Assembly (NCBI GenBank): GCA_020051175.1
Contig: JAGVJJ010000008.1
Span: 1 to 64,000, forward strand
Origin: Bacteroidia bacterium
GTDB lineage: Bacteria; Bacteroidota; Bacteroidia; 2-12-FULL-35-15
Length of the DNA: 64,000 nucleotides
Direction: 5' to 3'
Shown: positions 1-64,000 of the stretch, piece by piece
How the letters are laid out: every line of letters begins with the position of its first letter
How positions within the stretch are numbered: the stretch's first letter is position 1
Program-made: the position numbers and the translations under genes
Notes under the pieces: generated by a model
Databases searched by the model: none
Told to the model about the DNA's origin: nothing
What the model saw: only the letters and a program-made list of their open reading frames with translations

Positions 1-222
1 TACACGCTGTTACATTGAACGGATTCTTGATTAAGCTGATTTTATTCGTGTTTGGATTACAAATTAATAAGATAACTAACTAGCAACTTGAATTAATTAA
101 TAAAAAAACAATTACTTTTTTCATATTTTACAACTAGCCATCTATAAAAAATTAAAATTGTTTATATACACAATATAAACTGATATTGTGTAAAACTTAC
201 AAAACAAAAATATAATTTTTTT
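1..222. other. AT-rich left edge without a supported gene
   Basis: No convincing coding frame is seen here; all short frames are stop-rich. The only structure is a hairpin, given as its own entry. The stretch lies downstream of the minus-strand recX region, so it may be its 3' trailer plus the 3' end of something that starts outside the window. Confidence 0.4.
167..192. terminator. AT-rich hairpin, possible terminator
   Basis: Two perfect 10-base arms, TACACAATAT and ATATTGTGTA, flank a 6-base loop. The hairpin sits just past the last minus-strand frame of the recX end of the cluster. The stem is AT-only apart from two GC pairs, so it would be weak. Calling it a terminator rests mainly on its position. 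Confidence 0.3.
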
Positions 223-507
223 TTAAACCAGACTTGTAAAAATTGAGTATCTGTAATTTGTCATTTTTCCCTCAAAAGTGAAGCGAACTTTTTGAGGTGT
301 GACTAAATTACATTTTGTACACTGTCGGTTATGTTCTTTATCGCTTTTAAAATGCTTGTACTGCTCCATTATGGGCTTATAAAACCACTCGTCCAAAATG
401 CCTTTATGGTTAGGATAGCTGGGCTTGAGAATCGAATATGGTAAGGCTTTCAAATCTTTTGCCATAATTGATATGTCAGAATGCACTATCTTACTCATTT
501 TTATCAT
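223..507 (-). CDS. small hypothetical protein downstream of recX
   Basis: An open frame of 94 codons starts at the ATG at 507, just after the restored recX stop at 521. The same frame stays open up to 597, but that upstream part overlaps the frameshifted recX tail, so only the shorter version is proposed. A CTKC motif near residue 62 could be half of a metal-binding site. I do not recognise the family, no start signal stands out, and the frame could be spurious. Confidence 0.3.
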   Translation of the reverse strand: MIKMSKIVHSDISIMAKDLKALPYSILKPSYPNHKGILDEWFYKPIMEQYKHFKSDKEHNRQCTKCNLVTPQKVRFTFEGKMTNYRYSIFTSLV

Positions 508-520
508 CAAAGTGTCGAAT

Positions 521-1010
521 TCAATAATTCTGTCCGGTGCGTAATGCATCCCAAACCAAATCTGGTTCAAAACCTCTGGAGACAATGTATTGGGCAATTT
601 TATAATTTCTTACTTCTGCTTTTTTCTCTTTTACTTCTTTTGATTTTTTTTTCGATAAGCTGTTTAAGCGCTGCAATGTATTCCTTATCCGGTATTTCTT
701 CCATTGCCTTTCGTATGCAGTAATCAGAGATTTTTCTTTTTTTTAGTTCTATTTTTATTTTTACTTTTCCCCACTTTTTAATCCTGAATTTGCCTCCGGC
801 ATAGGCTTTTGCAAAACGTTCTTCATTAAGGAAATTTTCCGATATCAAATCTGCAATAATGTTTTCCACCTCGTTGGGATAAAGCCCCCATTCATACAAT
901 TTGTCGCGCATTTCCTGCTGACAACGCTCCTGGTAAGCGCAGGTCTGCTGCGCTTTTATGAGGGCTTGTTGAGGTGTAAGCTTTTTTTTTGGTTTGTTTT
1001 CGTATTCCAT
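521..1010 (-). CDS. recX: Regulatory protein RecX, frameshifted in an A9/T9 run
   Basis: RecX inhibits RecA filament growth in the cytoplasm. The N-terminal 122 codons read as RecX, with the motif FLNEERFAKAYAGGKFR followed by WGKVKIKIELK typical of Bacteroidota members. The unbroken frame stops early at 600 with a low-complexity tail of K, R and S. Removing one base from the nine-T run at 644-652 restores a classic RecX C-terminus, including YKIAQYIVSRGFEPDLVWDA, and ends at 521 for about 162 residues, the normal family length. I infer a one-base insertion in the homopolymer, either a sequencing error or a real frameshift. The gene lies 32 bases behind the DUF58 gene on the same strand and may be the last gene of that operon. 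Confidence 0.85.
644..652. other. nine-T homopolymer at the recX frameshift
   Basis: The run is nine T on the plus strand (A9 in the coding sense). The RecX reading frame is correct upstream in one frame and downstream in another, so the indel must lie at or very near this run. Eight bases would give an intact recX. Confidence 0.7.
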
Positions 1011-1042
1011 ATCTTATAAAACGGAATTTTTGCTGCTATTCA

Positions 1043-2377
1043 TCAAATCATCCCTCTTGCCTTCAGTTCAAGGTACTTGTTGATGGTATTTACCGAAAGG
1101 TTTTTTGGGGCTGTGAGCACACTGTGAATACCGTATTTTTCAAGCTCTTTTACAATCAGCTTTTTTTCATAGGAAAGTTTTTCGGCAATGATTTTATTAT
1201 AAACATCTTCCGTAGTTATGGCCGGTTGTTCCAGAAAGGCCTTCAATTCCGTATTCTCAAAGAATATAACTACCAGCAAATGATCCTTGGCAAGCCTGCG
1301 TAGATATTTGAGCTGGCGGTGCAGACCAGAAAGGCTTTCAAAGTTTGTATACAGCAGCAAAAGGCTACGCTGAGTAATTTTGGATTTTACATTGGCATAC
1401 AGCTTTTCAAAATCAGTTTCAAGGTACCCGGTTTTCTGGTTATACAAAAGTTCAAGTATTTTCTGCAACTGTGCAGCTTTCCTGTCGGCAGGCAATATGG
1501 ATTGTACCTTATGCGAAAAGGTAATTATTCCCGCCTTATCCTGCTTTATCATAGCAATGTTGGAGATGACAAGACTGGCGTTAATTGCATAATCCAGTAG
1601 ACTTAGTCCCTCAAAAGGCATTCTCATGACCCTTCCCATATCAATAACAGAATAAACCTGCTGTGACTTTTCATCCTGGTACTGATTGGTCATCAGGCGG
1701 TTCCTGCGCGCTGTGGCTTTCCAGTTTATTGTCCTGAATTCATCACCGGGTACATATTCTTTTATCTGGTCAAACTCAGCGTTGTTACCGATTCTACGTA
1801 TTTTTTTTATTCCTGCATTTGTAAGGTAGTTGGAAATGGCCAACAACTCGTATTTACGCATTTGTAAGAAAGACGGATATACCGGTACAAGTGCATCCTG
1901 GGAAAAGGAATAGCGCCTTTGTACAAAACCAATCGGACTTTTTACAAATATATTTAAGGCCCCGAAACTATATTCTCCACGTTTTAGCGGATGTACATTG
2001 TATTCCAGGGTTTTGTTTTTTCCAGGGGCTATATTCAATTGAAATTCGGTATCGCGGGCCTGGAACTGGAACGGAAGCTCATCAATTACATTGAGGCGTA
2101 CAGGAAAGAGATAGCGGTTCTCAATAAATATCTGTATGGGATTGTCATCACCATTGGATAGTTTGTCAAACGTGTCGCGTCTTCCGAAAATACCATTTTT
2201 ATTGGCGTAGAGTATGATTGTGTCAATAAAGAGGAGTACCACAATCAATAATAAGCCGTATTCGCCAATAGGTTCAAAAGATGTAAAGAAAAAGCCTGTT
2301 ACAAGCAAAATCACTTCTGCTGCAACTACATAGTAGAGCAGGTTATTGAAGTAGAATGTTTTAAAGAAGGCTTTCAT
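1043..2377 (-). CDS. DUF58 domain protein of the MoxR cluster
   Basis: This 444-residue protein has two membrane segments near residues 12-55, a beta-rich middle part and the DUF58 signature GDEFRTINWKATAR starting at residue 211. A von Willebrand A-like region follows, with VIDMGR near residue 245 in place of the usual MIDAS start. DUF58 proteins are standard partners of MoxR AAA ATPases, and this gene follows moxR here with a 146-base gap filled by an intergenic repeat. In the family it is taken to be a membrane-anchored partner or substrate of the ATPase, possibly in metal insertion or envelope stress. The precise role here is unknown. Confidence 0.88.
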   Translation of the reverse strand: MKAFFKTFYFNNLLYYVVAAEVILLVTGFFFTSFEPIGEYGLLLIVVLLFIDTIILYANKNGIFGRRDTFDKLSNGDDNPIQIFIENRYLFPVRLNVIDELPFQFQARDTEFQLNIAPGKNKTLEYNVHPLKRGEYSFGALNIFVKSPIGFVQRRYSFSQDALVPVYPSFLQMRKYELLAISNYLTNAGIKKIRRIGNNAEFDQIKEYVPGDEFRTINWKATARRNRLMTNQYQDEKSQQVYSVIDMGRVMRMPFEGLSLLDYAINASLVISNIAMIKQDKAGIITFSHKVQSILPADRKAAQLQKILELLYNQKTGYLETDFEKLYANVKSKITQRSLLLLYTNFESLSGLHRQLKYLRRLAKDHLLVVIFFENTELKAFLEQPAITTEDVYNKIIAEKLSYEKKLIVKELEKYGIHSVLTAPKNLSVNTINKYLELKARGMI

Positions 2378-2380
2378 TTA

Positions 2381-2480
2381 GTTACGGATAAACGAATGGT
2401 TGCGAATTTACGAATCTGTGTTTATTCAATTATCAAATTGTGTTTTTGCTTACTGCCTATTGCAGCTGGCGTAATCGTTC
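2381..2480. repeat. intergenic short-word repeat (TACGAAT / ACTGCC type)
   Basis: The block around 2381-2419 contains ACGAATGG and GCGAATTTACGAATC. It is nearly identical to a block at 58436-58473, 56 kb away. Both are followed by words of the type CTACTGCC/TTACTGCC. The stretch fills the gap between the MoxR and DUF58 genes. Confidence 0.6.
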
Positions 2481-2523
2481 AATTGCCAAATGTTGATCAG
2501 GAACGCTATCTCCGGGCCACCGA

Positions 2524-3501
2524 CTATCTGGGTATTTCAATCTGTTCAACAATCTGCTTTATAATGTCTGTTGTTGCTATGCCTTCCATTTCTTTTTCCG
2601 GGGTAAGTAATACCCTGTGTTTGAGCACATGTGGTGCAACAAATTTAACATCATCAGGCAGCACAAAATCCCTACCCCGAATAGCTGCTATTGCTTTAGA
2701 TGTTGAAAGTATTGCCAGTGAAGCCCTTGGTGAAGCCCCAAGGTATAAGGCCGAATTGTTGCGTGTCTGGTTCACAATTTTAGCGATGTAGGCAATAAGA
2801 TTGCTGTCGATATGAAGTTCACTCACATTGGACCGGAAACTCTTTATATCGGAAGCGTTGATTACGGATAATACGCTGCTTAAATCAACCGTATTTTTTC
2901 GCGAATGATATTCAGTAAGGATCTTTGTCTCTTCCTCTATTGTTGGATAATTTACTTCTATCTTAAAGATGAACCTGTCGAGCTGTGCTTCGGGAAGCCT
3001 GTATGTCCCTTCCTGTTCTATGGGGTTTTGTGTGGCAAGAACAATAAAGGGTGCTGTAAGCGTATAGGTTTTACCATCAGCAGTTATCTGCCGCTCTTCC
3101 ATCGCCTCAAATAACGCGGATTGTGTTTTTGCCGGTGCACGGTTGATCTCGTCAATCAGAACAATGTTGGAGAACAGTGGTCCTTTTTTAAACTCAAACT
3201 CTGATGTTTTGAGGTTAAAAATACTTGTGCCAATAATGTCTGAAGGCATGAGATCGGGTGTAAACTGTATCCTGGAAAAATTTACTGACATTGTTCTGGA
3301 AAGCAATTTCGCAGTCAGTGTTTTAGCAACTCCGGGAACACCCTCTATAAGTACATGGCCATCGGCTAGTATGGCTGCAATAAGCAGCTCTATCATTTCA
3401 TCCTGGCCAACAATAATTTTGTTGATTTCAGTTTTTATGTTTACTACAGCCTGTTGGAGATTGCCCAGGTCAAGCCGGTTTCTGAAAAGTTGTTCTTCCA
3501 T
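2524..3501 (-). CDS. MoxR-family AAA ATPase
   Basis: At 325 residues this has the usual MoxR length. Walker A is EGVPGVAKT at 53-61, Walker B is NIVLIDEIN at 112-120, followed by RAPAKTQSALFEAMEE. Sensor 1 is ATQNPIEQEG and the arginine region PEAQLDRFIFK is near 170-180. MoxR proteins are cytoplasmic chaperone-like ATPases that work with vWA/DUF58 partners to mature metalloproteins or remodel envelope complexes. It stands between the DUF4350 gene upstream and the DUF58 gene downstream, the conserved Bacteroidota order. The true substrate cannot be read from the sequence. Confidence 0.95.
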   Translation of the reverse strand: MEEQLFRNRLDLGNLQQAVVNIKTEINKIIVGQDEMIELLIAAILADGHVLIEGVPGVAKTLTAKLLSRTMSVNFSRIQFTPDLMPSDIIGTSIFNLKTSEFEFKKGPLFSNIVLIDEINRAPAKTQSALFEAMEERQITADGKTYTLTAPFIVLATQNPIEQEGTYRLPEAQLDRFIFKIEVNYPTIEEETKILTEYHSRKNTVDLSSVLSVINASDIKSFRSNVSELHIDSNLIAYIAKIVNQTRNNSALYLGASPRASLAILSTSKAIAAIRGRDFVLPDDVKFVAPHVLKHRVLLTPEKEMEGIATTDIIKQIVEQIEIPR

Positions 3502-3558
3502 GGTTTTTAATTTGCGGGTTACAAATATTATATGAATTCTTTAGCAATATTGAAGTTG

Positions 3559-4782
3559 TTATCGTTTGTTTTGTTTGTGAAAATCTTCTATCAGCCTGTT
3601 TAGTTTAAGCAATTCTTCCTGGGTAACTGATGCCCTGGCACTAATTTCAGAAATATAATAAAACAATTGGTGAATGGTTTCCTGTTTTATACCTGAAAGG
3701 TTGGATATGCGTTCAATGAACGGATCGTCAAAAAGAATTGTTTTTGTTTGAAAAGCCGTGCGGATATATTCCAGGAAATAAGTAATTTTTTTATCGGCAA
3801 CATTTTTATGATCACCGGTCTGGTAATATAAAGTACCCACTGTATCAACAAATTGTAAGCTGGTATTTTTAAAGGGCTCAATAACTGGTATAATACGTTG
3901 CTTACGTTTTGCGCCAAAGATCATAAACAGGATGAGAGATAAAATGAGAAGGTAATATGCACGTAATAAGCTGCTGTTATTAAATATAACCCTTAAAGGG
4001 CTTTCATTTTTAACATTTCCGGCCTTGTAAAATTCATCCCATAATATGGGTTGTGCCGGCAGGTGTGACAAAGCTTTATATACATAATTATAGTTGCTTC
4101 CTACAAAGTGGTAATTGGTAAACACTTCCGGCAATGTGCTGATGAAAATGGTTCCTTTGCCCATTGTAATCTTAATAAAGTTTATTTGATTTTTATGGTC
4201 ATTACCGATGGCTGTTGTTTGGGCCGTGTCGAACGACTTGAACCAGGCGCCATCAACTCCTTTTGTATAAGAATAACCACCAGGTTCTTTTAATTTAGGA
4301 TTCATGAAGTTTACAGTCACAGTATCGCGTTTGTAATTGAGCCCAGTAAAAGCTGTGTCTTTAACATCAAAGTCGAAGAGCGCAAAATGCTTGTCAATAT
4401 TGATTTTTAAACTGTCTTCAAATTTTCCGGAAAAAGCATTTGCAGCAACAAACAAAGTGTTGCCCCGGCTTACGAATTTGAATAATTCACGTGTGTCCAA
4501 TGAATCCGGTGCAAATTCATCATTAATAATAATATAATTATAGCCTTTGTAAGAGGTGTTTTTTAATGTGTTGTAAATGGGTGTTTCACAAGTCCTGATT
4601 ATTTGGCCTGGGAAAATTTCGGGCAACATTGAATATATTGCAGACGTTCCGAAAGGGATCTTGTCCTTTTTGCCATACGTCTGTGTCCAGTCAATCGGTT
4701 TTGGGGTATACACCTGGATCAGGACAAGCACCGTAAAACAAAGGGTGAGAAAAAAAATGTATATTTTATTTCCTTTCAGCAT
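3559..4782 (-). CDS. DUF4350 domain membrane protein
   Basis: This is a 407-residue protein with an N-terminal signal anchor (about 7-24), a roughly 240-residue periplasmic domain containing FGTSAIYSMLPEIFP (typical of DUF4350), one membrane helix near 272-290 and a soluble tail. The start ATG shares one base with the stop of the DUF4129 gene (TAATG at 4780-4784), so the two are probably translationally coupled. DUF4350 proteins occur with MoxR/DUF58 genes, and their biochemical function is not established. Confidence 0.85.
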   Translation of the reverse strand: MLKGNKIYIFFLTLCFTVLVLIQVYTPKPIDWTQTYGKKDKIPFGTSAIYSMLPEIFPGQIIRTCETPIYNTLKNTSYKGYNYIIINDEFAPDSLDTRELFKFVSRGNTLFVAANAFSGKFEDSLKINIDKHFALFDFDVKDTAFTGLNYKRDTVTVNFMNPKLKEPGGYSYTKGVDGAWFKSFDTAQTTAIGNDHKNQINFIKITMGKGTIFISTLPEVFTNYHFVGSNYNYVYKALSHLPAQPILWDEFYKAGNVKNESPLRVIFNNSSLLRAYYLLILSLILFMIFGAKRKQRIIPVIEPFKNTSLQFVDTVGTLYYQTGDHKNVADKKITYFLEYIRTAFQTKTILFDDPFIERISNLSGIKQETIHQLFYYISEISARASVTQEELLKLNRLIEDFHKQNKR

Positions 4783-5510
4783 TATACTTTCAGGGTATTG
4801 AATTTGGCCAAAACGGTATTAAAATTGGTTTCATCTATATCGAAATTCCCATACCAGATATGTTCATACAAAAATGCAAGCTCTTTGAAGCTTTTGCTGT
4901 AGCTTGAATTGGAGAGTTCTATAAAATAATCGTTGTTTGTTTTGTCAATCTTCCAGGTAATCAGGTTTTTGTCCGCAAGCTCTTTTAACAGTTTTAAAAA
5001 ATTGAGTCTTACTGCTTTCCTGTAATCTTTTTCAGTAATTGCAGAGGCAATCAAATCATTAAAGTTTATTTTATGGATATCTTCTTCCAGTTCCTGAAAG
5101 TTAACGGATAACGATGCACTTTTGCCATAAAAGAGCGCGCGTATATTGTTTTTTAGAAGTAGCAGAACAACAATTACAATTGCTGCGCCAACAAATATGT
5201 AATAAGAAACGTTAATGGTCAACCGACCGCCTTCAGTGGAAGATACATCATCAAAAAGGCTTGCAACCCAGGCCCAGAAACGATCCCACCAGTTTGGGGA
5301 AGGCAATTCCTTACGATCGTATTTGTAATCAGGGTCGTTTAACAAATCCTTCTGTGTGCCGGCATCGGGTTTTCTTACTTCAATTGCAGATGAATCAATC
5401 GCTACTGCCGTAAAAACTTTCGCAGAATCCGTGCAGTATACATCGGTAAAATGCAAAAGAAAAACAGAAAGTGTAAATAGAAAATAGCGCTTAATATTGC
5501 TGTTCCACAT
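4782..5510 (-). CDS. DUF4129 domain membrane protein
   Basis: The 242-residue protein has an N-terminal hydrophobic segment (signal), a periplasmic linker rich in W, P and D, one membrane helix near 100-122 and a C-terminal cytoplasmic domain. That domain has AVRLNFLKLLKELADKNLI and a terminal YEHIWYGNFDI motif, as in DUF4129. Its start overlaps the end of the upstream membrane-protein gene by 20 bases, and its stop overlaps the DUF4350 start by one base. DUF4129 domains recur beside transglutaminase and MoxR genes. The function is unknown but the cluster membership is firm. Confidence 0.82.
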   Translation of the reverse strand: MWNSNIKRYFLFTLSVFLLHFTDVYCTDSAKVFTAVAIDSSAIEVRKPDAGTQKDLLNDPDYKYDRKELPSPNWWDRFWAWVASLFDDVSSTEGGRLTINVSYYIFVGAAIVIVVLLLLKNNIRALFYGKSASLSVNFQELEEDIHKINFNDLIASAITEKDYRKAVRLNFLKLLKELADKNLITWKIDKTNNDYFIELSNSSYSKSFKELAFLYEHIWYGNFDIDETNFNTVLAKFNTLKV

Positions 5511-6456
5511 TGGTATCTGCTGTATTTCCTATTTCGTCAATTCTTGAAAGTAATCCTGCTCCGTCCTTACGTTCAGCAAGGCTATAATAATGAAAACCAC
5601 TCAATATATGTATGATTGAGAATACAATGGTTGCAAGAAATGTACACACAGCTGTTATTATAACAAAAGGGGCTGAGCTTCCCGGATCTTCCAAATTACC
5701 TCTCACATGACTAAAAGTAATTACAAGCTGGTAAACTATCTGTGGTAGTGAAAAGATGATTACCAATACATAAAGTGCGATAACAGCACAGAACATGATT
5801 AGCCAGGTCCACCAATAGTTGCCACGCATCAGCTCCAGCGACCTTTTGATAGCTGAAACCCCGGTTTTCTTTTCAAGCATGGCTGCGAGATAAACGGCAG
5901 AGGAAAGCCAGACCAGGTTGGGCAATAAGATAGCAATACCAGCCAGGAGCATGAGGTAATAACCAATAATCAATACAAGCAGTTTGCTTGAGATTACTAC
6001 ATAGCTAATTCCGGCAAATATAGCGATGATGGGGGCAAACATCAGTAGCAATACAATAAGTGTAATAAAAAGTTTGCCTATGTTTTTAAACACTAGGTTC
6101 CCCACCTCACTGGTTTTAAAATTTCCAGGGCCGCGCTCTGAATACAGTATCATATATGCAAAACACGTGCTGGCAGAAACAATAGTTGCGAGAATAGCAA
6201 ATGCTATATAAATAAAAAAAATGATTCCATAACGTCCATAACCAAAATCTTCTATTGAAAGGCTTCTTAGCATTCCAAGCGTATAAGCCTGGTTTACCCC
6301 TGCAGCAATGGCGCTTATTAATATGAAAGGGCCGGCAATTAAAATTAATGTGCCGAAAAAATGTTTAAAATTCTGACGGATGAATTTCACGGTCACATTA
6401 AATGTTTCGCCAAAATCACGATCTTGTCTGAAGTTTATTTTTTCCTCTGTAAGCAT
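5491..6456 (-). CDS. multi-pass membrane protein of the MoxR cluster
   Basis: A 321-residue protein with about six hydrophobic segments and a short charged N-terminus. A conserved start, FRQDRDFGETFNVTVKFIRQNF, is characteristic of a Bacteroidota family always found beside SpoIIM-like and DUF4129 genes. No catalytic motif is seen. It lies 19 bases after the SpoIIM-like gene and overlaps the DUF4129 gene. I know the family by context only and assign no function. Confidence 0.8.
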   Translation of the reverse strand: MLTEEKINFRQDRDFGETFNVTVKFIRQNFKHFFGTLILIAGPFILISAIAAGVNQAYTLGMLRSLSIEDFGYGRYGIIFFIYIAFAILATIVSASTCFAYMILYSERGPGNFKTSEVGNLVFKNIGKLFITLIVLLLMFAPIIAIFAGISYVVISSKLLVLIIGYYLMLLAGIAILLPNLVWLSSAVYLAAMLEKKTGVSAIKRSLELMRGNYWWTWLIMFCAVIALYVLVIIFSLPQIVYQLVITFSHVRGNLEDPGSSAPFVIITAVCTFLATIVFSIIHILSGFHYYSLAERKDGAGLLSRIDEIGNTADTNVEQQY

Positions 6457-6475
6457 TTATTATCGGGTTAATTAT

Positions 6476-7435
6476 TTAAGAATCTTGTTTTCTGTTTAAT
6501 AAAATTGGATAAATAACGAAATACCATATTAAAAAAGCCAATGAACCAATGATGATAAATAAACTTAGCCATAATGGCATTTGTGCATATCGTGTCACGA
6601 AGCTTTCCAGGAATCCTGCAGCAATAAATATGGGTACGAGACCGATAACAATTTTAACGCCTTGCTTTGCACCCTGTATAAAAGAAACTCCCCGCGAATA
6701 GGTGCCGGGGAAAAGAATGCTGTTGCCCATTACCAGTCCGGCACAGCCGGAAATGACGATTGCTGCAATTTCCAGCGTACCATGAATCCATATTACAAGC
6801 ATAGCAGGCAATAAAACTCCTTTGGAATAGAACAGGTATTGAAAGGCACCCAGCATAACCCCATTGTAAAAAAGCACCACGCCTGTTCCAAATGAAAATA
6901 TCAAACCCAGAACGAAGCAAACAAATGCCACCCGGATATTGTTAAGCGTAATGCCCAAAAACATATGGACCTGGTTCATGCTTTTATAAACGGCTGTGGG
7001 TTCTCCATTTTCAATATTTTCAAGGGTCATATTTACATAGCTGTCACCGAGGATAAGCCGTACAAAGGAATCGTCATAGGCAGATGAAACAATTCCTATA
7101 AGCATTGCTATAAAAAAAATAAGAAATGAATAGAGCAGCTCTTTGTGGGATTTTTTAAACAAATACGGCAGCTCATATTTCCAAAACGTAATGATGCGGC
7201 TTTTTTTCTCCTTTTTGTTTTTATATATTTCCTGGTGTACACGTGCCGCAACGGCATTCAGGTATTGTGTTGTTTTTGATTTTGGAAAATGAGTTTTGGA
7301 GTAAGATAAATCGTCTGTTATCTGTATGAACAGATCAGCCATCACATCCGGGTCGGAATTTCCTTTGGTTGAAATAAGAGTTTCAAATTGCTGCCATTTT
7401 TCAGCATTTTGATTGAGAAAGGATATTTCTTTCAC
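6476..7435 (-). CDS. SpoIIM (stage II sporulation M) family membrane protein
   Basis: The 319-residue protein has a soluble helical N-terminus and five to six membrane segments. Its C-terminal half carries FIQGAKQGVKIVIGLVPIF and FLESFVTR, hallmarks of the SpoIIM/DUF95 family. I chose the GTG at 7435 because homologues start with a KExSFLxQN-type sequence. The frame is open to 7639, but that extension would overlap the divergent RDD gene and reads as low-complexity sequence. The family is widespread in non-spore-formers, so no sporulation role is implied. The gene leads the minus-strand MoxR cluster. Confidence 0.85.
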   Translation of the reverse strand: MKEISFLNQNAEKWQQFETLISTKGNSDPDVMADLFIQITDDLSYSKTHFPKSKTTQYLNAVAARVHQEIYKNKKEKKSRIITFWKYELPYLFKKSHKELLYSFLIFFIAMLIGIVSSAYDDSFVRLILGDSYVNMTLENIENGEPTAVYKSMNQVHMFLGITLNNIRVAFVCFVLGLIFSFGTGVVLFYNGVMLGAFQYLFYSKGVLLPAMLVIWIHGTLEIAAIVISGCAGLVMGNSILFPGTYSRGVSFIQGAKQGVKIVIGLVPIFIAAGFLESFVTRYAQMPLWLSLFIIIGSLAFLIWYFVIYPILLNRKQDS

Positions 7436-7453
7436 AGTTTGGTATATTGTACA

Positions 7454-7487
7454 TTTGTAAATGTATAAAAAAACTAAAATAGTTTTG
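7454..7487 (+). promoter_or_regulatory. Bacteroidota-type promoter of the RDD gene
   Basis: A -7 box TAGTTTTG (7480-7487) matches TAnnTTTG exactly. TTTG at 7454-7457 lies 22 bases upstream as a -33 element. The predicted start near 7495 leaves a leader of about 70 bases. The -7 box also overlaps the palindrome AAACTA-AAA-TAGTTT. Confidence 0.45.
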
Positions 7488-7565
7488 AGCTTAAGGCTAA
7501 AAAGTTTAATTTTAAAGATGCTTTTAAGCAGGTACAAAAAATAAAACAGTTTTTTACTTCCACAA

Positions 7566-8285
7566 ATGGCCAATATCCGGGTTGAAACCACACAGAATGT
7601 AGATATACAATACGAAGTAGCAAGTATTGGCGACCGCATCCTTGCAACGCTGCTTGATTATTTATTTTTTCTTGCGTACAGTGTGCTTATTCTCATTTTT
7701 CTTGCTTTGGAGAATGGTTATGGGAAGAATACCTGGGTTGTAATAACAGTTTGCTCATTGCCTATTTTGCTTTATGATTTGTGCTGTGAAGTATTTTTCC
7801 AAGGCAAATCATTTGGCAAAATGATAATGAATATAAAAGTTGTGAAGCTTGACGGGACCCAGGCTAATTTTGGAGCTTACCTTATACGATGGCTGTTGAG
7901 AATAATAGACATGAGATTGTTCAGCGGTGTTGTGGCTCTGGTTGCCGTTCTAATAAATGGTAAGGGACAGCGTATAGGAGATATGGCAGCAGGAACCACG
8001 GTGATTAAATTGAAGCAAAAAGTGCATTTGCGGGATACCATTCTGAATAAAATTGCACCTGATTATACACTTGTATTTCCTCAGGTTTCAAGGCTTTCCG
8101 ATTCGGATATCGCAATTATTAAAGATGTTATGAAGGTTTGCCTCAGGACCAATAATTATGAAGCGGTAGAAAAGCTGGCTTTAAAAACAAAAGAAACGAT
8201 GGGTGTAACGGTAAACATGCCTCATGTACAATTTCTTGCTACTGTTGTTCAGGATTATACCTATTACGGCAGCCAGAATCAGTAA
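7566..8285 (+). CDS. RDD family membrane protein
   Basis: In this 239-residue protein the N-terminal part has VASIGDRILATLLDY (R and D of the RDD motif), two membrane segments near 30-75, then FFQGKSFGKMIMNIKVV and a third hydrophobic region with RIGDMAAGT. About 80 cytoplasmic residues follow. RDD proteins are small membrane proteins, some linked to ion or proton exchange. This form with a soluble tail is the standard divergent neighbour of the SpoIIM/MoxR cluster in Bacteroidota. Its last 7 bases overlap the convergent peptidase gene. Confidence 0.88.
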   Translation: MANIRVETTQNVDIQYEVASIGDRILATLLDYLFFLAYSVLILIFLALENGYGKNTWVVITVCSLPILLYDLCCEVFFQGKSFGKMIMNIKVVKLDGTQANFGAYLIRWLLRIIDMRLFSGVVALVAVLINGKGQRIGDMAAGTTVIKLKQKVHLRDTILNKIAPDYTLVFPQVSRLSDSDIAIIKDVMKVCLRTNNYEAVEKLALKTKETMGVTVNMPHVQFLATVVQDYTYYGSQNQ

Positions 8286-9562
8286 AATCTGCATTCCCTG
8301 ATCTTGTCGAATCCAAGCAGGCCTACATCAAAAGTAATTTCAGCCTGAATTGGTTTGAAGGATTCGATGAGCATTTCTTCTGCATAATTGTTTATATAAT
8401 TGTTCAGGTTTCTTTCCAGCGCGTGATTGGGTTTGCCATCCATTATAATCACAGCGTTATAGTAACCCTTTCTTGCAACGGTATAGGTTTGTGAATAGCT
8501 GTTTACATTAATAGAGTAATTTAAAAGCAGTAAAAGGTTTAAAAGTGTTATCCCGAAGCCAACAAACGCGTACATGGTAAACTGGTGATAAGCCATGTCG
8601 ATATATTCCTTCACAAAATTCCATTGCAGCAGTCCCAGGATACCACAGCCAAAAAGTATTGTCAGCAATACGCCTGTATTGATTACCGTAACAGAGGCAA
8701 ACCAGAACAATACCGGTATTCCGAGAAATCCGCACACGGTCATTGCCATGGCTACATAAACTCCTTTGTGCCGCACGAAAAGCTGAAATTTTCCTGTAGG
8801 CTCATCATTAAATTGTTCTGAATTCGTACCATCTGTAAGTAAAAGGGGCGTTTCTTTTACCTGGGGCATCACATAAGTATAGTCTTTCCGTAATTTATAA
8901 TCATCTGAAGCGTTGGATGGGTCCTGGTTCAGCAAAAGTGCGGTGTACCCATACAGATCCGGCAGCCGTGCCTTAAACTCTTCCGGCAATTCAAAAAAAT
9001 GCTCAACGCATACCGCAAAAAATTCATACAGGTTGCTACTGCCATAAGTTCTTAAAAAGGGCACCTTTCCGGCCTTTAACCTGTAAAAATCATTCAGGAC
9101 ACCACGTTTCCATTTTGGAGCGTAATTTGAAAAGTGGTTTGAATACCTTTTTTTGTCATTTAAATCAATGTGCAAAGCATGAGCCATCTCGTGAAGACCT
9201 AAATTCAACTTGTCTGTATCGTTGGCATAACCGCTTTTAAAATTTTCCCACGACAGTGATAAAACTCCATCGCGAGTTGTAAGCCCTTTAAATGAAGCAT
9301 TGTAGAGCTTTGAATGAAATATTCCCGGAAAAATATTTATTGTGTGAAGATTGGAAAATTTAAAATCGTCAAGACCAAAGCTGAGTTGTATCGCAGATGC
9401 AGAAATAAGGACACGCATTTCGTCTGTTACAACCAAATCCTGCCTGCCAACAAATGATTTAGAACGAAGAAATTCAAGCACTCGGAATTCAAACTTCTTT
9501 TTGCCTTCGCCCGATAAATTGGAATAGTACGAATTGTGTTGATTAAGAATTGTTTGCAACAT
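8279..9562 (-). CDS. MtfA-like zinc peptidase with membrane domain
   Basis: The 427-residue protein has residues 1-230 resembling the MtfA/DUF980 zinc peptidases. The HExxH site is HEMAH at 124-128, and a downstream glutamate in YEFFAVCVEHFFE near residue 188 is a likely third ligand. Unlike E. coli MtfA (about 265 residues, soluble), it continues with three hydrophobic segments (about 265-360) and a 70-residue soluble tail. The 3' end overlaps the convergent RDD gene by 7 bases. The substrate is unknown; the membrane part suggests action near the inner membrane. Confidence 0.82.
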   Translation of the reverse strand: MLQTILNQHNSYYSNLSGEGKKKFEFRVLEFLRSKSFVGRQDLVVTDEMRVLISASAIQLSFGLDDFKFSNLHTINIFPGIFHSKLYNASFKGLTTRDGVLSLSWENFKSGYANDTDKLNLGLHEMAHALHIDLNDKKRYSNHFSNYAPKWKRGVLNDFYRLKAGKVPFLRTYGSSNLYEFFAVCVEHFFELPEEFKARLPDLYGYTALLLNQDPSNASDDYKLRKDYTYVMPQVKETPLLLTDGTNSEQFNDEPTGKFQLFVRHKGVYVAMAMTVCGFLGIPVLFWFASVTVINTGVLLTILFGCGILGLLQWNFVKEYIDMAYHQFTMYAFVGFGITLLNLLLLLNYSINVNSYSQTYTVARKGYYNAVIIMDGKPNHALERNLNNYINNYAEEMLIESFKPIQAEITFDVGLLGFDKIRECRFY

Positions 9563-9581
9563 TACCCTTGAATATCTTATT

Positions 9582-9589
9582 CAAAGATA
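9582..9589 (-). promoter_or_regulatory. putative -7 box upstream of the MtfA-like gene
   Basis: On the minus strand the sequence reads TATCTTTG, a perfect TAnnTTTG box about 20 bases before the start codon at 9562. No convincing TTG -33 element is seen at the right spacing, so this is tentative. Confidence 0.35.
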
Positions 9590-9695
9590 CTAAAATAGCT
9601 GCTTTGTTTAAAAGTTGGCAGCCTGTTTCGCAAGCAGGGCATAAAAATTTAACGGTATAGCTTTCATCCCTTATATTTACAAAAAATAAAAAAGC

Positions 9696-11756
9696 ATGGA
9701 TACAAAGCAGCATAAATACAGTAATTCACTTGTTCATGAAACAAGTCCATATCTTTTACAGCATGCACATAACCCGGTAAACTGGTATGCCTGGAACAAT
9801 GAGGCCCTGGAAAAAGCTAAGAGTGAGGACAAACTTTTGCTTATAAGCGTTGGTTACTCCGCCTGCCATTGGTGCCATGTAATGGAACATGAAAGTTTTG
9901 AAGATGATGGTGTTGCAGCTATTATGAATGACCATTTTGTGTGTATTAAGGTGGATAGGGAAGAACGGCCTGATATTGACCAGGTGTATATGCTTTCCGT
10001 ACAGCTGATGACAGGACAGGGAGGCTGGCCGCTGAACTGCTTTGCCCTGCCTGATGGCCGGCCGGTTTATGGCGGAACTTATTTTCAGAAACACCAATGG
10101 AAAAATGTACTGTTGAACCTTGCAGATTTATATAAAAATGAGCGTGGCAGGATGCTGGAATATGCGGAGAAGCTTACTGAGGGGGTGCGATTAGCGGAAC
10201 TGGTTAAAGTGAATAATGAGCCCGAAGTGTTTACCGCAGAACAGTTAAGGCAGTGTTATGATAACTGGAAGCATCGTTTTGATACTACAGAGGGCGGACC
10301 GAATAAGGCGCCTAAGTTTCCACTTCCCAACAATTATCAGTTTTTGCTTCGTTATGCATTCTCCACTATTTTGCCGGAAAAAGAAAGAGCCGCACTTCTT
10401 GCTCACGTACACCTTACCCTAACCAAAATGGCCTTTGGAGGCATTTATGACCAGATGGGTGGTGGCTTTTCACGGTATTCGGTGGACAGTTACTGGAAAG
10501 TTCCACACTTTGAAAAAATGCTTTATGACAATGCACAGCTGGTAACACTTTATTCTGAAGCATACCAGGCCACAAGTAATCCGCTTTACAAACAGGTGGT
10601 ATACGAAACACTTGCATTTGTGGAGCGTGAGTTTACTTCACCTGAAGGCGCTTTTTATTCTGCTTTGGATGCAGATTCGGAGGGTGAAGAAGGTAAATAC
10701 TATGTGTGGAAAAAGGAGGAATTGCAGGAGATCCTGAAAGAAGATTTTGATTTGTTTGCAGACTATTTCAATGTGAACGAAGAGTTGGGATTGTGGGAGC
10801 ATGACAATTATATTTTGTTGCGGAATGAATCGGATGAACATATTGCCGCAAAGCATAATATAACGGTAGAAGAACTGAAAGCAATCATTCAGAATAGTAA
10901 GCTGCTTTTACTGGAGCTGCGTGGGCAGCGTGTGCGACCGGGATTGGACGATAAAATTTTAACATCCTGGAATGCATTGATGTTAAAAGGATATACAGAT
11001 GCCTATAATGTATTTAGAGAACCACAATTTTTGAATGCAGCCATAAAGAATGCAGCCTTTATTATTTCTAAGCAGTTGCGCCCTGATGGCGGCCTGAACC
11101 ATAATTACAAGAACGGAAAATCAACCATCAATGGATACCTTGAAGATTATTGTTTTACAATAGAAGCACTCATTGCCTTATATGAAGCTACTTTTGAGGA
11201 GGAATACCTTTTGACAGCTGAAAACTTAATGAAATATTGTGTTCAACATTTTCAGGACCAAACAAGTGGCATGTTCTATTTTACTTCTGATGAAGATAAA
11301 GCCTTAATCAGCAGAAAAATGGAGCTGAATGATAATGTTATACCTGCTTCCAACTCCAGCATTGCCAAGTCGTTGTTTGCACTTGGACATCATTTTGAAA
11401 GTGAAAAATACATCCAGATGAGCCGTAAAATGCTGAACAATGTAGTAGGCGAAATTGCAGGTTATGGCTCCGGTTACAGCAATTGGGCAATGCTGCTGTT
11501 GAATTATGTACAGCCTTTTTATGAAATTGCAATTGCAGGTGAAGCCATGCTTGAAAAGCGTATGGATTTTGGTAAGCACTATATACCTAACGCTTTGTTT
11601 TCAGGGAGTAAAAAAGAGAGCGCGCTTCCTCTCCTGGCAAACAGGCTGGTGGCTCCCCAAACTACTATTTATGTTTGTTCCAATAAAACGTGTAGCCGGC
11701 CGGAAACAGAGGTGAAGGATGCATTAAAACACATAGGAAATTTCGGGAAAGCGTAA
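9696..11756 (+). CDS. Thioredoxin-domain protein, YyaL/DUF255 (SSP411-like) family
   Basis: The N-terminal thioredoxin-like domain of this 686-residue protein has the family hallmarks [17 protein letters not shown] and [17 protein letters not shown], with the CxxC at C57/C60. It also has DREERPDID and GQGGWP. A long (alpha/alpha)6-barrel part follows, resembling glycan epimerases or glucosidases (for example [16 protein letters not shown]). Family members are cytoplasmic and their reaction is unsettled. There is no signal peptide. The gene is monocistronic and followed by the tRNA-Leu gene. Confidence 0.92.
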
Positions 11757-11771
11757 ATAATTACTGGTGGC

Positions 11772-11803
11772 TTGCAGGGGAATTAAAAATAGCTTTAACT
11801 TTG
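11772..11803 (+). promoter_or_regulatory. promoter of tRNA-Leu
   Basis: TTG at 11772-11774, a 21-base spacer and TAACTTTG at 11796-11803 match the Bacteroidota vegetative promoter. The predicted transcription start falls almost exactly on the first base of the tRNA (11811). Confidence 0.7.
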
Positions 11804-11810
11804 TACCACT

Positions 11811-11892
11811 GCCCAGGTGATGAAATTGGTAGACATGTACGCTTGAGGGGCGTATGTCGTAAGACGTACGAGTTCGAATCTCGTCTTGGGCA
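11811..11892 (+). tRNA. tRNA-Leu (GAG)
   Basis: The acceptor stem GCCCAGG pairs with CTTGGGC. The anticodon arm TACGC-TTGAGGG-GCGTA gives anticodon GAG (leucine codons CUC/CUU). A long variable arm, as in all class II leucine tRNAs, and the T arm ACGAG-TTCGAAT-CTCGT complete the cloverleaf. The discriminator is A, and the full CCA tail is not encoded. Confidence 0.95.
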
Positions 11893-11902
11893 CAGCAATT
11901 TG

Positions 11903-11937
11903 ATGGTTAAGTCTAAAAAGGCTTAACCATTTTGTTT
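11903..11937 (+). terminator. rho-independent terminator of tRNA-Leu
   Basis: The arms ATGGTTAAG and CTTAACCAT surround a 10-base loop and are followed by a T-rich tract. The element begins about 11 bases after the tRNA. Confidence 0.75.
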
Positions 11938-12015
11938 TTTTATATGTAATTGATAGTGAGGGGGTTCTTGCCTTTTGTCTTATTTAGAATCATTTTAAAT
12001 ACCTTTTTTTAGGTA

Positions 12016-12080
12016 TTGTCCCTTTCCTCGTAAGCGTATAGTTTTGTCGCAGAAATTTTAATCCGTTAAACAAACTATAC
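12016..12080 (+). promoter_or_regulatory. promoter and inverted repeat before the DUF4856 operon
   Basis: TTG (12016-12018), a 20-base spacer and TAGTTTTG (12039-12046) form a good Bacteroidota promoter. The -7 box is embedded in the left arm of an inverted repeat, GTATAGTTTTGT at 12036-12047, against ACAAACTATAC at 12070-12080 (one bulged base). Its position around the transcription start would suit an operator. Which regulator binds, for instance a Fur- or DtxR-type iron repressor, is not shown. Confidence 0.5.
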
Positions 12081-12084
12081 ATTT

Positions 12085-13184
12085 ATGAAAACATTGCGAC
12101 TACCGATTCTTTTAAGTATACTGGTTGTTACTGCAGCTTCTTGTAAAAAAGAGGAGACTCCTGAGCCAACACCTGCACCTACCCCATCCTATACGGTACC
12201 TACTACCTATAATTTTACCAATGTAAGTTATACAGGACAAACACAGCGTATTGCCATGATGGACGAAATTTCTACTTATATGAGAACCGGCATACAATGG
12301 GAACGGTATTGGACGCACAAAAGCTGAAGGATATGTATTCCAATTCTGGAAATCCTTTTGCCGATTCAACGCTGAATGCAAGTGGTAAACAATTGAAAAG
12401 CAAAACTTTTTCACTTGACCAAAGCTTATTTGAGTCTTTCTTTGATAGTATCGCGCAGGCGAGCCAGGCAACAGGAGCAGGTTCCAATGGTGTTGCAGGT
12501 GTAGTTGTGAGTAGCAGCGATGCAACAAAGAAATACCTCTGCTCTGCAAATGGAATTGAATATAATCAGTTGATTACCAAAGGACTTATGGGGGCTGTGT
12601 TTTATTATCAGGCTGCATCCGTATATCTTGAAAATATTGCAACAGCTGATAATGTTACTGTTACTGCAGGACAAGGAACTACCATGGAGCATAACTGGGA
12701 TGAAGCCTTTGGTTACTTTGGAGTACCGGTGGATTTCCCGACAACCCTTACAGGCTTAAAATATTGGGGTTCATACAGTAATCAACGCAACGGTGTGCTT
12801 ACAACAAATGCAACACTTATGAATGCCTTTTTAAAAGGACGCGCAGCAATTTCTAACCAGGATTATACATCACGTGATGAAGCTAAAACGGTTATCCGCG
12901 ACAACTGGGAGAAAATATGCGCTGGCTCTGCCATTCATTATATCAATGCTGCAAAAACACATTTAACGGATGATGCATTGCGCAACCATGAGCTTTCTGA
13001 GTGTCTTGGATTCATCATGTCACTTAAATATAGCTCAGTTAAAAAAATAAGCGATGCACAATTGTTGCAGGTTCAGGGATATGTGGGCAATAACCTTTAC
13101 AATGTTACGGTTGCAAACCTTGATAATGCCAAGAACCTCCTGAGCACTGTATATGGCCTGGATAGTGTTAAAGATGCATTATAA
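12085..13184 (+). CDS. DUF4856 domain lipoprotein, frameshifted near 12291
   Basis: The first frame (12085-12327) gives a lipoprotein signal with the lipobox cysteine at residue 20 (TAASC), a T/P-rich linker and the DUF4856 start. It then runs off frame. From about 12293 a second frame continues to 13184 with VLDAQKLKDMY and the rest of DUF4856. Adding one A at 12291-12293 joins them as RTGNTMGTVLDA, for about 366 residues. DUF4856 proteins are periplasm-facing lipoproteins found next to imelysins in iron-regulated clusters. The break may be a sequencing error or a real disruption. Confidence 0.82.
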
Positions 13185-13211
13185 GAAATTATTTCATTTT
13201 CATAATATACA

Positions 13212-13239
13212 GGAAGCAACGGTATCCCCGTTGCTTTCC
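13212..13239 (+). other. stem-loop between the DUF4856 and imelysin genes
   Basis: GGAAGCAACGG at 13212-13222 pairs with CCGTTGCTTTCC at 13228-13239, with one bulge and a very short loop. No T-run follows, so mRNA processing or partial attenuation inside the operon is more likely than full termination. Confidence 0.45.
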
Positions 13240-13257
13240 GTGCAATAGAGAAGCAGG

Positions 13258-14391
13258 ATGTTGAACAGAAGTTTTATATCAATTACAGTTTTGGCAAGTG
13301 TACTAATGCTTGCCTTTTTATCCTGTAAAAAGGAGAAAGACAAGGAGCCGGAGCCTGAATCAGATTTCGATAGAAAAGCAATGCTGGAGAATATCGGTAA
13401 TATGATCATTATTCCCGGCTATGAGAACCTGAACAATAAAGTTGTTCAGCTGGATTCTGCTGTGGTTGTTTTTAATGCTTCTCCGGACTTAAGCAATCTT
13501 TCTGCTCTGCAAAATGCTTTTAAAGGTGCATACATGGCATGGCAAAAGGTTTCAGTATTCGAGTTTGGTCCGGCTGAACAGGCTTTGCTGCGGACGAATA
13601 CCAATACATTTCCTACGGATACTGCACAGATTATCACAAATGTAAATTCGGGGAGCTATAACCTTTCTTTGGTAAGCAATATTGACGCGAAAGGTTTCCC
13701 TGCAATTGACTATCTGCTTTTTGGTATTGGCTCTGACAATGTGGCTATATTGAATAAGTATGTTGCGGATGCGGGTGCTGCTGAACGCAAGACATATCTG
13801 CATGATGTTGTAAATGAAATAAAATTAAATGTAAATAATGTATATAACGGCTGGAAAGCAAGTGGGGGAAATTATATTTCGACCTTTGTTTCTGCAATGG
13901 GTACGGATGTTGGCAGCTCAATAGGGTATCTTGTTAACCAGTTAAACTATGATTTCGAGTCATTGAAAAATTATAAAATTGGTATTCCGTTGGGCAAAAA
14001 AACATTAGGTACTCCATTGCCTGAAAAAACGGAAGCACACTATTCCGGCATTTCCGTGCAGCTTGCAAGCGCTCATCTGAAGGCAATTGAAGGTATTTAC
14101 CTGGGTAGGAAATATGATGAAACGGACGGTGCCGGTCTCGATGAGTACCTCGTATACCTGAAATCGCAATACAACAGCGGACTTCTTTCCGATGCTATTA
14201 AAAACCAGCTTTCAACAGCTGCTACAAAGCTTGATGCAGTTCCTGATCCGCTTTCAGAAACAATTCTGAACAACGCTGCTGTGGTAGATGCTGCATATAT
14301 GGAATTACAGAAGCAGGTTGTTTTGTTTAAAACGGATATGCCCTCTGCGCTGGGTGTATTAATTACGTACCAGGATAACGATGGAGATTAG
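13258..14391 (+). CDS. Imelysin family lipoprotein (iron-regulated)
   Basis: This 377-residue lipoprotein has its lipobox at LSC, C23, followed by a charged linker. It shows the imelysin-type repeat architecture: YMAWQKVSVFEFGPAE, then GFPAIDYLLFG in the first half and a second helical repeat with AHLKAIEGIYLG. Imelysin-like proteins (IrpA, EfeO-M75, ICMP relatives) are periplasmic or outer-membrane proteins linked to iron uptake. Catalysis is doubtful in most of them. It lies 73 bases after the DUF4856 gene and overlaps the HTTM gene by 11 bases, indicating co-translation. Confidence 0.9.
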   Translation: MLNRSFISITVLASVLMLAFLSCKKEKDKEPEPESDFDRKAMLENIGNMIIIPGYENLNNKVVQLDSAVVVFNASPDLSNLSALQNAFKGAYMAWQKVSVFEFGPAEQALLRTNTNTFPTDTAQIITNVNSGSYNLSLVSNIDAKGFPAIDYLLFGIGSDNVAILNKYVADAGAAERKTYLHDVVNEIKLNVNNVYNGWKASGGNYISTFVSAMGTDVGSSIGYLVNQLNYDFESLKNYKIGIPLGKKTLGTPLPEKTEAHYSGISVQLASAHLKAIEGIYLGRKYDETDGAGLDEYLVYLKSQYNSGLLSDAIKNQLSTAATKLDAVPDPLSETILNNAAVVDAAYMELQKQVVLFKTDMPSALGVLITYQDNDGD

Positions 14392-15781
14392 TAAATACCT
14401 GAAGATTTCATTCCTGAAGGAAAAACTTTCTGAGCCCGTACACATTGCACCACTGGTTGTGTTCCGGATTATTTTCGGAGCTGTAATGTTGGGTGCGGTT
14501 ATCCGTTTCCTACTGAAAGGCTGGGTATACGAGCTTTACATTAAACCTGAATTTTACTTTTCTTATTATGGCTTTGAATGGGTAAAGCCAATGGGGGCTG
14601 CAGGCATGTATATCGTGTTTGCATTGATGGCGCTTAGCTTTTTGCTTATCATATTCGGTTATTATTACAGATTAGCCGCTGTTACGGCCTTCCTGACTTT
14701 TACTTATGTGGAATTAATTGATAAATCCAATTACCTGAACCACTATTATTTTGTTAGTGTGGTCTGTTTTCTTCTGATTTTTTTGCCTGCACACAAGTAC
14801 TTTTCACTGGATGCGGTTCGGAAACCAGCTATAGGCACAACAGAGGTTCCGCGGTATACAATAAGTGCAATTAAACTACAACTTGCAATCGTATATATTT
14901 TTGCGGGTATTGCAAAACTCAACTATGACTGGTTGTATAGGGCAATGCCTTTAAAAATATGGCTTCCTGCAAATGCTCATTTACCATTAATCGGTGGCTT
15001 CCTGGATTATGAGTGGGTGGCTTACTTTTTCAGCTGGTTTGGAGCGGTATATGATTTGTTTATTGTGTTTTTTTTAATGAACAGCCGTACACGGCCCGTA
15101 GCTTATGCTTTTGTAATCCTGTTTCACCTGATGACAAAGTGGTTGTTCCCTATAGGAATGTTCCCTTATGTAATGATTTTTTGTACACTCATTTTTTTCT
15201 CTGAACCGTTCCATAAAAAAGTAATCGAAAAGCTGAAAGGCTTTAACCCCGGTGTTCTTAAATTGTTTGCAAAGGTTGACCAGCCTGCAGGGCACAATTT
15301 ATTTTTGAATAAACGCAAATCACATGTGGTGATGTGGATGCTCGGCATTTTCTTTTTTTTGCAAATACTCCTGCCATGGCGCTTTTTGCTTTACCCGGGA
15401 AACCTTTTCTGGACGGAGCAGGGTTACCGCTTCTCGTGGCGTGTAATGCTAATGGAGAAAGCCGGCACTGCCTTTTTTTATGTGAAAGATCCTAAAAAAG
15501 GTTTTGAGGCAGAAGTAATGAACGATCAGTTTCTTACAAAAAATCAGGAAAAGATGATGGCCACACAACCGGATATGATTTTGCAGTATGCACATTTGCT
15601 GAAGGAGAAGTACGAAGCCCAGGGGATTAAGAATCCGCAGGTGCGTGTTGAAAGTTATGTTACACTGAATGGCAGTGGCAGCCGTATGTTTTTGGACAGC
15701 TCGGTAGACCTTACAAAAGAGAGAGAATCGTTATTGCCTAAAGCGTGGATTTTGCCTTTTGAAGAAAAAAAATCAAAGTAA
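14381..15781 (+). CDS. HTTM domain (vitamin K gamma-carboxylase-like) membrane protein
   Basis: The 466-residue protein has several membrane helices in the N-terminal 300 residues and the HTTM/VKG-carboxylase pattern. LVVFRIIFGAVML comes near residue 25, followed by HYYFVSVVCFLLIFLPAH and YFSLDA near 140. A soluble C-terminal domain contains EQGYRFSWRVMLMEK. Its start ATG lies inside the end of the imelysin gene. The HTTM family includes the eukaryotic vitamin K-dependent carboxylase, but the bacterial members beside imelysins have no proven activity. Context suggests a role in the iron-related envelope system. Confidence 0.87.
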   Translation: MEISKYLKISFLKEKLSEPVHIAPLVVFRIIFGAVMLGAVIRFLLKGWVYELYIKPEFYFSYYGFEWVKPMGAAGMYIVFALMALSFLLIIFGYYYRLAAVTAFLTFTYVELIDKSNYLNHYYFVSVVCFLLIFLPAHKYFSLDAVRKPAIGTTEVPRYTISAIKLQLAIVYIFAGIAKLNYDWLYRAMPLKIWLPANAHLPLIGGFLDYEWVAYFFSWFGAVYDLFIVFFLMNSRTRPVAYAFVILFHLMTKWLFPIGMFPYVMIFCTLIFFSEPFHKKVIEKLKGFNPGVLKLFAKVDQPAGHNLFLNKRKSHVVMWMLGIFFFLQILLPWRFLLYPGNLFWTEQGYRFSWRVMLMEKAGTAFFYVKDPKKGFEAEVMNDQFLTKNQEKMMATQPDMILQYAHLLKEKYEAQGIKNPQVRVESYVTLNGSGSRMFLDSSVDLTKERESLLPKAWILPFEEKKSK

Positions 15782-15798
15782 TCATCAAAGAACATAGG

Positions 15799-15844
15799 AA
15801 TCAGTGTTCCTGTTTTAGTATTTTATTGGAACGCTGATTTTTAT
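15799..15844 (+). terminator. terminator after the HTTM gene
   Basis: AATCAGTGTTCC at 15799-15810 pairs with GGAACGCTGATT at 15828-15839 (one G-T pair). A T-rich stretch follows. It separates the DUF4856-imelysin-HTTM unit from the TonB receptor gene. Confidence 0.65.
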
Positions 15845-15878
15845 GATTTAGCGGATTAAAAATGATTAAAAAGTTAAA

Positions 15879-18308
15879 TTGATTTATTTATACCGACATA
15901 TATTAATTGCACTGTTGTTGCTTGCTGGTTTTGTACTTCAGGCCCAGAAAATTACGGTTTATGGTACTGTTACAGATGCTTCTACGCGCAAACCTATAGA
16001 AGGGGCAGAGTTGATGCTTAACCCGGGTGCATCCGTTGCTGTAACAAATAAAAAGGGTGAATTTAAATTTGTAAAAATTAAACCCGGCAGTTACCAGGTA
16101 ACCCTTGTGTCCACAGGTTATAAGACGGCTTATGAAAATATAGTTGCGGATAGCACCAAAACTGAATTTAGTTTTTCTCTGACTGCCGATGTTATCCTGC
16201 TGAACGAAATCACCATTACACAAGGCGATGATAATGCCTTTGGTATCTCCCGCTTAAAGTCTGTAGAAGGTACTTCCATTTATGCCGGTAAAAAAAGTGA
16301 GATCATAAGAATGGATGATATTGCTGCAAACCTTGCAACCAATAACAGTCGTCAGATATATTCAAAAGTTCCGGGCTTAAATATTTGGGAGAGTGATGGA
16401 GCCGGTATCCAGCTTGGAATAGGGGGGAGAGGACTAAGCCCTAACCGTACTTCAAATTTTAATACCCGTCAGAACGGTTATGATATCAGTGCAGATGCAT
16501 TGGGTTATCCTGAAAGCTACTACTCTCCAACAACAGAGGCCATTGAACGTATTGAGATTGTGCGAGGTGCAGCTTCCCTTCAGTATGGAACGCAGTTTGG
16601 GGGTATTGTAAATTTTAAGCTGAAAAAAGGAGCTGAAGACAAAAAGATACAGCTGGTTTCAAGACAAACAGCTGGTTCATTTAATTTTTACAATACCTTC
16701 AACAGTATTGGCGGAACAGTAAAAAAGTGGAACTATTATGTGTTCCATCAATACAAGAAGGGAGATGGCTGGCGCAAAAATTCATCTTTTGATTCTCATA
16801 CTGCCTATGCTGCTGTTACGTATTCTGCTACTGAAAAGCTGAAGTTTACACTGGAATACACATTTATGGATTACCTGGCTCAGCAGGCCGGGGGGCTTAC
16901 CGATCAGCTGTTTGAGCAGGACCCGCAGCAATCGGTAAGAAACAGGAACTGGTTCAAAGTCAACTGGAACCTGGGTGCATTTATCATTGATTATAAGCTG
17001 AGCGCTAAAACCACGTTGAATACTCGGAGCTTCGGTTTACTTGCAAGTCGCGATGCACTGGGGATTTTAAGTGCAATAAACCGTGCAGATCCAATGCAGG
17101 AACGAAATTTGCTGCACGATAAATTTAAAAATTTCGGTAATGAAACACGCCTGCTTCATCGATACACGGTATTGAATAAGAATGCTGTATTTCTTATTGG
17201 TACACGTTACTACCAAGGTCTTACGGACAGGAAACAGGGGAACGCCAATAGCGGCAATGGTCCCGATTTTTACTACCTTAACCCCGATAACCTGGAACAT
17301 TCTGATTATGATTTTCCCAGTAAAAACGTATCAGTGTTTACGGAAAATATTTTTTATCCCTTCCCTAAATTCAGTATTGTTCCTGGTCTCCGTTATGAAT
17401 ACATTCATACGGCTTCGGAAGGTTATTATAAAGAGGAATACCGCGATATGGCGGGGAATATTATCTATCAGCAAACGCTGGAAGATAACCGCTCTTCTAC
17501 GAGAGCCTTTGTGCTGGCCGGATTGGGATTGAGCTACAAAGGGTCTGATAAACTGGAAGTGTATGGAAACATTTCTCAGAATTACCGTTCCATTAATTTT
17601 AATGATATGCGAATTGTCAACCCTAATTCAAAGGTGGATCCAAACTTAAAGGATGAAAACGGTTACAGCGCAGATATGGGTCTGCGAGGGAATATAAAGC
17701 AGGTGTTTAATTATGATATAAGTGTTTTTTACATGAGCTATAACGATAGGATAGGCTCGGTAATTAAGGTGGACAGTGCTTTGTTCAATACCTACCGTTA
17801 TCGTACCAATATTTCCGATTCAAGGAACTATGGACTGGAATCTTTTATGGAACTTGACGTTTACAGGCTGATTAGAGGTGAAAAAGCAAAAATGGGTATT
17901 TCCCTGTTTACAAATCTTGCCTTGCTGGATGCCCGTTATGTGAACAGTAAAGAAGCAGCCTATGAAAATAAGAAAGTGGAGCTTGCGCCTTCAATTATTG
18001 CAAAAGCAGGGATAAGTGTAAGAAAAGAAAATTTTAAAGCGACCTATCAATACGCTTATACTGCCGAACAATATACCGATGCTACCAATGCAGAATTTAC
18101 ATCCAATGCTGTAAACGGGCTTATCCCAGCATATTACGTGATGGATCTTTCACTTGAGTATACTTACCGCTGGTTCACGCTTGCAGGCGGAATTAATAAT
18201 CTGAGCAATAACATCTACTTTACGAGGCGTTCTGAAGGTTACCCCGGCCCGGGTATCCTCCCTTCTGACGGAAGAAATTTTTATGTGACGGTGCAGGTGA
18301 AATTATAA
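15879..18308 (+). CDS. TonB-dependent receptor of the imelysin locus (FecA-like)
   Basis: This outer-membrane beta-barrel receptor has a signal peptide, a carboxypeptidase-like domain (VYGTVTDASTRKPIEGAELM), a plug with IERIEIVRGAASLQYGTQFGG and a barrel ending in YVTVQVKL (terminal L; Bacteroidota barrels often end this way). The open frame begins at a TTG at 15879. An ATG at 15862 is followed by MIKKLN and a stop, and one extra A in the A5 run at 15868-15872 would give a normal start MIKKVKLIYLYRH. The transported molecule is not identifiable; the neighbours suggest a ferric chelate. Confidence 0.9.
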   Translation: MIYLYRHILIALLLLAGFVLQAQKITVYGTVTDASTRKPIEGAELMLNPGASVAVTNKKGEFKFVKIKPGSYQVTLVSTGYKTAYENIVADSTKTEFSFSLTADVILLNEITITQGDDNAFGISRLKSVEGTSIYAGKKSEIIRMDDIAANLATNNSRQIYSKVPGLNIWESDGAGIQLGIGGRGLSPNRTSNFNTRQNGYDISADALGYPESYYSPTTEAIERIEIVRGAASLQYGTQFGGIVNFKLKKGAEDKKIQLVSRQTAGSFNFYNTFNSIGGTVKKWNYYVFHQYKKGDGWRKNSSFDSHTAYAAVTYSATEKLKFTLEYTFMDYLAQQAGGLTDQLFEQDPQQSVRNRNWFKVNWNLGAFIIDYKLSAKTTLNTRSFGLLASRDALGILSAINRADPMQERNLLHDKFKNFGNETRLLHRYTVLNKNAVFLIGTRYYQGLTDRKQGNANSGNGPDFYYLNPDNLEHSDYDFPSKNVSVFTENIFYPFPKFSIVPGLRYEYIHTASEGYYKEEYRDMAGNIIYQQTLEDNRSSTRAFVLAGLGLSYKGSDKLEVYGNISQNYRSINFNDMRIVNPNSKVDPNLKDENGYSADMGLRGNIKQVFNYDISVFYMSYNDRIGSVIKVDSALFNTYRYRTNISDSRNYGLESFMELDVYRLIRGEKAKMGISLFTNLALLDARYVNSKEAAYENKKVELAPSIIAKAGISVRKENFKATYQYAYTAEQYTDATNAEFTSNAVNGLIPAYYVMDLSLEYTYRWFTLAGGINNLSNNIYFTRRSEGYPGPGILPSDGRNFYVTVQVKL

Positions 18309-18320
18309 GAAGAATTCCTT

Positions 18321-18349
18321 TTGTGGAGTAATTGATTTGTTAAATTTGC
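18321..18349 (+). promoter_or_regulatory. promoter of the fatty-acid hydroxylase gene
   Basis: TTTG (18321-18324), a 17-base spacer and TAAATTTG (18342-18349) fit the Bacteroidota consensus. Transcription would start near 18356, just upstream of the ATG at 18375. This favours that start over an upstream non-ATG codon at 18351. Confidence 0.5.
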
Positions 18350-18374
18350 TTTGTGCTATATATTGCAAATCATT

Positions 18375-19517
18375 ATGAACTCAAAACCAAAACGTTTAAA
18401 AATCGGTGAAGGAAAAATAAGCGGATATGTATCCATCTTTTTAGCAATACTTTCTTTCCTGGCAGTATTCTGTTTTAAATTTCCTGAATGGTTGACTACA
18501 CCTGAATTCAGGGAAGTGTATACCGGTGAGCAAATGGAGGTTTTGTTGGCTTCTGTTATTATTGCTTCTTTCTTTTTTGCTGTTCTTAGCTTTCTGCTGA
18601 GTAAGAAAAAGAAATATGCGCTTATTGGTTTGATGATTATCGTAATTACGGTATTGCTGGGCGGTTTCAGAGTTGAAGCTTCGGTAGTAGGTGAAAGTAA
18701 ATGGCACCTGGGACTTGATTGGTTGCTCTTGGATCTGTTGCTGATGGCAGTTATTTTTATTCCGATAGAGTTGGTATGGCCTAAAAATCCTGATCAACCC
18801 CGGTTTCATGAAGAGTGGAGAACTGATTTGGTATATTTTGTGGTGAGTCATTTGTTTATTCAGTTCTTTGGTATAATTATCAATGCGCCTGTTATTGCTA
18901 TTTTTGGTGGCTTAGGTCTTTCAGGGATTCATGCATGGGTTCAGAACTTGCCGTTTGGAATAGAATTATTTCTTGCTTTTTTTGTAACGGATTTTTGCCA
19001 GTATTGGGCACATCGTTTCTTCCATTCACATGTGTACTTGTGGCGCTTTCATTCCATTCACCATTCCACGCAAAATATGGACTGGCTGGCGGGAAGCAGA
19101 ACACACTTTGTTGACATTTGTGTAACACGTTGTGCAGCATTTTTACCACTTTATATTTTTGGTTTTTCTCCTTTGGTATTCAATATTTACATCCTGTTTA
19201 TGGCAGTGCATGCTGTAATGATACATGCCAATACGCGGATTAATTTTGGTTTCCTGAAATATATTTTTGCAACTCCGCAATATCATCATTGGCATCATTG
19301 TGAAGATCCCAAGTACTACGGGAAGAACTTTGCTACTATCTTTCCCTTTATTGATCGTATGTTTGGCACCTACTACTTGCCTGGTAATGTATGGCCGGAG
19401 GGTACCGGAGTTCATGAGGGAAATTATCCGAAGGGATATTTAAAACAAATGGTACATCCCTTTACAAAGAGCCCGTTTGACAATGATTTGAGTATGGAAG
19501 AGAGGACGAAGAGGTAA
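18375..19517 (+). CDS. sterol desaturase / fatty acid hydroxylase family protein
   Basis: The 380-residue integral membrane protein has four or more hydrophobic segments and the histidine boxes of the di-iron hydroxylase superfamily: HRFFH, then HSIHHSTQ, and later HANTRINF and YHHWHH. The family oxidises lipids or carotenoids at the inner membrane. The exact substrate (sterol-like, ether lipid or fatty acid) cannot be told from the sequence. The gene has its own promoter and is probably monocistronic or paired with the next small gene. Confidence 0.9.
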   Translation: MNSKPKRLKIGEGKISGYVSIFLAILSFLAVFCFKFPEWLTTPEFREVYTGEQMEVLLASVIIASFFFAVLSFLLSKKKKYALIGLMIIVITVLLGGFRVEASVVGESKWHLGLDWLLLDLLLMAVIFIPIELVWPKNPDQPRFHEEWRTDLVYFVVSHLFIQFFGIIINAPVIAIFGGLGLSGIHAWVQNLPFGIELFLAFFVTDFCQYWAHRFFHSHVYLWRFHSIHHSTQNMDWLAGSRTHFVDICVTRCAAFLPLYIFGFSPLVFNIYILFMAVHAVMIHANTRINFGFLKYIFATPQYHHWHHCEDPKYYGKNFATIFPFIDRMFGTYYLPGNVWPEGTGVHEGNYPKGYLKQMVHPFTKSPFDNDLSMEERTKR

Positions 19518-19544
19518 GTTTTGAATTTGCAAACAGCAGCAATA

Positions 19545-20009
19545 ATGACTTGTAAATTGATAAATGTCTTTTTGTTTGTTTTAATACTATTTACAAAGTC
19601 CGGTTTAAGTGGCCAGGAAGTAAACGATACTTTATCCAGTTATTATAATTGTTCTGGCAGGTTTCATTATTTTAAAGAAGGAGAGGTATTGACGATTGCT
19701 GAGAAAATGCCAGAATACCCTGGGGGGCCAGTAGTTATGCTGAAATCTTTAAAAGATAATTCGGAAGATATTATTTACACTGCTCAGACGGAGATGCAGT
19801 ACAAAATAGTTATAAGCTTTGTTGTTGACACATCTGGGAACGTAATTAATAAATGTATTGAAAAGCCTTATTATTCGAATAGGTTAACGATAGTGGAGAG
19901 CAACTTTTTGCGGGCACTTGATAAAATGCCCAAATGGATTCCAGGTGAACAGAATGGGAAAAAGGTGCCGGTTGTATATACTCTGCCGGTATATCTTCAT
20001 ATGCGTTGA
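19545..20009 (+). CDS. small exported TonB C-terminal-like protein
   Basis: At 154 residues from the ATG at 19545, this has a signal sequence (TCKLINVFLFVLILF). The body shows KMPEYPGGP and the terminal pattern KMPKWIPGEQNGKKVPV followed by YTLPV. This matches the C-terminal domain of Bacteroidota energy-transducer TonB proteins. It lacks the long proline-rich spanner and a typical N-terminal anchor, so it is more likely a soluble or lipid-free TonB-C paralogue than a working TonB. An upstream TTG at 19521 is a less likely start. Confidence 0.7.
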   Translation: MTCKLINVFLFVLILFTKSGLSGQEVNDTLSSYYNCSGRFHYFKEGEVLTIAEKMPEYPGGPVVMLKSLKDNSEDIIYTAQTEMQYKIVISFVVDTSGNVINKCIEKPYYSNRLTIVESNFLRALDKMPKWIPGEQNGKKVPVVYTLPVYLHMR

Positions 20010-20083
20010 ATTGCAAAGCAATCTCATGGCGCTTATACTGGTGTAGGATTGCTTCTCTCCTTCCTCGTTTGCAATGACGTTAT
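20010..20083. repeat. dispersed intergenic repeat (GCAATCTC / GATTGCTTC type)
   Basis: TTGCAAAGCAATCTCATGG at the left and GGATTGCTTC followed by TCGTTTGCAATGACG at the right are inversely related. The words resemble a palindromic repeat scattered in many Bacteroidota genomes. It lies between the convergent TonB-C-like and accC genes and looks degenerate. Confidence 0.45.
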
Positions 20084-20100
20084 GGGCGCCTTCTGTAAAC

Positions 20101-20140
20101 AAAAAACGGTGCTGAAATTAAATTCAGCACCGTTTTTATT
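20101..20140. terminator. bidirectional terminator between convergent genes
   Basis: AAAAACGGTGCTGAA and TTCAGCACCGTTTTT form a perfect stem with a short AT loop. There is an A-run on one side and a T-run on the other. It serves the small TonB-C-like gene on the plus strand and accC on the minus strand. Confidence 0.8.
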
Positions 20141-20156
20141 TTAAAGACATTATAGT

Positions 20157-21500
20157 TTATCCTTCAGTCAAATCAAACCCCTCCAAAAACTTCGTAGTAT
20201 AATTTCCATTAATGAAATTCTCATCTTTCATTAATTTCAAATGGAAAGGAATAGTGGTTTTTACTCCTTCAATCACATACTCGCTTAGTGCGCGGTGCAT
20301 CTTCGCAATGGCCTCCTCACGTGTTTGCGCAACGGTGATCAATTTTGCCACCATGCTGTCGTAATTTGGCGGAATGGTATAGCCTGCGTAAATATGCGAA
20401 TCTACACGTACACCGTGCCCGCCCGGAGTGTGAAGGTTAATGATTTTTCCTGGTGATGGACGGAAACCATTGAAAGGATCTTCAGCATTGATGCGGCATT
20501 CAATGGCATGTAATTGTGGGAAATAATTTTTTCCTGAAATAGGCACACCTGCAGCAACCAATATTTGCTCGCGTATAAGGTCGTAGTCAATTACTTCTTC
20601 AGTAATCGGATGCTCCACCTGTATACGAGTATTCATTTCCATGAAATAGAAATTGCGGTGCTTGTCAACCAGGAACTCAACCGTACCTACACCTTCGTAA
20701 TTCACAGCTTTCGCAGCTTTGATAGCAGCTTCGCCCATGGCATCACGCAATTCATCCGTCATAAAGGGGGAAGGGGTTTCTTCTACCAGCTTCTGGTGGC
20801 GTCTTTGAATGGAGCAATCCCTTTCCGATAAATGGCAGGCCTTACCGTATTGGTCACCTACTACCTGTATTTCAATATGGCGAGGTTCTTCAATGTATTT
20901 TTCCATATACATTGCACCGTTGCCAAATGCGGCTTCTGCTTCTTTGTATGCGGAATTGTAATGTGCTTCCAGCTCTTCTTCTTTCCAGATGATACGCATT
21001 CCACGGCCACCACCACCGGCAGTAGCTTTAATGATTACCGGGTAACCCACTTTCGGTGCAAGCTCTTTGGCTTGTTCCACACTTTCCAGGAGCCCGTCAG
21101 AGCCCGGTACACAGGGTACACCGGCTGCAATCATGGTAGCTTTTGCAGAAGCTTTATCGCCCATGGCATTGATCATCTCTGGTGAAGCGCCAATGAATTT
21201 AATATTGTGTTCCTGGCAGATTTTTGAAAATTTTGCATTTTCAGATAAGAAGCCATATCCCGGATGGATAGCATCTGCATCGGTTATTTCTGCTGCAGAA
21301 ATAATATTTGGTATGTTCAGGTAAGAGTCCTTACTTGCTGGTGGACCGATACAAACGGCTTCATCAGCAAATTTAACGTGCAATGAGTCTTTATCGGCAG
21401 TAGAATAAACAGCTACTGTTTTAATGCCCATCTCTTTGCAGGTACGTATTACACGCAATGCAATTTCTCCCCTGTTTGCTATAAGTATTTTTTTGAACAT
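20157..21500 (-). CDS. accC: Acetyl-CoA carboxylase, biotin carboxylase subunit
   Basis: The 447-residue AccC carboxylates biotin on AccB using ATP and bicarbonate, the first half of malonyl-CoA synthesis. The N-terminal biotin carboxylase domain starts [17 protein letters not shown]. The ATP-grasp glycine loop AGGGGRGMR is at 161-169, with HIEIQVVGD and the catalytic stretch [15 protein letters not shown] further on. The length is normal. It is the last gene of the pdxA to accC string, 136 bases after accB, with repeats in between. The transcarboxylase subunits AccA/AccD are not in the window. Confidence 0.97.
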
Positions 21501-21504
21501 TTTA

Positions 21505-21635
21505 CTACGAATTACGAATCTTTACTAATCTACGGATTACGAATTTTACTAATCTACAAACTACGAATCGAAACGAATTGCGATCGCACATGCAAATCGC
21601 TGTATTCGTTATTCGGGTAGATTCGATATTCGTAG
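21505..21635. repeat. TACGAAT-type repeat cluster between accB and accC
   Basis: There are repeats of ATTACGAAT and TTTACTAATCTAC with a period near 25 bases. The right half carries the inverse word (ATTCGTTATTCG and ATATTCGTAG), so the spacer could fold into a long imperfect hairpin around 21575. Confidence 0.6.
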
Positions 21636-21636
21636 G

Positions 21637-22149
21637 TTAAGCTGGGTCAACTAAAAATAATGGCTGGTCGTACTCTACAGGAGTAGCATCGTTCACCAAT
21701 ACTTTTACAATTTTACCTTTAATTTCGGATTCAATTTCATTGAACAGCTTCATGGCTTCAATGATGCAGGTTACTTTGCCCGGAGCAATTTCATCGCCCA
21801 CATTCACAAACGGTGGTTTGTCTGGTGATGATGAACGGTAGAAAGTACCAATCATAGGGGATTTTACAGTAACATATTTTGCTTCGTTGCCGGTATTATC
21901 AGCGGCAGCAGCTTTTACTTCCGGTGTTTTTGTTTCTGCAGCTACTGCAGGAGCTGCATCATGAAGCTGGTGAACAGCAGGTGCTACCTGGATTACTGGT
22001 TGTTGTAACGGCTGAACAAGCACCTGTTCTTTACTTTTGCTTGCAGGTGTTTTGATGATGATTTTCACATCTTTGGTTTCCAGCTCCACTTCACTTACAC
22101 CCGATTTTGCTACAAACTTTATTAAATCCTGAATTTCAGTTAATTTCAT
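21637..22149 (-). CDS. accB: Acetyl-CoA carboxylase biotin carboxyl carrier protein
   Basis: AccB carries biotin between AccC and the transcarboxylase. The protein is 170 residues: an N-terminal helical segment, an A/P/V-rich linker and a C-terminal biotinyl domain with the biotin site [10 protein letters not shown], lysine 134. The E-A-M-K-L form rather than M-K-M is typical of acetyl-CoA carboxylase BCCP. It lies between fabH and accC on the same strand. Confidence 0.96.
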
Positions 22150-22165
22150 TTCTCTTGATTTTAAT

Positions 22166-22218
22166 TTAGTTATCAGTTATTGGTTATCGGTTAACAGTTA
22201 ACGGTTAACAGTTAACGA
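22166..22218. repeat. GTTAAC-type repeat between fabH and accB
   Basis: Alternating words TTATCAGTTATTGG, CGGTTAACAGTTAAC and GGTTAACAGTTAACG occupy the whole 69-base gap up to the fabH stop codon. A related block stands at 25144-25224, so the words belong to a small local family. Confidence 0.6.
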
Positions 22219-23214
22219 TTAACTATTATATGCCCATTTTAAATAAATTGCTCCCCATGTAAACCCTGCGCCAAATGTAGCCAGGATAATGTTATCTCCT
22301 TTTTTTAATTTTTTTTCATAGTCCCAGAGGCAGAGTGGCAGCGTTGCTGCTGTTGTATTGCCGTAACGCTCAATATTAAGCATTACCTTTTCTGGCGCCA
22401 GCCCCAAACGCTCCGCTGTAGCATCAATAATTCGTTTATTTGCCTGGTGTGGTGTAAGCCATGCAATGTCTTCGGGTTTCAGGTTGTTTTTTTCCACTAT
22501 TTCAGCCGAAACATCGGCCATACCAGCCACTGCACGTTTAAATACCGGCTGCCCGTCCTGGAAAACAAAGTGCTCGCGAGCATCAACGGTTTCGTGGGTA
22601 GGAGGTTTTACTGATCCTCCCGCTTTCTGATGAAGGTATTTACGGCCGGAACCATCTACCTTCAGAATGGAATCAATAACGCCATAGCCTTCGGTATTCG
22701 GTTCAAGTAAAACAACTCCCGCACCATCGCCAAAAATAATGCAGGTGCTACGGTCTGTATAATCAAGGATTGACGACATTTTGTCGGCACCCACAACAAG
22801 TACTTTTTTGCATTTTCCTGTTTCTATGAACTGTGAGCCGGTAGCTAAAGCAAACAAAAATCCCGAGCAGGCTGCTCCAAGGTCATATCCCCATGCGTTG
22901 GTTGCGCCTATTTTATCGCAAAGCACGTTGGAGGTTGCAGGAAAAACATAATCTGGTGTAACTGTAGCCACAATTACCAGGTCGATCTCCAGTGCGCTGA
23001 TGCCTCTTTTCTCAAGCAGCTTTTGAATGGCCGGTACACACATATCGGATGTTCCAAGGCCTTCACCCTTAAGGATTCTGCGTTCTTTTATGCCGGTGCG
23101 GGTTTCAATCCATTCAGAAGTTGTCGGCACGAGTTGTTCCAGCTTTTCATTTGAAAGAACAAAGTCAGGTACATACCCTTCTACAGCAGTAATGGCGGCA
23201 GTTATTTTAGTCAT
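22219..23214 (-). CDS. fabH: Beta-ketoacyl-ACP synthase III
   Basis: FabH condenses acetyl-CoA (or branched acyl-CoA) with malonyl-ACP to start fatty acid synthesis. In this 331-residue protein the catalytic cysteine is in GAACSGFL (C116), the histidine in LTPHQANKR (H256) and the asparagine in ERYGNTTAA (N286), so the triad is complete. Its start overlaps the end of plsX by 8 bases (ATGACTAA), indicating translational coupling. Confidence 0.97.
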
Positions 23215-24151
23215 TATTCAAAGCAGATTTTATTTTGTCGGAAAGGCCTGCTTCAATAACGTCTTTTGTTAAAAGAAGCATGTTTTTCACTGCAATATCA
23301 TTGGAAATACCGTGCCCGATCATTACTGTTGAGTTTATTCCCAAAACAGGAGTACCTCCGTAATTTTCATAGTTAAAACGGTCAAAATAAGGATCTTTCC
23401 AGCCCCGTTTTTTGATCATCCAGTAAAATGTTTCAGCTTGTTTTAATATTGCGTTTCCGGTAAAGCCATCGCACACAATTACATCGGCTTTATCTTTATA
23501 CAAATCACGTCCCTCCACATTACCAATGAAATTAATGTCTTTATTTTCTTTCATCAGCACATGAGCAGCCTGGGTGATAAGGTTTCCTTTTTCGGGTTCT
23601 TCCCCCAGGTTCAATAGGCCCACTTTAGGGTTCTTTATACCATAAACGTGCTCCACATAAATAGAGCCCAGCACCGCGAACTGATTCAATACATCCGGTT
23701 TGCAGTCGGCATTCATTCCTATATCAAGGATGAGTCCAACGCCTCCGTTTTCTTTAGGCAATAAAGAGGTAATGCTTGGGCGCATAACGCCTGAAATGGC
23801 CTTTACGCTGAACATGGAACCTACCAGCATTGCACCGGTATTACCATTGCTGGCGAAGCCTGAAATTTCACCTTCTTTTAAAAGATGAAACCCAACACTA
23901 ATGCTAGAATTGGGCTTCTGGGTGAATGCTTTTGTAGGGTGCTCGCCCATACTGATAACTTCTGTTGTGTGAACAATATCAAAGTTATTAGGATCTGCTC
24001 CGCCTTTAGCAAGGCCAGCACGGATTTGTTCCTCATCACCGATAAGGACAAGACGAACATCTTTGGGTAATTCATTATAGGCTAAGATTGATCCTGCAAC
24101 GGTAGCGTCCGGAGCATAATCACCACCCATAATATCGATACCAATTTTCAT
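23207..24151 (-). CDS. plsX: Phosphate acyltransferase PlsX
   Basis: PlsX makes acyl-phosphate from acyl-ACP, the first step of phospholipid synthesis. The 314-residue sequence has the canonical start [14 protein letters not shown], then [12 protein letters not shown]-like and [15 protein letters not shown] motifs and a conserved [21 protein letters not shown]. The order rpmF-plsX-fabH is ancestral in bacteria. Confidence 0.97.
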
Positions 24152-24251
24152 AAGTTTCTTACGAATTTATATGAATTTTAACGTTCCGCTTAAAAAAAAT
24201 GGCATAAGCGGGTAAAAAATGAACAATTTGGGGGCAAATTTATTCATTTTG

Positions 24252-24267
24252 GAATACGAATTCGTAT
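24252..24267. other. 16-base perfect palindrome between rpmF and plsX
   Basis: AATACGAATTCGTATT is self-complementary. It is built from the TACGAAT word seen in other gaps, so it may be part of that repeat family rather than a protein-binding site. Confidence 0.4.
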
Positions 24268-24277
24268 TGTTTATAAA

Positions 24278-24463
24278 TTATGCAGAAACTTTTTTCTCAA
24301 TTGCAAGCTTGCCTTTGTAGTATCCGCACTCAGGGCATACACGGTGGTAAAGTATTGGTGCTGAGCAGTTTGAGCATGTTGTAAGTGTAGATGCTACAGC
24401 TTTGTCATGACCTCTACGGCTATCTCTTCTGGATTTCGACAATTTTCGCTTTGGATGTGGCAT
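24278..24463 (-). CDS. rpmF: 50S ribosomal protein L32
   Basis: This 61-residue ribosomal protein begins MPHPKRKLSKSRRDSRR. It has the zinc ribbon cysteines CSNC and CPECGYYKG. It follows the DUF177 gene and precedes plsX, the conserved arrangement that couples ribosome and membrane lipid synthesis. Confidence 0.97.
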   Translation of the reverse strand: MPHPKRKLSKSRRDSRRGHDKAVASTLTTCSNCSAPILYHRVCPECGYYKGKLAIEKKVSA

Positions 24464-24539
24464 TTTGTGTTGTTTTTAATTGTTTTTTATTCGTGTTTTT
24501 TCCCTTCTTTTTTTATTTAACTCTTTGGGAAACAAGAGT

Positions 24540-25082
24540 TTAGTTTAGCGTAATGTTTTTCAGCCCGTCCCAACGTGGGTCAGTAGGTTCTTCTTCCTCG
24601 CTTTTTTCTTCTTCGGTTAAAAAAGAACTCAGTTTTTCAAGCATTTCCTTATTACATGTAGGTTCTCCTTTTTTATTATCCGGGTGAACCCTCTTTATAG
24701 GTAATGAAAGTGCAATATATTCATATATATGCTGTGATAAATCCAATTCATGCTCATTTGCAGGAATAGTGATAATATCATCATCCTCATCACCGGTAAG
24801 GCTGCCGCCCACTTTTACAATTAGCTTGTAATTACCTGTAATCGGTAAGTCAAACTCCTCTGTACAGCGGTCACAATCGGCTTTCACAGTTCCACTGATA
24901 TCAAAGTGTAAAACCATCATTGTTGATTGTTTTAACAGGTTGATTTTCAGGTTTATATTGCTTTTTTGTATTTCGGAATATTCCCGATCCTCAAAGAACT
25001 TATCAGTAATAACATACTCATATAAATGCTCCCCAATCGCTAAACCCACAAACTGAATGATATATTCTCTCCGGTTCTGCAT
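24540..25082 (-). CDS. DUF177 (YceD) family protein
   Basis: The 180-residue DUF177 protein has the conserved ADCDRCTEEFDLP motif near the middle and a second cysteine site (CNKEML) near residue 138. The acidic C-terminus is rich in E. Family members always sit upstream of rpmF. In some lineages YceD is linked to ribosomal RNA maturation, but the function is not settled. The hairpin at 24519-24540 (AACTCTTTGG and CAAGAGTT) overlaps its stop. Confidence 0.88.
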   Translation of the reverse strand: MQNRREYIIQFVGLAIGEHLYEYVITDKFFEDREYSEIQKSNINLKINLLKQSTMMVLHFDISGTVKADCDRCTEEFDLPITGNYKLIVKVGGSLTGDEDDDIITIPANEHELDLSQHIYEYIALSLPIKRVHPDNKKGEPTCNKEMLEKLSSFLTEEEKSEEEEPTDPRWDGLKNITLN

Positions 25083-25143
25083 TTCTACGTTTTTTTAAAA
25101 GGAGGACAAAGGTAACAAATTCTGCCATATTACCAAACATTTT

Positions 25144-25224
25144 AGTTATCTGTTAACGGTTATTGATTATTAAGGCAAAGGCATGCTGCCTAAGCTAATA
25201 ACTGATAACTGGTAACCAATAACT
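25144..25224. repeat. inverted GTTAAC-type repeat between pdxA and the DUF177 gene
   Basis: Two 29-base arms (25144-25172 and 25196-25224) match at about 22 of 29 positions when one is reverse-complemented. The loop holds a second small stem (AGGCA against TGCCT). The words resemble the repeat before accB. Confidence 0.6.
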
Positions 25225-25233
25225 TAAAGCAGA

Positions 25234-26289
25234 TTACCGATCGCGTTTTTTAGGGGTGATAACCAGCGGGTTCTCAGTAAGCTCTGTATATTGCGAACGC
25301 GCCCTGAAAACATCAATAGCCGTATAAACAGCTTTACGGAAAGACTCTTCAGAAGCCAGATTTTTACCGGCAATATCGTAGGCAGTACCATGGTCAGGAG
25401 AGGTTCTGACTACCGGTAAGCCGGCTGTGAAATTTACTCCCGAGTTAAAGGCAATGGATTTGAAAGGAATAAGCCCCTGGTCGTGGTACATTGCCAATAC
25501 GGCATCGTACTGCTGGTAGGTATTGTTTCCGAAAAATCCATCGGCAGGGAAGGGGCCATAGGCCATTATATCTTCCAGGTGTGCTTTATCAATGGCAGGT
25601 TTTATAATGGTTTTTTCTTCGTTCCCGATTACTCCATTGTCGCCCGCATGTGGGTTTAGCCCTAAAACAGCAATGCGGGGCTTCCGGATGACAAAATCCT
25701 GAATCAAAGATCGGTTAAGGGTACGGATTTTATCTAAAATTTTCTCGGTTGACAGTTGCTGTGCCACCTGTGCCACTGGAATATGACCGGTAACAACCGC
25801 AACGCGCAATGAATCGCTAACCAGGAACATAAGGCTTTTTCCGTTGCCGAATTTTGCTTCAAGGTACTCCGTATGTCCTGGAAATTTAAAATCGGGCGAT
25901 TGTATATTTTCTTTGTTGATAGGTGCTGTTACAAGCACATTTATTTTTTTTGCTGCAAGCGCGTTTGCAGCAGCTTCAAGAGACTTCAGTGCATATTTTC
26001 CACCGGCCTCGGTTTGTTTTCCGAGCTCAACATGGGCTTCGTCCTCATATACATTAATGATATTTGCCCGTTTGTGGTTTATTTCAGAAAGGTCTTTGAT
26101 ATGGTTAAAGCTGAAATCTTCAATATTAAGCGCTTTCCGGTGAAAAGTGGCAGTTTTGTTGGAGCCAAAAATAACAGGTGTGCACAGATCGAACATCTGG
26201 GGGTCAAGAAATGTTTTAATGATCACTTCGAGGCCTATGCCGTTAATGTCGCCCTGCGAAATTCCTACAATAATTTTTTCTTCAGTCAT
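25234..26289 (-). CDS. pdxA: 4-hydroxythreonine-4-phosphate dehydrogenase
   Basis: PdxA oxidises 4-phosphohydroxy-L-threonine in the DXP-dependent route to pyridoxal phosphate. The 351-residue enzyme starts GISQGDINGIGLEV and has LVTAPINKENIQ, a metal-binding FPGHTEYLE, LGLNPHAGDNGVIG and AMYHDQGLIPFK. All expected motifs are present. It is the first gene of the string that continues into DUF177, rpmF and plsX; the 151-base gap before DUF177 holds a palindromic repeat. Confidence 0.96.
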   Translation of the reverse strand: MTEEKIIVGISQGDINGIGLEVIIKTFLDPQMFDLCTPVIFGSNKTATFHRKALNIEDFSFNHIKDLSEINHKRANIINVYEDEAHVELGKQTEAGGKYALKSLEAAANALAAKKINVLVTAPINKENIQSPDFKFPGHTEYLEAKFGNGKSLMFLVSDSLRVAVVTGHIPVAQVAQQLSTEKILDKIRTLNRSLIQDFVIRKPRIAVLGLNPHAGDNGVIGNEEKTIIKPAIDKAHLEDIMAYGPFPADGFFGNNTYQQYDAVLAMYHDQGLIPFKSIAFNSGVNFTAGLPVVRTSPDHGTAYDIAGKNLASEESFRKAVYTAIDVFRARSQYTELTENPLVITPKKRDR

Positions 26290-26383
26290 TTTTCAAGTTG
26301 TATTACGCTGCAAGCTGCTTTTAAGAATAAACACGTGCGAAATTACAAATTAATTAATAAGGAAGCAGGAAAGAAACCTGTGT

Positions 26384-29300
26384 TTATATTTTTATTCCCA
26401 CAACCAATATATCATCGGTCTGGTTCAGGTCACCTTTCCAGTCAAATATTGTTTTTTCCAATATTTGCTGTTGTTGGTCCATTCCAAGATGACAGTTGCT
26501 TTGAAGAAGGGCTTTAAATGTCTGGGAAAAGAATTTTTTCCTTTCCGGCCCACCTAATTGGTCGGCAAAGCCATCGGAAAAGAGGTACATCACATCACCT
26601 TTCACAAGCTGGAAAGTATGATTGGTAAATCCTTGTTCAGGTGCTTTTTTTATAGAACCGATAGAACGCTTATCGGCTTTAAGCTGGAAAAATTCTGGCT
26701 CTTGTGAGTTGTTGTCCTGTTTTCTGAAAATTAATAAAGGACTGTGTGCCCCTGCGTATTGAAGTGTGGTCATTGCTTTATCAAAGCAGATAAGCGCTAT
26801 ATCCATACCGTATTTTACAGAAGTATTATTAGAGTTTTGCTTCAATGATGTCAAAACCTGTATGTTTAGTTCTTCCAGGATTTCGGACGGAGTATGCTGT
26901 GCCTTTATTTTAATAATATCGTTTAAAAAATTGCTTCCCAGCAGCGACATGAAAGCACCTGGAACCCCATGTCCGGTACAATCGGCAACTGCAATAAATA
27001 TACGTTCTTTGTCTTCATGCACCCAGTAAAAATCACCGCTGACAATGTCTTTTGGTTTATACAGTACAAAATATTCCGGAAGGCATTTTTTTAATTCCTC
27101 TTCAGATGGAAGTATTGCCTGCTGAATATTTTGTGCATACTCAATACTATCGGTTATTAAACTGTTTTTTTCTTCAACCAGTTTTTTTTGCTTTATAATT
27201 TCAGAGGTGCGTTCTTTTACTGTGGATTCAAGCAGTTCTTTGTCTTTGCGCAGGCTGGCTGTTCTCCACCGGTAAAGTATAAACAGTATAGCCGAAACAA
27301 CAACTGCGTAAATTGAATAGGCCCACCAGGTGCGGTAAAATGGCGGAAGTACTGTAAAGCTATAGGTTACAGGTGTGCTCCATACTCCTTCAGAGCTCAG
27401 CGCTTTTAGCCGAAAAGTGTAGTCGCCTTCATACATATTGCCAAAGGTGGCAGTTGTTTTGCTGCTAAGCGGACTCCATTGATTGCTATAGCCTTCCAGT
27501 ATATACTGGTATCTTATCTGTTTGAATTTAACAGGCTCCACCGCTCCAAATTCAAAACTGAGGCTATTGTTTTCATAAGGTAATACAAGATGCTGAGGTA
27601 AAGGATAAAACGGAGTAACAGCGTCAAAATTAATTTTTGCAAATTTTTTTCTCATTGCTTCGCGTTGCTCTTGTGTTAAGGCACTACCCAGGCTGCTTAC
27701 TTCTTCTATCTGTGAAGCGGCAGCTAGTATCGCAGAATCATTTGGTGCTTTCGTAATACAATGCCAGCAAACGGTTTCCTCATTCACCTTAATGCTTTGG
27801 ATAAGCAGCACCGGTGCTTTCTTGTTCCTGTTCAGTTCAGATGGATTAAACCGTACCAGTCCGGTTTTGTCGGCTCCCGTTGCAATCCATATGTTTCCTT
27901 TGCTGTCCTGGTACATGGCATCCTGTCCGCCATTCACATCTTTCACCGGGTAGCCTGTTTCTGAATTGTAAACCTCAAAAACCGGGGTGTAGTTTTTTAA
28001 TATTTTATTCGTAAGTTTTTCGTTTGCTTTTACCAAGCCGTCTGGTGAAAGGCCGGGATAAAATTGATCGTTGGCATCTTTCCAGCCTGTAAGCACAGCA
28101 AGGCCCTGATTGGTCCCTGCAATAAGAGATTGCACACTTTGTGTTTTTATAGTATATGTGTTGGGCCGTATTAATAACTGGGTTACCACCGCGTTGGGAA
28201 GTCCCTGGGGTTTGTTGAAATTTAAAAACGAGTCACCATCAAACCTGCTCAGTCCGCCACCGGCAGTCCCAATCCATAAAATCCCGTCTTTGTCTTCAAC
28301 AATGCTGCAAATTGTATTGTTGGGCAAACCATCTTTTGTAGTAAAATTCGTAAATAATTTTTGTGATGTTCTTTTTATGTCGCGGTTAAGCAAGCTTAAA
28401 CCGCCACCGAATGTTCCAATCCAGAGATTGTTTTTACTGTCTTCAAAAATTTTCCATATGGTGTTAGCAGCCAATCCATCTGCTGTTGTATAGTTTGTGA
28501 AATATGAATTGGTGCCAGGAGTGGGGTGTGGGTTAAAACGGCTTATTCCCCCAAGGGTGCCCAGCCATATTGTACCATGGCTATCCTCGTATATACAACG
28601 TACTGTGTTATTGGAAAGGCCTTGTTCCGTAGTATATGTCGTAAATGTGTTACCATTAAAAATGCAAAGCCCTTTGCCGTCCGTTCCAAACCAGATGTTC
28701 CCTCCTTTATCCGTATACATACTCCATACGGTGCTATCGGGCAGGCCCTGTGCAGTAGAATAGTTTTTAAAAACATTGCCGTCATAACAGCTTACGCCAT
28801 TATTATTTGTACCAAACCATATATTTCCTTTTTGATCTTCCAGTATACTCCAGATAATATTGCCCGGCAGGCCCTGGCGGGTGTTGTAATTGGTAAAAGC
28901 TTTGCCATCGTATCTGTTTAATCCACCACCATAAGTACATATCCAGATGCTGCCATCTTTGTCTTCTACCAGTGTTTTGATGTTATTGCTTGAGAGCCCC
29001 TGATCAACGGTGTAGCTGGTAAATATAAGTTCTGGTTCCATCCGGTTGTTTTCTATTAGCTGCAAACGGCTAACACCACCTTGTGTTCCAAACCACAACT
29101 CATTTTGTTTGTCCTGCAAAATACTCCAGACTGAATTGTTGATAAGGCCCTGAGATCTGGTAAAGTTTTCTGCTGCCAGTTTGTTCCCTGTAGTTAAAAT
29201 ATGGCTTGCGCCATTGTCGGTTCCCGCCCATATTGTGCCAGACCTATCCAGGAACAGGCATAATAAGTTGTCGCTTAACAAACCATCGCGCTTTGTAAAC

Positions 29301-30133
29301 GTTTTGAATGAAACTGGTCCATTTTGTGGATGCAGGATGTTGATGCCCCCTCCGAATGTTGCAATCCAAATAGTGCCGTTTTTGTCCTGAACAATACTCC
29401 TTATACTGTTGTTACTTAAGCCTTGTTCGGTAGTGTAATTGATAAATTCAGGTTTGTTTTTACCAATTTCTTTTGCTTTTAAAACACTTAGTCCGCCATC
29501 GGTCGCAAACCAGATGTTGCCTGAATTGTCTTCGGTAATACCTCTTACTACATTACTAACTAGTCCGCTAGATACGGTGTAATTAATAAATCGTGTGCCG
29601 TCAAATTTATTTATCCCTCCACCACCGGAACCTATCCAGATGTTTGCTTTGCTGTCCTCAAAAATGCACCATACGGTATTTTTGGCAAGTCCGTGAGCGG
29701 TGGTGTAATTGGTGAATGTTTTGCCATCGTATCTGCTGATACCGCCTCCTGCCGTTCCAAACCAAAGGTTTCCATAGTGGTCGCTGTAGGATGAAATAAC
29801 AACATCCAGTGCAAGCCCATTGTCGGATGTATAATGTGTAAAATTGGCTGTGCCGCCATCACCAAGAATAAAGGGCTGTCCATGACTGTTGCGTATTGTT
29901 TCTCCATTTTTATTTTTTAATACAGGCAGAGATACTTGCTGAGGTGGTTTTGCAACAACTGTTTTAGGAGGTTTGTTTTGTTGCTGGGCAATGAGAGGAT
30001 TCGCAGGGTGAAAAAAAATGAACAAAAAAAGAATTACCGTCTCAACAGCCAAAAACGAAGAGAATGAAAGATTTGCATTCACCGTACTTCTGTTTCCTAC
30101 ATGCATCTTTTTATCTGTTACATTTTTGTTCAT
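26384..30133 (-). CDS. propeller-type sensor with SpoIIE/PP2C phosphatase output (1)
   Basis: The 1249-residue inner-membrane sensor has an N-terminal hydrophobic segment near 28-48. About 13-14 Reg_prop (two-component regulator propeller) repeats of 45-50 residues follow, each with the pattern YTTxxGLxxNxV and GxIWIGT, over residues 90-700. Next come a Y_Y_Y domain (about 865-930), one membrane helix (934-955), a coiled coil and a C-terminal SpoIIE/RsbU phosphatase. In the latter the metal site is GDFYW from residue 1033, then DCTGHGVPGAFMS, SDGFADQ and DQTDDILVV-type residues. No histidine kinase domain is present. It probably dephosphorylates an anti-anti-sigma-type partner, which is not in the window. 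Confidence 0.88.
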   Translation of the reverse strand: MNKNVTDKKMHVGNRSTVNANLSFSSFLAVETVILFLFIFFHPANPLIAQQQNKPPKTVVAKPPQQVSLPVLKNKNGETIRNSHGQPFILGDGGTANFTHYTSDNGLALDVVISSYSDHYGNLWFGTAGGGISRYDGKTFTNYTTAHGLAKNTVWCIFEDSKANIWIGSGGGGINKFDGTRFINYTVSSGLVSNVVRGITEDNSGNIWFATDGGLSVLKAKEIGKNKPEFINYTTEQGLSNNSIRSIVQDKNGTIWIATFGGGINILHPQNGPVSFKTFTKRDGLLSDNLLCLFLDRSGTIWAGTDNGASHILTTGNKLAAENFTRSQGLINNSVWSILQDKQNELWFGTQGGVSRLQLIENNRMEPELIFTSYTVDQGLSSNNIKTLVEDKDGSIWICTYGGGLNRYDGKAFTNYNTRQGLPGNIIWSILEDQKGNIWFGTNNNGVSCYDGNVFKNYSTAQGLPDSTVWSMYTDKGGNIWFGTDGKGLCIFNGNTFTTYTTEQGLSNNTVRCIYEDSHGTIWLGTLGGISRFNPHPTPGTNSYFTNYTTADGLAANTIWKIFEDSKNNLWIGTFGGGLSLLNRDIKRTSQKLFTNFTTKDGLPNNTICSIVEDKDGILWIGTAGGGLSRFDGDSFLNFNKPQGLPNAVVTQLLIRPNTYTIKTQSVQSLIAGTNQGLAVLTGWKDANDQFYPGLSPDGLVKANEKLTNKILKNYTPVFEVYNSETGYPVKDVNGGQDAMYQDSKGNIWIATGADKTGLVRFNPSELNRNKKAPVLLIQSIKVNEETVCWHCITKAPNDSAILAAASQIEEVSSLGSALTQEQREAMRKKFAKINFDAVTPFYPLPQHLVLPYENNSLSFEFGAVEPVKFKQIRYQYILEGYSNQWSPLSSKTTATFGNMYEGDYTFRLKALSSEGVWSTPVTYSFTVLPPFYRTWWAYSIYAVVVSAILFILYRWRTASLRKDKELLESTVKERTSEIIKQKKLVEEKNSLITDSIEYAQNIQQAILPSEEELKKCLPEYFVLYKPKDIVSGDFYWVHEDKERIFIAVADCTGHGVPGAFMSLLGSNFLNDIIKIKAQHTPSEILEELNIQVLTSLKQNSNNTSVKYGMDIALICFDKAMTTLQYAGAHSPLLIFRKQDNNSQEPEFFQLKADKRSIGSIKKAPEQGFTNHTFQLVKGDVMYLFSDGFADQLGGPERKKFFSQTFKALLQSNCHLGMDQQQQILEKTIFDWKGDLNQTDDILVVGIKI

Positions 30134-30204
30134 GTCCGGCTACAAAGCTACACAAATAAGAGCAAATTTGAGATGAGGTGTTGTCAGAGCATTTTGTATA
30201 TAAA

Positions 30205-33200
30205 TCATACCCTCACTCCAATTACCAACATGTCGTCAATCTGCTCTTGGCCGTTTTTCCAATCATTCATTGTTTGTTCCAGCAGGTTTTCCTGTGTCTG
30301 CATATTTTGCTGGTGGATACTTACAAGCAAATCCCTGAATGGCTGGTAAAAAAACTTCTGGTTGGCAGGCCCGCCTTTCTGGTCGGCAAAACCATCTGAG
30401 AAAATATAGATACAATCGCCTTTTTGCAATTGTACTTTGTGGTTAATGAAAGGTGCAGGACTGGCAGATGAAATGCCAATGGATCTGCGGTTTGCTTTTA
30501 TTTCAGTTATTGTATTGTTCCTTATCATCGTCAAAGGGTTATGGGCTCCTGCATATTCAAGTTCGTTTGACCGATAATTTAGTTTGCACAATGCAATGTC
30601 CATTCCTTCTTTTATGGAACCAAGCTGGCCCGTTTGTTTTAAAGCCCTTACCACGGAGCTGCTCAGCTCGTCCAGGATTTTGCCAGGCTCATGTATTTGC
30701 TGTTCCTTCACAATTTGTTCGAGGAGGTTGTATCCCATAATGCTCATAAATGCCCCTGGTACTCCATGGCCCGTACAGTCCACTGCCGCAAATAGTACTT
30801 CATGCTGATCGATTGCGTGTGCCCAGTAAAAATCACCGCTTACTATATCCTTTGGTTTAAAGAAAATAAATGAGTCCGGCAGTACACTGCTCATCATTTG
30901 CTGCGATGGTAAAATTGCCTGCTGGATGCGCAGCGCGTAGCTGATACTATCTGTAATTTTCAGGTTCTTTTCTTCTACCAGTACTTTTTGTTTCTCAATT
31001 TCTTTTGTTCGTGCTTTTATTTCTTCTTCCATATTGTCGTAGAGGTGCGCATTGTCAAGCGCGATTGCAATGTAAGAAGCAAGTGTCTGAAGGATTTCAA
31101 GATGATTGTGGGTGTATGCATCTTTTTTAGGGCTTTGCACGGCTATAACACCAATTACCCTTTCTTTCAGCTGTATTGGCAGATAAATCATTGATTGAGG
31201 ATGGCCGGCCTCATTGTTACCATCTTCCAGCTTTTTTATATGAACCTCGTAAGAGCTGATGTAGTTGCTGTATTCTTCATATACATTATTGATAAATACC
31301 GCTTTCTGATTATCAATGCACCAAACCGGAAACTGATTTTTGTTGTTCATGTCCCTGAGGTATACTTCATACTTTTTGCCATTTTCAACCGCCAGTTTGT
31401 ATTCAATACATTGTCTTGCCTCATCGTATATCCCGATACCAAATATAGTGGCATCCATGAGAGAATTTACCTTTTTATATACTGTGTCCAATATTTTTTC
31501 AAGATTGAGGGTGGAGGTTATTTCCTGTCCAATCTCACTTAAAATCTGGATATTGTTGTATGTTCTTTCAATTTCTTCTTTTTTATTCATCAGTTCTGCA
31601 GTACGCACCCTTACCATTTCTTCAAGGTTTTCATATAGTTCGGCATTCTGGATACCAATGGCAATATATACCGCAAGATTTTTAAGGATGTTCAGGTGCT
31701 GCGCTGTATAAGCATTTTTGCGAAAGCTGGACACGTTTACCACTCCAATTACTTTATTGTTAAATAACAGGGGCAGATAAATGATGGATTCCGGCTGCTC
31801 TCCAGCTATGGGAGGAGGGATGAATGGTATGTACTGCTGATACTCTTTTTCAAAGTCATTGATGCATATTTCATACTTGTGTTTGAAGCAAAGTACTGGC
31901 AGCCGTGTATCATCATTGAGATCGTATTCGCTGTCAAACTTTTCCCCTTTTTCCAGGAATCCGGGGAACTCAATAGTGTTGTTCATTCTGTTTGGTATGC
32001 CAATACAAAATATATCAGCATCCATCAGTCTGTTGATGCTGCCGTAAGTTTTTTCCACTATTTTTTCAATAGAGAGTGTGGAAGTGATTTTTTGCCCTAT
32101 TTCACTTAGAATTACGATGGTCTTGTTGGATTGCTCCAGTTCGTGATTTTTTTTATTCAACTGCTCTTCTATCTTTTTTCTTTCACTTATGTCAGTATCA
32201 ATTACTACCAGTTTTTTTATCTCACCTTTTTCATCCAATATAGGGGTGAGGGTACTTTGGGTCCACCTTTCATGGCCATCTTTTGTATGGTTCAGTGCCT
32301 GGTAAGTAGAAGTTTTTTTGTTTTTAATACTTTGCTTGATTACGTCTTTTATATCAGGGTTAGAGCTAAGTTCTTCAATGGTCTTTCCTTTTTGTTTTAA
32401 TTCTTCAAACGTGTAGCCAAGAAGTTTAGTGAGCCCTTCGTTTGCCCATTCTATCTCGCCTCCGGGTCCGCATATAAGTACTCCGTTATCAGTTTCACTC
32501 GCAACAATGGACAGCTTTTCCAGCTCCATGTTTTGTTTTACGATTTCTTCGGTACGCATTTTTACAGTTTGTTCAAGCTGCTCTTTATCGCGTCTTAATG
32601 ATACGGTACGCCACCTGTATGTTGCGAAAAGGAGTCCGGATACGGCTATTGCATACAGGGTATAAGCCCACCAGGTGCGGTATAATGGTGGTAAAACTCT
32701 AAAAGAATATGAAACAGGCGAACTCCAGATACCTTCTGGGCTTAAGGCTTTGAGCCTGAATGTGTAATTACCTTCACTGATATTTCCAAAAGTGGCGCTT
32801 GTTTTATTTGTAAGCGGGCTCCACTCATTGCTGTAACCCTCAAGTATGTATTGGTATTTCACAAGGTGTGCACGTGCGGGTTTAATAGCCGAAAAATCAA
32901 AGGTTATATTGTTATTCGCATAAGGCAGCACCAGGTTTACAGGTACGGGATAGAACTGTGCTATGCTGTCGAATTCTATGCCTGAAAATTTTTCAAGCAT
33001 TGATTCGTGCTGCACCTTTGTAAGTAACGCATCAAAAGTGCTTATCTCTTCAGCGACACGGGCAGGATCCAGGATGCTGTCTTTGCTGTTTTTTAAATAA
33101 TTCCAACTGATGTTTTCCTCATTTATTTTGATGGACTGGATATTTAAAGTAAGTGGTTGAGTGTTGCGGTTCAATGCTGACGGGTCAAAGCGTACCAATG

Positions 33201-35469
33201 CCGTTTTAGCTGCACCGGTAGCGATCCAGATAATACCTTTCGAATCAACAAACATTGCATGCTGCCCTATATTCACATCTTTTACCGGATAACCTGTTTC
33301 GGAATTATAAATTTCAAAATTGGGCGTATAATTTTTCAGATCATCGTTAGAAATGCCTGAAGTGTTTATATTGATGCCCGGATAAAAAGTTCCTTCTTTA
33401 TCTTTCCAGCCGGTAAGTATTGCAATGCCAAGATTGGTTCCCAACACTAGGCATTGTTCCTGTTTTTGGTTGTCCTTTGCGCAAGGCAGCAGGTCTACCT
33501 GTATCACAATGTTGTCATGCAATCCCTGTGATTTATTAAAATTCAGGAACGATTTACCGTCAAAACGGCTTAAACCATTGTCGGTGGCAAACCAGATATT
33601 TCCTGTTTTATCCTCTGCAATTGCTGTTACTGAATTTCCCGCGAGCCCCTGTTGCATTGTATAATTCCTTATTTCAATTTTTTCGGTATTGTTCTTAGGT
33701 AAGCCTTGCCCTGATGGCAGAATGAGCTGGCTCAGACCTTTCTCAGTACCCAGCCAGATATTTCCCTTTTTATCTTTATGAATGGATTTGATTGTATTGT
33801 TAATCAATCCCTGCTGTTCGGTATAGTTGGTAAAAGTGTGCTTGTCGAACCTGCTTAATCCTCCGTTTGTGCCTATCCACAATACATTATTTTCGTCTTC
33901 AAGTATTGCGGTCACAACGTTGTTTACAAGCCCTTGTTCTGTATAGTAATTGGTAAATGACTCGCCATTAAAGCAGCTTAAGCCTACATATGTGCCTATC
34001 CAGATGTTTCCTTTTTTGTCTTCGAGCACAGTCCAAACCTGGTTGTCGGGCAATCCCTGGTAAGCAGTGTAATTGGTGAAGCCGGGATTGTGAAGTGCAT
34101 TTGATTTGCTGCTATATTGGCTCAGGCCACTATTTGTCGCAAACCAAAGACCGTCTTTCTTGTCTTCGCAAATACTCCATATCGTATTACTTAGAAGTCC
34201 CTGGTCGGTGGTGTAGCTGGTGAATGCTTTTCCATTATAACGGCTTATACCACTGTCATCGGTACCAAACCACATATTGCCTTCTCTGTCTTCAACTATA
34301 TTCCATACATTTTTTCCTGCTAATCCAAGCTGTTTGGTATAGCTAACAAATTTTTTTCCATCATAAAGGCTCACTCCGTTACTGGTTCCCATCCATATAT
34401 TTCCATTTTTATCTCCACGGATTTTCCACACGCTGTTATTTGCTATACCATCAGCAGTTGTATAATTTGAGACGGATATTTTCCCGTCAGAATTTTGGGG
34501 ATTATAGCAACTCACTCCATCACCGTCCGATGCAATCCATATATTTCCGGCCTTGTCCTCAAATAGGTCCCAAACCATATCATTTATCAGGCCGTTCTTT
34601 TCGGTATAGTTCTCAAATGAATTTTGAACCGGGTCAAAGCGTGCCAGGCCCCCCATAGTTCCGAACCACAATGTGCCTGATTTGTCTTCAATGATACTGG
34701 AAACAACATCGTGTGGCAATCCTTGTTTGGTGGTATAGTTAATAAATGATTTGCCATCGAACCGAAATATTCCACCTCCGTTGGTCCCAATCCATAGATT
34801 GCCTTTCCTGTCTTCAGCAATGCTCCATACACTGCTGTTGGTAAGGCCCTGTTGAGCGCTGTAATTTGTAAAGCGTTTTCCATTGTATTTGCTCAGACCG
34901 GAGTTCGTGCCAAACCACATATTTCCTTTACGGTCCTCAATAATAGCCCATATTGAATTGTTTCCTAATCCGTGTGCTGTGGTGAAATTCGTAAATGATT
35001 TACCATCATACCTGCTTACCCCTCCTCCGGAGGTCCCAAACCATAAATTGCCCCAGTGATCCATATATGAAGAAAGTGTCACGTCAAGTGCAAGGCCATC
35101 GTCTGTTGTGTAATTTGTGAAATTCGAAAGTCCACCTTCACCCAAAATAAAGGGCTTGCCCGTTCTGTCTTTAATTACCTCACCGTTGTCTTTTTTTAAT
35201 GCAGCAAATGAAATTTTTTGGGGAGGTGTAAGTGTTATGGTAATTACATGCCCGTTTTTATCAAGAAAGTTATGATTTGAATTGGATTTTACGGGTACAT
35301 GTATCACTTCCGGTTCTCCTGCCGGAATTATAACAGGTGGTCTTAAATAAGTTTGGCTTTGAAGGTAAAAGGAGAAAAAGCTGAGCAGGAACACAAAGCA
35401 AATGTCTGGTCGTCCTTTGGTAAAGGAGATGGATCGGCTGCTGTAAATTCTGTGTTCTGGGTTACCCAT
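30205..35469 (-). CDS. propeller plus PAS/GAF sensor with SpoIIE/PP2C phosphatase (2)
   Basis: The 1754-residue sensor has an N-terminal signal-anchor, about 13 Reg_prop repeats and Y_Y_Y, as in the neighbouring protein ending at 26384. A membrane helix near 933-953 is followed by a PAS domain (about 985-1100, SIVASETDNGVLICG), two GAF domains (about 1115-1280 and 1310-1480) and a SpoIIE/RsbU phosphatase with GDFYW from residue 1544, DCTGHGVPGAFMS and SDGFADQKGG. Its propeller half resembles gene 1 and its PAS-GAF-phosphatase half resembles gene 3, so it looks like a hybrid. Substrate and signal are unknown. Confidence 0.88.
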   Translation of the reverse strand: MGNPEHRIYSSRSISFTKGRPDICFVFLLSFFSFYLQSQTYLRPPVIIPAGEPEVIHVPVKSNSNHNFLDKNGHVITITLTPPQKISFAALKKDNGEVIKDRTGKPFILGEGGLSNFTNYTTDDGLALDVTLSSYMDHWGNLWFGTSGGGVSRYDGKSFTNFTTAHGLGNNSIWAIIEDRKGNMWFGTNSGLSKYNGKRFTNYSAQQGLTNSSVWSIAEDRKGNLWIGTNGGGIFRFDGKSFINYTTKQGLPHDVVSSIIEDKSGTLWFGTMGGLARFDPVQNSFENYTEKNGLINDMVWDLFEDKAGNIWIASDGDGVSCYNPQNSDGKISVSNYTTADGIANNSVWKIRGDKNGNIWMGTSNGVSLYDGKKFVSYTKQLGLAGKNVWNIVEDREGNMWFGTDDSGISRYNGKAFTSYTTDQGLLSNTIWSICEDKKDGLWFATNSGLSQYSSKSNALHNPGFTNYTAYQGLPDNQVWTVLEDKKGNIWIGTYVGLSCFNGESFTNYYTEQGLVNNVVTAILEDENNVLWIGTNGGLSRFDKHTFTNYTEQQGLINNTIKSIHKDKKGNIWLGTEKGLSQLILPSGQGLPKNNTEKIEIRNYTMQQGLAGNSVTAIAEDKTGNIWFATDNGLSRFDGKSFLNFNKSQGLHDNIVIQVDLLPCAKDNQKQEQCLVLGTNLGIAILTGWKDKEGTFYPGININTSGISNDDLKNYTPNFEIYNSETGYPVKDVNIGQHAMFVDSKGIIWIATGAAKTALVRFDPSALNRNTQPLTLNIQSIKINEENISWNYLKNSKDSILDPARVAEEISTFDALLTKVQHESMLEKFSGIEFDSIAQFYPVPVNLVLPYANNNITFDFSAIKPARAHLVKYQYILEGYSNEWSPLTNKTSATFGNISEGNYTFRLKALSPEGIWSSPVSYSFRVLPPLYRTWWAYTLYAIAVSGLLFATYRWRTVSLRRDKEQLEQTVKMRTEEIVKQNMELEKLSIVASETDNGVLICGPGGEIEWANEGLTKLLGYTFEELKQKGKTIEELSSNPDIKDVIKQSIKNKKTSTYQALNHTKDGHERWTQSTLTPILDEKGEIKKLVVIDTDISERKKIEEQLNKKNHELEQSNKTIVILSEIGQKITSTLSIEKIVEKTYGSINRLMDADIFCIGIPNRMNNTIEFPGFLEKGEKFDSEYDLNDDTRLPVLCFKHKYEICINDFEKEYQQYIPFIPPPIAGEQPESIIYLPLLFNNKVIGVVNVSSFRKNAYTAQHLNILKNLAVYIAIGIQNAELYENLEEMVRVRTAELMNKKEEIERTYNNIQILSEIGQEITSTLNLEKILDTVYKKVNSLMDATIFGIGIYDEARQCIEYKLAVENGKKYEVYLRDMNNKNQFPVWCIDNQKAVFINNVYEEYSNYISSYEVHIKKLEDGNNEAGHPQSMIYLPIQLKERVIGVIAVQSPKKDAYTHNHLEILQTLASYIAIALDNAHLYDNMEEEIKARTKEIEKQKVLVEEKNLKITDSISYALRIQQAILPSQQMMSSVLPDSFIFFKPKDIVSGDFYWAHAIDQHEVLFAAVDCTGHGVPGAFMSIMGYNLLEQIVKEQQIHEPGKILDELSSSVVRALKQTGQLGSIKEGMDIALCKLNYRSNELEYAGAHNPLTMIRNNTITEIKANRRSIGISSASPAPFINHKVQLQKGDCIYIFSDGFADQKGGPANQKFFYQPFRDLLVSIHQQNMQTQENLLEQTMNDWKNGQEQIDDMLVIGVRV

Positions 35470-35664
35470 TTTTATTTCTGACTTTTCCGGTTGTCAACAG
35501 CACACTGCCTGGCGCAGTTTTAACAGCACCAAACAGACTTCGGGAAAGAGCAATTGATATTTAATAAAAGCTTCGGTATAAGAAATAGCCCTTCCTCATC
35601 TGGTAATGAAAGTAATGAAAAAAAGCGTATAAAATATCAGGATTTAGAAAAATGAGGACTGTTT
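35470..35664. other. 195-base gap between sensor genes
   Basis: No gene, clear promoter or hairpin was recognised here. It carries the 5' region of the gene ending at 30205 and the 3' end of the gene ending at 35665, and low-complexity A-rich sequence. Confidence 0.3.
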
Positions 35665-38600
35665 TTATATCCTAACGCCAATCACGAGCATGTCATCAAT
35701 TTGGTCTTTATTTTTTTTCCAGTTGTTCATCACCTGTTCCAGCATATTTCCTTGTTCGGCCATATTCTGCTGGTGAATGCTTACAAGCAGTTCGCGGAAA
35801 GGCTGGTAAAAAAACTTTTTATTCTCGGGCCCGCCCTTCTGGTCGGCAAAGCCATCCGAAAAAATATAGATACAATCTCCTTTTTCAAGTTTAAGCCGGT
35901 GGTTCACAAATGGGGTAGAGTTTGCGAGCGATATGCCAATAGAACGGCTGCTTGCCTTTGTTTCCGTTAAAACACCCTGGCGAACTATGTTCAGTGAATT
36001 ATGGGCTCCTGAATATTCCAGTTCGAAACTTCTGTAATCAATTTTACACAAGGCGATGTCCATTCCTTCTTTTACTGAACCTATCTCGTCCGTTTGTTTC
36101 AGGGTTCTGACAACGGATTTGCTCAGCTCATTTAGAATGGATGCCGGCTCGTATATTTTTTGTTCCTTCACGATCTGTTCCAGCAGGTTATAACCCATTA
36201 TGCTCATAAAGGCACCCGGAACTCCATGTCCGGTACAGTCTACAGCGGCAAATAAGATTTGGTGCTGGTCAACAGCATGTGCCCAGTAAAAATCGCCACT
36301 TACAATATCTTTGGGTTTAAAGAAAATAAATGAATCAGGCAGTATGCTGCTTAGCATTTGCTGTGAAGGAAGAATTGCCTGTTGAATGCGAAGTGCATAG
36401 TTGATGCTGTCCGTGATTTTCAGATTTTTATCTTCAACAAGTATTTTTTGTTTTTCAATTTCTTTTGTGCGTGATTTTATTTCTTCTTCCATATTGTTAT
36501 ACAAATGGGCATTGTCAAGCGCAATTGCAATATAGGATGCAAGTGTTTGGAGTATTTCCAGTTGGTTACGGGTGTATGCATTTTTTTTAGGGCTTTGAAC
36601 ACTAATGACTCCAACCAATTTTTCTTTAATGGCTAATGGTAGGCACATGACCGATTCAAGAAGCAGTTTGCCTTCGCCTTTGTAGGAATTAAGGTTAGTG
36701 ATATAGTTTGAATATTCCTGGCGCATATCATTGATGAATACCGGCTTTTTGTTTTTCACGCACCAGACTGATAAACGGTTATCATCGCTCATGGATACCC
36801 AGGTGTCCAGGTCGGCCGCCATTCTTTTGCCTTCATAATAATAATTGCTGAAGTCGATGGCCTGATTTTCGGCATTAAAAATACCAAAACCAAACTCTGT
36901 TGCATCCATCAGTGAATTTACCTTTGCATAAACAGTATCAAGTACTTCACCCAAATCCTGTGTAGAGGTTATTTCCTGGCCAATTTCGTTCAACACCTGG
37001 ATGTTGTTATACAAACGTGCATTTTCAATTGCAATAGCTGCGTAATTGGCCAGTGTCCGTAAAATATCCAGGTGCTGTTTGGTATAGCGGTGCTTTTCAT
37101 AGCTCTGGACTGTTACCACGCCAATCACCTTGTCCTTTAGGATCATCGGACAAAACATGAGGGAATGCGTAAGCTCACCGTCAATTACAACTATTTCATC
37201 TACGTATTTTTTATACTCATTTACATTGTCATTTATAAATATGTCTTTCCGGTTCTTTATACTCCAGACAGAAAAATTACTTTCATTGTCCATAGTGAAC
37301 GACATGGAGTCCATTCGTTCTCCTTTTTCGTATTCGTACTTCACTTCAACTGTTTCCGTTTCGGGGTGATATATGCGTATGCCAAAAACTTCTGCATGCA
37401 TCAGCCTGTTTATGTGTTCATGCAGCTTGCTGAAAACCGTTTCAATATCAAGTGTTGACGTAAGCTGCTGGCCCACTTCGCTCATCACCTGAATGTTGTG
37501 ATACATTTTCTCAACCTCTTCGTTGCGTTTAACAAGCTCAACAGTTCTCTCCTCAACTTTACTTTCCAGGTTTTCATAGAGTTTTGCATTCTCAATTGCA
37601 ATTGCAACATACACCGCAAGATTCTTGAGGATATTCAGATGATATGCCGTGTAGGCATTTTTGCGGAAGCTCTCTACATTAATAACACCAACAATTTTAT
37701 CGTTCAGCAATAATGGCAGATAAATAAGTGATTCAGGGTGCTCGCCTGCAATCGGTGGCGGTATAAACGGAATGAATTGTGTGTGGTCTTTCTGAAGATC
37801 GTTGATCAAGATCTCCTGGCGGTTTTTGAAGCACAACACCGGAAGACGGGTGTTATCATTTAAATCGTAAGAGCTATCATATTTTATTCCCTTTTCTATG
37901 AACCCCGGAAAATCAATACTGTTGTTTGCCTTGTTGTGTATACCAATACAAAAAACATCAGCATCCATCAGCTTGTTGATGTTGCCGTATGTTTTTTCCA
38001 CTATTTTTTCTACCGAAAGGGTAGAGGTGATCCACTGACCGATCTCACTAAGAACCAGAATATCTTTGTGAGACTGTTCAAGTTCTTTATTTTGTTCGTT
38101 CAGCTTCGCCTCAATCTTTTTTCTGTCACTGATATCGGTATCAATTACCACCAGCTTTTTAATACTGCCATTTTCATTGAGGATGGGAGTGAGGGTACTT
38201 TGTGTCCACCGCTCTTCACCATTTTTGGTAATGTTCAATACTTCGTAGGTCGAGGTCTTTTTTTTGGCAATACTCTCGTGAATTACTTTCTTTATGTCAG
38301 GGTTGGAGCTGAGTTCCTCAATGGTGTTTCCTTTCTTTTTCAGTTCTTCAAAAGTGTAACCCAATAGCCGGGTTAAACCCGAGTTCGACCATTCTATTTC
38401 TCCTTTGGGTCCGCAGATTAGTACTCCATTATCGGTTTCACTGGCAACAATGGATAGCTTTTCTAGCTCTTTGTTTAGTCGCTGTTTGTAACGCGAATTC
38501 CGGTATATAAAAAACGCAAATACAAGCACCAAAAGCAATACAATGGATACAGAAATTAAAATTATTTGTTGGCGTTTCTTTTCTGAAGCAGCAAGATTGG

Positions 38601-39798
38601 CTTGAGCTTCCTTCTCACTGTTCAACAGCTTTATTTCTTTATCCTTTTGTTCAGAATCATATTTGGTGTTCATGTCTGTAACCTGCTTGTTCGACTCTTC
38701 ATCGTATATGGAGTCCTTTATTTCGGTATACAGTTTATAATATTCAAGTGCTGATTTATAATTGTTTTGTGTTTCGGCCAGTTTTGATAGTGAAAAGTAA
38801 GCATCTTGCATACCGGGGCTAAACCCTATTTTTTTACACAATTCCAGGGATTTTGTGTTATATTCAAGTGCAGTCTTGTACTTTCCCAGCTGATAATAAA
38901 TATTACCAATATTATTATAGGAACGGGCAGCTCCCTGCGGATTCCCTATTTCGTTATTTATTTCAACGGATTTAAGCTGGTACTTGAGGGCTTCTTCATG
39001 CTTTCCCTGGTTTTCATAAATAACGCCAATATTATTATAGGACATCCCAACTGAACTTCTATTCCCTATTTCTTCATTTATTTTTAAAGCCTTCAAATGG
39101 TATTTCAGGGCTTTTTCAATATCCTTCTTTTGTTCATATATAACCCCTAAGTTATTAAGGGTTGTTGCCTGAGATTGCTTCTCACCAAGCTCTTCACTTA
39201 TTTTTAATGATTTCTCATAATATTCAAGAGCTTTATCAAGATTTTCCTGGTTCAAATAAATATTGCCAATATTCAAATAACCCATAGCAATACCCGGTTT
39301 GTCATTAATGGCTTGCCATAGCTTCATTCCTTTTAAAATATTGTCGATGGCTTTGTCGAAATCGCCTCGGTTCCAGTATATTAATCCTATATTGTTATAG
39401 CAGGTGGCAATGCCTTTTTTGTTTTTGATATTCTCATATATTTTTAATGCAGCACGAAATTCGCGCTCGGCTGCATCGAAATCGGCCTGGTTCCAGTAAG
39501 CCACACCCACATTCAGGTAAGAGTGGGCAAGGCCTTTCTTAAAATTGATTTTTTCGGCATTCTGCTTTGCCTGTTCGGCATATTGAAGCGCTTTGTCATA
39601 ATTGGAAATATTTGCATGTTGCCTGCTTAGGGAATTAAGAACATTTACTTTATTAGTGTCCTCTGCAGACCTTTTTAAAACAATCAGAAGGGAGTCAATA
39701 ATGTGGGAGGATGCACTTTTGCCGGTTGATTGAGAATAACAAATTGTTGCCGGAAGGAATAATAATGAATATATAAAAAAGATGATAAATCTTTTCAT
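35665..39798 (-). CDS. TPR plus PAS/GAF sensor with SpoIIE/PP2C phosphatase (3)
   Basis: The 1377-residue sensor starts at the ATG at 39798, which gives a clean signal peptide (MKRFIIFFIYSLLFLPATIC); the frame remains open to 39843. It has 8-9 tetratricopeptide repeats (about 40-370, with YNNIGNIYYQLGKYKTALEY), a membrane helix near 408-431, a PAS domain (about 446-565) and three GAF domains (about 578-746, 768-930 and 934-1103). The C-terminal SpoIIE/RsbU phosphatase has GDFYW at 1167, DCTGHGVPGAFMS and SDGFADQKGG. The PAS-to-end part is very similar to the gene upstream-ending at 30205. The first sensor gene of this tandem set. Confidence 0.9.
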   Translation of the reverse strand: MKRFIIFFIYSLLFLPATICYSQSTGKSASSHIIDSLLIVLKRSAEDTNKVNVLNSLSRQHANISNYDKALQYAEQAKQNAEKINFKKGLAHSYLNVGVAYWNQADFDAAEREFRAALKIYENIKNKKGIATCYNNIGLIYWNRGDFDKAIDNILKGMKLWQAINDKPGIAMGYLNIGNIYLNQENLDKALEYYEKSLKISEELGEKQSQATTLNNLGVIYEQKKDIEKALKYHLKALKINEEIGNRSSVGMSYNNIGVIYENQGKHEEALKYQLKSVEINNEIGNPQGAARSYNNIGNIYYQLGKYKTALEYNTKSLELCKKIGFSPGMQDAYFSLSKLAETQNNYKSALEYYKLYTEIKDSIYDEESNKQVTDMNTKYDSEQKDKEIKLLNSEKEAQANLAASEKKRQQIILISVSIVLLLVLVFAFFIYRNSRYKQRLNKELEKLSIVASETDNGVLICGPKGEIEWSNSGLTRLLGYTFEELKKKGNTIEELSSNPDIKKVIHESIAKKKTSTYEVLNITKNGEERWTQSTLTPILNENGSIKKLVVIDTDISDRKKIEAKLNEQNKELEQSHKDILVLSEIGQWITSTLSVEKIVEKTYGNINKLMDADVFCIGIHNKANNSIDFPGFIEKGIKYDSSYDLNDNTRLPVLCFKNRQEILINDLQKDHTQFIPFIPPPIAGEHPESLIYLPLLLNDKIVGVINVESFRKNAYTAYHLNILKNLAVYVAIAIENAKLYENLESKVEERTVELVKRNEEVEKMYHNIQVMSEVGQQLTSTLDIETVFSKLHEHINRLMHAEVFGIRIYHPETETVEVKYEYEKGERMDSMSFTMDNESNFSVWSIKNRKDIFINDNVNEYKKYVDEIVVIDGELTHSLMFCPMILKDKVIGVVTVQSYEKHRYTKQHLDILRTLANYAAIAIENARLYNNIQVLNEIGQEITSTQDLGEVLDTVYAKVNSLMDATEFGFGIFNAENQAIDFSNYYYEGKRMAADLDTWVSMSDDNRLSVWCVKNKKPVFINDMRQEYSNYITNLNSYKGEGKLLLESVMCLPLAIKEKLVGVISVQSPKKNAYTRNQLEILQTLASYIAIALDNAHLYNNMEEEIKSRTKEIEKQKILVEDKNLKITDSINYALRIQQAILPSQQMLSSILPDSFIFFKPKDIVSGDFYWAHAVDQHQILFAAVDCTGHGVPGAFMSIMGYNLLEQIVKEQKIYEPASILNELSKSVVRTLKQTDEIGSVKEGMDIALCKIDYRSFELEYSGAHNSLNIVRQGVLTETKASSRSIGISLANSTPFVNHRLKLEKGDCIYIFSDGFADQKGGPENKKFFYQPFRELLVSIHQQNMAEQGNMLEQVMNNWKKNKDQIDDMLVIGVRI

Positions 39799-39922
39799 AA
39801 AGCTATTTATGGTTACAAAACTTACCCGCCCTTCAAATCCCAATAGTATAAAAATAGCAATAAAAGTTAAACTGCTTGAATAGCTTTACAGGAAAATACA
39901 ATCTCTCCCTGGTAGTAAAACA

Positions 39923-39956
39923 AAACAGCCGGTTCTGGAATTGGAACCGGCTGTTT
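39923..39956 (-). terminator. terminator of glyS
   Basis: AAACAGCCGGTTC (39923-39935) and GAACCGGCTGTTT (39944-39956) form a perfect GC-rich stem with an 8-base loop. It lies immediately after the glyS stop codon on the minus strand. Confidence 0.8.
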
Positions 39957-39965
39957 GTCAGTTAA

Positions 39966-41510
39966 TTATGCAAGGCTTCTGAGTGCTTTCTTAAAGCTTA
40001 CCTTATCATCGATTAGTTGTGGCAATGCATCAATTGAAACACGCTCCTGCTGCATGGTATCACGGTAGCGGATAGTAACGGTATTATCTTCCAGCGATTG
40101 GTGATCAACTGTGATACAGAAAGGGGTTCCTATTGCATCCTGTCTGCGGTAACGTTTTCCAATAGCATCTTTTTCATCGTATGCGCACGCATGATCAAAT
40201 TTCAGGGTGTTTATGATTTCACGTGCTTTTTCAGGGAGTCCATCCCGTTTCAAAAGAGGTAAAATAGCTACTTTAATAGGCGCAAGAAATGCCGGAATGT
40301 TAAGCACAACACGGCTTGTTCCATCTTCAAGTTTCTCCTCAGTATACGCTTTTGAAAGTACAGCTAAAAACAATCGATCCAAACCAACGGATGTTTCCAC
40401 CACATACGGAACATAATTCTGATTTAGCTCCGGATCAAAATATTGCAGCTTTTTACCGGAATGTTGTTCATGTGCTTTCAGGTCGAAATCAGTTCGGCTG
40501 TGAATGCCTTCCAGCTCTTTAAATCCAAATGGGAAGCCAAACTCAATGTCACAGGCGGCATTGGCATAGTGTGCCAGCTTTAAATGGTCATGGAAGCGGT
40601 AATTGGCTTCACCAAATCCCAATGACTGGTGCCATTTCATACGTGTTTCTTTCCAGTAATTGTACCACTCCATTTCAGTTCCCGGGCGTACGAAAAATTG
40701 CATTTCCATCTGTTCAAATTCGCGCATGCGGAAAATAAACTGGCGGGCAACAATCTCATTACGGAAAGCTTTTCCGGTTTGTGCAATACCAAAAGGGATT
40801 TTCATCCTTCCGGATTTCTGTACATTCAGGAAATTCACAAAAATACCCTGTGCTGTTTCCGGGCGAAGGTAAATAATATTGGCATCTTCGCTCACTGAAC
40901 CCATTGCTGTGCTGAACATCAGGTTGAACTGGCGCACATCTGTCCAGTTTTTAGAACCTGAAATCGGACATACAATTTCGCAGTCAACAATGATTTGACG
41001 CACCTCAGTTAGGTTGTTGCTTTCCAATGCATCCTTAAAACGCTTGTTTATAGCGTCAATTTTGGCCTGGTTCTCTAAAACACGTGCATTGGTAGCACGG
41101 AATTGAGCTTCCTCAAACTTATCAGCAAAACGTTCCTTTGCTTTATCAACCTCTTTCTGAATCTTAGCTTCAATTTTTGCAAGGTGGTCTTCAATCAGAA
41201 CGTCTGCACGGTAACGCTTTTTACTGTCTTTATTATCAATTAAAGGATCGTTAAATGCATCTACGTGCCCTGAAGCTTTCCAGGTAGTAGGGTGCATGAA
41301 TATTGCAGCATCAATGCCAACAATGTTCTCATGCATCTGCACCATTGCTTTCCACCAGTACTCGCGCAGGTTTTTCTTTAGTTCAGCGCCCATCTGACCA
41401 TAGTCATACACTGCACTTAACCCATCATAAATTTCACTGCTCTGAAATATAAATCCGTACTCTTTTGAGTGGGAAATAATATCTTTAAAAATATCTTCTT
41501 GATTTGCCAT
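39966..41510 (-). CDS. glyS: Glycine--tRNA ligase
   Basis: The 514-residue class II synthetase charges tRNA-Gly. It is the single-chain alpha2 type. Motif regions: VYDYGQMGAELKKNLREYW near the N-terminus, GSKNWTDVRQFNLMF, LRPETAQGIFVNF, PFGIAQTGKAFRNEI, RMREFEQMEMQFF and VETSVGLDRLFLAVL. Length and motif order are normal. Isolated between a sensor gene and a TonB receptor; own terminator at 39923-39956. By analogy with other bacteria this form is usually called GlyS or GlyQS. Confidence 0.97.
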   Translation of the reverse strand: MANQEDIFKDIISHSKEYGFIFQSSEIYDGLSAVYDYGQMGAELKKNLREYWWKAMVQMHENIVGIDAAIFMHPTTWKASGHVDAFNDPLIDNKDSKKRYRADVLIEDHLAKIEAKIQKEVDKAKERFADKFEEAQFRATNARVLENQAKIDAINKRFKDALESNNLTEVRQIIVDCEIVCPISGSKNWTDVRQFNLMFSTAMGSVSEDANIIYLRPETAQGIFVNFLNVQKSGRMKIPFGIAQTGKAFRNEIVARQFIFRMREFEQMEMQFFVRPGTEMEWYNYWKETRMKWHQSLGFGEANYRFHDHLKLAHYANAACDIEFGFPFGFKELEGIHSRTDFDLKAHEQHSGKKLQYFDPELNQNYVPYVVETSVGLDRLFLAVLSKAYTEEKLEDGTSRVVLNIPAFLAPIKVAILPLLKRDGLPEKAREIINTLKFDHACAYDEKDAIGKRYRRQDAIGTPFCITVDHQSLEDNTVTIRYRDTMQQERVSIDALPQLIDDKVSFKKALRSLA

Positions 41511-41579
41511 AGGTTGGCAAAATTATAAAAATCTTTGGTACAACGTGCCTGATTGGGTTCAGGTTTTATATTACGGTGA

Positions 41580-41624
41580 AAAGCACCGGATTTTTACAAC
41601 GTAATTGTTGTGATCCGGTGCTTT
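41580..41624 (-). terminator. terminator of the TonB receptor ending at 41649
   Basis: AAAGCACCGGAT (41580-41591) and ATCCGGTGCTTT (41613-41624) form a perfect 12-bp stem. A second small stem (ACAAC/GTTGT) sits in the loop. It lies 25 bases after the stop codon. Confidence 0.8.
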
Positions 41625-41648
41625 CTCAAACAAAATAAAGCCGGGTGT

Positions 41649-44063
41649 TTAAAAGCTGCAGGAAAGACGTACCGCAAATGTTCTTGGCGATTCAATTTTA
41701 AGCGGGCGTAGCGAATAGCTCAGGTTTAAGGCATTGTTTACAATGAAAGCTATTTTGAAATTTTTAGTCACATCCACACCTATACGGGCATCGATCACTC
41801 TTACACCGGTATTGTGTGTATTCCGGTATTTTTCTATACCGCTGTGCATTTGGGGCTCAAATACATAAAATATTTTATCGATGTTTTGAACATTGCTGTA
41901 ATAACGAAAATCGCCCCCGATGGAGAACTTTTTATACGTTACCTGGAAATCTATTTTTGCAATGTGCTGAAAGCGATATTTTAATACATTGTTTGTACTG
42001 TCTGTACTACTGTAAACATAAGTCATCTCGGTATAAGTGCTGTCTGTAATAAACACCTTGTTTGGATTGATGGCTTGTGGAAGAACATACGTATAATCCG
42101 CTAAAATACCAATTTTCAAATCTTTAGTTATTTTTCCCTCAGCAGGTAATGATACTTCAAAGCCGCGTACACGGGTAGCACCAGTATTTATATATTTAAA
42201 ACCTGCTGAAAGGCTATCATCACCAAATTGATCTTTGTCTCTGTCCCACACTCCATAGGTAAATTCGATGGTGTTGGTGAATTCCTGCCAGAAAACTGCT
42301 ACGTCTAATGCACCAATAAAATTATTTATTTTAAATGCCTGCTTTATACCAATTTCTGTGTTCCAGCTGGATTCTGCTTTCAGGATTGGGTTTGGGTAAA
42401 TGGAGAGGCCCGCAATATCAGAGCGCATATATTTTTCGGTAATTGTAGGAAACCGGTAGCCCTGTCCGTATGAAGCACGAAGGAAAGTGGCTTCTGTTAT
42501 CTGTAGGTTTAGCCCGGAACGGAAAATGGATTTAGAAACCGGTTTTTCATCGTTCATAATAAATGTTTCATTCCTAAATCCTGCTGATAAGTTGAGAATT
42601 TTCCAGAACTTACGGTCAAGCTGGGCATAATAGGCGAAGTTCTGAAGGTGATTTTCGGGTAAAATACCCTTGTAAGGTGTTCCGGAATGCGCATATGTTT
42701 GATTCATTACAAAGCCCCCTGTAATATTCAGGCCGTTTTTAAGTTGTTTGATAAGCTGGTAATCGCAATAGATGACGTTTGAATTGTTTGTTGTTGTATT
42801 TGCTCCGTCACCACTCTGACCGAATTTATTTTCGGTGTAAAAATAACGCGCTCTTAAACTTTGTTTGAAACCATTTTTGCCATAAAAATTCACAAATGGA
42901 TCAATGTAAAAAATAGTCTGGTTCTGCAAGGTCATTGTATGTGGAAAGGCTCTATATAAACCAGTCGTGTCATTGTCCCAAATCAATGAAAGGTTATTGG
43001 TTGAACGCATAAAGTTGCCATTGATACCATAGTTTAATTGAGTGATGTTTTTTGGGCGGTAACGAAGATTGAAGTTTAACCTGCCGGTTTTTTCCCCTAC
43101 CTGGTTATTCCTAATAGTTGTATCGTTAAATGCGCCAAAGCCCGGATGATAACTTGGCGGTCCAATAAAGCCATGGTCGTATATTCCCATACCTCCAACA
43201 ACAAGGTCTAACTGACCTATTTTTTCTGAATGTAAAAAGTTGGCATTTCCAAAGTTAGCCATGCCATTCCACCATTTTGCATCCTTTACCGAGGGTGCAT
43301 CGTACATACCCGCTGATAAAGAAACCTTTGTTATTGGTTTATCTGTTGGATATGCAGTACGGATATTGATACTGCCACTCAAAGCCGATGAGCCGTATGT
43401 TACAGAGGATGCTCCTTTTATAATTTCGATTTGTTCTACATTTTCAAGAGGGATGAAATTCCATTCCGGCCGACCGCCATCGCCTGCCAGTGCTGGTAAT
43501 CCATCAATTAAAATTGCTACCCTGCTGCCAATTCCAAAATTAAACCCACTGCCTCCGCGAATCTGAGGTTCGCCATCCAATATGTTCAAGCCTGGCGCTT
43601 GTTCCAAGGCCCCCTTAATATTTGCAGAATTTTTGTTTTCAATAAGGCTAGGTTTTATTACTTCCATGGAAACAGTAATCTCGCTTAGCTTCTGCTCGTA
43701 TTTACCGGCCACTACCACCATTGTTTCCAGCTGTGTGGCAACAGGCTTTAAATTAAAGTTGTGTTCCGTGGTTTTTAAGGAATCACCCATAACAATAAGT
43801 GTGTCGGGTTTCATGCTTATAAACGAACATACAATTGTTCTTTTGCCGGGATTCAGACGCAGTTGGTATTTACCGTCAATGTCGGTGACAGCACCATGCG
43901 ACAAGTCATTCAGATCATAAATGTTGGCACCAACTATAAGCTCTTTATTGGTTGCGTCTGTTACTATACCTTTCAGGATTCCCTGGTTTTGAGCGTAGGA
44001 GAAAGAAACAAATGAAACTATAAATGATACAGTTAAACAGGGGTACAAAAATTTGAATCTCAT
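41649..44063 (-). CDS. TonB-dependent receptor
   Basis: The 804-residue outer-membrane receptor has a signal peptide, a carboxypeptidase-regulatory-like domain (GILKGIVTDATNKELIVGAN), a plug (ALEQAPGLNILDGEPQIRGG, then NVEQIEIIKGASSVTYGSSA) and a beta-barrel ending in SCSF. The terminal F fits the Bacteroidota barrel signature. The substrate cannot be assigned from the sequence and no lipoprotein partner of the SusD type lies nearby. It is bounded by strong hairpins on both sides. Confidence 0.9.
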   Translation of the reverse strand: MRFKFLYPCLTVSFIVSFVSFSYAQNQGILKGIVTDATNKELIVGANIYDLNDLSHGAVTDIDGKYQLRLNPGKRTIVCSFISMKPDTLIVMGDSLKTTEHNFNLKPVATQLETMVVVAGKYEQKLSEITVSMEVIKPSLIENKNSANIKGALEQAPGLNILDGEPQIRGGSGFNFGIGSRVAILIDGLPALAGDGGRPEWNFIPLENVEQIEIIKGASSVTYGSSALSGSINIRTAYPTDKPITKVSLSAGMYDAPSVKDAKWWNGMANFGNANFLHSEKIGQLDLVVGGMGIYDHGFIGPPSYHPGFGAFNDTTIRNNQVGEKTGRLNFNLRYRPKNITQLNYGINGNFMRSTNNLSLIWDNDTTGLYRAFPHTMTLQNQTIFYIDPFVNFYGKNGFKQSLRARYFYTENKFGQSGDGANTTTNNSNVIYCDYQLIKQLKNGLNITGGFVMNQTYAHSGTPYKGILPENHLQNFAYYAQLDRKFWKILNLSAGFRNETFIMNDEKPVSKSIFRSGLNLQITEATFLRASYGQGYRFPTITEKYMRSDIAGLSIYPNPILKAESSWNTEIGIKQAFKINNFIGALDVAVFWQEFTNTIEFTYGVWDRDKDQFGDDSLSAGFKYINTGATRVRGFEVSLPAEGKITKDLKIGILADYTYVLPQAINPNKVFITDSTYTEMTYVYSSTDSTNNVLKYRFQHIAKIDFQVTYKKFSIGGDFRYYSNVQNIDKIFYVFEPQMHSGIEKYRNTHNTGVRVIDARIGVDVTKNFKIAFIVNNALNLSYSLRPLKIESPRTFAVRLSCSF

Positions 44064-44114
44064 GTTTATAATATAATTTGTAAACCGATGAATATTCTTT
44101 TGAGGTTAGCAATA

Positions 44115-44164
44115 AGTTGAAAAGCAAAAACATTCTTGATCAAGAATGTTTTTGCTTTTCAACT
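44115..44164. terminator. 50-bp perfect palindrome, likely bidirectional terminator
   Basis: The 25-base left arm (44115-44139) is the exact reverse complement of the right arm (44140-44164), with no loop bases; the centre is TTGATCAA. It is 13 bases after the stop of the T9SS gene ending at 44177, and an A/T-rich stretch lies in each half. The perfect symmetry over 50 bp is unusual for a terminator. Confidence 0.65.
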
Positions 44165-44176
44165 GTCACTATACGA

Positions 44177-46027
44177 TTAATACACTACCACCTTTTTTAT
44201 TATTCCGGAGTGAGAATTGCGTACACTAATCATGTATAGGCCTTTTCCAAACTGGTTAACATCAATTTGCTTTTGATATTGACCATTGAAGTCGTTAAGC
44301 ATCTCTTTGTACACTACCTGGCCAAGGGTGTTTTTAAGTTCTAATGTGTAAGTAGCCTTTACCGATGTACGGAAGTCGATATTGAAATTTCCTTCGTTCG
44401 GGTTTGGATAAATTGTAAAGAAGCTGTTGTTTGCCAATTGGTCGATTCCCGCATTAATAACACTTACAGCTGTTGATGCAGCAGAAGAGCAACCGGCAAC
44501 TGTTACAACAACGGTATAAGAACCGTTTTGGGTAGCGGTATAGGTTTGACCAGTTGCACCGGAAATAATATTCCCATTCAAGTACCACTGGTTACCTGCA
44601 GATGCATCAGAGGTAAGTGTTGCCCCGTTTTGTGTGATTACAGGTGTTGCAGGTGCTGTGCTTAAAGTTACTGTAATAGCATTGGAAGTAGCGGGGTTGC
44701 CCTGAACACCAGATAAATTGGACGTCATAACGCAGGTTACAACCTGTCCAGATGTTAGAGTTGAAGTAGTATAGGTTGGACTATCTGTACCAACATTTGT
44801 ACCATCCACTTTCCACTGGTAAGAAGGTGTTGTTCCGCCATTGGTAGGAGTTGCTGTAAATGTAAGCGACTCACCAACACATGCTGCGTTGTCACCAGAA
44901 ATGCTTACTCCGGCTGTAAATGTTGAACTAACTGTTACTGCAGCTGATGCTGCAGAAGTACAGCCATTGCTGGTTACAACTACTGTATAGCTTCCTGACT
45001 GTGTGGTTGTATATGTCTGACTTGTTGCGCCTGAAATGATGTTGCCATTTAAGTACCATTGGTTGCCCGTAGCAGAGCTTGATGTCAGCACTGGTCCATT
45101 TTGAGTGATAGTGGGCGTTGGAACGGAGGTTATATTTACTGTAATGGCATTGGAAGTTACTGTTGTGCCACCTGATATTGTTACACCAGATAAGTTTGAA
45201 GTCAATTCACAAGTAACAACCTGACCATTTGTTAATGTTGATGTCGTATAAGTAGGGCTGTTGGTACCAACATTTACTCCATCCACTTTCCACTGGTATG
45301 TGGGGTTTGTACCACCATTGTGAGGGTAAGATGTAAATGTTAAAGATTGCCCTTCACACGCTGGGTTTGTTCCGCTTGTTATTCCAATACTGTCTTTTAC
45401 AACAAAGATTAGGTCAAGGTCATCAAAGAAAACCGTACTGTTTAAAACTGCGTTAGCTCCGTCTTTGGTTGAGCACAAAAGCCATCTTGAATTTGCAACT
45501 GCATTTGACGAGAAATAAGTCAATGGTGCAGAGAAGCGCATATAAGAACTTATTGTAGCGCTAGGAGTATTGAAGGTCGCGCTGGCAATAGAGTCGTTGT
45601 CTCCCCCTGCTCCGTATAGCCTGAAACCCGCAAAGCCATTATCGCCTGCCGCGCCTGGGGTGTATTTATACCATCCAACAATACTGTCAGGACGTAATGT
45701 ATATGGTATCCCACCTGTTATTGAGCCACCGTTTGAACTTGGTAGAGTTCCTGTAGTAGCTACTCCCGGTGCAATCTGCCCAAGAACGGATTTTGAAATA
45801 AGCTTCATGGCATAGCTTCCGTTGTGCATATCAGTTGTTTTAATACAAACAAAAATTTGTGTAATAGCTGTTTGTGAGTTCGGACTGTCCCATCCGGTTG
45901 CAGATTCGTAAGGAGTAAATCCACCTGAGGATGTCCATGTTTCAAAGCCCGCATTTGGTGTTGCCTGCGCCCAAACCCCAGTAATTGAAATCAAAAGGAA
46001 CGATAGTAGAGTAAAAATGTTTTTCAT
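44177..46027 (-). CDS. T9SS-secreted protein with Ig-like repeats
   Basis: The 616-residue protein has a signal peptide, an N-terminal region of about 210 residues that reads like a carbohydrate-binding or PCMD-like jelly-roll, two tandem two-part Ig-like modules of about 165 residues, and a T9SS type A sorting domain. The module marks are TYQWKVDGVNVGT and NQWYLNGNIISGATSQTYT. The sorting domain has IYPNPNEGNFNIDF and GLYMISVRN, ending IIKKVVVY. The cargo would be moved across the outer membrane by PorU/V-type machinery. No enzyme motif was seen. Confidence 0.9.
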   Translation of the reverse strand: MKNIFTLLSFLLISITGVWAQATPNAGFETWTSSGGFTPYESATGWDSPNSQTAITQIFVCIKTTDMHNGSYAMKLISKSVLGQIAPGVATTGTLPSSNGGSITGGIPYTLRPDSIVGWYKYTPGAAGDNGFAGFRLYGAGGDNDSIASATFNTPSATISSYMRFSAPLTYFSSNAVANSRWLLCSTKDGANAVLNSTVFFDDLDLIFVVKDSIGITSGTNPACEGQSLTFTSYPHNGGTNPTYQWKVDGVNVGTNSPTYTTSTLTNGQVVTCELTSNLSGVTISGGTTVTSNAITVNITSVPTPTITQNGPVLTSSSATGNQWYLNGNIISGATSQTYTTTQSGSYTVVVTSNGCTSAASAAVTVSSTFTAGVSISGDNAACVGESLTFTATPTNGGTTPSYQWKVDGTNVGTDSPTYTTSTLTSGQVVTCVMTSNLSGVQGNPATSNAITVTLSTAPATPVITQNGATLTSDASAGNQWYLNGNIISGATGQTYTATQNGSYTVVVTVAGCSSAASTAVSVINAGIDQLANNSFFTIYPNPNEGNFNIDFRTSVKATYTLELKNTLGQVVYKEMLNDFNGQYQKQIDVNQFGKGLYMISVRNSHSGIIKKVVVY

Positions 46028-46054
46028 ATGTCTGTTTATTTAAGTTAATCGAAG

Positions 46055-46086
46055 CAAATATATTAAAACCGGGATGTACGGATCAA
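46055..46086 (-). promoter_or_regulatory. promoter of the T9SS Ig-repeat gene
   Basis: On the minus strand the sequence reads TTG (46086-46084), a 21-base spacer and TATATTTG (46062-46055). This is a full match to the Bacteroidota promoter, 28 bases before the start codon. Confidence 0.6.
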
Positions 46087-46250
46087 GGTGAAATTGGCGA
46101 TGTGTTTTTGGGTGATGAAAAAATGGTTGGCTTATAACTAGTTGTTTGTCAGTGTTTTTGGTTATTGTTTTTTTGGATTTCAAAGTGTTTTTATCGTCTC
46201 AGACTCCTACAGTTACATTAATTTTTGCTCTGAGTAGCGGTCTGTTGCGG

Positions 46251-46282
46251 TTTGTTTTTTATGTAAAATTGGTTTTACTTTG
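46251..46282 (+). promoter_or_regulatory. promoter of the copper-monooxygenase-type gene
   Basis: TTTG (46251-46254), a 21-base spacer and TACTTTG (46276-46282) resemble the Bacteroidota promoter with one base missing in the -7 box. Predicted leader about 63 bases. Confidence 0.45.
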
Positions 46283-46351
46283 TACAAGCACCCTTGTAAT
46301 TTGAGGCTTTTCCGATTAATTGTATGCTCATTAAATTAAATCCGTTGAATC

Positions 46352-47986
46352 ATGAACCCTAAAAAATTACTCTTTCTTGTTGTATGCTTTTCTACCCAGA
46401 TGATGCTGGCGCAAAGCACTTATCAGCAGATATATTCCATATTCCAGGCGAAATGCTCCGGATGCCACAATTCATCCACTAATTCCGGATTGCTTAATCT
46501 GACAGCAGCTCCATCTGCAGTATATGCCGCACTTGTTAATCACGCACCTGTAAACCCGGCAGCTGTCAGCAAAGGTTTTAAACGCATCACTCCAGGCTAT
46601 CCCCACCGTAGTTTTTTATTGCGTAAGGTAAACAACGGCCTGGATCCGGATAATAACATTACAAATGCTGAAGGTGGAATAATGCCTTCTCCACCCAATC
46701 CGTCATTAACAAATTATGAAATTGAGCTCATCCGTCAGTGGGTATTGCATGGTGCCCCTGAAACAGGAACTGTGGTAGATACAGCGCTAATCAATACTTT
46801 TTATACAACCGGTGGCATTAACAGTGTTCCTGTACCATTAACACCGCCTTCACCATCAGCAGGTTTCCAGGTGCATCTGGGAAAGATATTTCTTGCGCCA
46901 TCAACCGAAACAGAAATTTTTATTAAGTATGATTTAAAGCTGGCCGATACGCTTGAAATCAATCGTATTGAGCTTTCTCAGTCTCCTCAGTCGCATCATT
47001 TTGTGATTTACAAATATTTTGAAGGCCACGCTGTTAATTTTCCTGAAGGTTTAAGGGACACAACGATGAACGGGCATGGAAGCACAAATATCCTCACTGC
47101 TTTTTCTCCTCAGACTACAGATCATGTTCTGCCAACAGGAACGGCTTACCTGGTCCCTCAAAATGAAATATGGGATTTGAATTACCACCTTGTAAACTCA
47201 AGTCCCGATTCAATTCTGGCTGCCGAAATCTATTTTAATGTTTATACACAACCAAAGGGTACTGCACAGAAATACATGTACTCCAAGTTCTTCCCCAATT
47301 TTTCAATAGTAATTCCGGCAAACGATTCTGCTTCTTTTACAAGCATTGCAGCGGATACAGCAGAAACCAATATGTGGGATATCTGGATATTGTATACACA
47401 TACGCACCGTTTCGGAGTGGATTACGATGTCTGGAAGCGGAACCCGGATGGTTCTGAGGGACAGCAGGTATATGAAGGTTTTTACAATTTTGAATATACC
47501 TTCGATCAGGGTTATTATGCCTGGGGTGTGGAGGCCCCACAACGCCATTTTGATCCGTTTCTGGAAATAAACCCGAAAGATGGATTGTTGCATAAAGCAA
47601 GCTATTATAACTATACGAATGCACCTGTTTATTTTGGAATGACATCGCAGGATGAAATGATGGTAATGGGGTTCCAGTATACCGAGGGGGCATCACTTGA
47701 CCCTTCAGCAATAAAAGAAAATAAGGCAGATGAGATCTCATTTAAAGTATATCCTAATCCTTTTTCAGGAGAAGCGAAAGTTTCATACGCACTTAAAGGC
47801 ACAGCAGATGTTAAGATAGAAGTTTATAACATGCTTGGTGGAATAGTTGAAACGCTTTTTAATGCGCAACAAACGAAAGGAATTCATACTCATACGTTAC
47901 GTATTGAGCTTCCGGGAATTTATTTCCTGAACGTAACTGTGAATGGAAAGACATATTCTCACAAAATGATTAAAACCAACGAATAG
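46352..47986 (+). CDS. T9SS-exported cytochrome c / copper type II monooxygenase-like protein
   Basis: The 544-residue protein has a signal peptide, one c-type heme site (CSGCH at 35-39, possible axial Met in GGIMPSPP), a two-lobed copper type II ascorbate-dependent monooxygenase-like region, and a T9SS sorting domain (VYPNPFSGEAKVSY, GIYFLNVTVNG). The copper-ligand pattern HH (215-216), H279, HxH (350, 352) and M436 follows the spacing known for peptidylglycine/dopamine monooxygenases. A redox or oxygenase enzyme anchored at the cell surface is inferred; no substrate is known. Confidence 0.82.
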   Translation: MNPKKLLFLVVCFSTQMMLAQSTYQQIYSIFQAKCSGCHNSSTNSGLLNLTAAPSAVYAALVNHAPVNPAAVSKGFKRITPGYPHRSFLLRKVNNGLDPDNNITNAEGGIMPSPPNPSLTNYEIELIRQWVLHGAPETGTVVDTALINTFYTTGGINSVPVPLTPPSPSAGFQVHLGKIFLAPSTETEIFIKYDLKLADTLEINRIELSQSPQSHHFVIYKYFEGHAVNFPEGLRDTTMNGHGSTNILTAFSPQTTDHVLPTGTAYLVPQNEIWDLNYHLVNSSPDSILAAEIYFNVYTQPKGTAQKYMYSKFFPNFSIVIPANDSASFTSIAADTAETNMWDIWILYTHTHRFGVDYDVWKRNPDGSEGQQVYEGFYNFEYTFDQGYYAWGVEAPQRHFDPFLEINPKDGLLHKASYYNYTNAPVYFGMTSQDEMMVMGFQYTEGASLDPSAIKENKADEISFKVYPNPFSGEAKVSYALKGTADVKIEVYNMLGGIVETLFNAQQTKGIHTHTLRIELPGIYFLNVTVNGKTYSHKMIKTNE

Positions 47987-48017
47987 TATTTACTTATTTA
48001 CGGAACCTTTTATGGAG

Positions 48018-48054
48018 AGGCTGCCGAAAGCAATTGTGCTTCCGGTAGCCTTTT
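48018..48054 (+). terminator. terminator after the copper-monooxygenase-type gene
   Basis: AGGCTGCCG pairs with CGGTAGCCT (one G-T pair), with a short inner stem AAGCA/TGCTT in the loop, and ends in TTTT. It also provides the -33 TTG of the next promoter. Confidence 0.7.
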
Positions 48055-48083
48055 GTTTATACTTCCGGAATACTTTACCTTTG
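48053..48083 (+). promoter_or_regulatory. promoter of the phosphoesterase gene, perhaps leaderless
   Basis: TTG (48053-48055), a 20-base spacer and TACCTTTG (48076-48083) give a perfect consensus match. The expected transcription start is at or next to the ATG at 48089, so the mRNA may be leaderless. Confidence 0.55.
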
Positions 48084-48088
48084 CTTTC

Positions 48089-48586
48089 ATGCAACGCATC
48101 GCACTTCTTTCAGACACACATAATTACCTGGAACCTAAAATGCTCAAGTATTTTGACAGTTGTGATCAGATATGGCATGCCGGTGATATAGGGACTGTTT
48201 CAATTATGGATGAGCTGGCAAAAATAAAGCCCGTGGTTGCGGTTTATGGAAATATTGATGGTGGGGATGTGAGGAATGTGTATCCTAAGAATCAACATTT
48301 CATGTGTGAGCAGGTGAAAGTATTTATAACACACATTGGTGGGTATCCCAAGCGTTATTCCCTTGATGCATTAAATGAAATTAAGCGGGAGCGTCCACAG
48401 CTTTTTATTTGCGGACATTCACATATTCTAAAGGTAATGTTTGATCAGGAGTTTAAACTGCTTCATATCAATCCCGGTGCGGCTGGAGTGCATGGCTTTC
48501 ACAAGGTAAAAACAATGGTAAGGTTTACTATTGATGCTGATAAAATAAAGGATTTGGAAGTGATTGAATTGGGAGCCAGGGCTTAA
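48089..48586 (+). CDS. YfcE/MJ0936-type metallophosphoesterase
   Basis: The cytoplasmic 165-residue protein has the calcineurin-like motifs SDTHN, HAGDIG, GNID and GHSH. These give a two-metal phosphodiesterase centre. I chose the ATG at 48089 rather than 48053 because the typical start QRIALLSDTHN follows directly and the promoter box would lie inside a longer version. The family cleaves phosphodiesters of unknown physiological identity. Confidence 0.9.
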   Translation: MQRIALLSDTHNYLEPKMLKYFDSCDQIWHAGDIGTVSIMDELAKIKPVVAVYGNIDGGDVRNVYPKNQHFMCEQVKVFITHIGGYPKRYSLDALNEIKRERPQLFICGHSHILKVMFDQEFKLLHINPGAAGVHGFHKVKTMVRFTIDADKIKDLEVIELGARA

Positions 48587-48687
48587 ATGCTTGTATTGGG
48601 TCTGTTGCCTTTCGAAAACCCGAAATTTTTTATATATTAGCATAAGGAACTATATACACCGGTTCAAACTCATTAAACATTTAACGA

Positions 48688-51600
48688 ATGAAAAAAATCC
48701 TACTAGCTATCACGCTTCTTATTCTGGCGATTGCTTCGGTCGAGGCACAATGGCAATCTGTTGGTCCTTATGGTGGTATTGTTCGCTGCTTTGATACTGT
48801 TGGGGCTACAATCTTTGCCGGCTCTGATGGTGCAGGCGTTCTGAAATCAACGAATAATGGTTCCAGCTGGTCTGGTTCCAGTTCTGGCCTTACAAATTTG
48901 CAGGTTTATGCATTGGCTCACAATGGTTCTGTCATGGTTGCCGGAACGTATGGTGGTGGTGTTTTTAAGTCTACAGATAATGGACTGAACTGGACCGCAA
49001 TCAACAATGGAATTACTAACACTGCCATAAATGCTGTCGCAATCAGTGGAACTACTATATATGCTGGTACTTCCGCTACCAATGGCGGTATGTTCGTATC
49101 GACAGACGGTGGTGCGAGCTGGTCATTATCAGTCAATGGTTTTCCGACAAACGTGTATATCCTGTCTATTACAGTTGATGGTTCTGCCGTTTATGCCGGG
49201 ACAGGAGATGGCGTATTTAAATCAACAGATAATGGCAGCAGTTGGGCCGCAATAAATACAGGGCTTTCAAATCTTTATGTGAATTCTGTTCATGCCAGTG
49301 GAACAACGTTGTATGCGGGAACAAACTCAGGGCTTTTTAAGTCTGTAAATGGTGGTGGCACCTGGTCCTTATTGCATGCCAGTTCTCTTGTAACATCTAT
49401 TGTTGTTAATGGGTCCAGTATTTATACAAGCTGGGGTACCATTGGCAGTGGGGGAGTAGACATGTCTACTAACAATGGTGGCAGCTGGACTACCCCTCAT
49501 AGTGGGAAAGAGGTGTGGGCAGTGGCTTTAGGTGGAGGCATACTATATGCCGGAACAAATGGCGATGGTGTTTATTCTTCTTCCAATAGTGGTGTTTCTT
49601 GGACACAAACAAGTGTGGGTATTAATAATATAAATACGCCAACCATCCTTTTGTCAACTGGTTCTGATATTTATGCAGGCGCTTTTTTAGGTGGTGTATT
49701 TAAAACAACAAACAATGGCGGTAGCTGGGCACAAATGAACTCCGGGCTTACCAATATTGCTGTTCAGGCGCTGGCTGCAAACAATACTCATATTTTTGCA
49801 GGTACAAATGGTTCTGCAGGTGGTGTGTTTTCATCCACTAACAATGGGAGCAGTTGGAACTTAGTAACGAATGGGCTCACAAACAATAATGTTACTTCTT
49901 TTGCAGTTAACGGTACACAAACATTTGCCGGCACATTTGGAGGTGGTGTGTTTCTTTCAACGAATAATGGTGGTTTATGGACTGCTGTCAGTAATGGTTT
50001 GACCAATACATCCGTTCAGTCATTGCTTGTGCATGGAACGGATCTGTATGCAGGCACATTCTATGGCGGGATATTTAAATCAACGGACAATGGGAATAAC
50101 TGGACAGCTTCAAGCAATGGATTGACAAATTCCAATGTGCAGGCTTTCGCTGAATTTGGAAATAAAATTTTTGCGGCAACTTTTGGTGGGATTTTCGTTT
50201 CTGCCGACAATGGCGCGAACTGGTCGCCAATAAATAATGGCCTTACAAGCATATCTGTTATGTCGTTGGCCGTTTCTGATGCATATATATTTGCCGGTAC
50301 CGATGGCGGTGGCGTTTTCTTTTCCTGCGATACAGGCAATACCTGGACAGCGATAAATGATGGAATGTTCAACTATGCCGTAAAATCTGTGGCCATTGCC
50401 GATTCCAATGTGTTTGCTGCAACACACGGTGGAGCGGTTTTTAAACGACCTCTGAGCGAAATTATGCGTGCAGATGTAACTATTGCACAAACAACCGGTT
50501 CAAACCCAACCTGCGAAAATGCTGAAGTTGTGTTTACTGCTACGCCTTATTGCGGTGGTTGCCCGGCAAGCTACCAATGGAAAGTGAATGGCAATAACGT
50601 AGGCTCGGACACATCCGTATACACCACTTCATCACTTACCAACGGACAAGTGGTTACCTGTGTTATGACTTCCAATCTTCCGGGTATATACAACAGTCCT
50701 GCAACCTCAAATGCAATAACGGTTTTAGTAATTCCTGCACCACCAACTCCAACTATATCGCAGAATGGTACAACGCTTACATCAAGCTCAGCCAGCGGCA
50801 ACCAATGGTATCTGAATGGTGTGATAATTGCCGGGGCAACAAACCAGAATTATACAATCAATCAGAACGGGAACTATACTGTGATTACTACTGTTGGGGG
50901 CTGTTCTTCCGACACATCCGCAGTACTTATAATAAACACTGCATTCACTGCAGGTGTTTCCATTGCGCAAACAGGAGGTACCAATCCTACCTGTGCCGGG
51001 CAATCTGTAACTTTTACGGCAACGCCTGTTAACGGTGGCTCTTCACCTTCTTATTTGTGGTTGCTGAATGGTTCGCCAGTTGGGACGGACAGCCCTACGT
51101 ACAGCACCACGACAATTGTTTCCGGTGATATCGTTTCCTGCCTTTTGACATCCAGTATGATGGGTGTTTCGGGTAATCCAGCAACCTCTAATGACCTTTT
51201 TGTAACTGTTAATACTACGCCTTCTGCACCTACTATTGCCCAGAGCGGAGCAACACTTACCTCCAGTGTATCCAGTGGAAATCAATGGTATTTAAATGGC
51301 AACCTGATTCCTGGTGCAACGGCACAGATTTATACCGCCACTCAAAACGGAACATATACAGTAGCCGTTACAAGCAATGGCTGTACTTCTGCTGCATCTT
51401 CTCCTGTTACAGTCAGTAATCTTGTTAGTGTTGGTGTAACAATTGCAATTACTTCGGGCGCCAATCCTACCTGTGCAGGTTCTTCGTTAACGTTTACTGC
51501 AACAGCAACCAATGGTGGTACAAACCCTGTATACCAATGGCAGGTAGATGGTGTAAATACAGGTACAAATAGTGCTACGTATACTACGTCATCGTTAACA

Positions 51601-52650
51601 AACGGACAAATTGTAACCTGCGTTGTTACGTCCAATATGCTGGGTGTCACCAATAATCCGGCTACTTCCAATGCCATTACTATTACTATCAGCAATACTC
51701 CAACACCAACAATTACGCAAAGTGGGCTTGTGCTTACCTCCAGTGCAACCACCGGTAACCAGTGGTACTTGAATGGGAATATTATTTCTGGCGCAACCAG
51801 CCAAACGTATACGATCACACAGAATGGATCTTATACCGTAATTTCAACCGTGAACGGTTGTGCCTCTGCTGCTTCCGCTACGTTGGTAGATAACAGTTCA
51901 TTTGTAGCAAGTGTTACAATAGCATTGACTACAGGTTCTAACCCTGCATGTTCCGGTGATACACTTACATTCACAGCAACTCCTGTGAATGGTGGAACTG
52001 TTCCGGGGTATCAGTGGCAGCTCAATGGTGCAAATGTGGGTACCAATACTGCTGCGTATAGTTCTTCTGCTTTGGCAACAGGTGATGTAATTACATGTAT
52101 GCTCATCTCAAATATGCCTGCTGTTGCCGGCAACCCGGCTATGTCCAATTCGATTACAATGACTGTAAATGCAGCGCCTCCTGTGCCTGTTATTACCCAG
52201 AGCGGAACGTTGTTGTCCTCAAGTGCAGGAAGTGGAAATCAGTGGTTTCTGGATGGCAGTCCGCTTCCTGATGCTTTTGGTTCGGCTTATACGGCAGCAG
52301 AGAATGGTTCGTATACAGTGGTTGTAACGGTTAATGGCTGTTCTTCTGTATCAGCTCCGTTTGATGTCGTAAATATTAGTGTGGAAGAATTGTTTGCCGA
52401 TGCTTCCGTATTGCTTTATCCAAACCCGAATGAAGGCCGCTTTACTTTGTTAAGTAATATAGATTTTAAAGAGGAGTTTGATATAGATATTAAAAATGCG
52501 CTTGGCCAGCACATTTACAGTGGTATATTAAATGCCCGCAATGGCAATAATAAAAAGCAAATTGATATAAGCTCCTTTGGAAAGGGTTTTTACCTCATGA
52601 CATTGCGTGGGCAGGGAAAAGAGTTGGTAAAACGGATTGTTGTTTATTAG
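48688..52650 (+). CDS. giant T9SS protein: BNR-like propellers plus Ig-like repeats
   Basis: The 1320-residue protein has a signal peptide, about 14 BNR/sortilin-type repeats over residues 25-595 with the pattern YAGTxGGGVFKSTDNGxxW, four two-part Ig-like modules of about 160 residues each (TNPTCAGQ, YQWxVDG, NQWYLNGN) over 600-1240, and a T9SS sorting domain (YPNPNEGRFTLL, ending VKRIVVY). The Ig-like modules are close in sequence to those of the 44177-46027 gene. A secreted surface adhesin or glycan-binding protein is likely. A catalytic role as sialidase is not supported: the RIP motif and arginine triad are not seen. Confidence 0.88.
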   Translation: MKKILLAITLLILAIASVEAQWQSVGPYGGIVRCFDTVGATIFAGSDGAGVLKSTNNGSSWSGSSSGLTNLQVYALAHNGSVMVAGTYGGGVFKSTDNGLNWTAINNGITNTAINAVAISGTTIYAGTSATNGGMFVSTDGGASWSLSVNGFPTNVYILSITVDGSAVYAGTGDGVFKSTDNGSSWAAINTGLSNLYVNSVHASGTTLYAGTNSGLFKSVNGGGTWSLLHASSLVTSIVVNGSSIYTSWGTIGSGGVDMSTNNGGSWTTPHSGKEVWAVALGGGILYAGTNGDGVYSSSNSGVSWTQTSVGINNINTPTILLSTGSDIYAGAFLGGVFKTTNNGGSWAQMNSGLTNIAVQALAANNTHIFAGTNGSAGGVFSSTNNGSSWNLVTNGLTNNNVTSFAVNGTQTFAGTFGGGVFLSTNNGGLWTAVSNGLTNTSVQSLLVHGTDLYAGTFYGGIFKSTDNGNNWTASSNGLTNSNVQAFAEFGNKIFAATFGGIFVSADNGANWSPINNGLTSISVMSLAVSDAYIFAGTDGGGVFFSCDTGNTWTAINDGMFNYAVKSVAIADSNVFAATHGGAVFKRPLSEIMRADVTIAQTTGSNPTCENAEVVFTATPYCGGCPASYQWKVNGNNVGSDTSVYTTSSLTNGQVVTCVMTSNLPGIYNSPATSNAITVLVIPAPPTPTISQNGTTLTSSSASGNQWYLNGVIIAGATNQNYTINQNGNYTVITTVGGCSSDTSAVLIINTAFTAGVSIAQTGGTNPTCAGQSVTFTATPVNGGSSPSYLWLLNGSPVGTDSPTYSTTTIVSGDIVSCLLTSSMMGVSGNPATSNDLFVTVNTTPSAPTIAQSGATLTSSVSSGNQWYLNGNLIPGATAQIYTATQNGTYTVAVTSNGCTSAASSPVTVSNLVSVGVTIAITSGANPTCAGSSLTFTATATNGGTNPVYQWQVDGVNTGTNSATYTTSSLTNGQIVTCVVTSNMLGVTNNPATSNAITITISNTPTPTITQSGLVLTSSATTGNQWYLNGNIISGATSQTYTITQNGSYTVISTVNGCASAASATLVDNSSFVASVTIALTTGSNPACSGDTLTFTATPVNGGTVPGYQWQLNGANVGTNTAAYSSSALATGDVITCMLISNMPAVAGNPAMSNSITMTVNAAPPVPVITQSGTLLSSSAGSGNQWFLDGSPLPDAFGSAYTAAENGSYTVVVTVNGCSSVSAPFDVVNISVEELFADASVLLYPNPNEGRFTLLSNIDFKEEFDIDIKNALGQHIYSGILNARNGNNKKQIDISSFGKGFYLMTLRGQGKELVKRIVVY

Positions 52651-52685
52651 AGCTGTATATGGGTCCAGGTCTGGTTTAAAGTCAA

Positions 52686-52726
52686 ACACAGAGCTGGTTC
52701 AGGTTGAAACTCTGAAAGCTCTGTGT
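52686..52726. terminator. bidirectional terminator between T9SS and SOD genes
   Basis: ACACAGAGCT (52686-52695) and AGCTCTGTGT (52717-52726) form a perfect 10-bp stem with a 21-base loop between two convergent genes. Confidence 0.6.
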
Positions 52727-52747
52727 GCTCTGCTTAGAAAAACAATA

Positions 52748-53515
52748 TTATTTAGAAGCCGCTGTAAACAAAGATTCCGCAGTATCCCAGTTCACAACGT
52801 TCCACCAGGAAGTAATATAATCGGCACGTTTATTCTGGTTTTTTAAATAGTAGGCGTGTTCCCATACATCCAGTGCCAAAACAGGCTTTCCTTTTGTTTC
52901 AATCGTGCTGAGGTTCATCAAAGGGTTATCCTGGTTGGGGGTAGAAGTAATGGCCAGTTTTCCGTTGTTATATACCAGCCAGGCCCACCCGGAGCCAAAG
53001 CGAGTCATGGCACTTTCTGTGAATTTCTTTTTGAATTCATCAAAAGAACCAAATGATGCATTGATTGCAGTTGCTAGTTTGCCTTTGGGTTGCCCTCCAC
53101 CATTGGGTTTCATTAATATCCAGAACAGGGAATGGTTATAATGCCCGCCTGCATTGTTGCGAACCGCAGCCGGCAGCTTTTCTACCTTTTCAAAAATAGA
53201 TTCAAATGTATATGTCCCTCCCAATACGCTGCTGTCAACTGTTTCAAGTGCTTTGTTAAGATTGGTAACGTAGGCCTGGTGATGTTTGCCATGATGTATT
53301 TCCATCGTCAGCTTATCAATATGGGGCTCTAACGCATCATAATTGTATGGCAATACGGAAAGTGTAAACTTATCACCGTCAGGTAAAAAATAATTGGGAG
53401 GAACAACTGTACTTCCAGCCAAAGCAATATTGCTTAAGCTTGTTGCAGCAATGGTACCTAGTGCAAGCGTTGCCGATTGCTTCAGGAAATCCCTTCTTGT
53501 CTCATTTTTTTTCAT
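52748..53515 (-). CDS. Exported Fe/Mn superoxide dismutase (Tat-type signal)
   Basis: This superoxide dismutase has 255 residues, of which the first 34 form a Tat signal: RRDFLKQ followed by a hydrophobic stretch ending near ALAGS. The body shows [31 protein letters not shown] and [13 protein letters not shown], covering the four metal ligands. The metal (Fe or Mn) cannot be decided. It would detoxify superoxide in the periplasm. It is 22 bases upstream-ending of the biotin carrier gene on the same strand. Confidence 0.93.
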
Positions 53516-53536
53516 TGTAAAATTACATTAAACACA

Positions 53537-54040
53537 TTAAGCGAAATTTACAAGTACCTGGTTCTTTTCGACTGCAACGCCTTTTTTTACATTGATTTTT
53601 TTGATTGTCCCATCTGTAGGCGATTTAATAATATTTTCCATTTTCATGGCCTCCAACACTAAAACAGGATCGCCTTTCTGTACTTTATCACCTTCTGAAA
53701 CACGCAAATCAAGAACCAGGCCAGGCATTGGGGCTTTTATTTCATTTACCTTGCTGGCGTTCATATTGTCCAGCCCCAGGCTCTTCAACAGTTCATCGTA
53801 TTTATCTTTTACCTGCAACTGGTATTTGTTGCCATTTACACTTACCAGAAAGCTTTTTTCCGCATGGTCAGCCTTAATTACTTCCAATGTGTACGATTTG
53901 GCATCTTTTATCACGTGAAAACTGCCGTTTTTAACTTCGGCAATATCCCATGAAAATTCCGTGCCATCAATAGTTCCACCTGTTGAACTGTCAAGCACCA
54001 CCTGGTGCTCATTTTTGTTGTTTACTTTTACTTTCAGCAT
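53537..54040 (-). CDS. Stand-alone biotin carboxyl carrier protein (PCC-type)
   Basis: The 167-residue protein has a beta-rich N-terminal half and a C-terminal biotinyl domain with VLEAMKMENIIKSP, biotin lysine 133. The M-K-M form is typical of propionyl-CoA carboxylase, pyruvate carboxylase or oxaloacetate decarboxylase BCCPs, distinct from AccB at 21637. No carboxylase or transcarboxylase partner is within the window, so the holoenzyme must be encoded elsewhere. A TACCTTTG box lies 6 bases before the start. Confidence 0.85.
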   Translation of the reverse strand: MLKVKVNNKNEHQVVLDSSTGGTIDGTEFSWDIAEVKNGSFHVIKDAKSYTLEVIKADHAEKSFLVSVNGNKYQLQVKDKYDELLKSLGLDNMNASKVNEIKAPMPGLVLDLRVSEGDKVQKGDPVLVLEAMKMENIIKSPTDGTIKKINVKKGVAVEKNQVLVNFA

Positions 54041-54264
54041 GAATACAAAGGTAATTTTTTTACTGGGTAAACTGCGTTTTCATATTTTAAAGTTTAAAAG
54101 GCGCTTAGCTATCACCCATTTCTTTTCTGAAATCGCCATTGTATATAAAATTATGAATTTTTTTGATAATTCTGCATTTGCTCTTCAATTAATCCCGCAT
54201 ATTTCTTCATAAAATTTGAAATCCGTAATATTTTCACAACCTTTACATTTCCAAAAACTTCAAG

Positions 54265-56961
54265 ATGATTTCAAAATATTCTGCGCTTTTTTTAGCTGCC
54301 CTCCTTATCAGTTCCTGTAACTTATTTAAAAAAAATAATACTTCGGATAATACGTTTAACGCGATTAACCTTGATACCCTTGAAGTTGAAGCCAATGCGT
54401 CTGAAGGAGAGTACCAGGCCGCAGCAACGCGTGTCAACGATATAATTCATACCAAGCTCGATGTAAGCTTTAATTGGGAAAGGCAATACCTGTATGGAAA
54501 AGCAACAATTACAATAAAACCTTATTTCTACCCCACATCTACATTGGAATTGGATGCCCGTGGTATGGATATCAAAGAAGTATCACTGGTGAAGGAGGAG
54601 TATGAAAAGAACGGATACGACAGTAAAAAAGATCCACAGGGAAACTATGAAGCAAATGTGAGCAAGGTAACCGTGAAAGTACCATTAAATTATACGTATG
54701 AGAACGATGTGATTAAAATAAAGCTCGATAAGGAATATAAGAAAACGGAAGAATATACCGTTTTCATTGACTATGTATCCAAGCCAAACGAATTGAAAAA
54801 AGGGGGAGGTAGCGCTGCCATCACCGATGATAAAGGGCTTTATTTTATAAACCCTTTGGGTAAAGAGAAGGACAAACCACAGCAGATATGGACACAAGGC
54901 GAAACACAAGCCAGTTCAGCATGGTTCCCGACAATCGACCGCCCGAATGAACGCATGACAAATGAGCTCTGCATTACTGTAAATAAAAAATACGTTACGC
55001 TTTCCAATGGTGAACTCATGTTTTCCAGCGACAATGGCGACAGCACCCGTACCGATTGCTGGCGTATGGAGCTGCCCCATGCTCCATATCTGGTAATGAT
55101 GGCCATTGGTGATTTTGCAGTAATAAAAGACCGCTGGCATGATAAAGAAGTGAGCTATTACCTGGAGAAGGAATATGCGCCTTATTCAAAGGAAATATTT
55201 GGGAATACCCCGGAAATGCTGGAGTTTTTCTCTACTAAATTGGGTGTGGAATATGTATGGAACAAATATTCCCAGGTAGTGGTGCGTGATTATGTTTCAG
55301 GTGCAATGGAAAATACAACTGCTACGTTGCACGGTGAGTTTCTTCAACGTACGGATCGGGAATTGCTTGATCAGAATTTCGAAGATGTTATTTCTCATGA
55401 GCTTTTCCACCAGTGGTTTGGCGACCTTGTAACCTGCGAGTCATGGAGCAATTTGCCTTTAAACGAGTCATTTGCTACGTATGGCGAGTACCTTTGGAAA
55501 GAGTACAAATATGGGGCTGATGAAGCTGATTATCTGAGCGAAGATTCCAGGCAGGGTTACCTGGATGAATCTGGACGCAAGCAGGTGGATCTTGTGCGTT
55601 ATCATTACAATGATAAAGAAGATATGTTTGATGCACATAGCTATAACAAAGGCGGACAGGTGCTTCACATGCTTCGTAAGTACGTTGGTGACGAAGCTTT
55701 TTTTGCTTCGCTCAAGCTGTACCTGGAAACAAATAAATTTACTTCTGTAGAAATACATAACCTGCGCATGACATTTGAGCAGGTAACGGGCGAAGATTTA
55801 AACTGGTTCTTTAACCAGTGGTTTTTATCTTCCGGCCATCCGGTCCTTGTGATAAAAACTCCGTATGATACAATCAACAAAAAGCAGAAAGTACAGATAA
55901 TTCAAACGCAGGATCTGAAAACAACGCCTTTGTTCAGAATACCTATGTATGTGGATATTTACTACAATGGTAAGAAAGACCGGCATCGCATTGTAGTAAG
56001 TAAAGTGGATGAAACTTTTGAATTTGATGCCGTACACCCTGATTTGGTGAATGTGGATGCTGAAAAAACATTACTGTGCGTTAAGTATGAGGAGAAGAGT
56101 GTTCCCGAACTGGCATTCCAGTTTAAAAATGCACCGCTGTACCGCGACCGCAGCGAAGCTTTGAACCTGATAGCGCAATACGAAGAAGACTCACTGGCAG
56201 CAGAAGTGCTTATTGCTGCGCTGAATGACCCTTTTTGGAAAATCCGTGAAGATGCAATTGTCAAATTAAAAATTGCAATGGGCCGTTACCGTAAAGAAGC
56301 TAAGGAACTATTGGTTAGAATTGCAAAAAACGATTCAAAAGCATCGGTAAGGGCAACTGCTATTTATTTTCTGTCGGAAGAATACAAAGATCCTGATCTG
56401 AAACCAATCTATGAAAATGCACTTAATGACAGGGCTTATAGTGTAATGGGGGCCGGGCTGGTAGCTTACGCCAAAACAAATCCGGAAGAGGCACTAAAGC
56501 TGGCTAAAAAATACGAAGAAGAAAAAAATACCGACATTCTTTTTACCATTGCTGACTTGTATGCCAATTATGGTAGTGATGATAACAATAAGTATTTTAT
56601 TAATGTAAAAGATAAGTTTACCGGCTTTTCCAGGATTGGATATGTAAGCCTGTACGGCTTGTTCTTGCAACGCAGCAATGTCCGTAATGAAACGGTTATT
56701 TCAGGGGTTGATATCCTTAAAACGATTGCACAGAGCGATGCAGAAAACAAGTGGGTAACTTACTATACCCGCAAAACAATAAAAGAGCTGATAACGATGT
56801 ATGAGGTAAGAATTGCCGATAATACACAAAAATTAAAAACTCTTAAATCGAAAACCCCAAACAGCCCAGAGATTGGAGATATTGAGAAGCAGCTCGCCAG
56901 CGATAAAATCCAGCAGCAGAAAATATCAGAAATGTATAGTACTATAAAGGCGAGTAATTAA
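54265..56961 (+). CDS. M1 family aminopeptidase lipoprotein
   Basis: The 898-residue protein carries a lipobox (SSC, C18). The peptidase domain has GAMEN at 346-350 and the zinc site HELFHQWFGD at 378-387 with E401 as third ligand (NESFATY). After residue about 620, HEAT-like helical repeats occupy the C-terminus. M1 enzymes trim N-terminal residues from peptides. The lipoprotein signal puts this one on a membrane facing the periplasm or cell surface, where it may aid peptide nutrition. The preceding gap of 224 bases holds no obvious promoter. Confidence 0.94.
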   Translation: MISKYSALFLAALLISSCNLFKKNNTSDNTFNAINLDTLEVEANASEGEYQAAATRVNDIIHTKLDVSFNWERQYLYGKATITIKPYFYPTSTLELDARGMDIKEVSLVKEEYEKNGYDSKKDPQGNYEANVSKVTVKVPLNYTYENDVIKIKLDKEYKKTEEYTVFIDYVSKPNELKKGGGSAAITDDKGLYFINPLGKEKDKPQQIWTQGETQASSAWFPTIDRPNERMTNELCITVNKKYVTLSNGELMFSSDNGDSTRTDCWRMELPHAPYLVMMAIGDFAVIKDRWHDKEVSYYLEKEYAPYSKEIFGNTPEMLEFFSTKLGVEYVWNKYSQVVVRDYVSGAMENTTATLHGEFLQRTDRELLDQNFEDVISHELFHQWFGDLVTCESWSNLPLNESFATYGEYLWKEYKYGADEADYLSEDSRQGYLDESGRKQVDLVRYHYNDKEDMFDAHSYNKGGQVLHMLRKYVGDEAFFASLKLYLETNKFTSVEIHNLRMTFEQVTGEDLNWFFNQWFLSSGHPVLVIKTPYDTINKKQKVQIIQTQDLKTTPLFRIPMYVDIYYNGKKDRHRIVVSKVDETFEFDAVHPDLVNVDAEKTLLCVKYEEKSVPELAFQFKNAPLYRDRSEALNLIAQYEEDSLAAEVLIAALNDPFWKIREDAIVKLKIAMGRYRKEAKELLVRIAKNDSKASVRATAIYFLSEEYKDPDLKPIYENALNDRAYSVMGAGLVAYAKTNPEEALKLAKKYEEEKNTDILFTIADLYANYGSDDNNKYFINVKDKFTGFSRIGYVSLYGLFLQRSNVRNETVISGVDILKTIAQSDAENKWVTYYTRKTIKELITMYEVRIADNTQKLKTLKSKTPNSPEIGDIEKQLASDKIQQQKISEMYSTIKASN

Positions 56962-56968
56962 TTTGAGC

Positions 56969-57286
56969 CTAATCTTCGTCAAGCATTAGCAAAGCTTCAT
57001 TCAGCTCGCCCAGTGTTTTACGGTTGTTTTGTGCTTTAGCGATGGTTATGCCTTTGGTGTAACAATCTGCAGCCTTGCTGGTATTTCCGTTTTGCTCGTA
57101 GTATTTCCCAAGCTGGTAATAAGCTCCCAGATAGTTCGGGTCCTTTGCCAGCAGCTCTTCCAGTAATTCAATGGCTTTGCTTATGTCCTCTTTGGAATAT
57201 TCTAAAGCAAGAGCATAACGCAGAAAAGAATCTCCGGGTTCTTTTTCCAGCATTTCCTGGATAGACAGAATACGTGAAGTCATCAT
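56969..57286 (-). CDS. TPR repeat protein
   Basis: The 105-residue protein has two to three tetratricopeptide units (YAKEDISKAIELLEELL-like, AYYQLGKYYEQNGNTSKAADCYTKG). It has no signal peptide, so it should be cytoplasmic. It is convergent with the M1 peptidase, whose stop lies 8 bases away, and stands upstream-ending of pheS on the same strand. Partner unknown. Confidence 0.75.
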   Translation of the reverse strand: MMTSRILSIQEMLEKEPGDSFLRYALALEYSKEDISKAIELLEELLAKDPNYLGAYYQLGKYYEQNGNTSKAADCYTKGITIAKAQNNRKTLGELNEALLMLDED

Positions 57287-57295
57287 TAGTACTGA

Positions 57296-57322
57296 ACCTT
57301 AGCGTCTTTGTGCTTAGTGCTT
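57296..57322. repeat. CTTAGCGTCTTTG-type dispersed repeat
   Basis: The word CCTTAGCGTCTTTGTGCTTAG is of the kind scattered in gaps of many Bacteroidota genomes. It occupies the short space between pheS and the TPR gene. Confidence 0.35.
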
Positions 57323-57348
57323 AAAAAACACAAAGTTTTAGGAAAAAA

Positions 57349-58368
57349 TTAAATAACGGGTTTAAACTGCTTCAAAAAGCGAACATCGTTCTCAAAAAAC
57401 AAGCGTAAATCCTTTACCTGATACTTAAGCATGGTAATGCGCTCAATGCCCATCCCAAAGGCAAAGCCACTATATACCTTACTGTCTATTTTACAGTTTT
57501 CAAGCACCGCAGGGTCTACCATGCCGCAGCCTAGGATCTCCACCCAGCCTGCACCTTTACATATATTACATCCATCTCCTTTGCAGAAAGGGCAAGAGAT
57601 GTCCATCTCCGCACTTATTTCAGTGAAGGGGAAAAAAGAAGGGCGCAGCCTTATTTTTGTTTCTTCACCAAACATCTCTTTTGAAAAATATAACAAGGCT
57701 TGTTTTAAGTCTGCAAACGAAACACCCTTGTCAATGTACAAGCCCTCTACCTGGTGAAACTGGCAGTGTGCACGTGCCGAAATTGCTTCATTTCTGTATA
57801 CTCGTCCCGGGGAAATAGTGCGGATAGGAGGTTTGCTGTTTTCCATGATATGCACCTGCACGGAGGATGTTTGTGTACGCAATACAATATCCGGGTTTTC
57901 GCTGATGTAAAATGTGTCCTGCATATCGCGTGCCGGGTGATCAGCAGGCGTATTAAGTGCCGTAAAATTATGCCAGTCATCCTCTATTTCCGGACCATCA
58001 GATACGGTAAACCCAATGCGTGAAAAAATATCAATTATCTGGTTGCGTACAAGTGATAGTGGATGGCGTGAGCCAATAGCTATGCTTTCAGCAGGCAACG
58101 TTAAATCCTGTTCAATGTTTATTTCATCTGAACTTTCATACTTTTCTTTCAGTTCCTGAACTTTTTCCTGCGCCTTATTCCGGAGTTCATTTAATTTTTG
58201 CCCGATCTCCTTTTTTAGCTCCGGAGCCACTGTTTTAAACTCATCAAACAATTCAGTAAGCTTTCCTTTTTTGCTCAGTATTTTAATACGAAACTCCTCC
58301 ACATGCTCTTTGCTCTCCGCAGCAAAAGTTTCTATTTCATTCAGCAACTCTTCAATTTTATTTTTCAT
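57349..58368 (-). CDS. pheS: Phenylalanine--tRNA ligase alpha subunit
   Basis: The 339-residue PheS, catalytic subunit of the alpha2beta2 class II synthetase, has an N-terminal coiled coil, motif 2 ([22 protein letters not shown]), a cysteine-rich insert ([17 protein letters not shown]) and motif 3 ([16 protein letters not shown]). The partner gene pheT is not in the window, so the subunits are encoded apart here. Confidence 0.97.
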
Positions 58369-58435
58369 TGTAATGATTGTTTATACAAATGTACTAAATC
58401 TGTTTTTATACTGGCCGCACAAGCTTATGCACCTG

Positions 58436-58535
58436 GTTACGGATAACGAATGGTTTACGAATTTACGAATGTTATCATTTTAACAAATTGCCTACTGCTA
58501 AATTGCCCACTGCCAACTGGAACAAACTGCCTACT
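58436..58535. repeat. TACGAAT and CTACTGCC repeats between pheS and cyclophilin genes
   Basis: ACGAATGGTTTACGAATTTACG repeats the block at 2381-2419. It is followed by iterated CTACTGC, CCACTGC, CAACTGG and CTACTG words at 58490-58536. The stop codon of the cyclophilin gene (58531) falls inside this run. Confidence 0.6.
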
Positions 58536-59367
58536 GAATTACCACCACTTTCATCCTCACATCCTTTACCGGCCTGTCGTTTTCACCTGTTTTGCTGTTA
58601 GCAATTTCATCCACTACCTCCAAACCTTCATATACTTCTCCAAATATAGTATAGCTTTGATCCAGGTGCGGTGTGCCGCCTGTGGTTTTATAGGTTTTGA
58701 TTTGTTCTTCGGTAAATTTATATACCGGCACCGTTGATAATTCTGACTCAACCTGTTTGCTGATAAGGTCGTTCACATATTTCATGCTGTCGGTCTGGTT
58801 GTTTTTAGCAAATGAGGGGCATTTTGCTATCCAGTATTTGTTCTCCTTTCGGTTAACAATAACATTAAACAGCTTGAGTTTGGTAATGCGCTGCGTTTGT
58901 ACATTAAGCGTAGAGTCGTTGTGAATTTTTCCGTGTACGATGTAAAACTGAGAACCAGCCGAGGCTTGTGACGGATTTTCCAAATCGCTGTCGCGGGCGG
59001 CTGCCAGTACGCCTTTTTTATGAAAGAGCTTTGGATTAAATTCAGCCGGAATCGTGTACCCGGGACCGCCATTTCCCAACTCTATATTGGGTGCCGCATA
59101 TTTTGAATCCGGGTCTCCACCCTGGATCACAAAGTTTTTAATAACCCTGTGAAACATCAGGCTGTCAAAATACCCGGTTTTTACCAGTTTAATAAAGTTA
59201 TCACGATGCAAAGGAGTTTCATTGTACAACCGTATTTTAATGTTGCCAAACTCTGTAATAACCATCACCTTCGTTTGTTTAAGGCTGTCGTTTATATAAC
59301 TGTATGATTTTGAGTTTATTATAAGAAAGGCAAATAAAAAAGCGGGGAAAAGTTTTTTGTATTTCAT
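58531..59367 (-). CDS. Exported cyclophilin-type peptidyl-prolyl isomerase
   Basis: The 278-residue protein has a signal peptide (about 1-24). The cyclophilin core carries MFHRVIKNFVIQGGDP, then ASAGSQFYIVHG near residue 140, with YTIFGEVYEGLEVVDEIA near the end. A roughly 70-residue insert between the two halves is common in Bacteroidota homologues. It would speed proline isomerisation in envelope proteins. Confidence 0.93.
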   Translation of the reverse strand: MKYKKLFPAFLFAFLIINSKSYSYINDSLKQTKVMVITEFGNIKIRLYNETPLHRDNFIKLVKTGYFDSLMFHRVIKNFVIQGGDPDSKYAAPNIELGNGGPGYTIPAEFNPKLFHKKGVLAAARDSDLENPSQASAGSQFYIVHGKIHNDSTLNVQTQRITKLKLFNVIVNRKENKYWIAKCPSFAKNNQTDSMKYVNDLISKQVESELSTVPVYKFTEEQIKTYKTTGGTPHLDQSYTIFGEVYEGLEVVDEIANSKTGENDRPVKDVRMKVVVIQ

Positions 59368-59453
59368 TAATAAATTATTAGATTTGCTAATTGTAAAGAT
59401 AATGACTAATTATTAATACAATTTAATAGAGGCAATTATTTAAAACTGATACA

Positions 59454-59804
59454 ATGAAAAATTTTATCCTGAAGACATCGGCTTTTGCATGTGTAGCGTT
59501 ACTGTTGATGACAGCTGTTTCTACCACATCCTGTAAAAAGGATAAAATGTCTCATGGTAAAATTACAGTTATTGATACTGCAGGTGCTGTAGTGCCGGGT
59601 GCAAACGTGATAGCAGAGTATGGCTCAACACGTTTTTCAAGCGTTACAGACGGTTCTGGTGTTGCTTTTATTGATTTGAAATTGCCTGCAATTCTTAATA
59701 TTACTGCGGCAAGCAGCTCTTATCCCGGAATGTTGGGTAAAGGGATTTTACGACTGGATGAGCCTGGTAAAACGGCTGAAGTTACGGTTACTCTTAAGCC
59801 TTAA
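59454..59804 (+). CDS. small lipoprotein with carboxypeptidase-regulatory-like fold
   Basis: The 116-residue protein carries a lipobox (TTSC, C27) and a KKDK motif behind it. The body is a short beta-sandwich, with ITVIDTAGAVVPGANVIAEYGS and a FIDLKLPA segment, like the CarboxypepD_reg domain. Its TAA overlaps the opposing stop of the next gene by sharing TTAA at 59801-59804. Function unknown. Confidence 0.7.
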   Translation: MKNFILKTSAFACVALLLMTAVSTTSCKKDKMSHGKITVIDTAGAVVPGANVIAEYGSTRFSSVTDGSGVAFIDLKLPAILNITAASSSYPGMLGKGILRLDEPGKTAEVTVTLKP

Positions 59805-60145
59805 TTGGCAATTTCCTTATTTTTGAAATAATCAACAATGGCCTGCTTCATTAGCTGAAGTTGTTGTCCTGGCTTTAATGGTGGTAGTTGCGAATTTACT
59901 TTCCAGTGTGGCCAGCCATCTTTATCAAGTCCTTCATATTCATAAAAACCATAAGGTGTAAGTAAAGTGCATATTGCAATGTGCATTACATCCAGTTTGG
60001 CATTTTTGGATAATTTAACTTTTCCTTTTCCAAGTTCCTGCACACCAATCAGGAATAAAACTCCCTGAATATCAATGTCTTCCCCAAATTGTGGCGCCAG
60101 GTTTTTTAATACTTCCTTAAAGTTCTTTTCGAGTTCCGAATCCAT
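59801..60145 (-). CDS. conserved small hypothetical protein next to mqnE
   Basis: The 114-residue soluble protein contains VLFLIGVQELGKGKVKLSK and DKDGWPHWKVNSQLPPLKPGQQ. It is known to me as a conserved Bacteroidota protein of unknown function. It starts 21 bases after the mqnE stop on the same strand and may be part of its operon. Convergent to the small lipoprotein with overlapping stops. Confidence 0.75.
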   Translation of the reverse strand: MDSELEKNFKEVLKNLAPQFGEDIDIQGVLFLIGVQELGKGKVKLSKNAKLDVMHIAICTLLTPYGFYEYEGLDKDGWPHWKVNSQLPPLKPGQQLQLMKQAIVDYFKNKEIAN

Positions 60146-60166
60146 TTTATCTCTCTCTCTCTTCTT

Positions 60167-61336
60167 TTATGCCGTTTGTGCTTCTTTACTGAAATCGTAG
60201 TTGCTGTAATCCGTAATTACATTATACAAAGTATCCCTTTCAATAGGGGTTTTGTTTACCTGCTTAATCATTTCTACCAGTTGTTGAGTGGTTAATGCCG
60301 GGTTTTGCTCTTCTGAACCGGCCATGGTGTATATTTTGGTGGAATCATCAATGGTTCCATCAATATCATCCACCCCAAAGGAAAGGGAGAGTTGTGCTGT
60401 GGTACGCCCTATCATAGGCCAGTAGGCTTTTAGATGACCGAAATTGTCCATATAAATGCGCGAAACGGCATAGTTGCGTAAATCTTCAATCACATCCACT
60501 TCCTTTATATGGCTCATCTGGTTGCCTTTGTTACGGAACTTTAATGGTATAAACGTATTAAAGCCCTTGGATCTGTCCTGTAACGTACGCAGGCGGTTCA
60601 TGTGATCAATACGGTGCTCAAATTTTTCAATATGTCCATACAGCATGGTCGCATTGGATGGCATCCCCAACCTGTGTGCCGTTTCATGGATTTCCAGCCA
60701 CTGCGCTGAAGTACATTTGTCCTCACAAATCTGCTGACGTATGGTTTCATCAAATATTTCAGCGCCTCCGCCCGGTAATGAGTCCTGGCCATGCTCTTTT
60801 AAAATGCGTAATCCTTCTTCATAGCTTACTTTGGCTTTGCGGCACATGTATTCAAGCTCAACAGCCGTAAAAGCTTTTACATGTATTTCAGGACGAATGG
60901 CTTTTATTTTTTTTATCAGCTCTGCAAAATAGTGTAAACCCATTTTGGGGTGGACACCACCTACAATATGAACTTCCGTTACCGGTTTGCCGTCATACGA
61001 ACGGACAATGTTCAGGATTTCTTCTTCCGACAGCTGCCATGCGCCATCTTCTTTCTGCTTCAGCAGGCGGGAATAAGAGCAAAATTTGCAGTCGAATACA
61101 CAAATGTTGGTTGGTTCAATATGAAAGTTCCGGTTAAAAAATACTTTGCTGCCATGCTTCTTTTCACGGATATAATTGGCAAGGCTCCCAAGGTAGCCCA
61201 GTTCGCCTTTTTCATAAAGTAAAATGCCTTCTGATGAAGTTATCCGTTCCTGGTTATATACTTTTTCAGCAATGTTTTTAAGCTCAGGCGAAATAGCCGA
61301 ATCCAGCAGAATGGATTCAATTTTTGGGGTATTCAT
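60167..61336 (-). CDS. mqnE: Aminodeoxyfutalosine synthase
   Basis: MqnE is a radical SAM enzyme that makes aminodeoxyfutalosine in the futalosine route to menaquinone. The 389-residue sequence has CxxxCxxC as C79, C83 and C86 (NICVFDCKFCSYSR), then VHIVGGVHPKMG and DSLPGGGAEIF. I chose the ATG at 61336; the frame is open a little further up to 61381 without a good start codon. The other mqn genes are not in the window. Confidence 0.95.
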   Translation of the reverse strand: MNTPKIESILLDSAISPELKNIAEKVYNQERITSSEGILLYEKGELGYLGSLANYIREKKHGSKVFFNRNFHIEPTNICVFDCKFCSYSRLLKQKEDGAWQLSEEEILNIVRSYDGKPVTEVHIVGGVHPKMGLHYFAELIKKIKAIRPEIHVKAFTAVELEYMCRKAKVSYEEGLRILKEHGQDSLPGGGAEIFDETIRQQICEDKCTSAQWLEIHETAHRLGMPSNATMLYGHIEKFEHRIDHMNRLRTLQDRSKGFNTFIPLKFRNKGNQMSHIKEVDVIEDLRNYAVSRIYMDNFGHLKAYWPMIGRTTAQLSLSFGVDDIDGTIDDSTKIYTMAGSEEQNPALTTQQLVEMIKQVNKTPIERDTLYNVITDYSNYDFSKEAQTA

Positions 61337-61493
61337 GATGGGTGTATTTATACATACAAAGTTACGCTTTTGTAGCGTCAATAATCAATAAAAAAAGCTA
61401 TAATTCGCGGACAACCAATTGTTTTGTACATTATACCGCTATGGAACTATTAGTGTAAGGGAGTACGTGGAACTACCTGGTGTATCTAGTGGC

Positions 61494-61510
61494 CCCCCTA
61501 AATTAGGGGA
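61494..61510. other. small palindrome upstream of the PorP/SprF gene
   Basis: CCCCTAA and TTAGGGG flank one A at 61495-61509, followed by ATGTTTTTC. It resembles a terminator or a fragment of the short C-rich palindromes found in Bacteroidota gaps. It lies about 50 bases before the start codon at 61558. Confidence 0.35.
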
Positions 61511-61557
61511 TGTTTTTCAGTTTTAAATTAAATAGTGTATTTTTATTAAAAAAAACA

Positions 61558-62496
61558 ATGAAGCCATTTCTGATTTTTGTGTTTGTTGCAGTGGTCGGTA
61601 CCCCTGCCTTCTCACAGGATGCTCACTTTTCCCAATACAATTCTACACGTTTGCATACGAATCCTGCATTTGCCGGAACCGACAGCGCTTTGGTCGTTTC
61701 CTCCGCATACCGCATCCAGTGGCCGAAAATAGGCGGATCATACAAAACATTTAATTTTTCAGCTGATCAATACATCGGTTTTCTAAAGGGAGGTTTAGGT
61801 GTCAATTTTATGTACGATGACCAAATGAATGGTGCCTTCACTCATACTTCCTTTGATATTATGTACTCGCCAGAAATTCCTTTGGCAGGAAAAAAATTGA
61901 TAATAAGACCAGCTATTCAGGCTGGATACTTTAAAAATACACTAGATTGGAGCAAACTGACTTTTGGTGATATGATAGACGCCCGAAGAGGTTTCGTATA
62001 TAATGCTAATGAAATGCAGCCCCTTAGTTCAAAATCCAATATCGACTTTTCAGCAGGTGTGCTTGTATATGGTGCTCACTTTCATATGGGTGCTGCAGTA
62101 TACCATTTGACCGAGCCAGATCAGGGCTTTAGAGGTCCCTCAAAATTGCCTATGAGAATTATCATGAATGCTGGAGCAAACCTGAACTTCAAAGACACAG
62201 AAAACCTTACTTTTTTTCCGACAGTTTTGTATCAAAAACAGCAGGATTTTCAAATGTATATAGCCGGATTGAATGCACGGTATAAAATGTTGCTGTTTGG
62301 TATAAGCTACAGGTTTGATGATGCTGCTATTGCCCTGTTTGGCTTTCAGAACAAGTATTTAAGAGTAAGTTACACGTTTGATTATACAACTTCTAAATTA
62401 ACTCAACAGAATACAGGTGGTTCACATGAGCTTCAGCTCTCCTGCTTTTTGCACTACAAGAAAAGAAACACTGCAAAAGCGATTTTTCTTATTTAA
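61558..62496 (+). CDS. PorP/SprF family type IX secretion membrane protein
   Basis: The 312-residue outer-membrane protein has a signal peptide (start ATG at 61558 fits best) and the opening DAHFSQYNSTRLHTNPAFAG, the hallmark of PorP/SprF. Many alternating beta strands follow. PorP/SprF proteins help anchor or export cargo with type B (CHU_C) sorting domains. The stop abuts the stop of the convergent CHU_C lipoprotein gene with no gap. Confidence 0.9.
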   Translation: MKPFLIFVFVAVVGTPAFSQDAHFSQYNSTRLHTNPAFAGTDSALVVSSAYRIQWPKIGGSYKTFNFSADQYIGFLKGGLGVNFMYDDQMNGAFTHTSFDIMYSPEIPLAGKKLIIRPAIQAGYFKNTLDWSKLTFGDMIDARRGFVYNANEMQPLSSKSNIDFSAGVLVYGAHFHMGAAVYHLTEPDQGFRGPSKLPMRIIMNAGANLNFKDTENLTFFPTVLYQKQQDFQMYIAGLNARYKMLLFGISYRFDDAAIALFGFQNKYLRVSYTFDYTTSKLTQQNTGGSHELQLSCFLHYKKRNTAKAIFLI

Positions 62497-62910
62497 TTAC
62501 TTGTAAAGCATAAAAGTTCCGGTATACTCGTATTGCCGGTTAATCGCATCGGAAATATTTAATTTATAAACATAGCTCCCTTGCATTGTACTATAACCAG
62601 CCTGTTTCCCATCCCATGAAAAATCTTTATAATCAGTTTCGTAAATAAGGTTGTTGTATTTGTTTAATATTTTAAGGCTGTTTAAATTAAAATAACCCTT
62701 TATTTGGAAGTAATCGTTTATGCCATCCCAATTAGGGGTAAAGGCATTTGGGATATATACCGAAAATAATGTGTCTAATGAGTCGCTTCGTGTTTTATAA
62801 ATATGGGTATACACAATAGTATCATCAGGATTGACAGATTCCTGTTTTTTGCAACCGAATATGAAAATGCAGGCAATCAAAATAAACAGACTGTTTTTAT
62901 ATCTCAACAT
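62497..62910 (-). CDS. minimal CHU_C (type B T9SS sorting domain) lipoprotein
   Basis: The 137-residue protein has a lipobox (GC, C20) and then only the CHU_C/gliding-motility C-terminal signature VYIPNAFTPNWDGINDYFQIKG, with a NLNSLKILNKYNNLIYETDY core and YEYTGTFMLYK end. Such a domain normally ends a large secreted cargo, so a stand-alone lipidated form is unusual. It is convergent to the PorP/SprF gene, its natural functional partner. It may be a remnant of a longer gene or a small surface protein. Confidence 0.85.
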   Translation of the reverse strand: MLRYKNSLFILIACIFIFGCKKQESVNPDDTIVYTHIYKTRSDSLDTLFSVYIPNAFTPNWDGINDYFQIKGYFNLNSLKILNKYNNLIYETDYKDFSWDGKQAGYSTMQGSYVYKLNISDAINRQYEYTGTFMLYK

Positions 62911-63003
62911 ATTTATTTTGCTAGGCTTATTTACTCTTTAAAAGTAAGCTAATTTTCTCAAAAGAAATAGCTAAATTCATACAAATTTTGAGGGACTTTA
63001 CAA

Positions 63004-63699
63004 ATGAGCGCCAAACGCATCCTTTTAGTTGAAGACGAAGAACACCTGCTGAAAACCATTCAGCTCAACCTGGAACTGGAGGGATATACCGTTACTTCTG
63101 CGATAAATGGTATAGAAGCACTTAAGGAATTCAGAAAAGCTCATTTCGACCTGGTAATACTGGATGTAATGTTGCCGGAGATGCACGGCTTTGATGTGTG
63201 TGAGGAAATACGCAAGGAAAATACCCGGGTTGCCATTCTTTTCCTTACCGCAAAATCTTCCGGCAGCGATCGGGTGCAGGGATTGAAACTCGGAGCTGAT
63301 GATTATCTTACCAAGCCTTTCAATCTTGAAGAGCTGTTACTGCGCGTGCAGATTCTTTTAAAACGCGGTAATGTCGCACCTGCCGCGCAAAGCATGGAAG
63401 TGTATACTTTTGGTGATAATGAAATAAATTTCAAGACATACGAAATCAAAGGCGTTGACGGACAACGGACAGAAATAACAAAACGTGAAATAGCATTGTT
63501 GAAGTTATTGATAGACAAGGCTGGGAAGGTTGTTTCCCGTGAAGAGATACTGGATACCGTGTGGGGAACAGATGTTTATCCATCGTCACGTACTATTGAT
63601 AACTATATCCTTGCCTTCCGGAAATATTTCGAGAAAAAACAGAAGGAGCCTGAGCACTTCCATTCCATACGGGGTGTGGGCTATAAGTTCACTGAATAG
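63004..63699 (+). CDS. OmpR/PhoB-type response regulator
   Basis: The 231-residue regulator has a receiver domain with the acceptor aspartate D54 (VILDVMLPEM), acidic pair D11/E12 and K104, then a winged-helix DNA-binding domain (about 130-231, TKREIALLKLLID, SSRTIDNYILAFRKYF). It would control transcription when phosphorylated. No histidine kinase gene lies beside it; downstream is a repeat and a gene running off the edge on the other strand. Confidence 0.95.
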   Translation: MSAKRILLVEDEEHLLKTIQLNLELEGYTVTSAINGIEALKEFRKAHFDLVILDVMLPEMHGFDVCEEIRKENTRVAILFLTAKSSGSDRVQGLKLGADDYLTKPFNLEELLLRVQILLKRGNVAPAAQSMEVYTFGDNEINFKTYEIKGVDGQRTEITKREIALLKLLIDKAGKVVSREEILDTVWGTDVYPSSRTIDNYILAFRKYFEKKQKEPEHFHSIRGVGYKFTE

Positions 63700-63722
63700 A
63701 AATTCTTTGAAATATTAAGAGA

Positions 63723-63866
63723 CTGTTTAAATTTCATTTAAAAATTATACTTGTGATGCTTTCCCCGATATTTCGACAGGCTCAATATGACCGCGCGCGG
63801 GTCAGTCTGAGCTGGTCGAAGACTTTGCGAGGGCTATAATACTTTTTTAAAATAAAATTTAAACAG
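63723..63866. repeat. MITE-like palindromic element
   Basis: Terminal inverted repeats CTGTTTAAATTT (63723-63734) and AAATTTAAACAG (63855-63866) bound a 144-base element. Inside, TTCGACAGG at 63772 and GGTCGAA at 63820 are the ends of a long imperfect stem (about 16 of 21 matching bases) around GCGCGC. No open reading frame is present. The GACAGGCTCA words are of a kind that recurs in Bacteroidota intergenic repeats. Confidence 0.55.
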
Positions 63867-63893
63867 ATACTAAATCTATATTTCTTAAAGTGC

Positions 63894-64000
63894 TTATTTG
63901 TTTTTTGGAGCAGTAGTTTTTTCTGGCTTCACAACATTCGCCAGTTTCCCGGATATGTATGTTGCAATAGGAGCAAAGCTTGTTGAGACAATTTTTTTAG
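63894..64000 (-). CDS. 3' end of a gene running off the right edge
   Basis: A minus-strand frame enters from the edge and ends at a TAA (63896-63894). The 34 readable codons end in a K/P/T-rich tail (VKPEKTTAPKNK), and ATYISGKLANVV precedes it. Too short to name the protein. The upstream part lies outside the window. Confidence 0.5.
   Translation of the reverse strand, partial: KKIVSTSFAPIATYISGKLANVVKPEKTTAPKNK

Follow-up and report, generated by a model that had tools for sequence, protein, structure and literature searches.

A predicted T9SS-exported, heme c-fused member of the PHM/DBH dicopper monooxygenase superfamily in Bacteroidia

Does the Bacteroidia gene analysed here encode a surface copper monooxygenase that carries its own heme, and how unusual would such a protein be? 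The gene lies in a stretch of 64,000 nucleotides (the window), and a preliminary description made from the sequence had proposed that its product joins a cytochrome c, a copper type II monooxygenase and a T9SS sorting domain in one chain, and had taken this combination to be out of the ordinary. Characterised PHM/DBM-type enzymes are animal secretory enzymes. In the table of a 2020 survey, PHM and DBM appear as copper families of eukaryotes only (PMC7435645).

The reading frame starts with ATG, is open throughout and specifies the four-part protein set out in Table 1. The T9SS tail recognised in the preliminary description scores 52.6 bits against TIGR04183 (cut-off 23) and 39.8 bits against PF18962 (cut-off 27), well inside both models. 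The genome encodes the SprA translocon (2630 bits) and two PF01578 proteins of cytochrome c assembly; heme could therefore be attached and the T9SS used for export, and the protein is predicted to be exported to or beyond the outer membrane. Apart from the two heme cysteines and a third within the signal peptide, the chain has none that could form disulfides. Because a strong hairpin with a T-rich tail follows closely on the stop codon, the oxygenase gene is probably transcribed alone, as a single-gene transcript.

Table 1. Positions in the window of the oxygenase gene, its predicted domains and ligands, and its flanking features
Feature	Position	Strand	Basis or remark
Divergent partner, T9SS protein of 616 aa bearing a PCMD domain and PKD/Ig-like repeats	44177..46027	-	PF13201 1.3e-5; PF18962 1.1e-13
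Intergenic region of the divergent pair, 324 bp	46028..46351	.	Candidate common regulatory region
Whole gene	46352..47986	+	Encodes 544 aa; signal peptide, then heme c domain, then core like the type II dicopper monooxygenases, then T9SS sorting domain
Signal peptide, residues 1-21, MNPKKLLFLVVCFSTQMMLAQ	46352..46414	+	Assigned by eye from sequence
N-terminal c-type cytochrome-like domain, residues 22-140	46415..46771	+	Weak TIGR03806 and sub-cut-off Cytochrome_CBB3 matches; CXXCH
Heme attachment motif C35-S-G-C38-H39	46454..46468	+	CXXCH in 71/71 same-architecture members
M111, candidate sixth (axial) heme ligand, G-x-x-M-P motif	46682..46684	+	M in 64/72 members; MP conserved in wider family
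Copper monooxygenase-like core, residues 160-447	46829..47692	+	Family profile, alignment, PDB profile search, profile-profile alignment
H215-H216, candidate CuH ligands	46994..46999	+	Invariant in family
H279, third candidate CuH ligand	47186..47188	+	Invariant; 'DLNxHyvN' aligned with PHM 'VLQVHYGD'
H350-T-H352, candidate CuM ligands	47399..47407	+	Invariant; aligned with HTH of DBH and PHM
M436, candidate CuM thioether ligand, DEM motif	47657..47659	+	Invariant; aligned with EM/DEM of DBH and PHM
T9SS type A sorting domain, residues 466-541	47747..47974	+	TIGR04183 3.3e-14; PF18962 5.7e-10
Terminator-like hairpin, then T-rich sequence	48015..48054	+	-25.6 kcal/mol, z=-6.1; 29 bp past stop codon

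All the residues that had been singled out (C35, C38 and H39 for heme; H215, H216, H279, H350, H352 and M436 for copper) lie at the positions given for them. A 28-sequence family alignment, in which identity to the window protein ranges from 23 to 60%, contains 16 invariant columns, and all six predicted copper ligands are among them; six positions drawn at random from 281 would all be invariant with a chance of about 1e-8. When 73 proteins of the same architecture were compared, the HH pair, the third histidine and HxH were each found in 73/73, and the methionine in 71/71, two sequences being cut by contig ends. The suggestion that close homologues might lack the HxH/M pair is contradicted by these counts. 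The PHM-like spacing of the ligands was borne out, with one local difference. HH and HxH are separated by 135 residues in the window protein and in most relatives, as they are in PHM. From HxH to M most homologues have a distance of exactly 72; in the clade of the window protein it is 84–87, owing to an insert of about 13 residues. Structure prediction from two-sequence alignments gave pLDDT values of 35.1 for the full protein and 29.6 for the core.

The kinship of the copper core was not apparent from standard models. The window protein has no match to the copper monooxygenase domains PF01082 or PF03712 in Pfam, and neither Pfam nor NCBIfam detects the core; this bacterial subfamily stands outside their current models. 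Most of the relatives tested do match PF03712 (Cu2_monoox_C), and L035, L037, L041, L043, L052 and L056 score above its cut-off. A profile built from bacterial sequences only was run over the entire PDB with an E limit of 10 and retrieved 12 sequences, all of them DBH or PHM, with E=5.7e-4 for DBH and 0.04–1 for the PHM entries. In these alignments the HTH and EM/DEM motifs each fall on their counterparts, and DLNxH falls on VLQVH of PHM, its histidine on H172. The matches are weak and cover mainly the CuM half and the region around H172, not HH. Breadth of the profile was needed: a narrow nine-sequence profile found only two chance matches in the PDB (E around 0.07), and phmmer searches of the PDB with single sequences gave no match for the window protein and one chance match for its paralogue L001.

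Profile–profile alignment of the subfamily with a PF03712-positive sister family gave a probability of 99.8% (E=5e-27), with all ligand motifs in register and HH covered, compared with 0.1–0.4% for five column-shuffled controls. Members of the sister family also have sub-threshold matches to PF01082 (Cu2_monooxygen, N-terminal) across the HH region. As the window protein fails the Pfam cut-off though several relatives pass that of PF03712, we class it, by sequence, as a divergent member of the type II dicopper monooxygenase superfamily and not as a member of PF03712 as modelled.

The N-terminal domain is more loosely defined. It matches TIGR03806 (SO2930-family diheme cytochrome) weakly, with E=7.6e-4 (5.1e-5 for relative L035), and its match to Cytochrome_CBB3 (PF13442; E=0.038) reaches 14.8 bits against a curated cut-off of 27, for which reason we call the domain only cytochrome c-like. 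Throughout the family it is less conserved than the copper part. CXXCH is kept in all 71 of the 73 same-architecture proteins that are not cut by contig ends, and the eight members lacking the axial methionine have C, H, V, A or S in its place. In the wider family the MP motif is kept and the heme motif may be CXXCH, CX3CH or CX4CH. The longer forms, CX4CH (CATSGCH) and CX3CH (CAGACH), were seen with MP retained in L036–L038, L040, L043 and L052–L056 and in L046, L048 and L051. Such spacing variants within one homologous domain would form a natural series in which to study CcsBA-type heme attachment.

Homologues occur both with and without the cytochrome part. Most carry a heme motif; the family-level relatives L045 and L112 have none and yet keep all six copper ligands, L045 being without the heme domain. 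Eight orthologues, from seven of the 36 genomes of the order (L003–L009) and a Sphingobacteriales contig (L032), share 44–57% identity over their full length and retain CXXCH, the six copper ligands and the T9SS tail. In a class-wide search the same architecture was found in many Bacteroidia, in about 46 of 395 genomes at E < 1e-100, and a PNP-type T9SS tail is present in 70/73 same-architecture members. Relatives of residues 160–447 were detected by profile in 22/395 Bacteroidota genomes; most of these distant relatives are lipoproteins by their lipobox, without the T9SS tail, although L047, L049 and L050 end in a C-terminal tail as long as the T9SS tail (confirmed for L047). Scanning of viral contigs confirmed no homologue, and a search of plasmids found none. 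Six genomes (G432, G472, G502, G529, G579 and G602) carry the oxygenase gene three to four times each, tandem pairs included, which suggests expansion and possible substrate diversification.

The PF03712 family is present in 35/395 Bacteroidota genomes. Since the paralogue L001, encoded in the same genome as the window protein (PF03712, 7.6e-8), and almost all other members of that family also start with a CXXCH domain, the cytochrome–copper fusion is the standard design in bacteria, found across Bacteroidota in no fewer than two subfamilies, with a T9SS tail in several cases. The preliminary description is supported on the parts of the fusion (heme c, PHM/DBM-type copper core and T9SS tail) and on its kinship, and needs correcting where it treats the combination as unusual: bacterial members are normally built in this way, and some Bacteroidia genomes encode several of them. 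We found no description of a bacterial PHM-type/cytochrome fusion in the open-access literature. As far as we could find, then, this is a widespread bacterial family undescribed there, and the surprise lies in the family and not in the single protein. A family of such breadth in bacteria, if it has working copper sites and its own heme, would revise the tabulation of PHM and DBM as eukaryote-only.

Members of the PF03712 family with an N-terminal cytochrome c (L087, L088 and L001) have the same order of motifs, CXXCH followed by HH, H, HxH and M, and L087 and L088 end, as the window protein does, in a T9SS tail. The two families are nevertheless well separated. Their cores are only 18% identical, HMHLLG and W-D-F-x-W-Q of the sister family stand against HTHRFG and DLNxHxxN of the window family, and MP follows the first heme cysteine by 36 residues in the shorter sister heme domain but by 72–82 in the window family; Pfam recognises the sister family and not the window protein. 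PHM shares with the window protein the ligand set, the spacing and the DEM motif; the window protein differs in being bacterial, in lacking the anchoring residues and disulfide cysteines, and in its added heme domain and T9SS tail. DBH, the best PDB match of the family profile, likewise has His3 and His2Met sites. Its accessory N-terminal domain has a DOMON fold like that of the CDH cytochrome (PMC4846438), but this shares no sequence relationship with the heme c domain of the window protein, and DBH uses ascorbate; the window protein is without the dimerization domain and disulfides of DBH. With cytochrome-fed LPMOs (Cbp2D/CjX183; CDH-LPMO) the likeness is one of function only, a c-type cytochrome feeding an extracellular copper monooxygenase (PMC8981238). 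LPMOs have a different copper fold and site, the single-copper histidine brace, and are not homologous to the window protein.

In DBH and PHM, CuH serves electron transfer and CuM activates O2, with two ascorbates consumed per turnover, and the two sites of DBH are described as His3 (CuH) and His2Met (PMC4846438). A fused c-type cytochrome domain can reduce a copper LPMO and replace ascorbate (PMC8981238). By analogy with these systems, the arrangement of parts, the conservation of the ligands, the kinship of the family, the T9SS signal, the heme motif and the PCMD neighbour (below), all of which are read from sequence, are probably best explained by an exported, heme c-fused, uncoupled dicopper (type II copper) monooxygenase in a bacterial subfamily of the PHM/DBH superfamily. 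After Sec export, heme would be attached in the periplasm and the T9SS would deliver the protein to the outer membrane or past it. The His/Met heme would accept single electrons from an external or periplasmic donor and pass them, in place of ascorbate, to copper held at CuH (H215, H216 and H279), while CuM (H350, H352 and M436) would bind and activate O2 and hydroxylate an extracellular substrate at a C–H bond. The simplest model that we can infer runs from heme c through CuH and CuM-O2 to the hydroxylated substrate; it would make the family a natural system for CuH reduction without ascorbate, and one in which a new hydroxylation activity outside the cell may be found.

The chief alternative accepts the copper core as a real oxygenase but makes the heme domain a docking, sensing or vestigial module, the enzyme being fed by small diffusible reductants. 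The weaker conservation of the axial methionine (replaced in 8/72 members) and the relatives that keep six copper ligands without a heme motif (L045 and L112) would be compatible with a heme domain that is optional or has no redox role, and the CX3CH and CX4CH motifs point the same way. On the other side, CXXCH is found in 71/71 proteins of the window's clade, and recurrence of the fusion in both bacterial subfamilies is hard to explain if the domain is vestigial. We regard this alternative as unlikely, if the most serious of those considered, and retain the heme as the probable electron donor.

Most neighbourhoods of the oxygenase loci are unconserved, and one neighbour alone survived testing: a T9SS gene with a PCMD-like domain. 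A general operon was rejected on that ground and because the gene has its own terminator-like hairpin. Of the 25 loci of the clade, 8, including the window and drawn from several families, have the PCMD-like gene directly beside that of the oxygenase. Nine of the 11 PCMD-like genes in the 25 loci are adjacent to the oxygenase gene (hypergeometric P=6e-7, which somewhat overstates independence, three of the eight PCMD-adjacent loci being from one genus), and there are only 3–10 PCMD-like T9SS genes per genome. The pair is divergent in the window and in most of the other loci; at two loci a PCMD gene also lies 40 bp downstream on the same strand. This conserved, usually divergent PCMD/T9SS neighbour is new here, and offers a concrete first place for a substrate search.

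PCMD is putatively carbohydrate-related. The oxygenase might then be a glycan-active oxidase, a PHM-fold counterpart of the cytochrome-fed LPMOs that acts with the PCMD protein on extracellular polysaccharide, and the adjacency of the two genes and a weak match of the partner profile to a PDB 'hypothetical glycoside hydrolase' (E=0.007) are in its favour. Against it, the carbohydrate role of PCMD is itself putative, 17/25 loci have no PCMD neighbour, and the loci examined, whose neighbours were sampled only, showed no recognisable glycoside hydrolase or SusCD neighbourhood. We think this reading rather improbable, and the fuller proposal, a class of heme c-fed PHM-type surface oxygenases oxidising glycans with a divergent PCMD protein, more doubtful again; if true, it would represent a second, non-LPMO solution for copper-based oxidative attack on polysaccharides in Bacteroidota. 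A glycan-related substrate is possible, and for the favoured dicopper monooxygenase the PCMD neighbour is a weak hint to that effect.

A chance occurrence of the copper-like motif in some unrelated beta-sandwich protein, as the want of Pfam and phmmer PDB matches for the window protein might suggest, is very improbable and already largely refuted, since the six ligands are invariant down to about 23% identity, the PDB profile search yields DBH and PHM only and the sister family falls inside PF03712.

PHM holds the C-terminus of its peptide substrate with an Arg two residues before HxH, an Asn at M+2 and a Tyr at M+4, as seen at these positions in PHM structures. The window protein has Y348, V438 and G440 respectively; across the 73 members the first position is occupied by S, Y, M, T, Q, G, K or N, never R, and M+2 is L, V, I or A throughout. 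As the anchoring residues are absent, peptide amidation is unlikely, and the window protein is probably not a peptide amidase, its likeness to PHM being one of copper chemistry and not of substrate. A bacterial peptidylglycine amidating enzyme with true PHM function, to which homology, ligand spacing and one locus with a propeller gene reminiscent of PAL might otherwise point, is on these grounds rejected as scarcely credible. At that locus, a single case, a T9SS-tailed NHL/SGL beta-propeller resembling PAL, the partner of PHM, is encoded directly downstream of an oxygenase homologue (L179:7504-8919).

Two further genes of the window are of note. On the forward strand, 48688-52650 encodes a T9SS protein of 1320 aa, in which BNR/photosystem-stability-type repeats precede PKD/Ig-like repeats resembling those of the divergent PCMD gene. 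On the reverse strand, about 4.8 kb from the oxygenase gene, 52748-53515 encodes an apparently exported protein like the Fe/Mn superoxide dismutases, whose leader (RRDFLKQSA) is of the twin-arginine type, and a superoxide dismutase gene is also present in loci L173 and L174.
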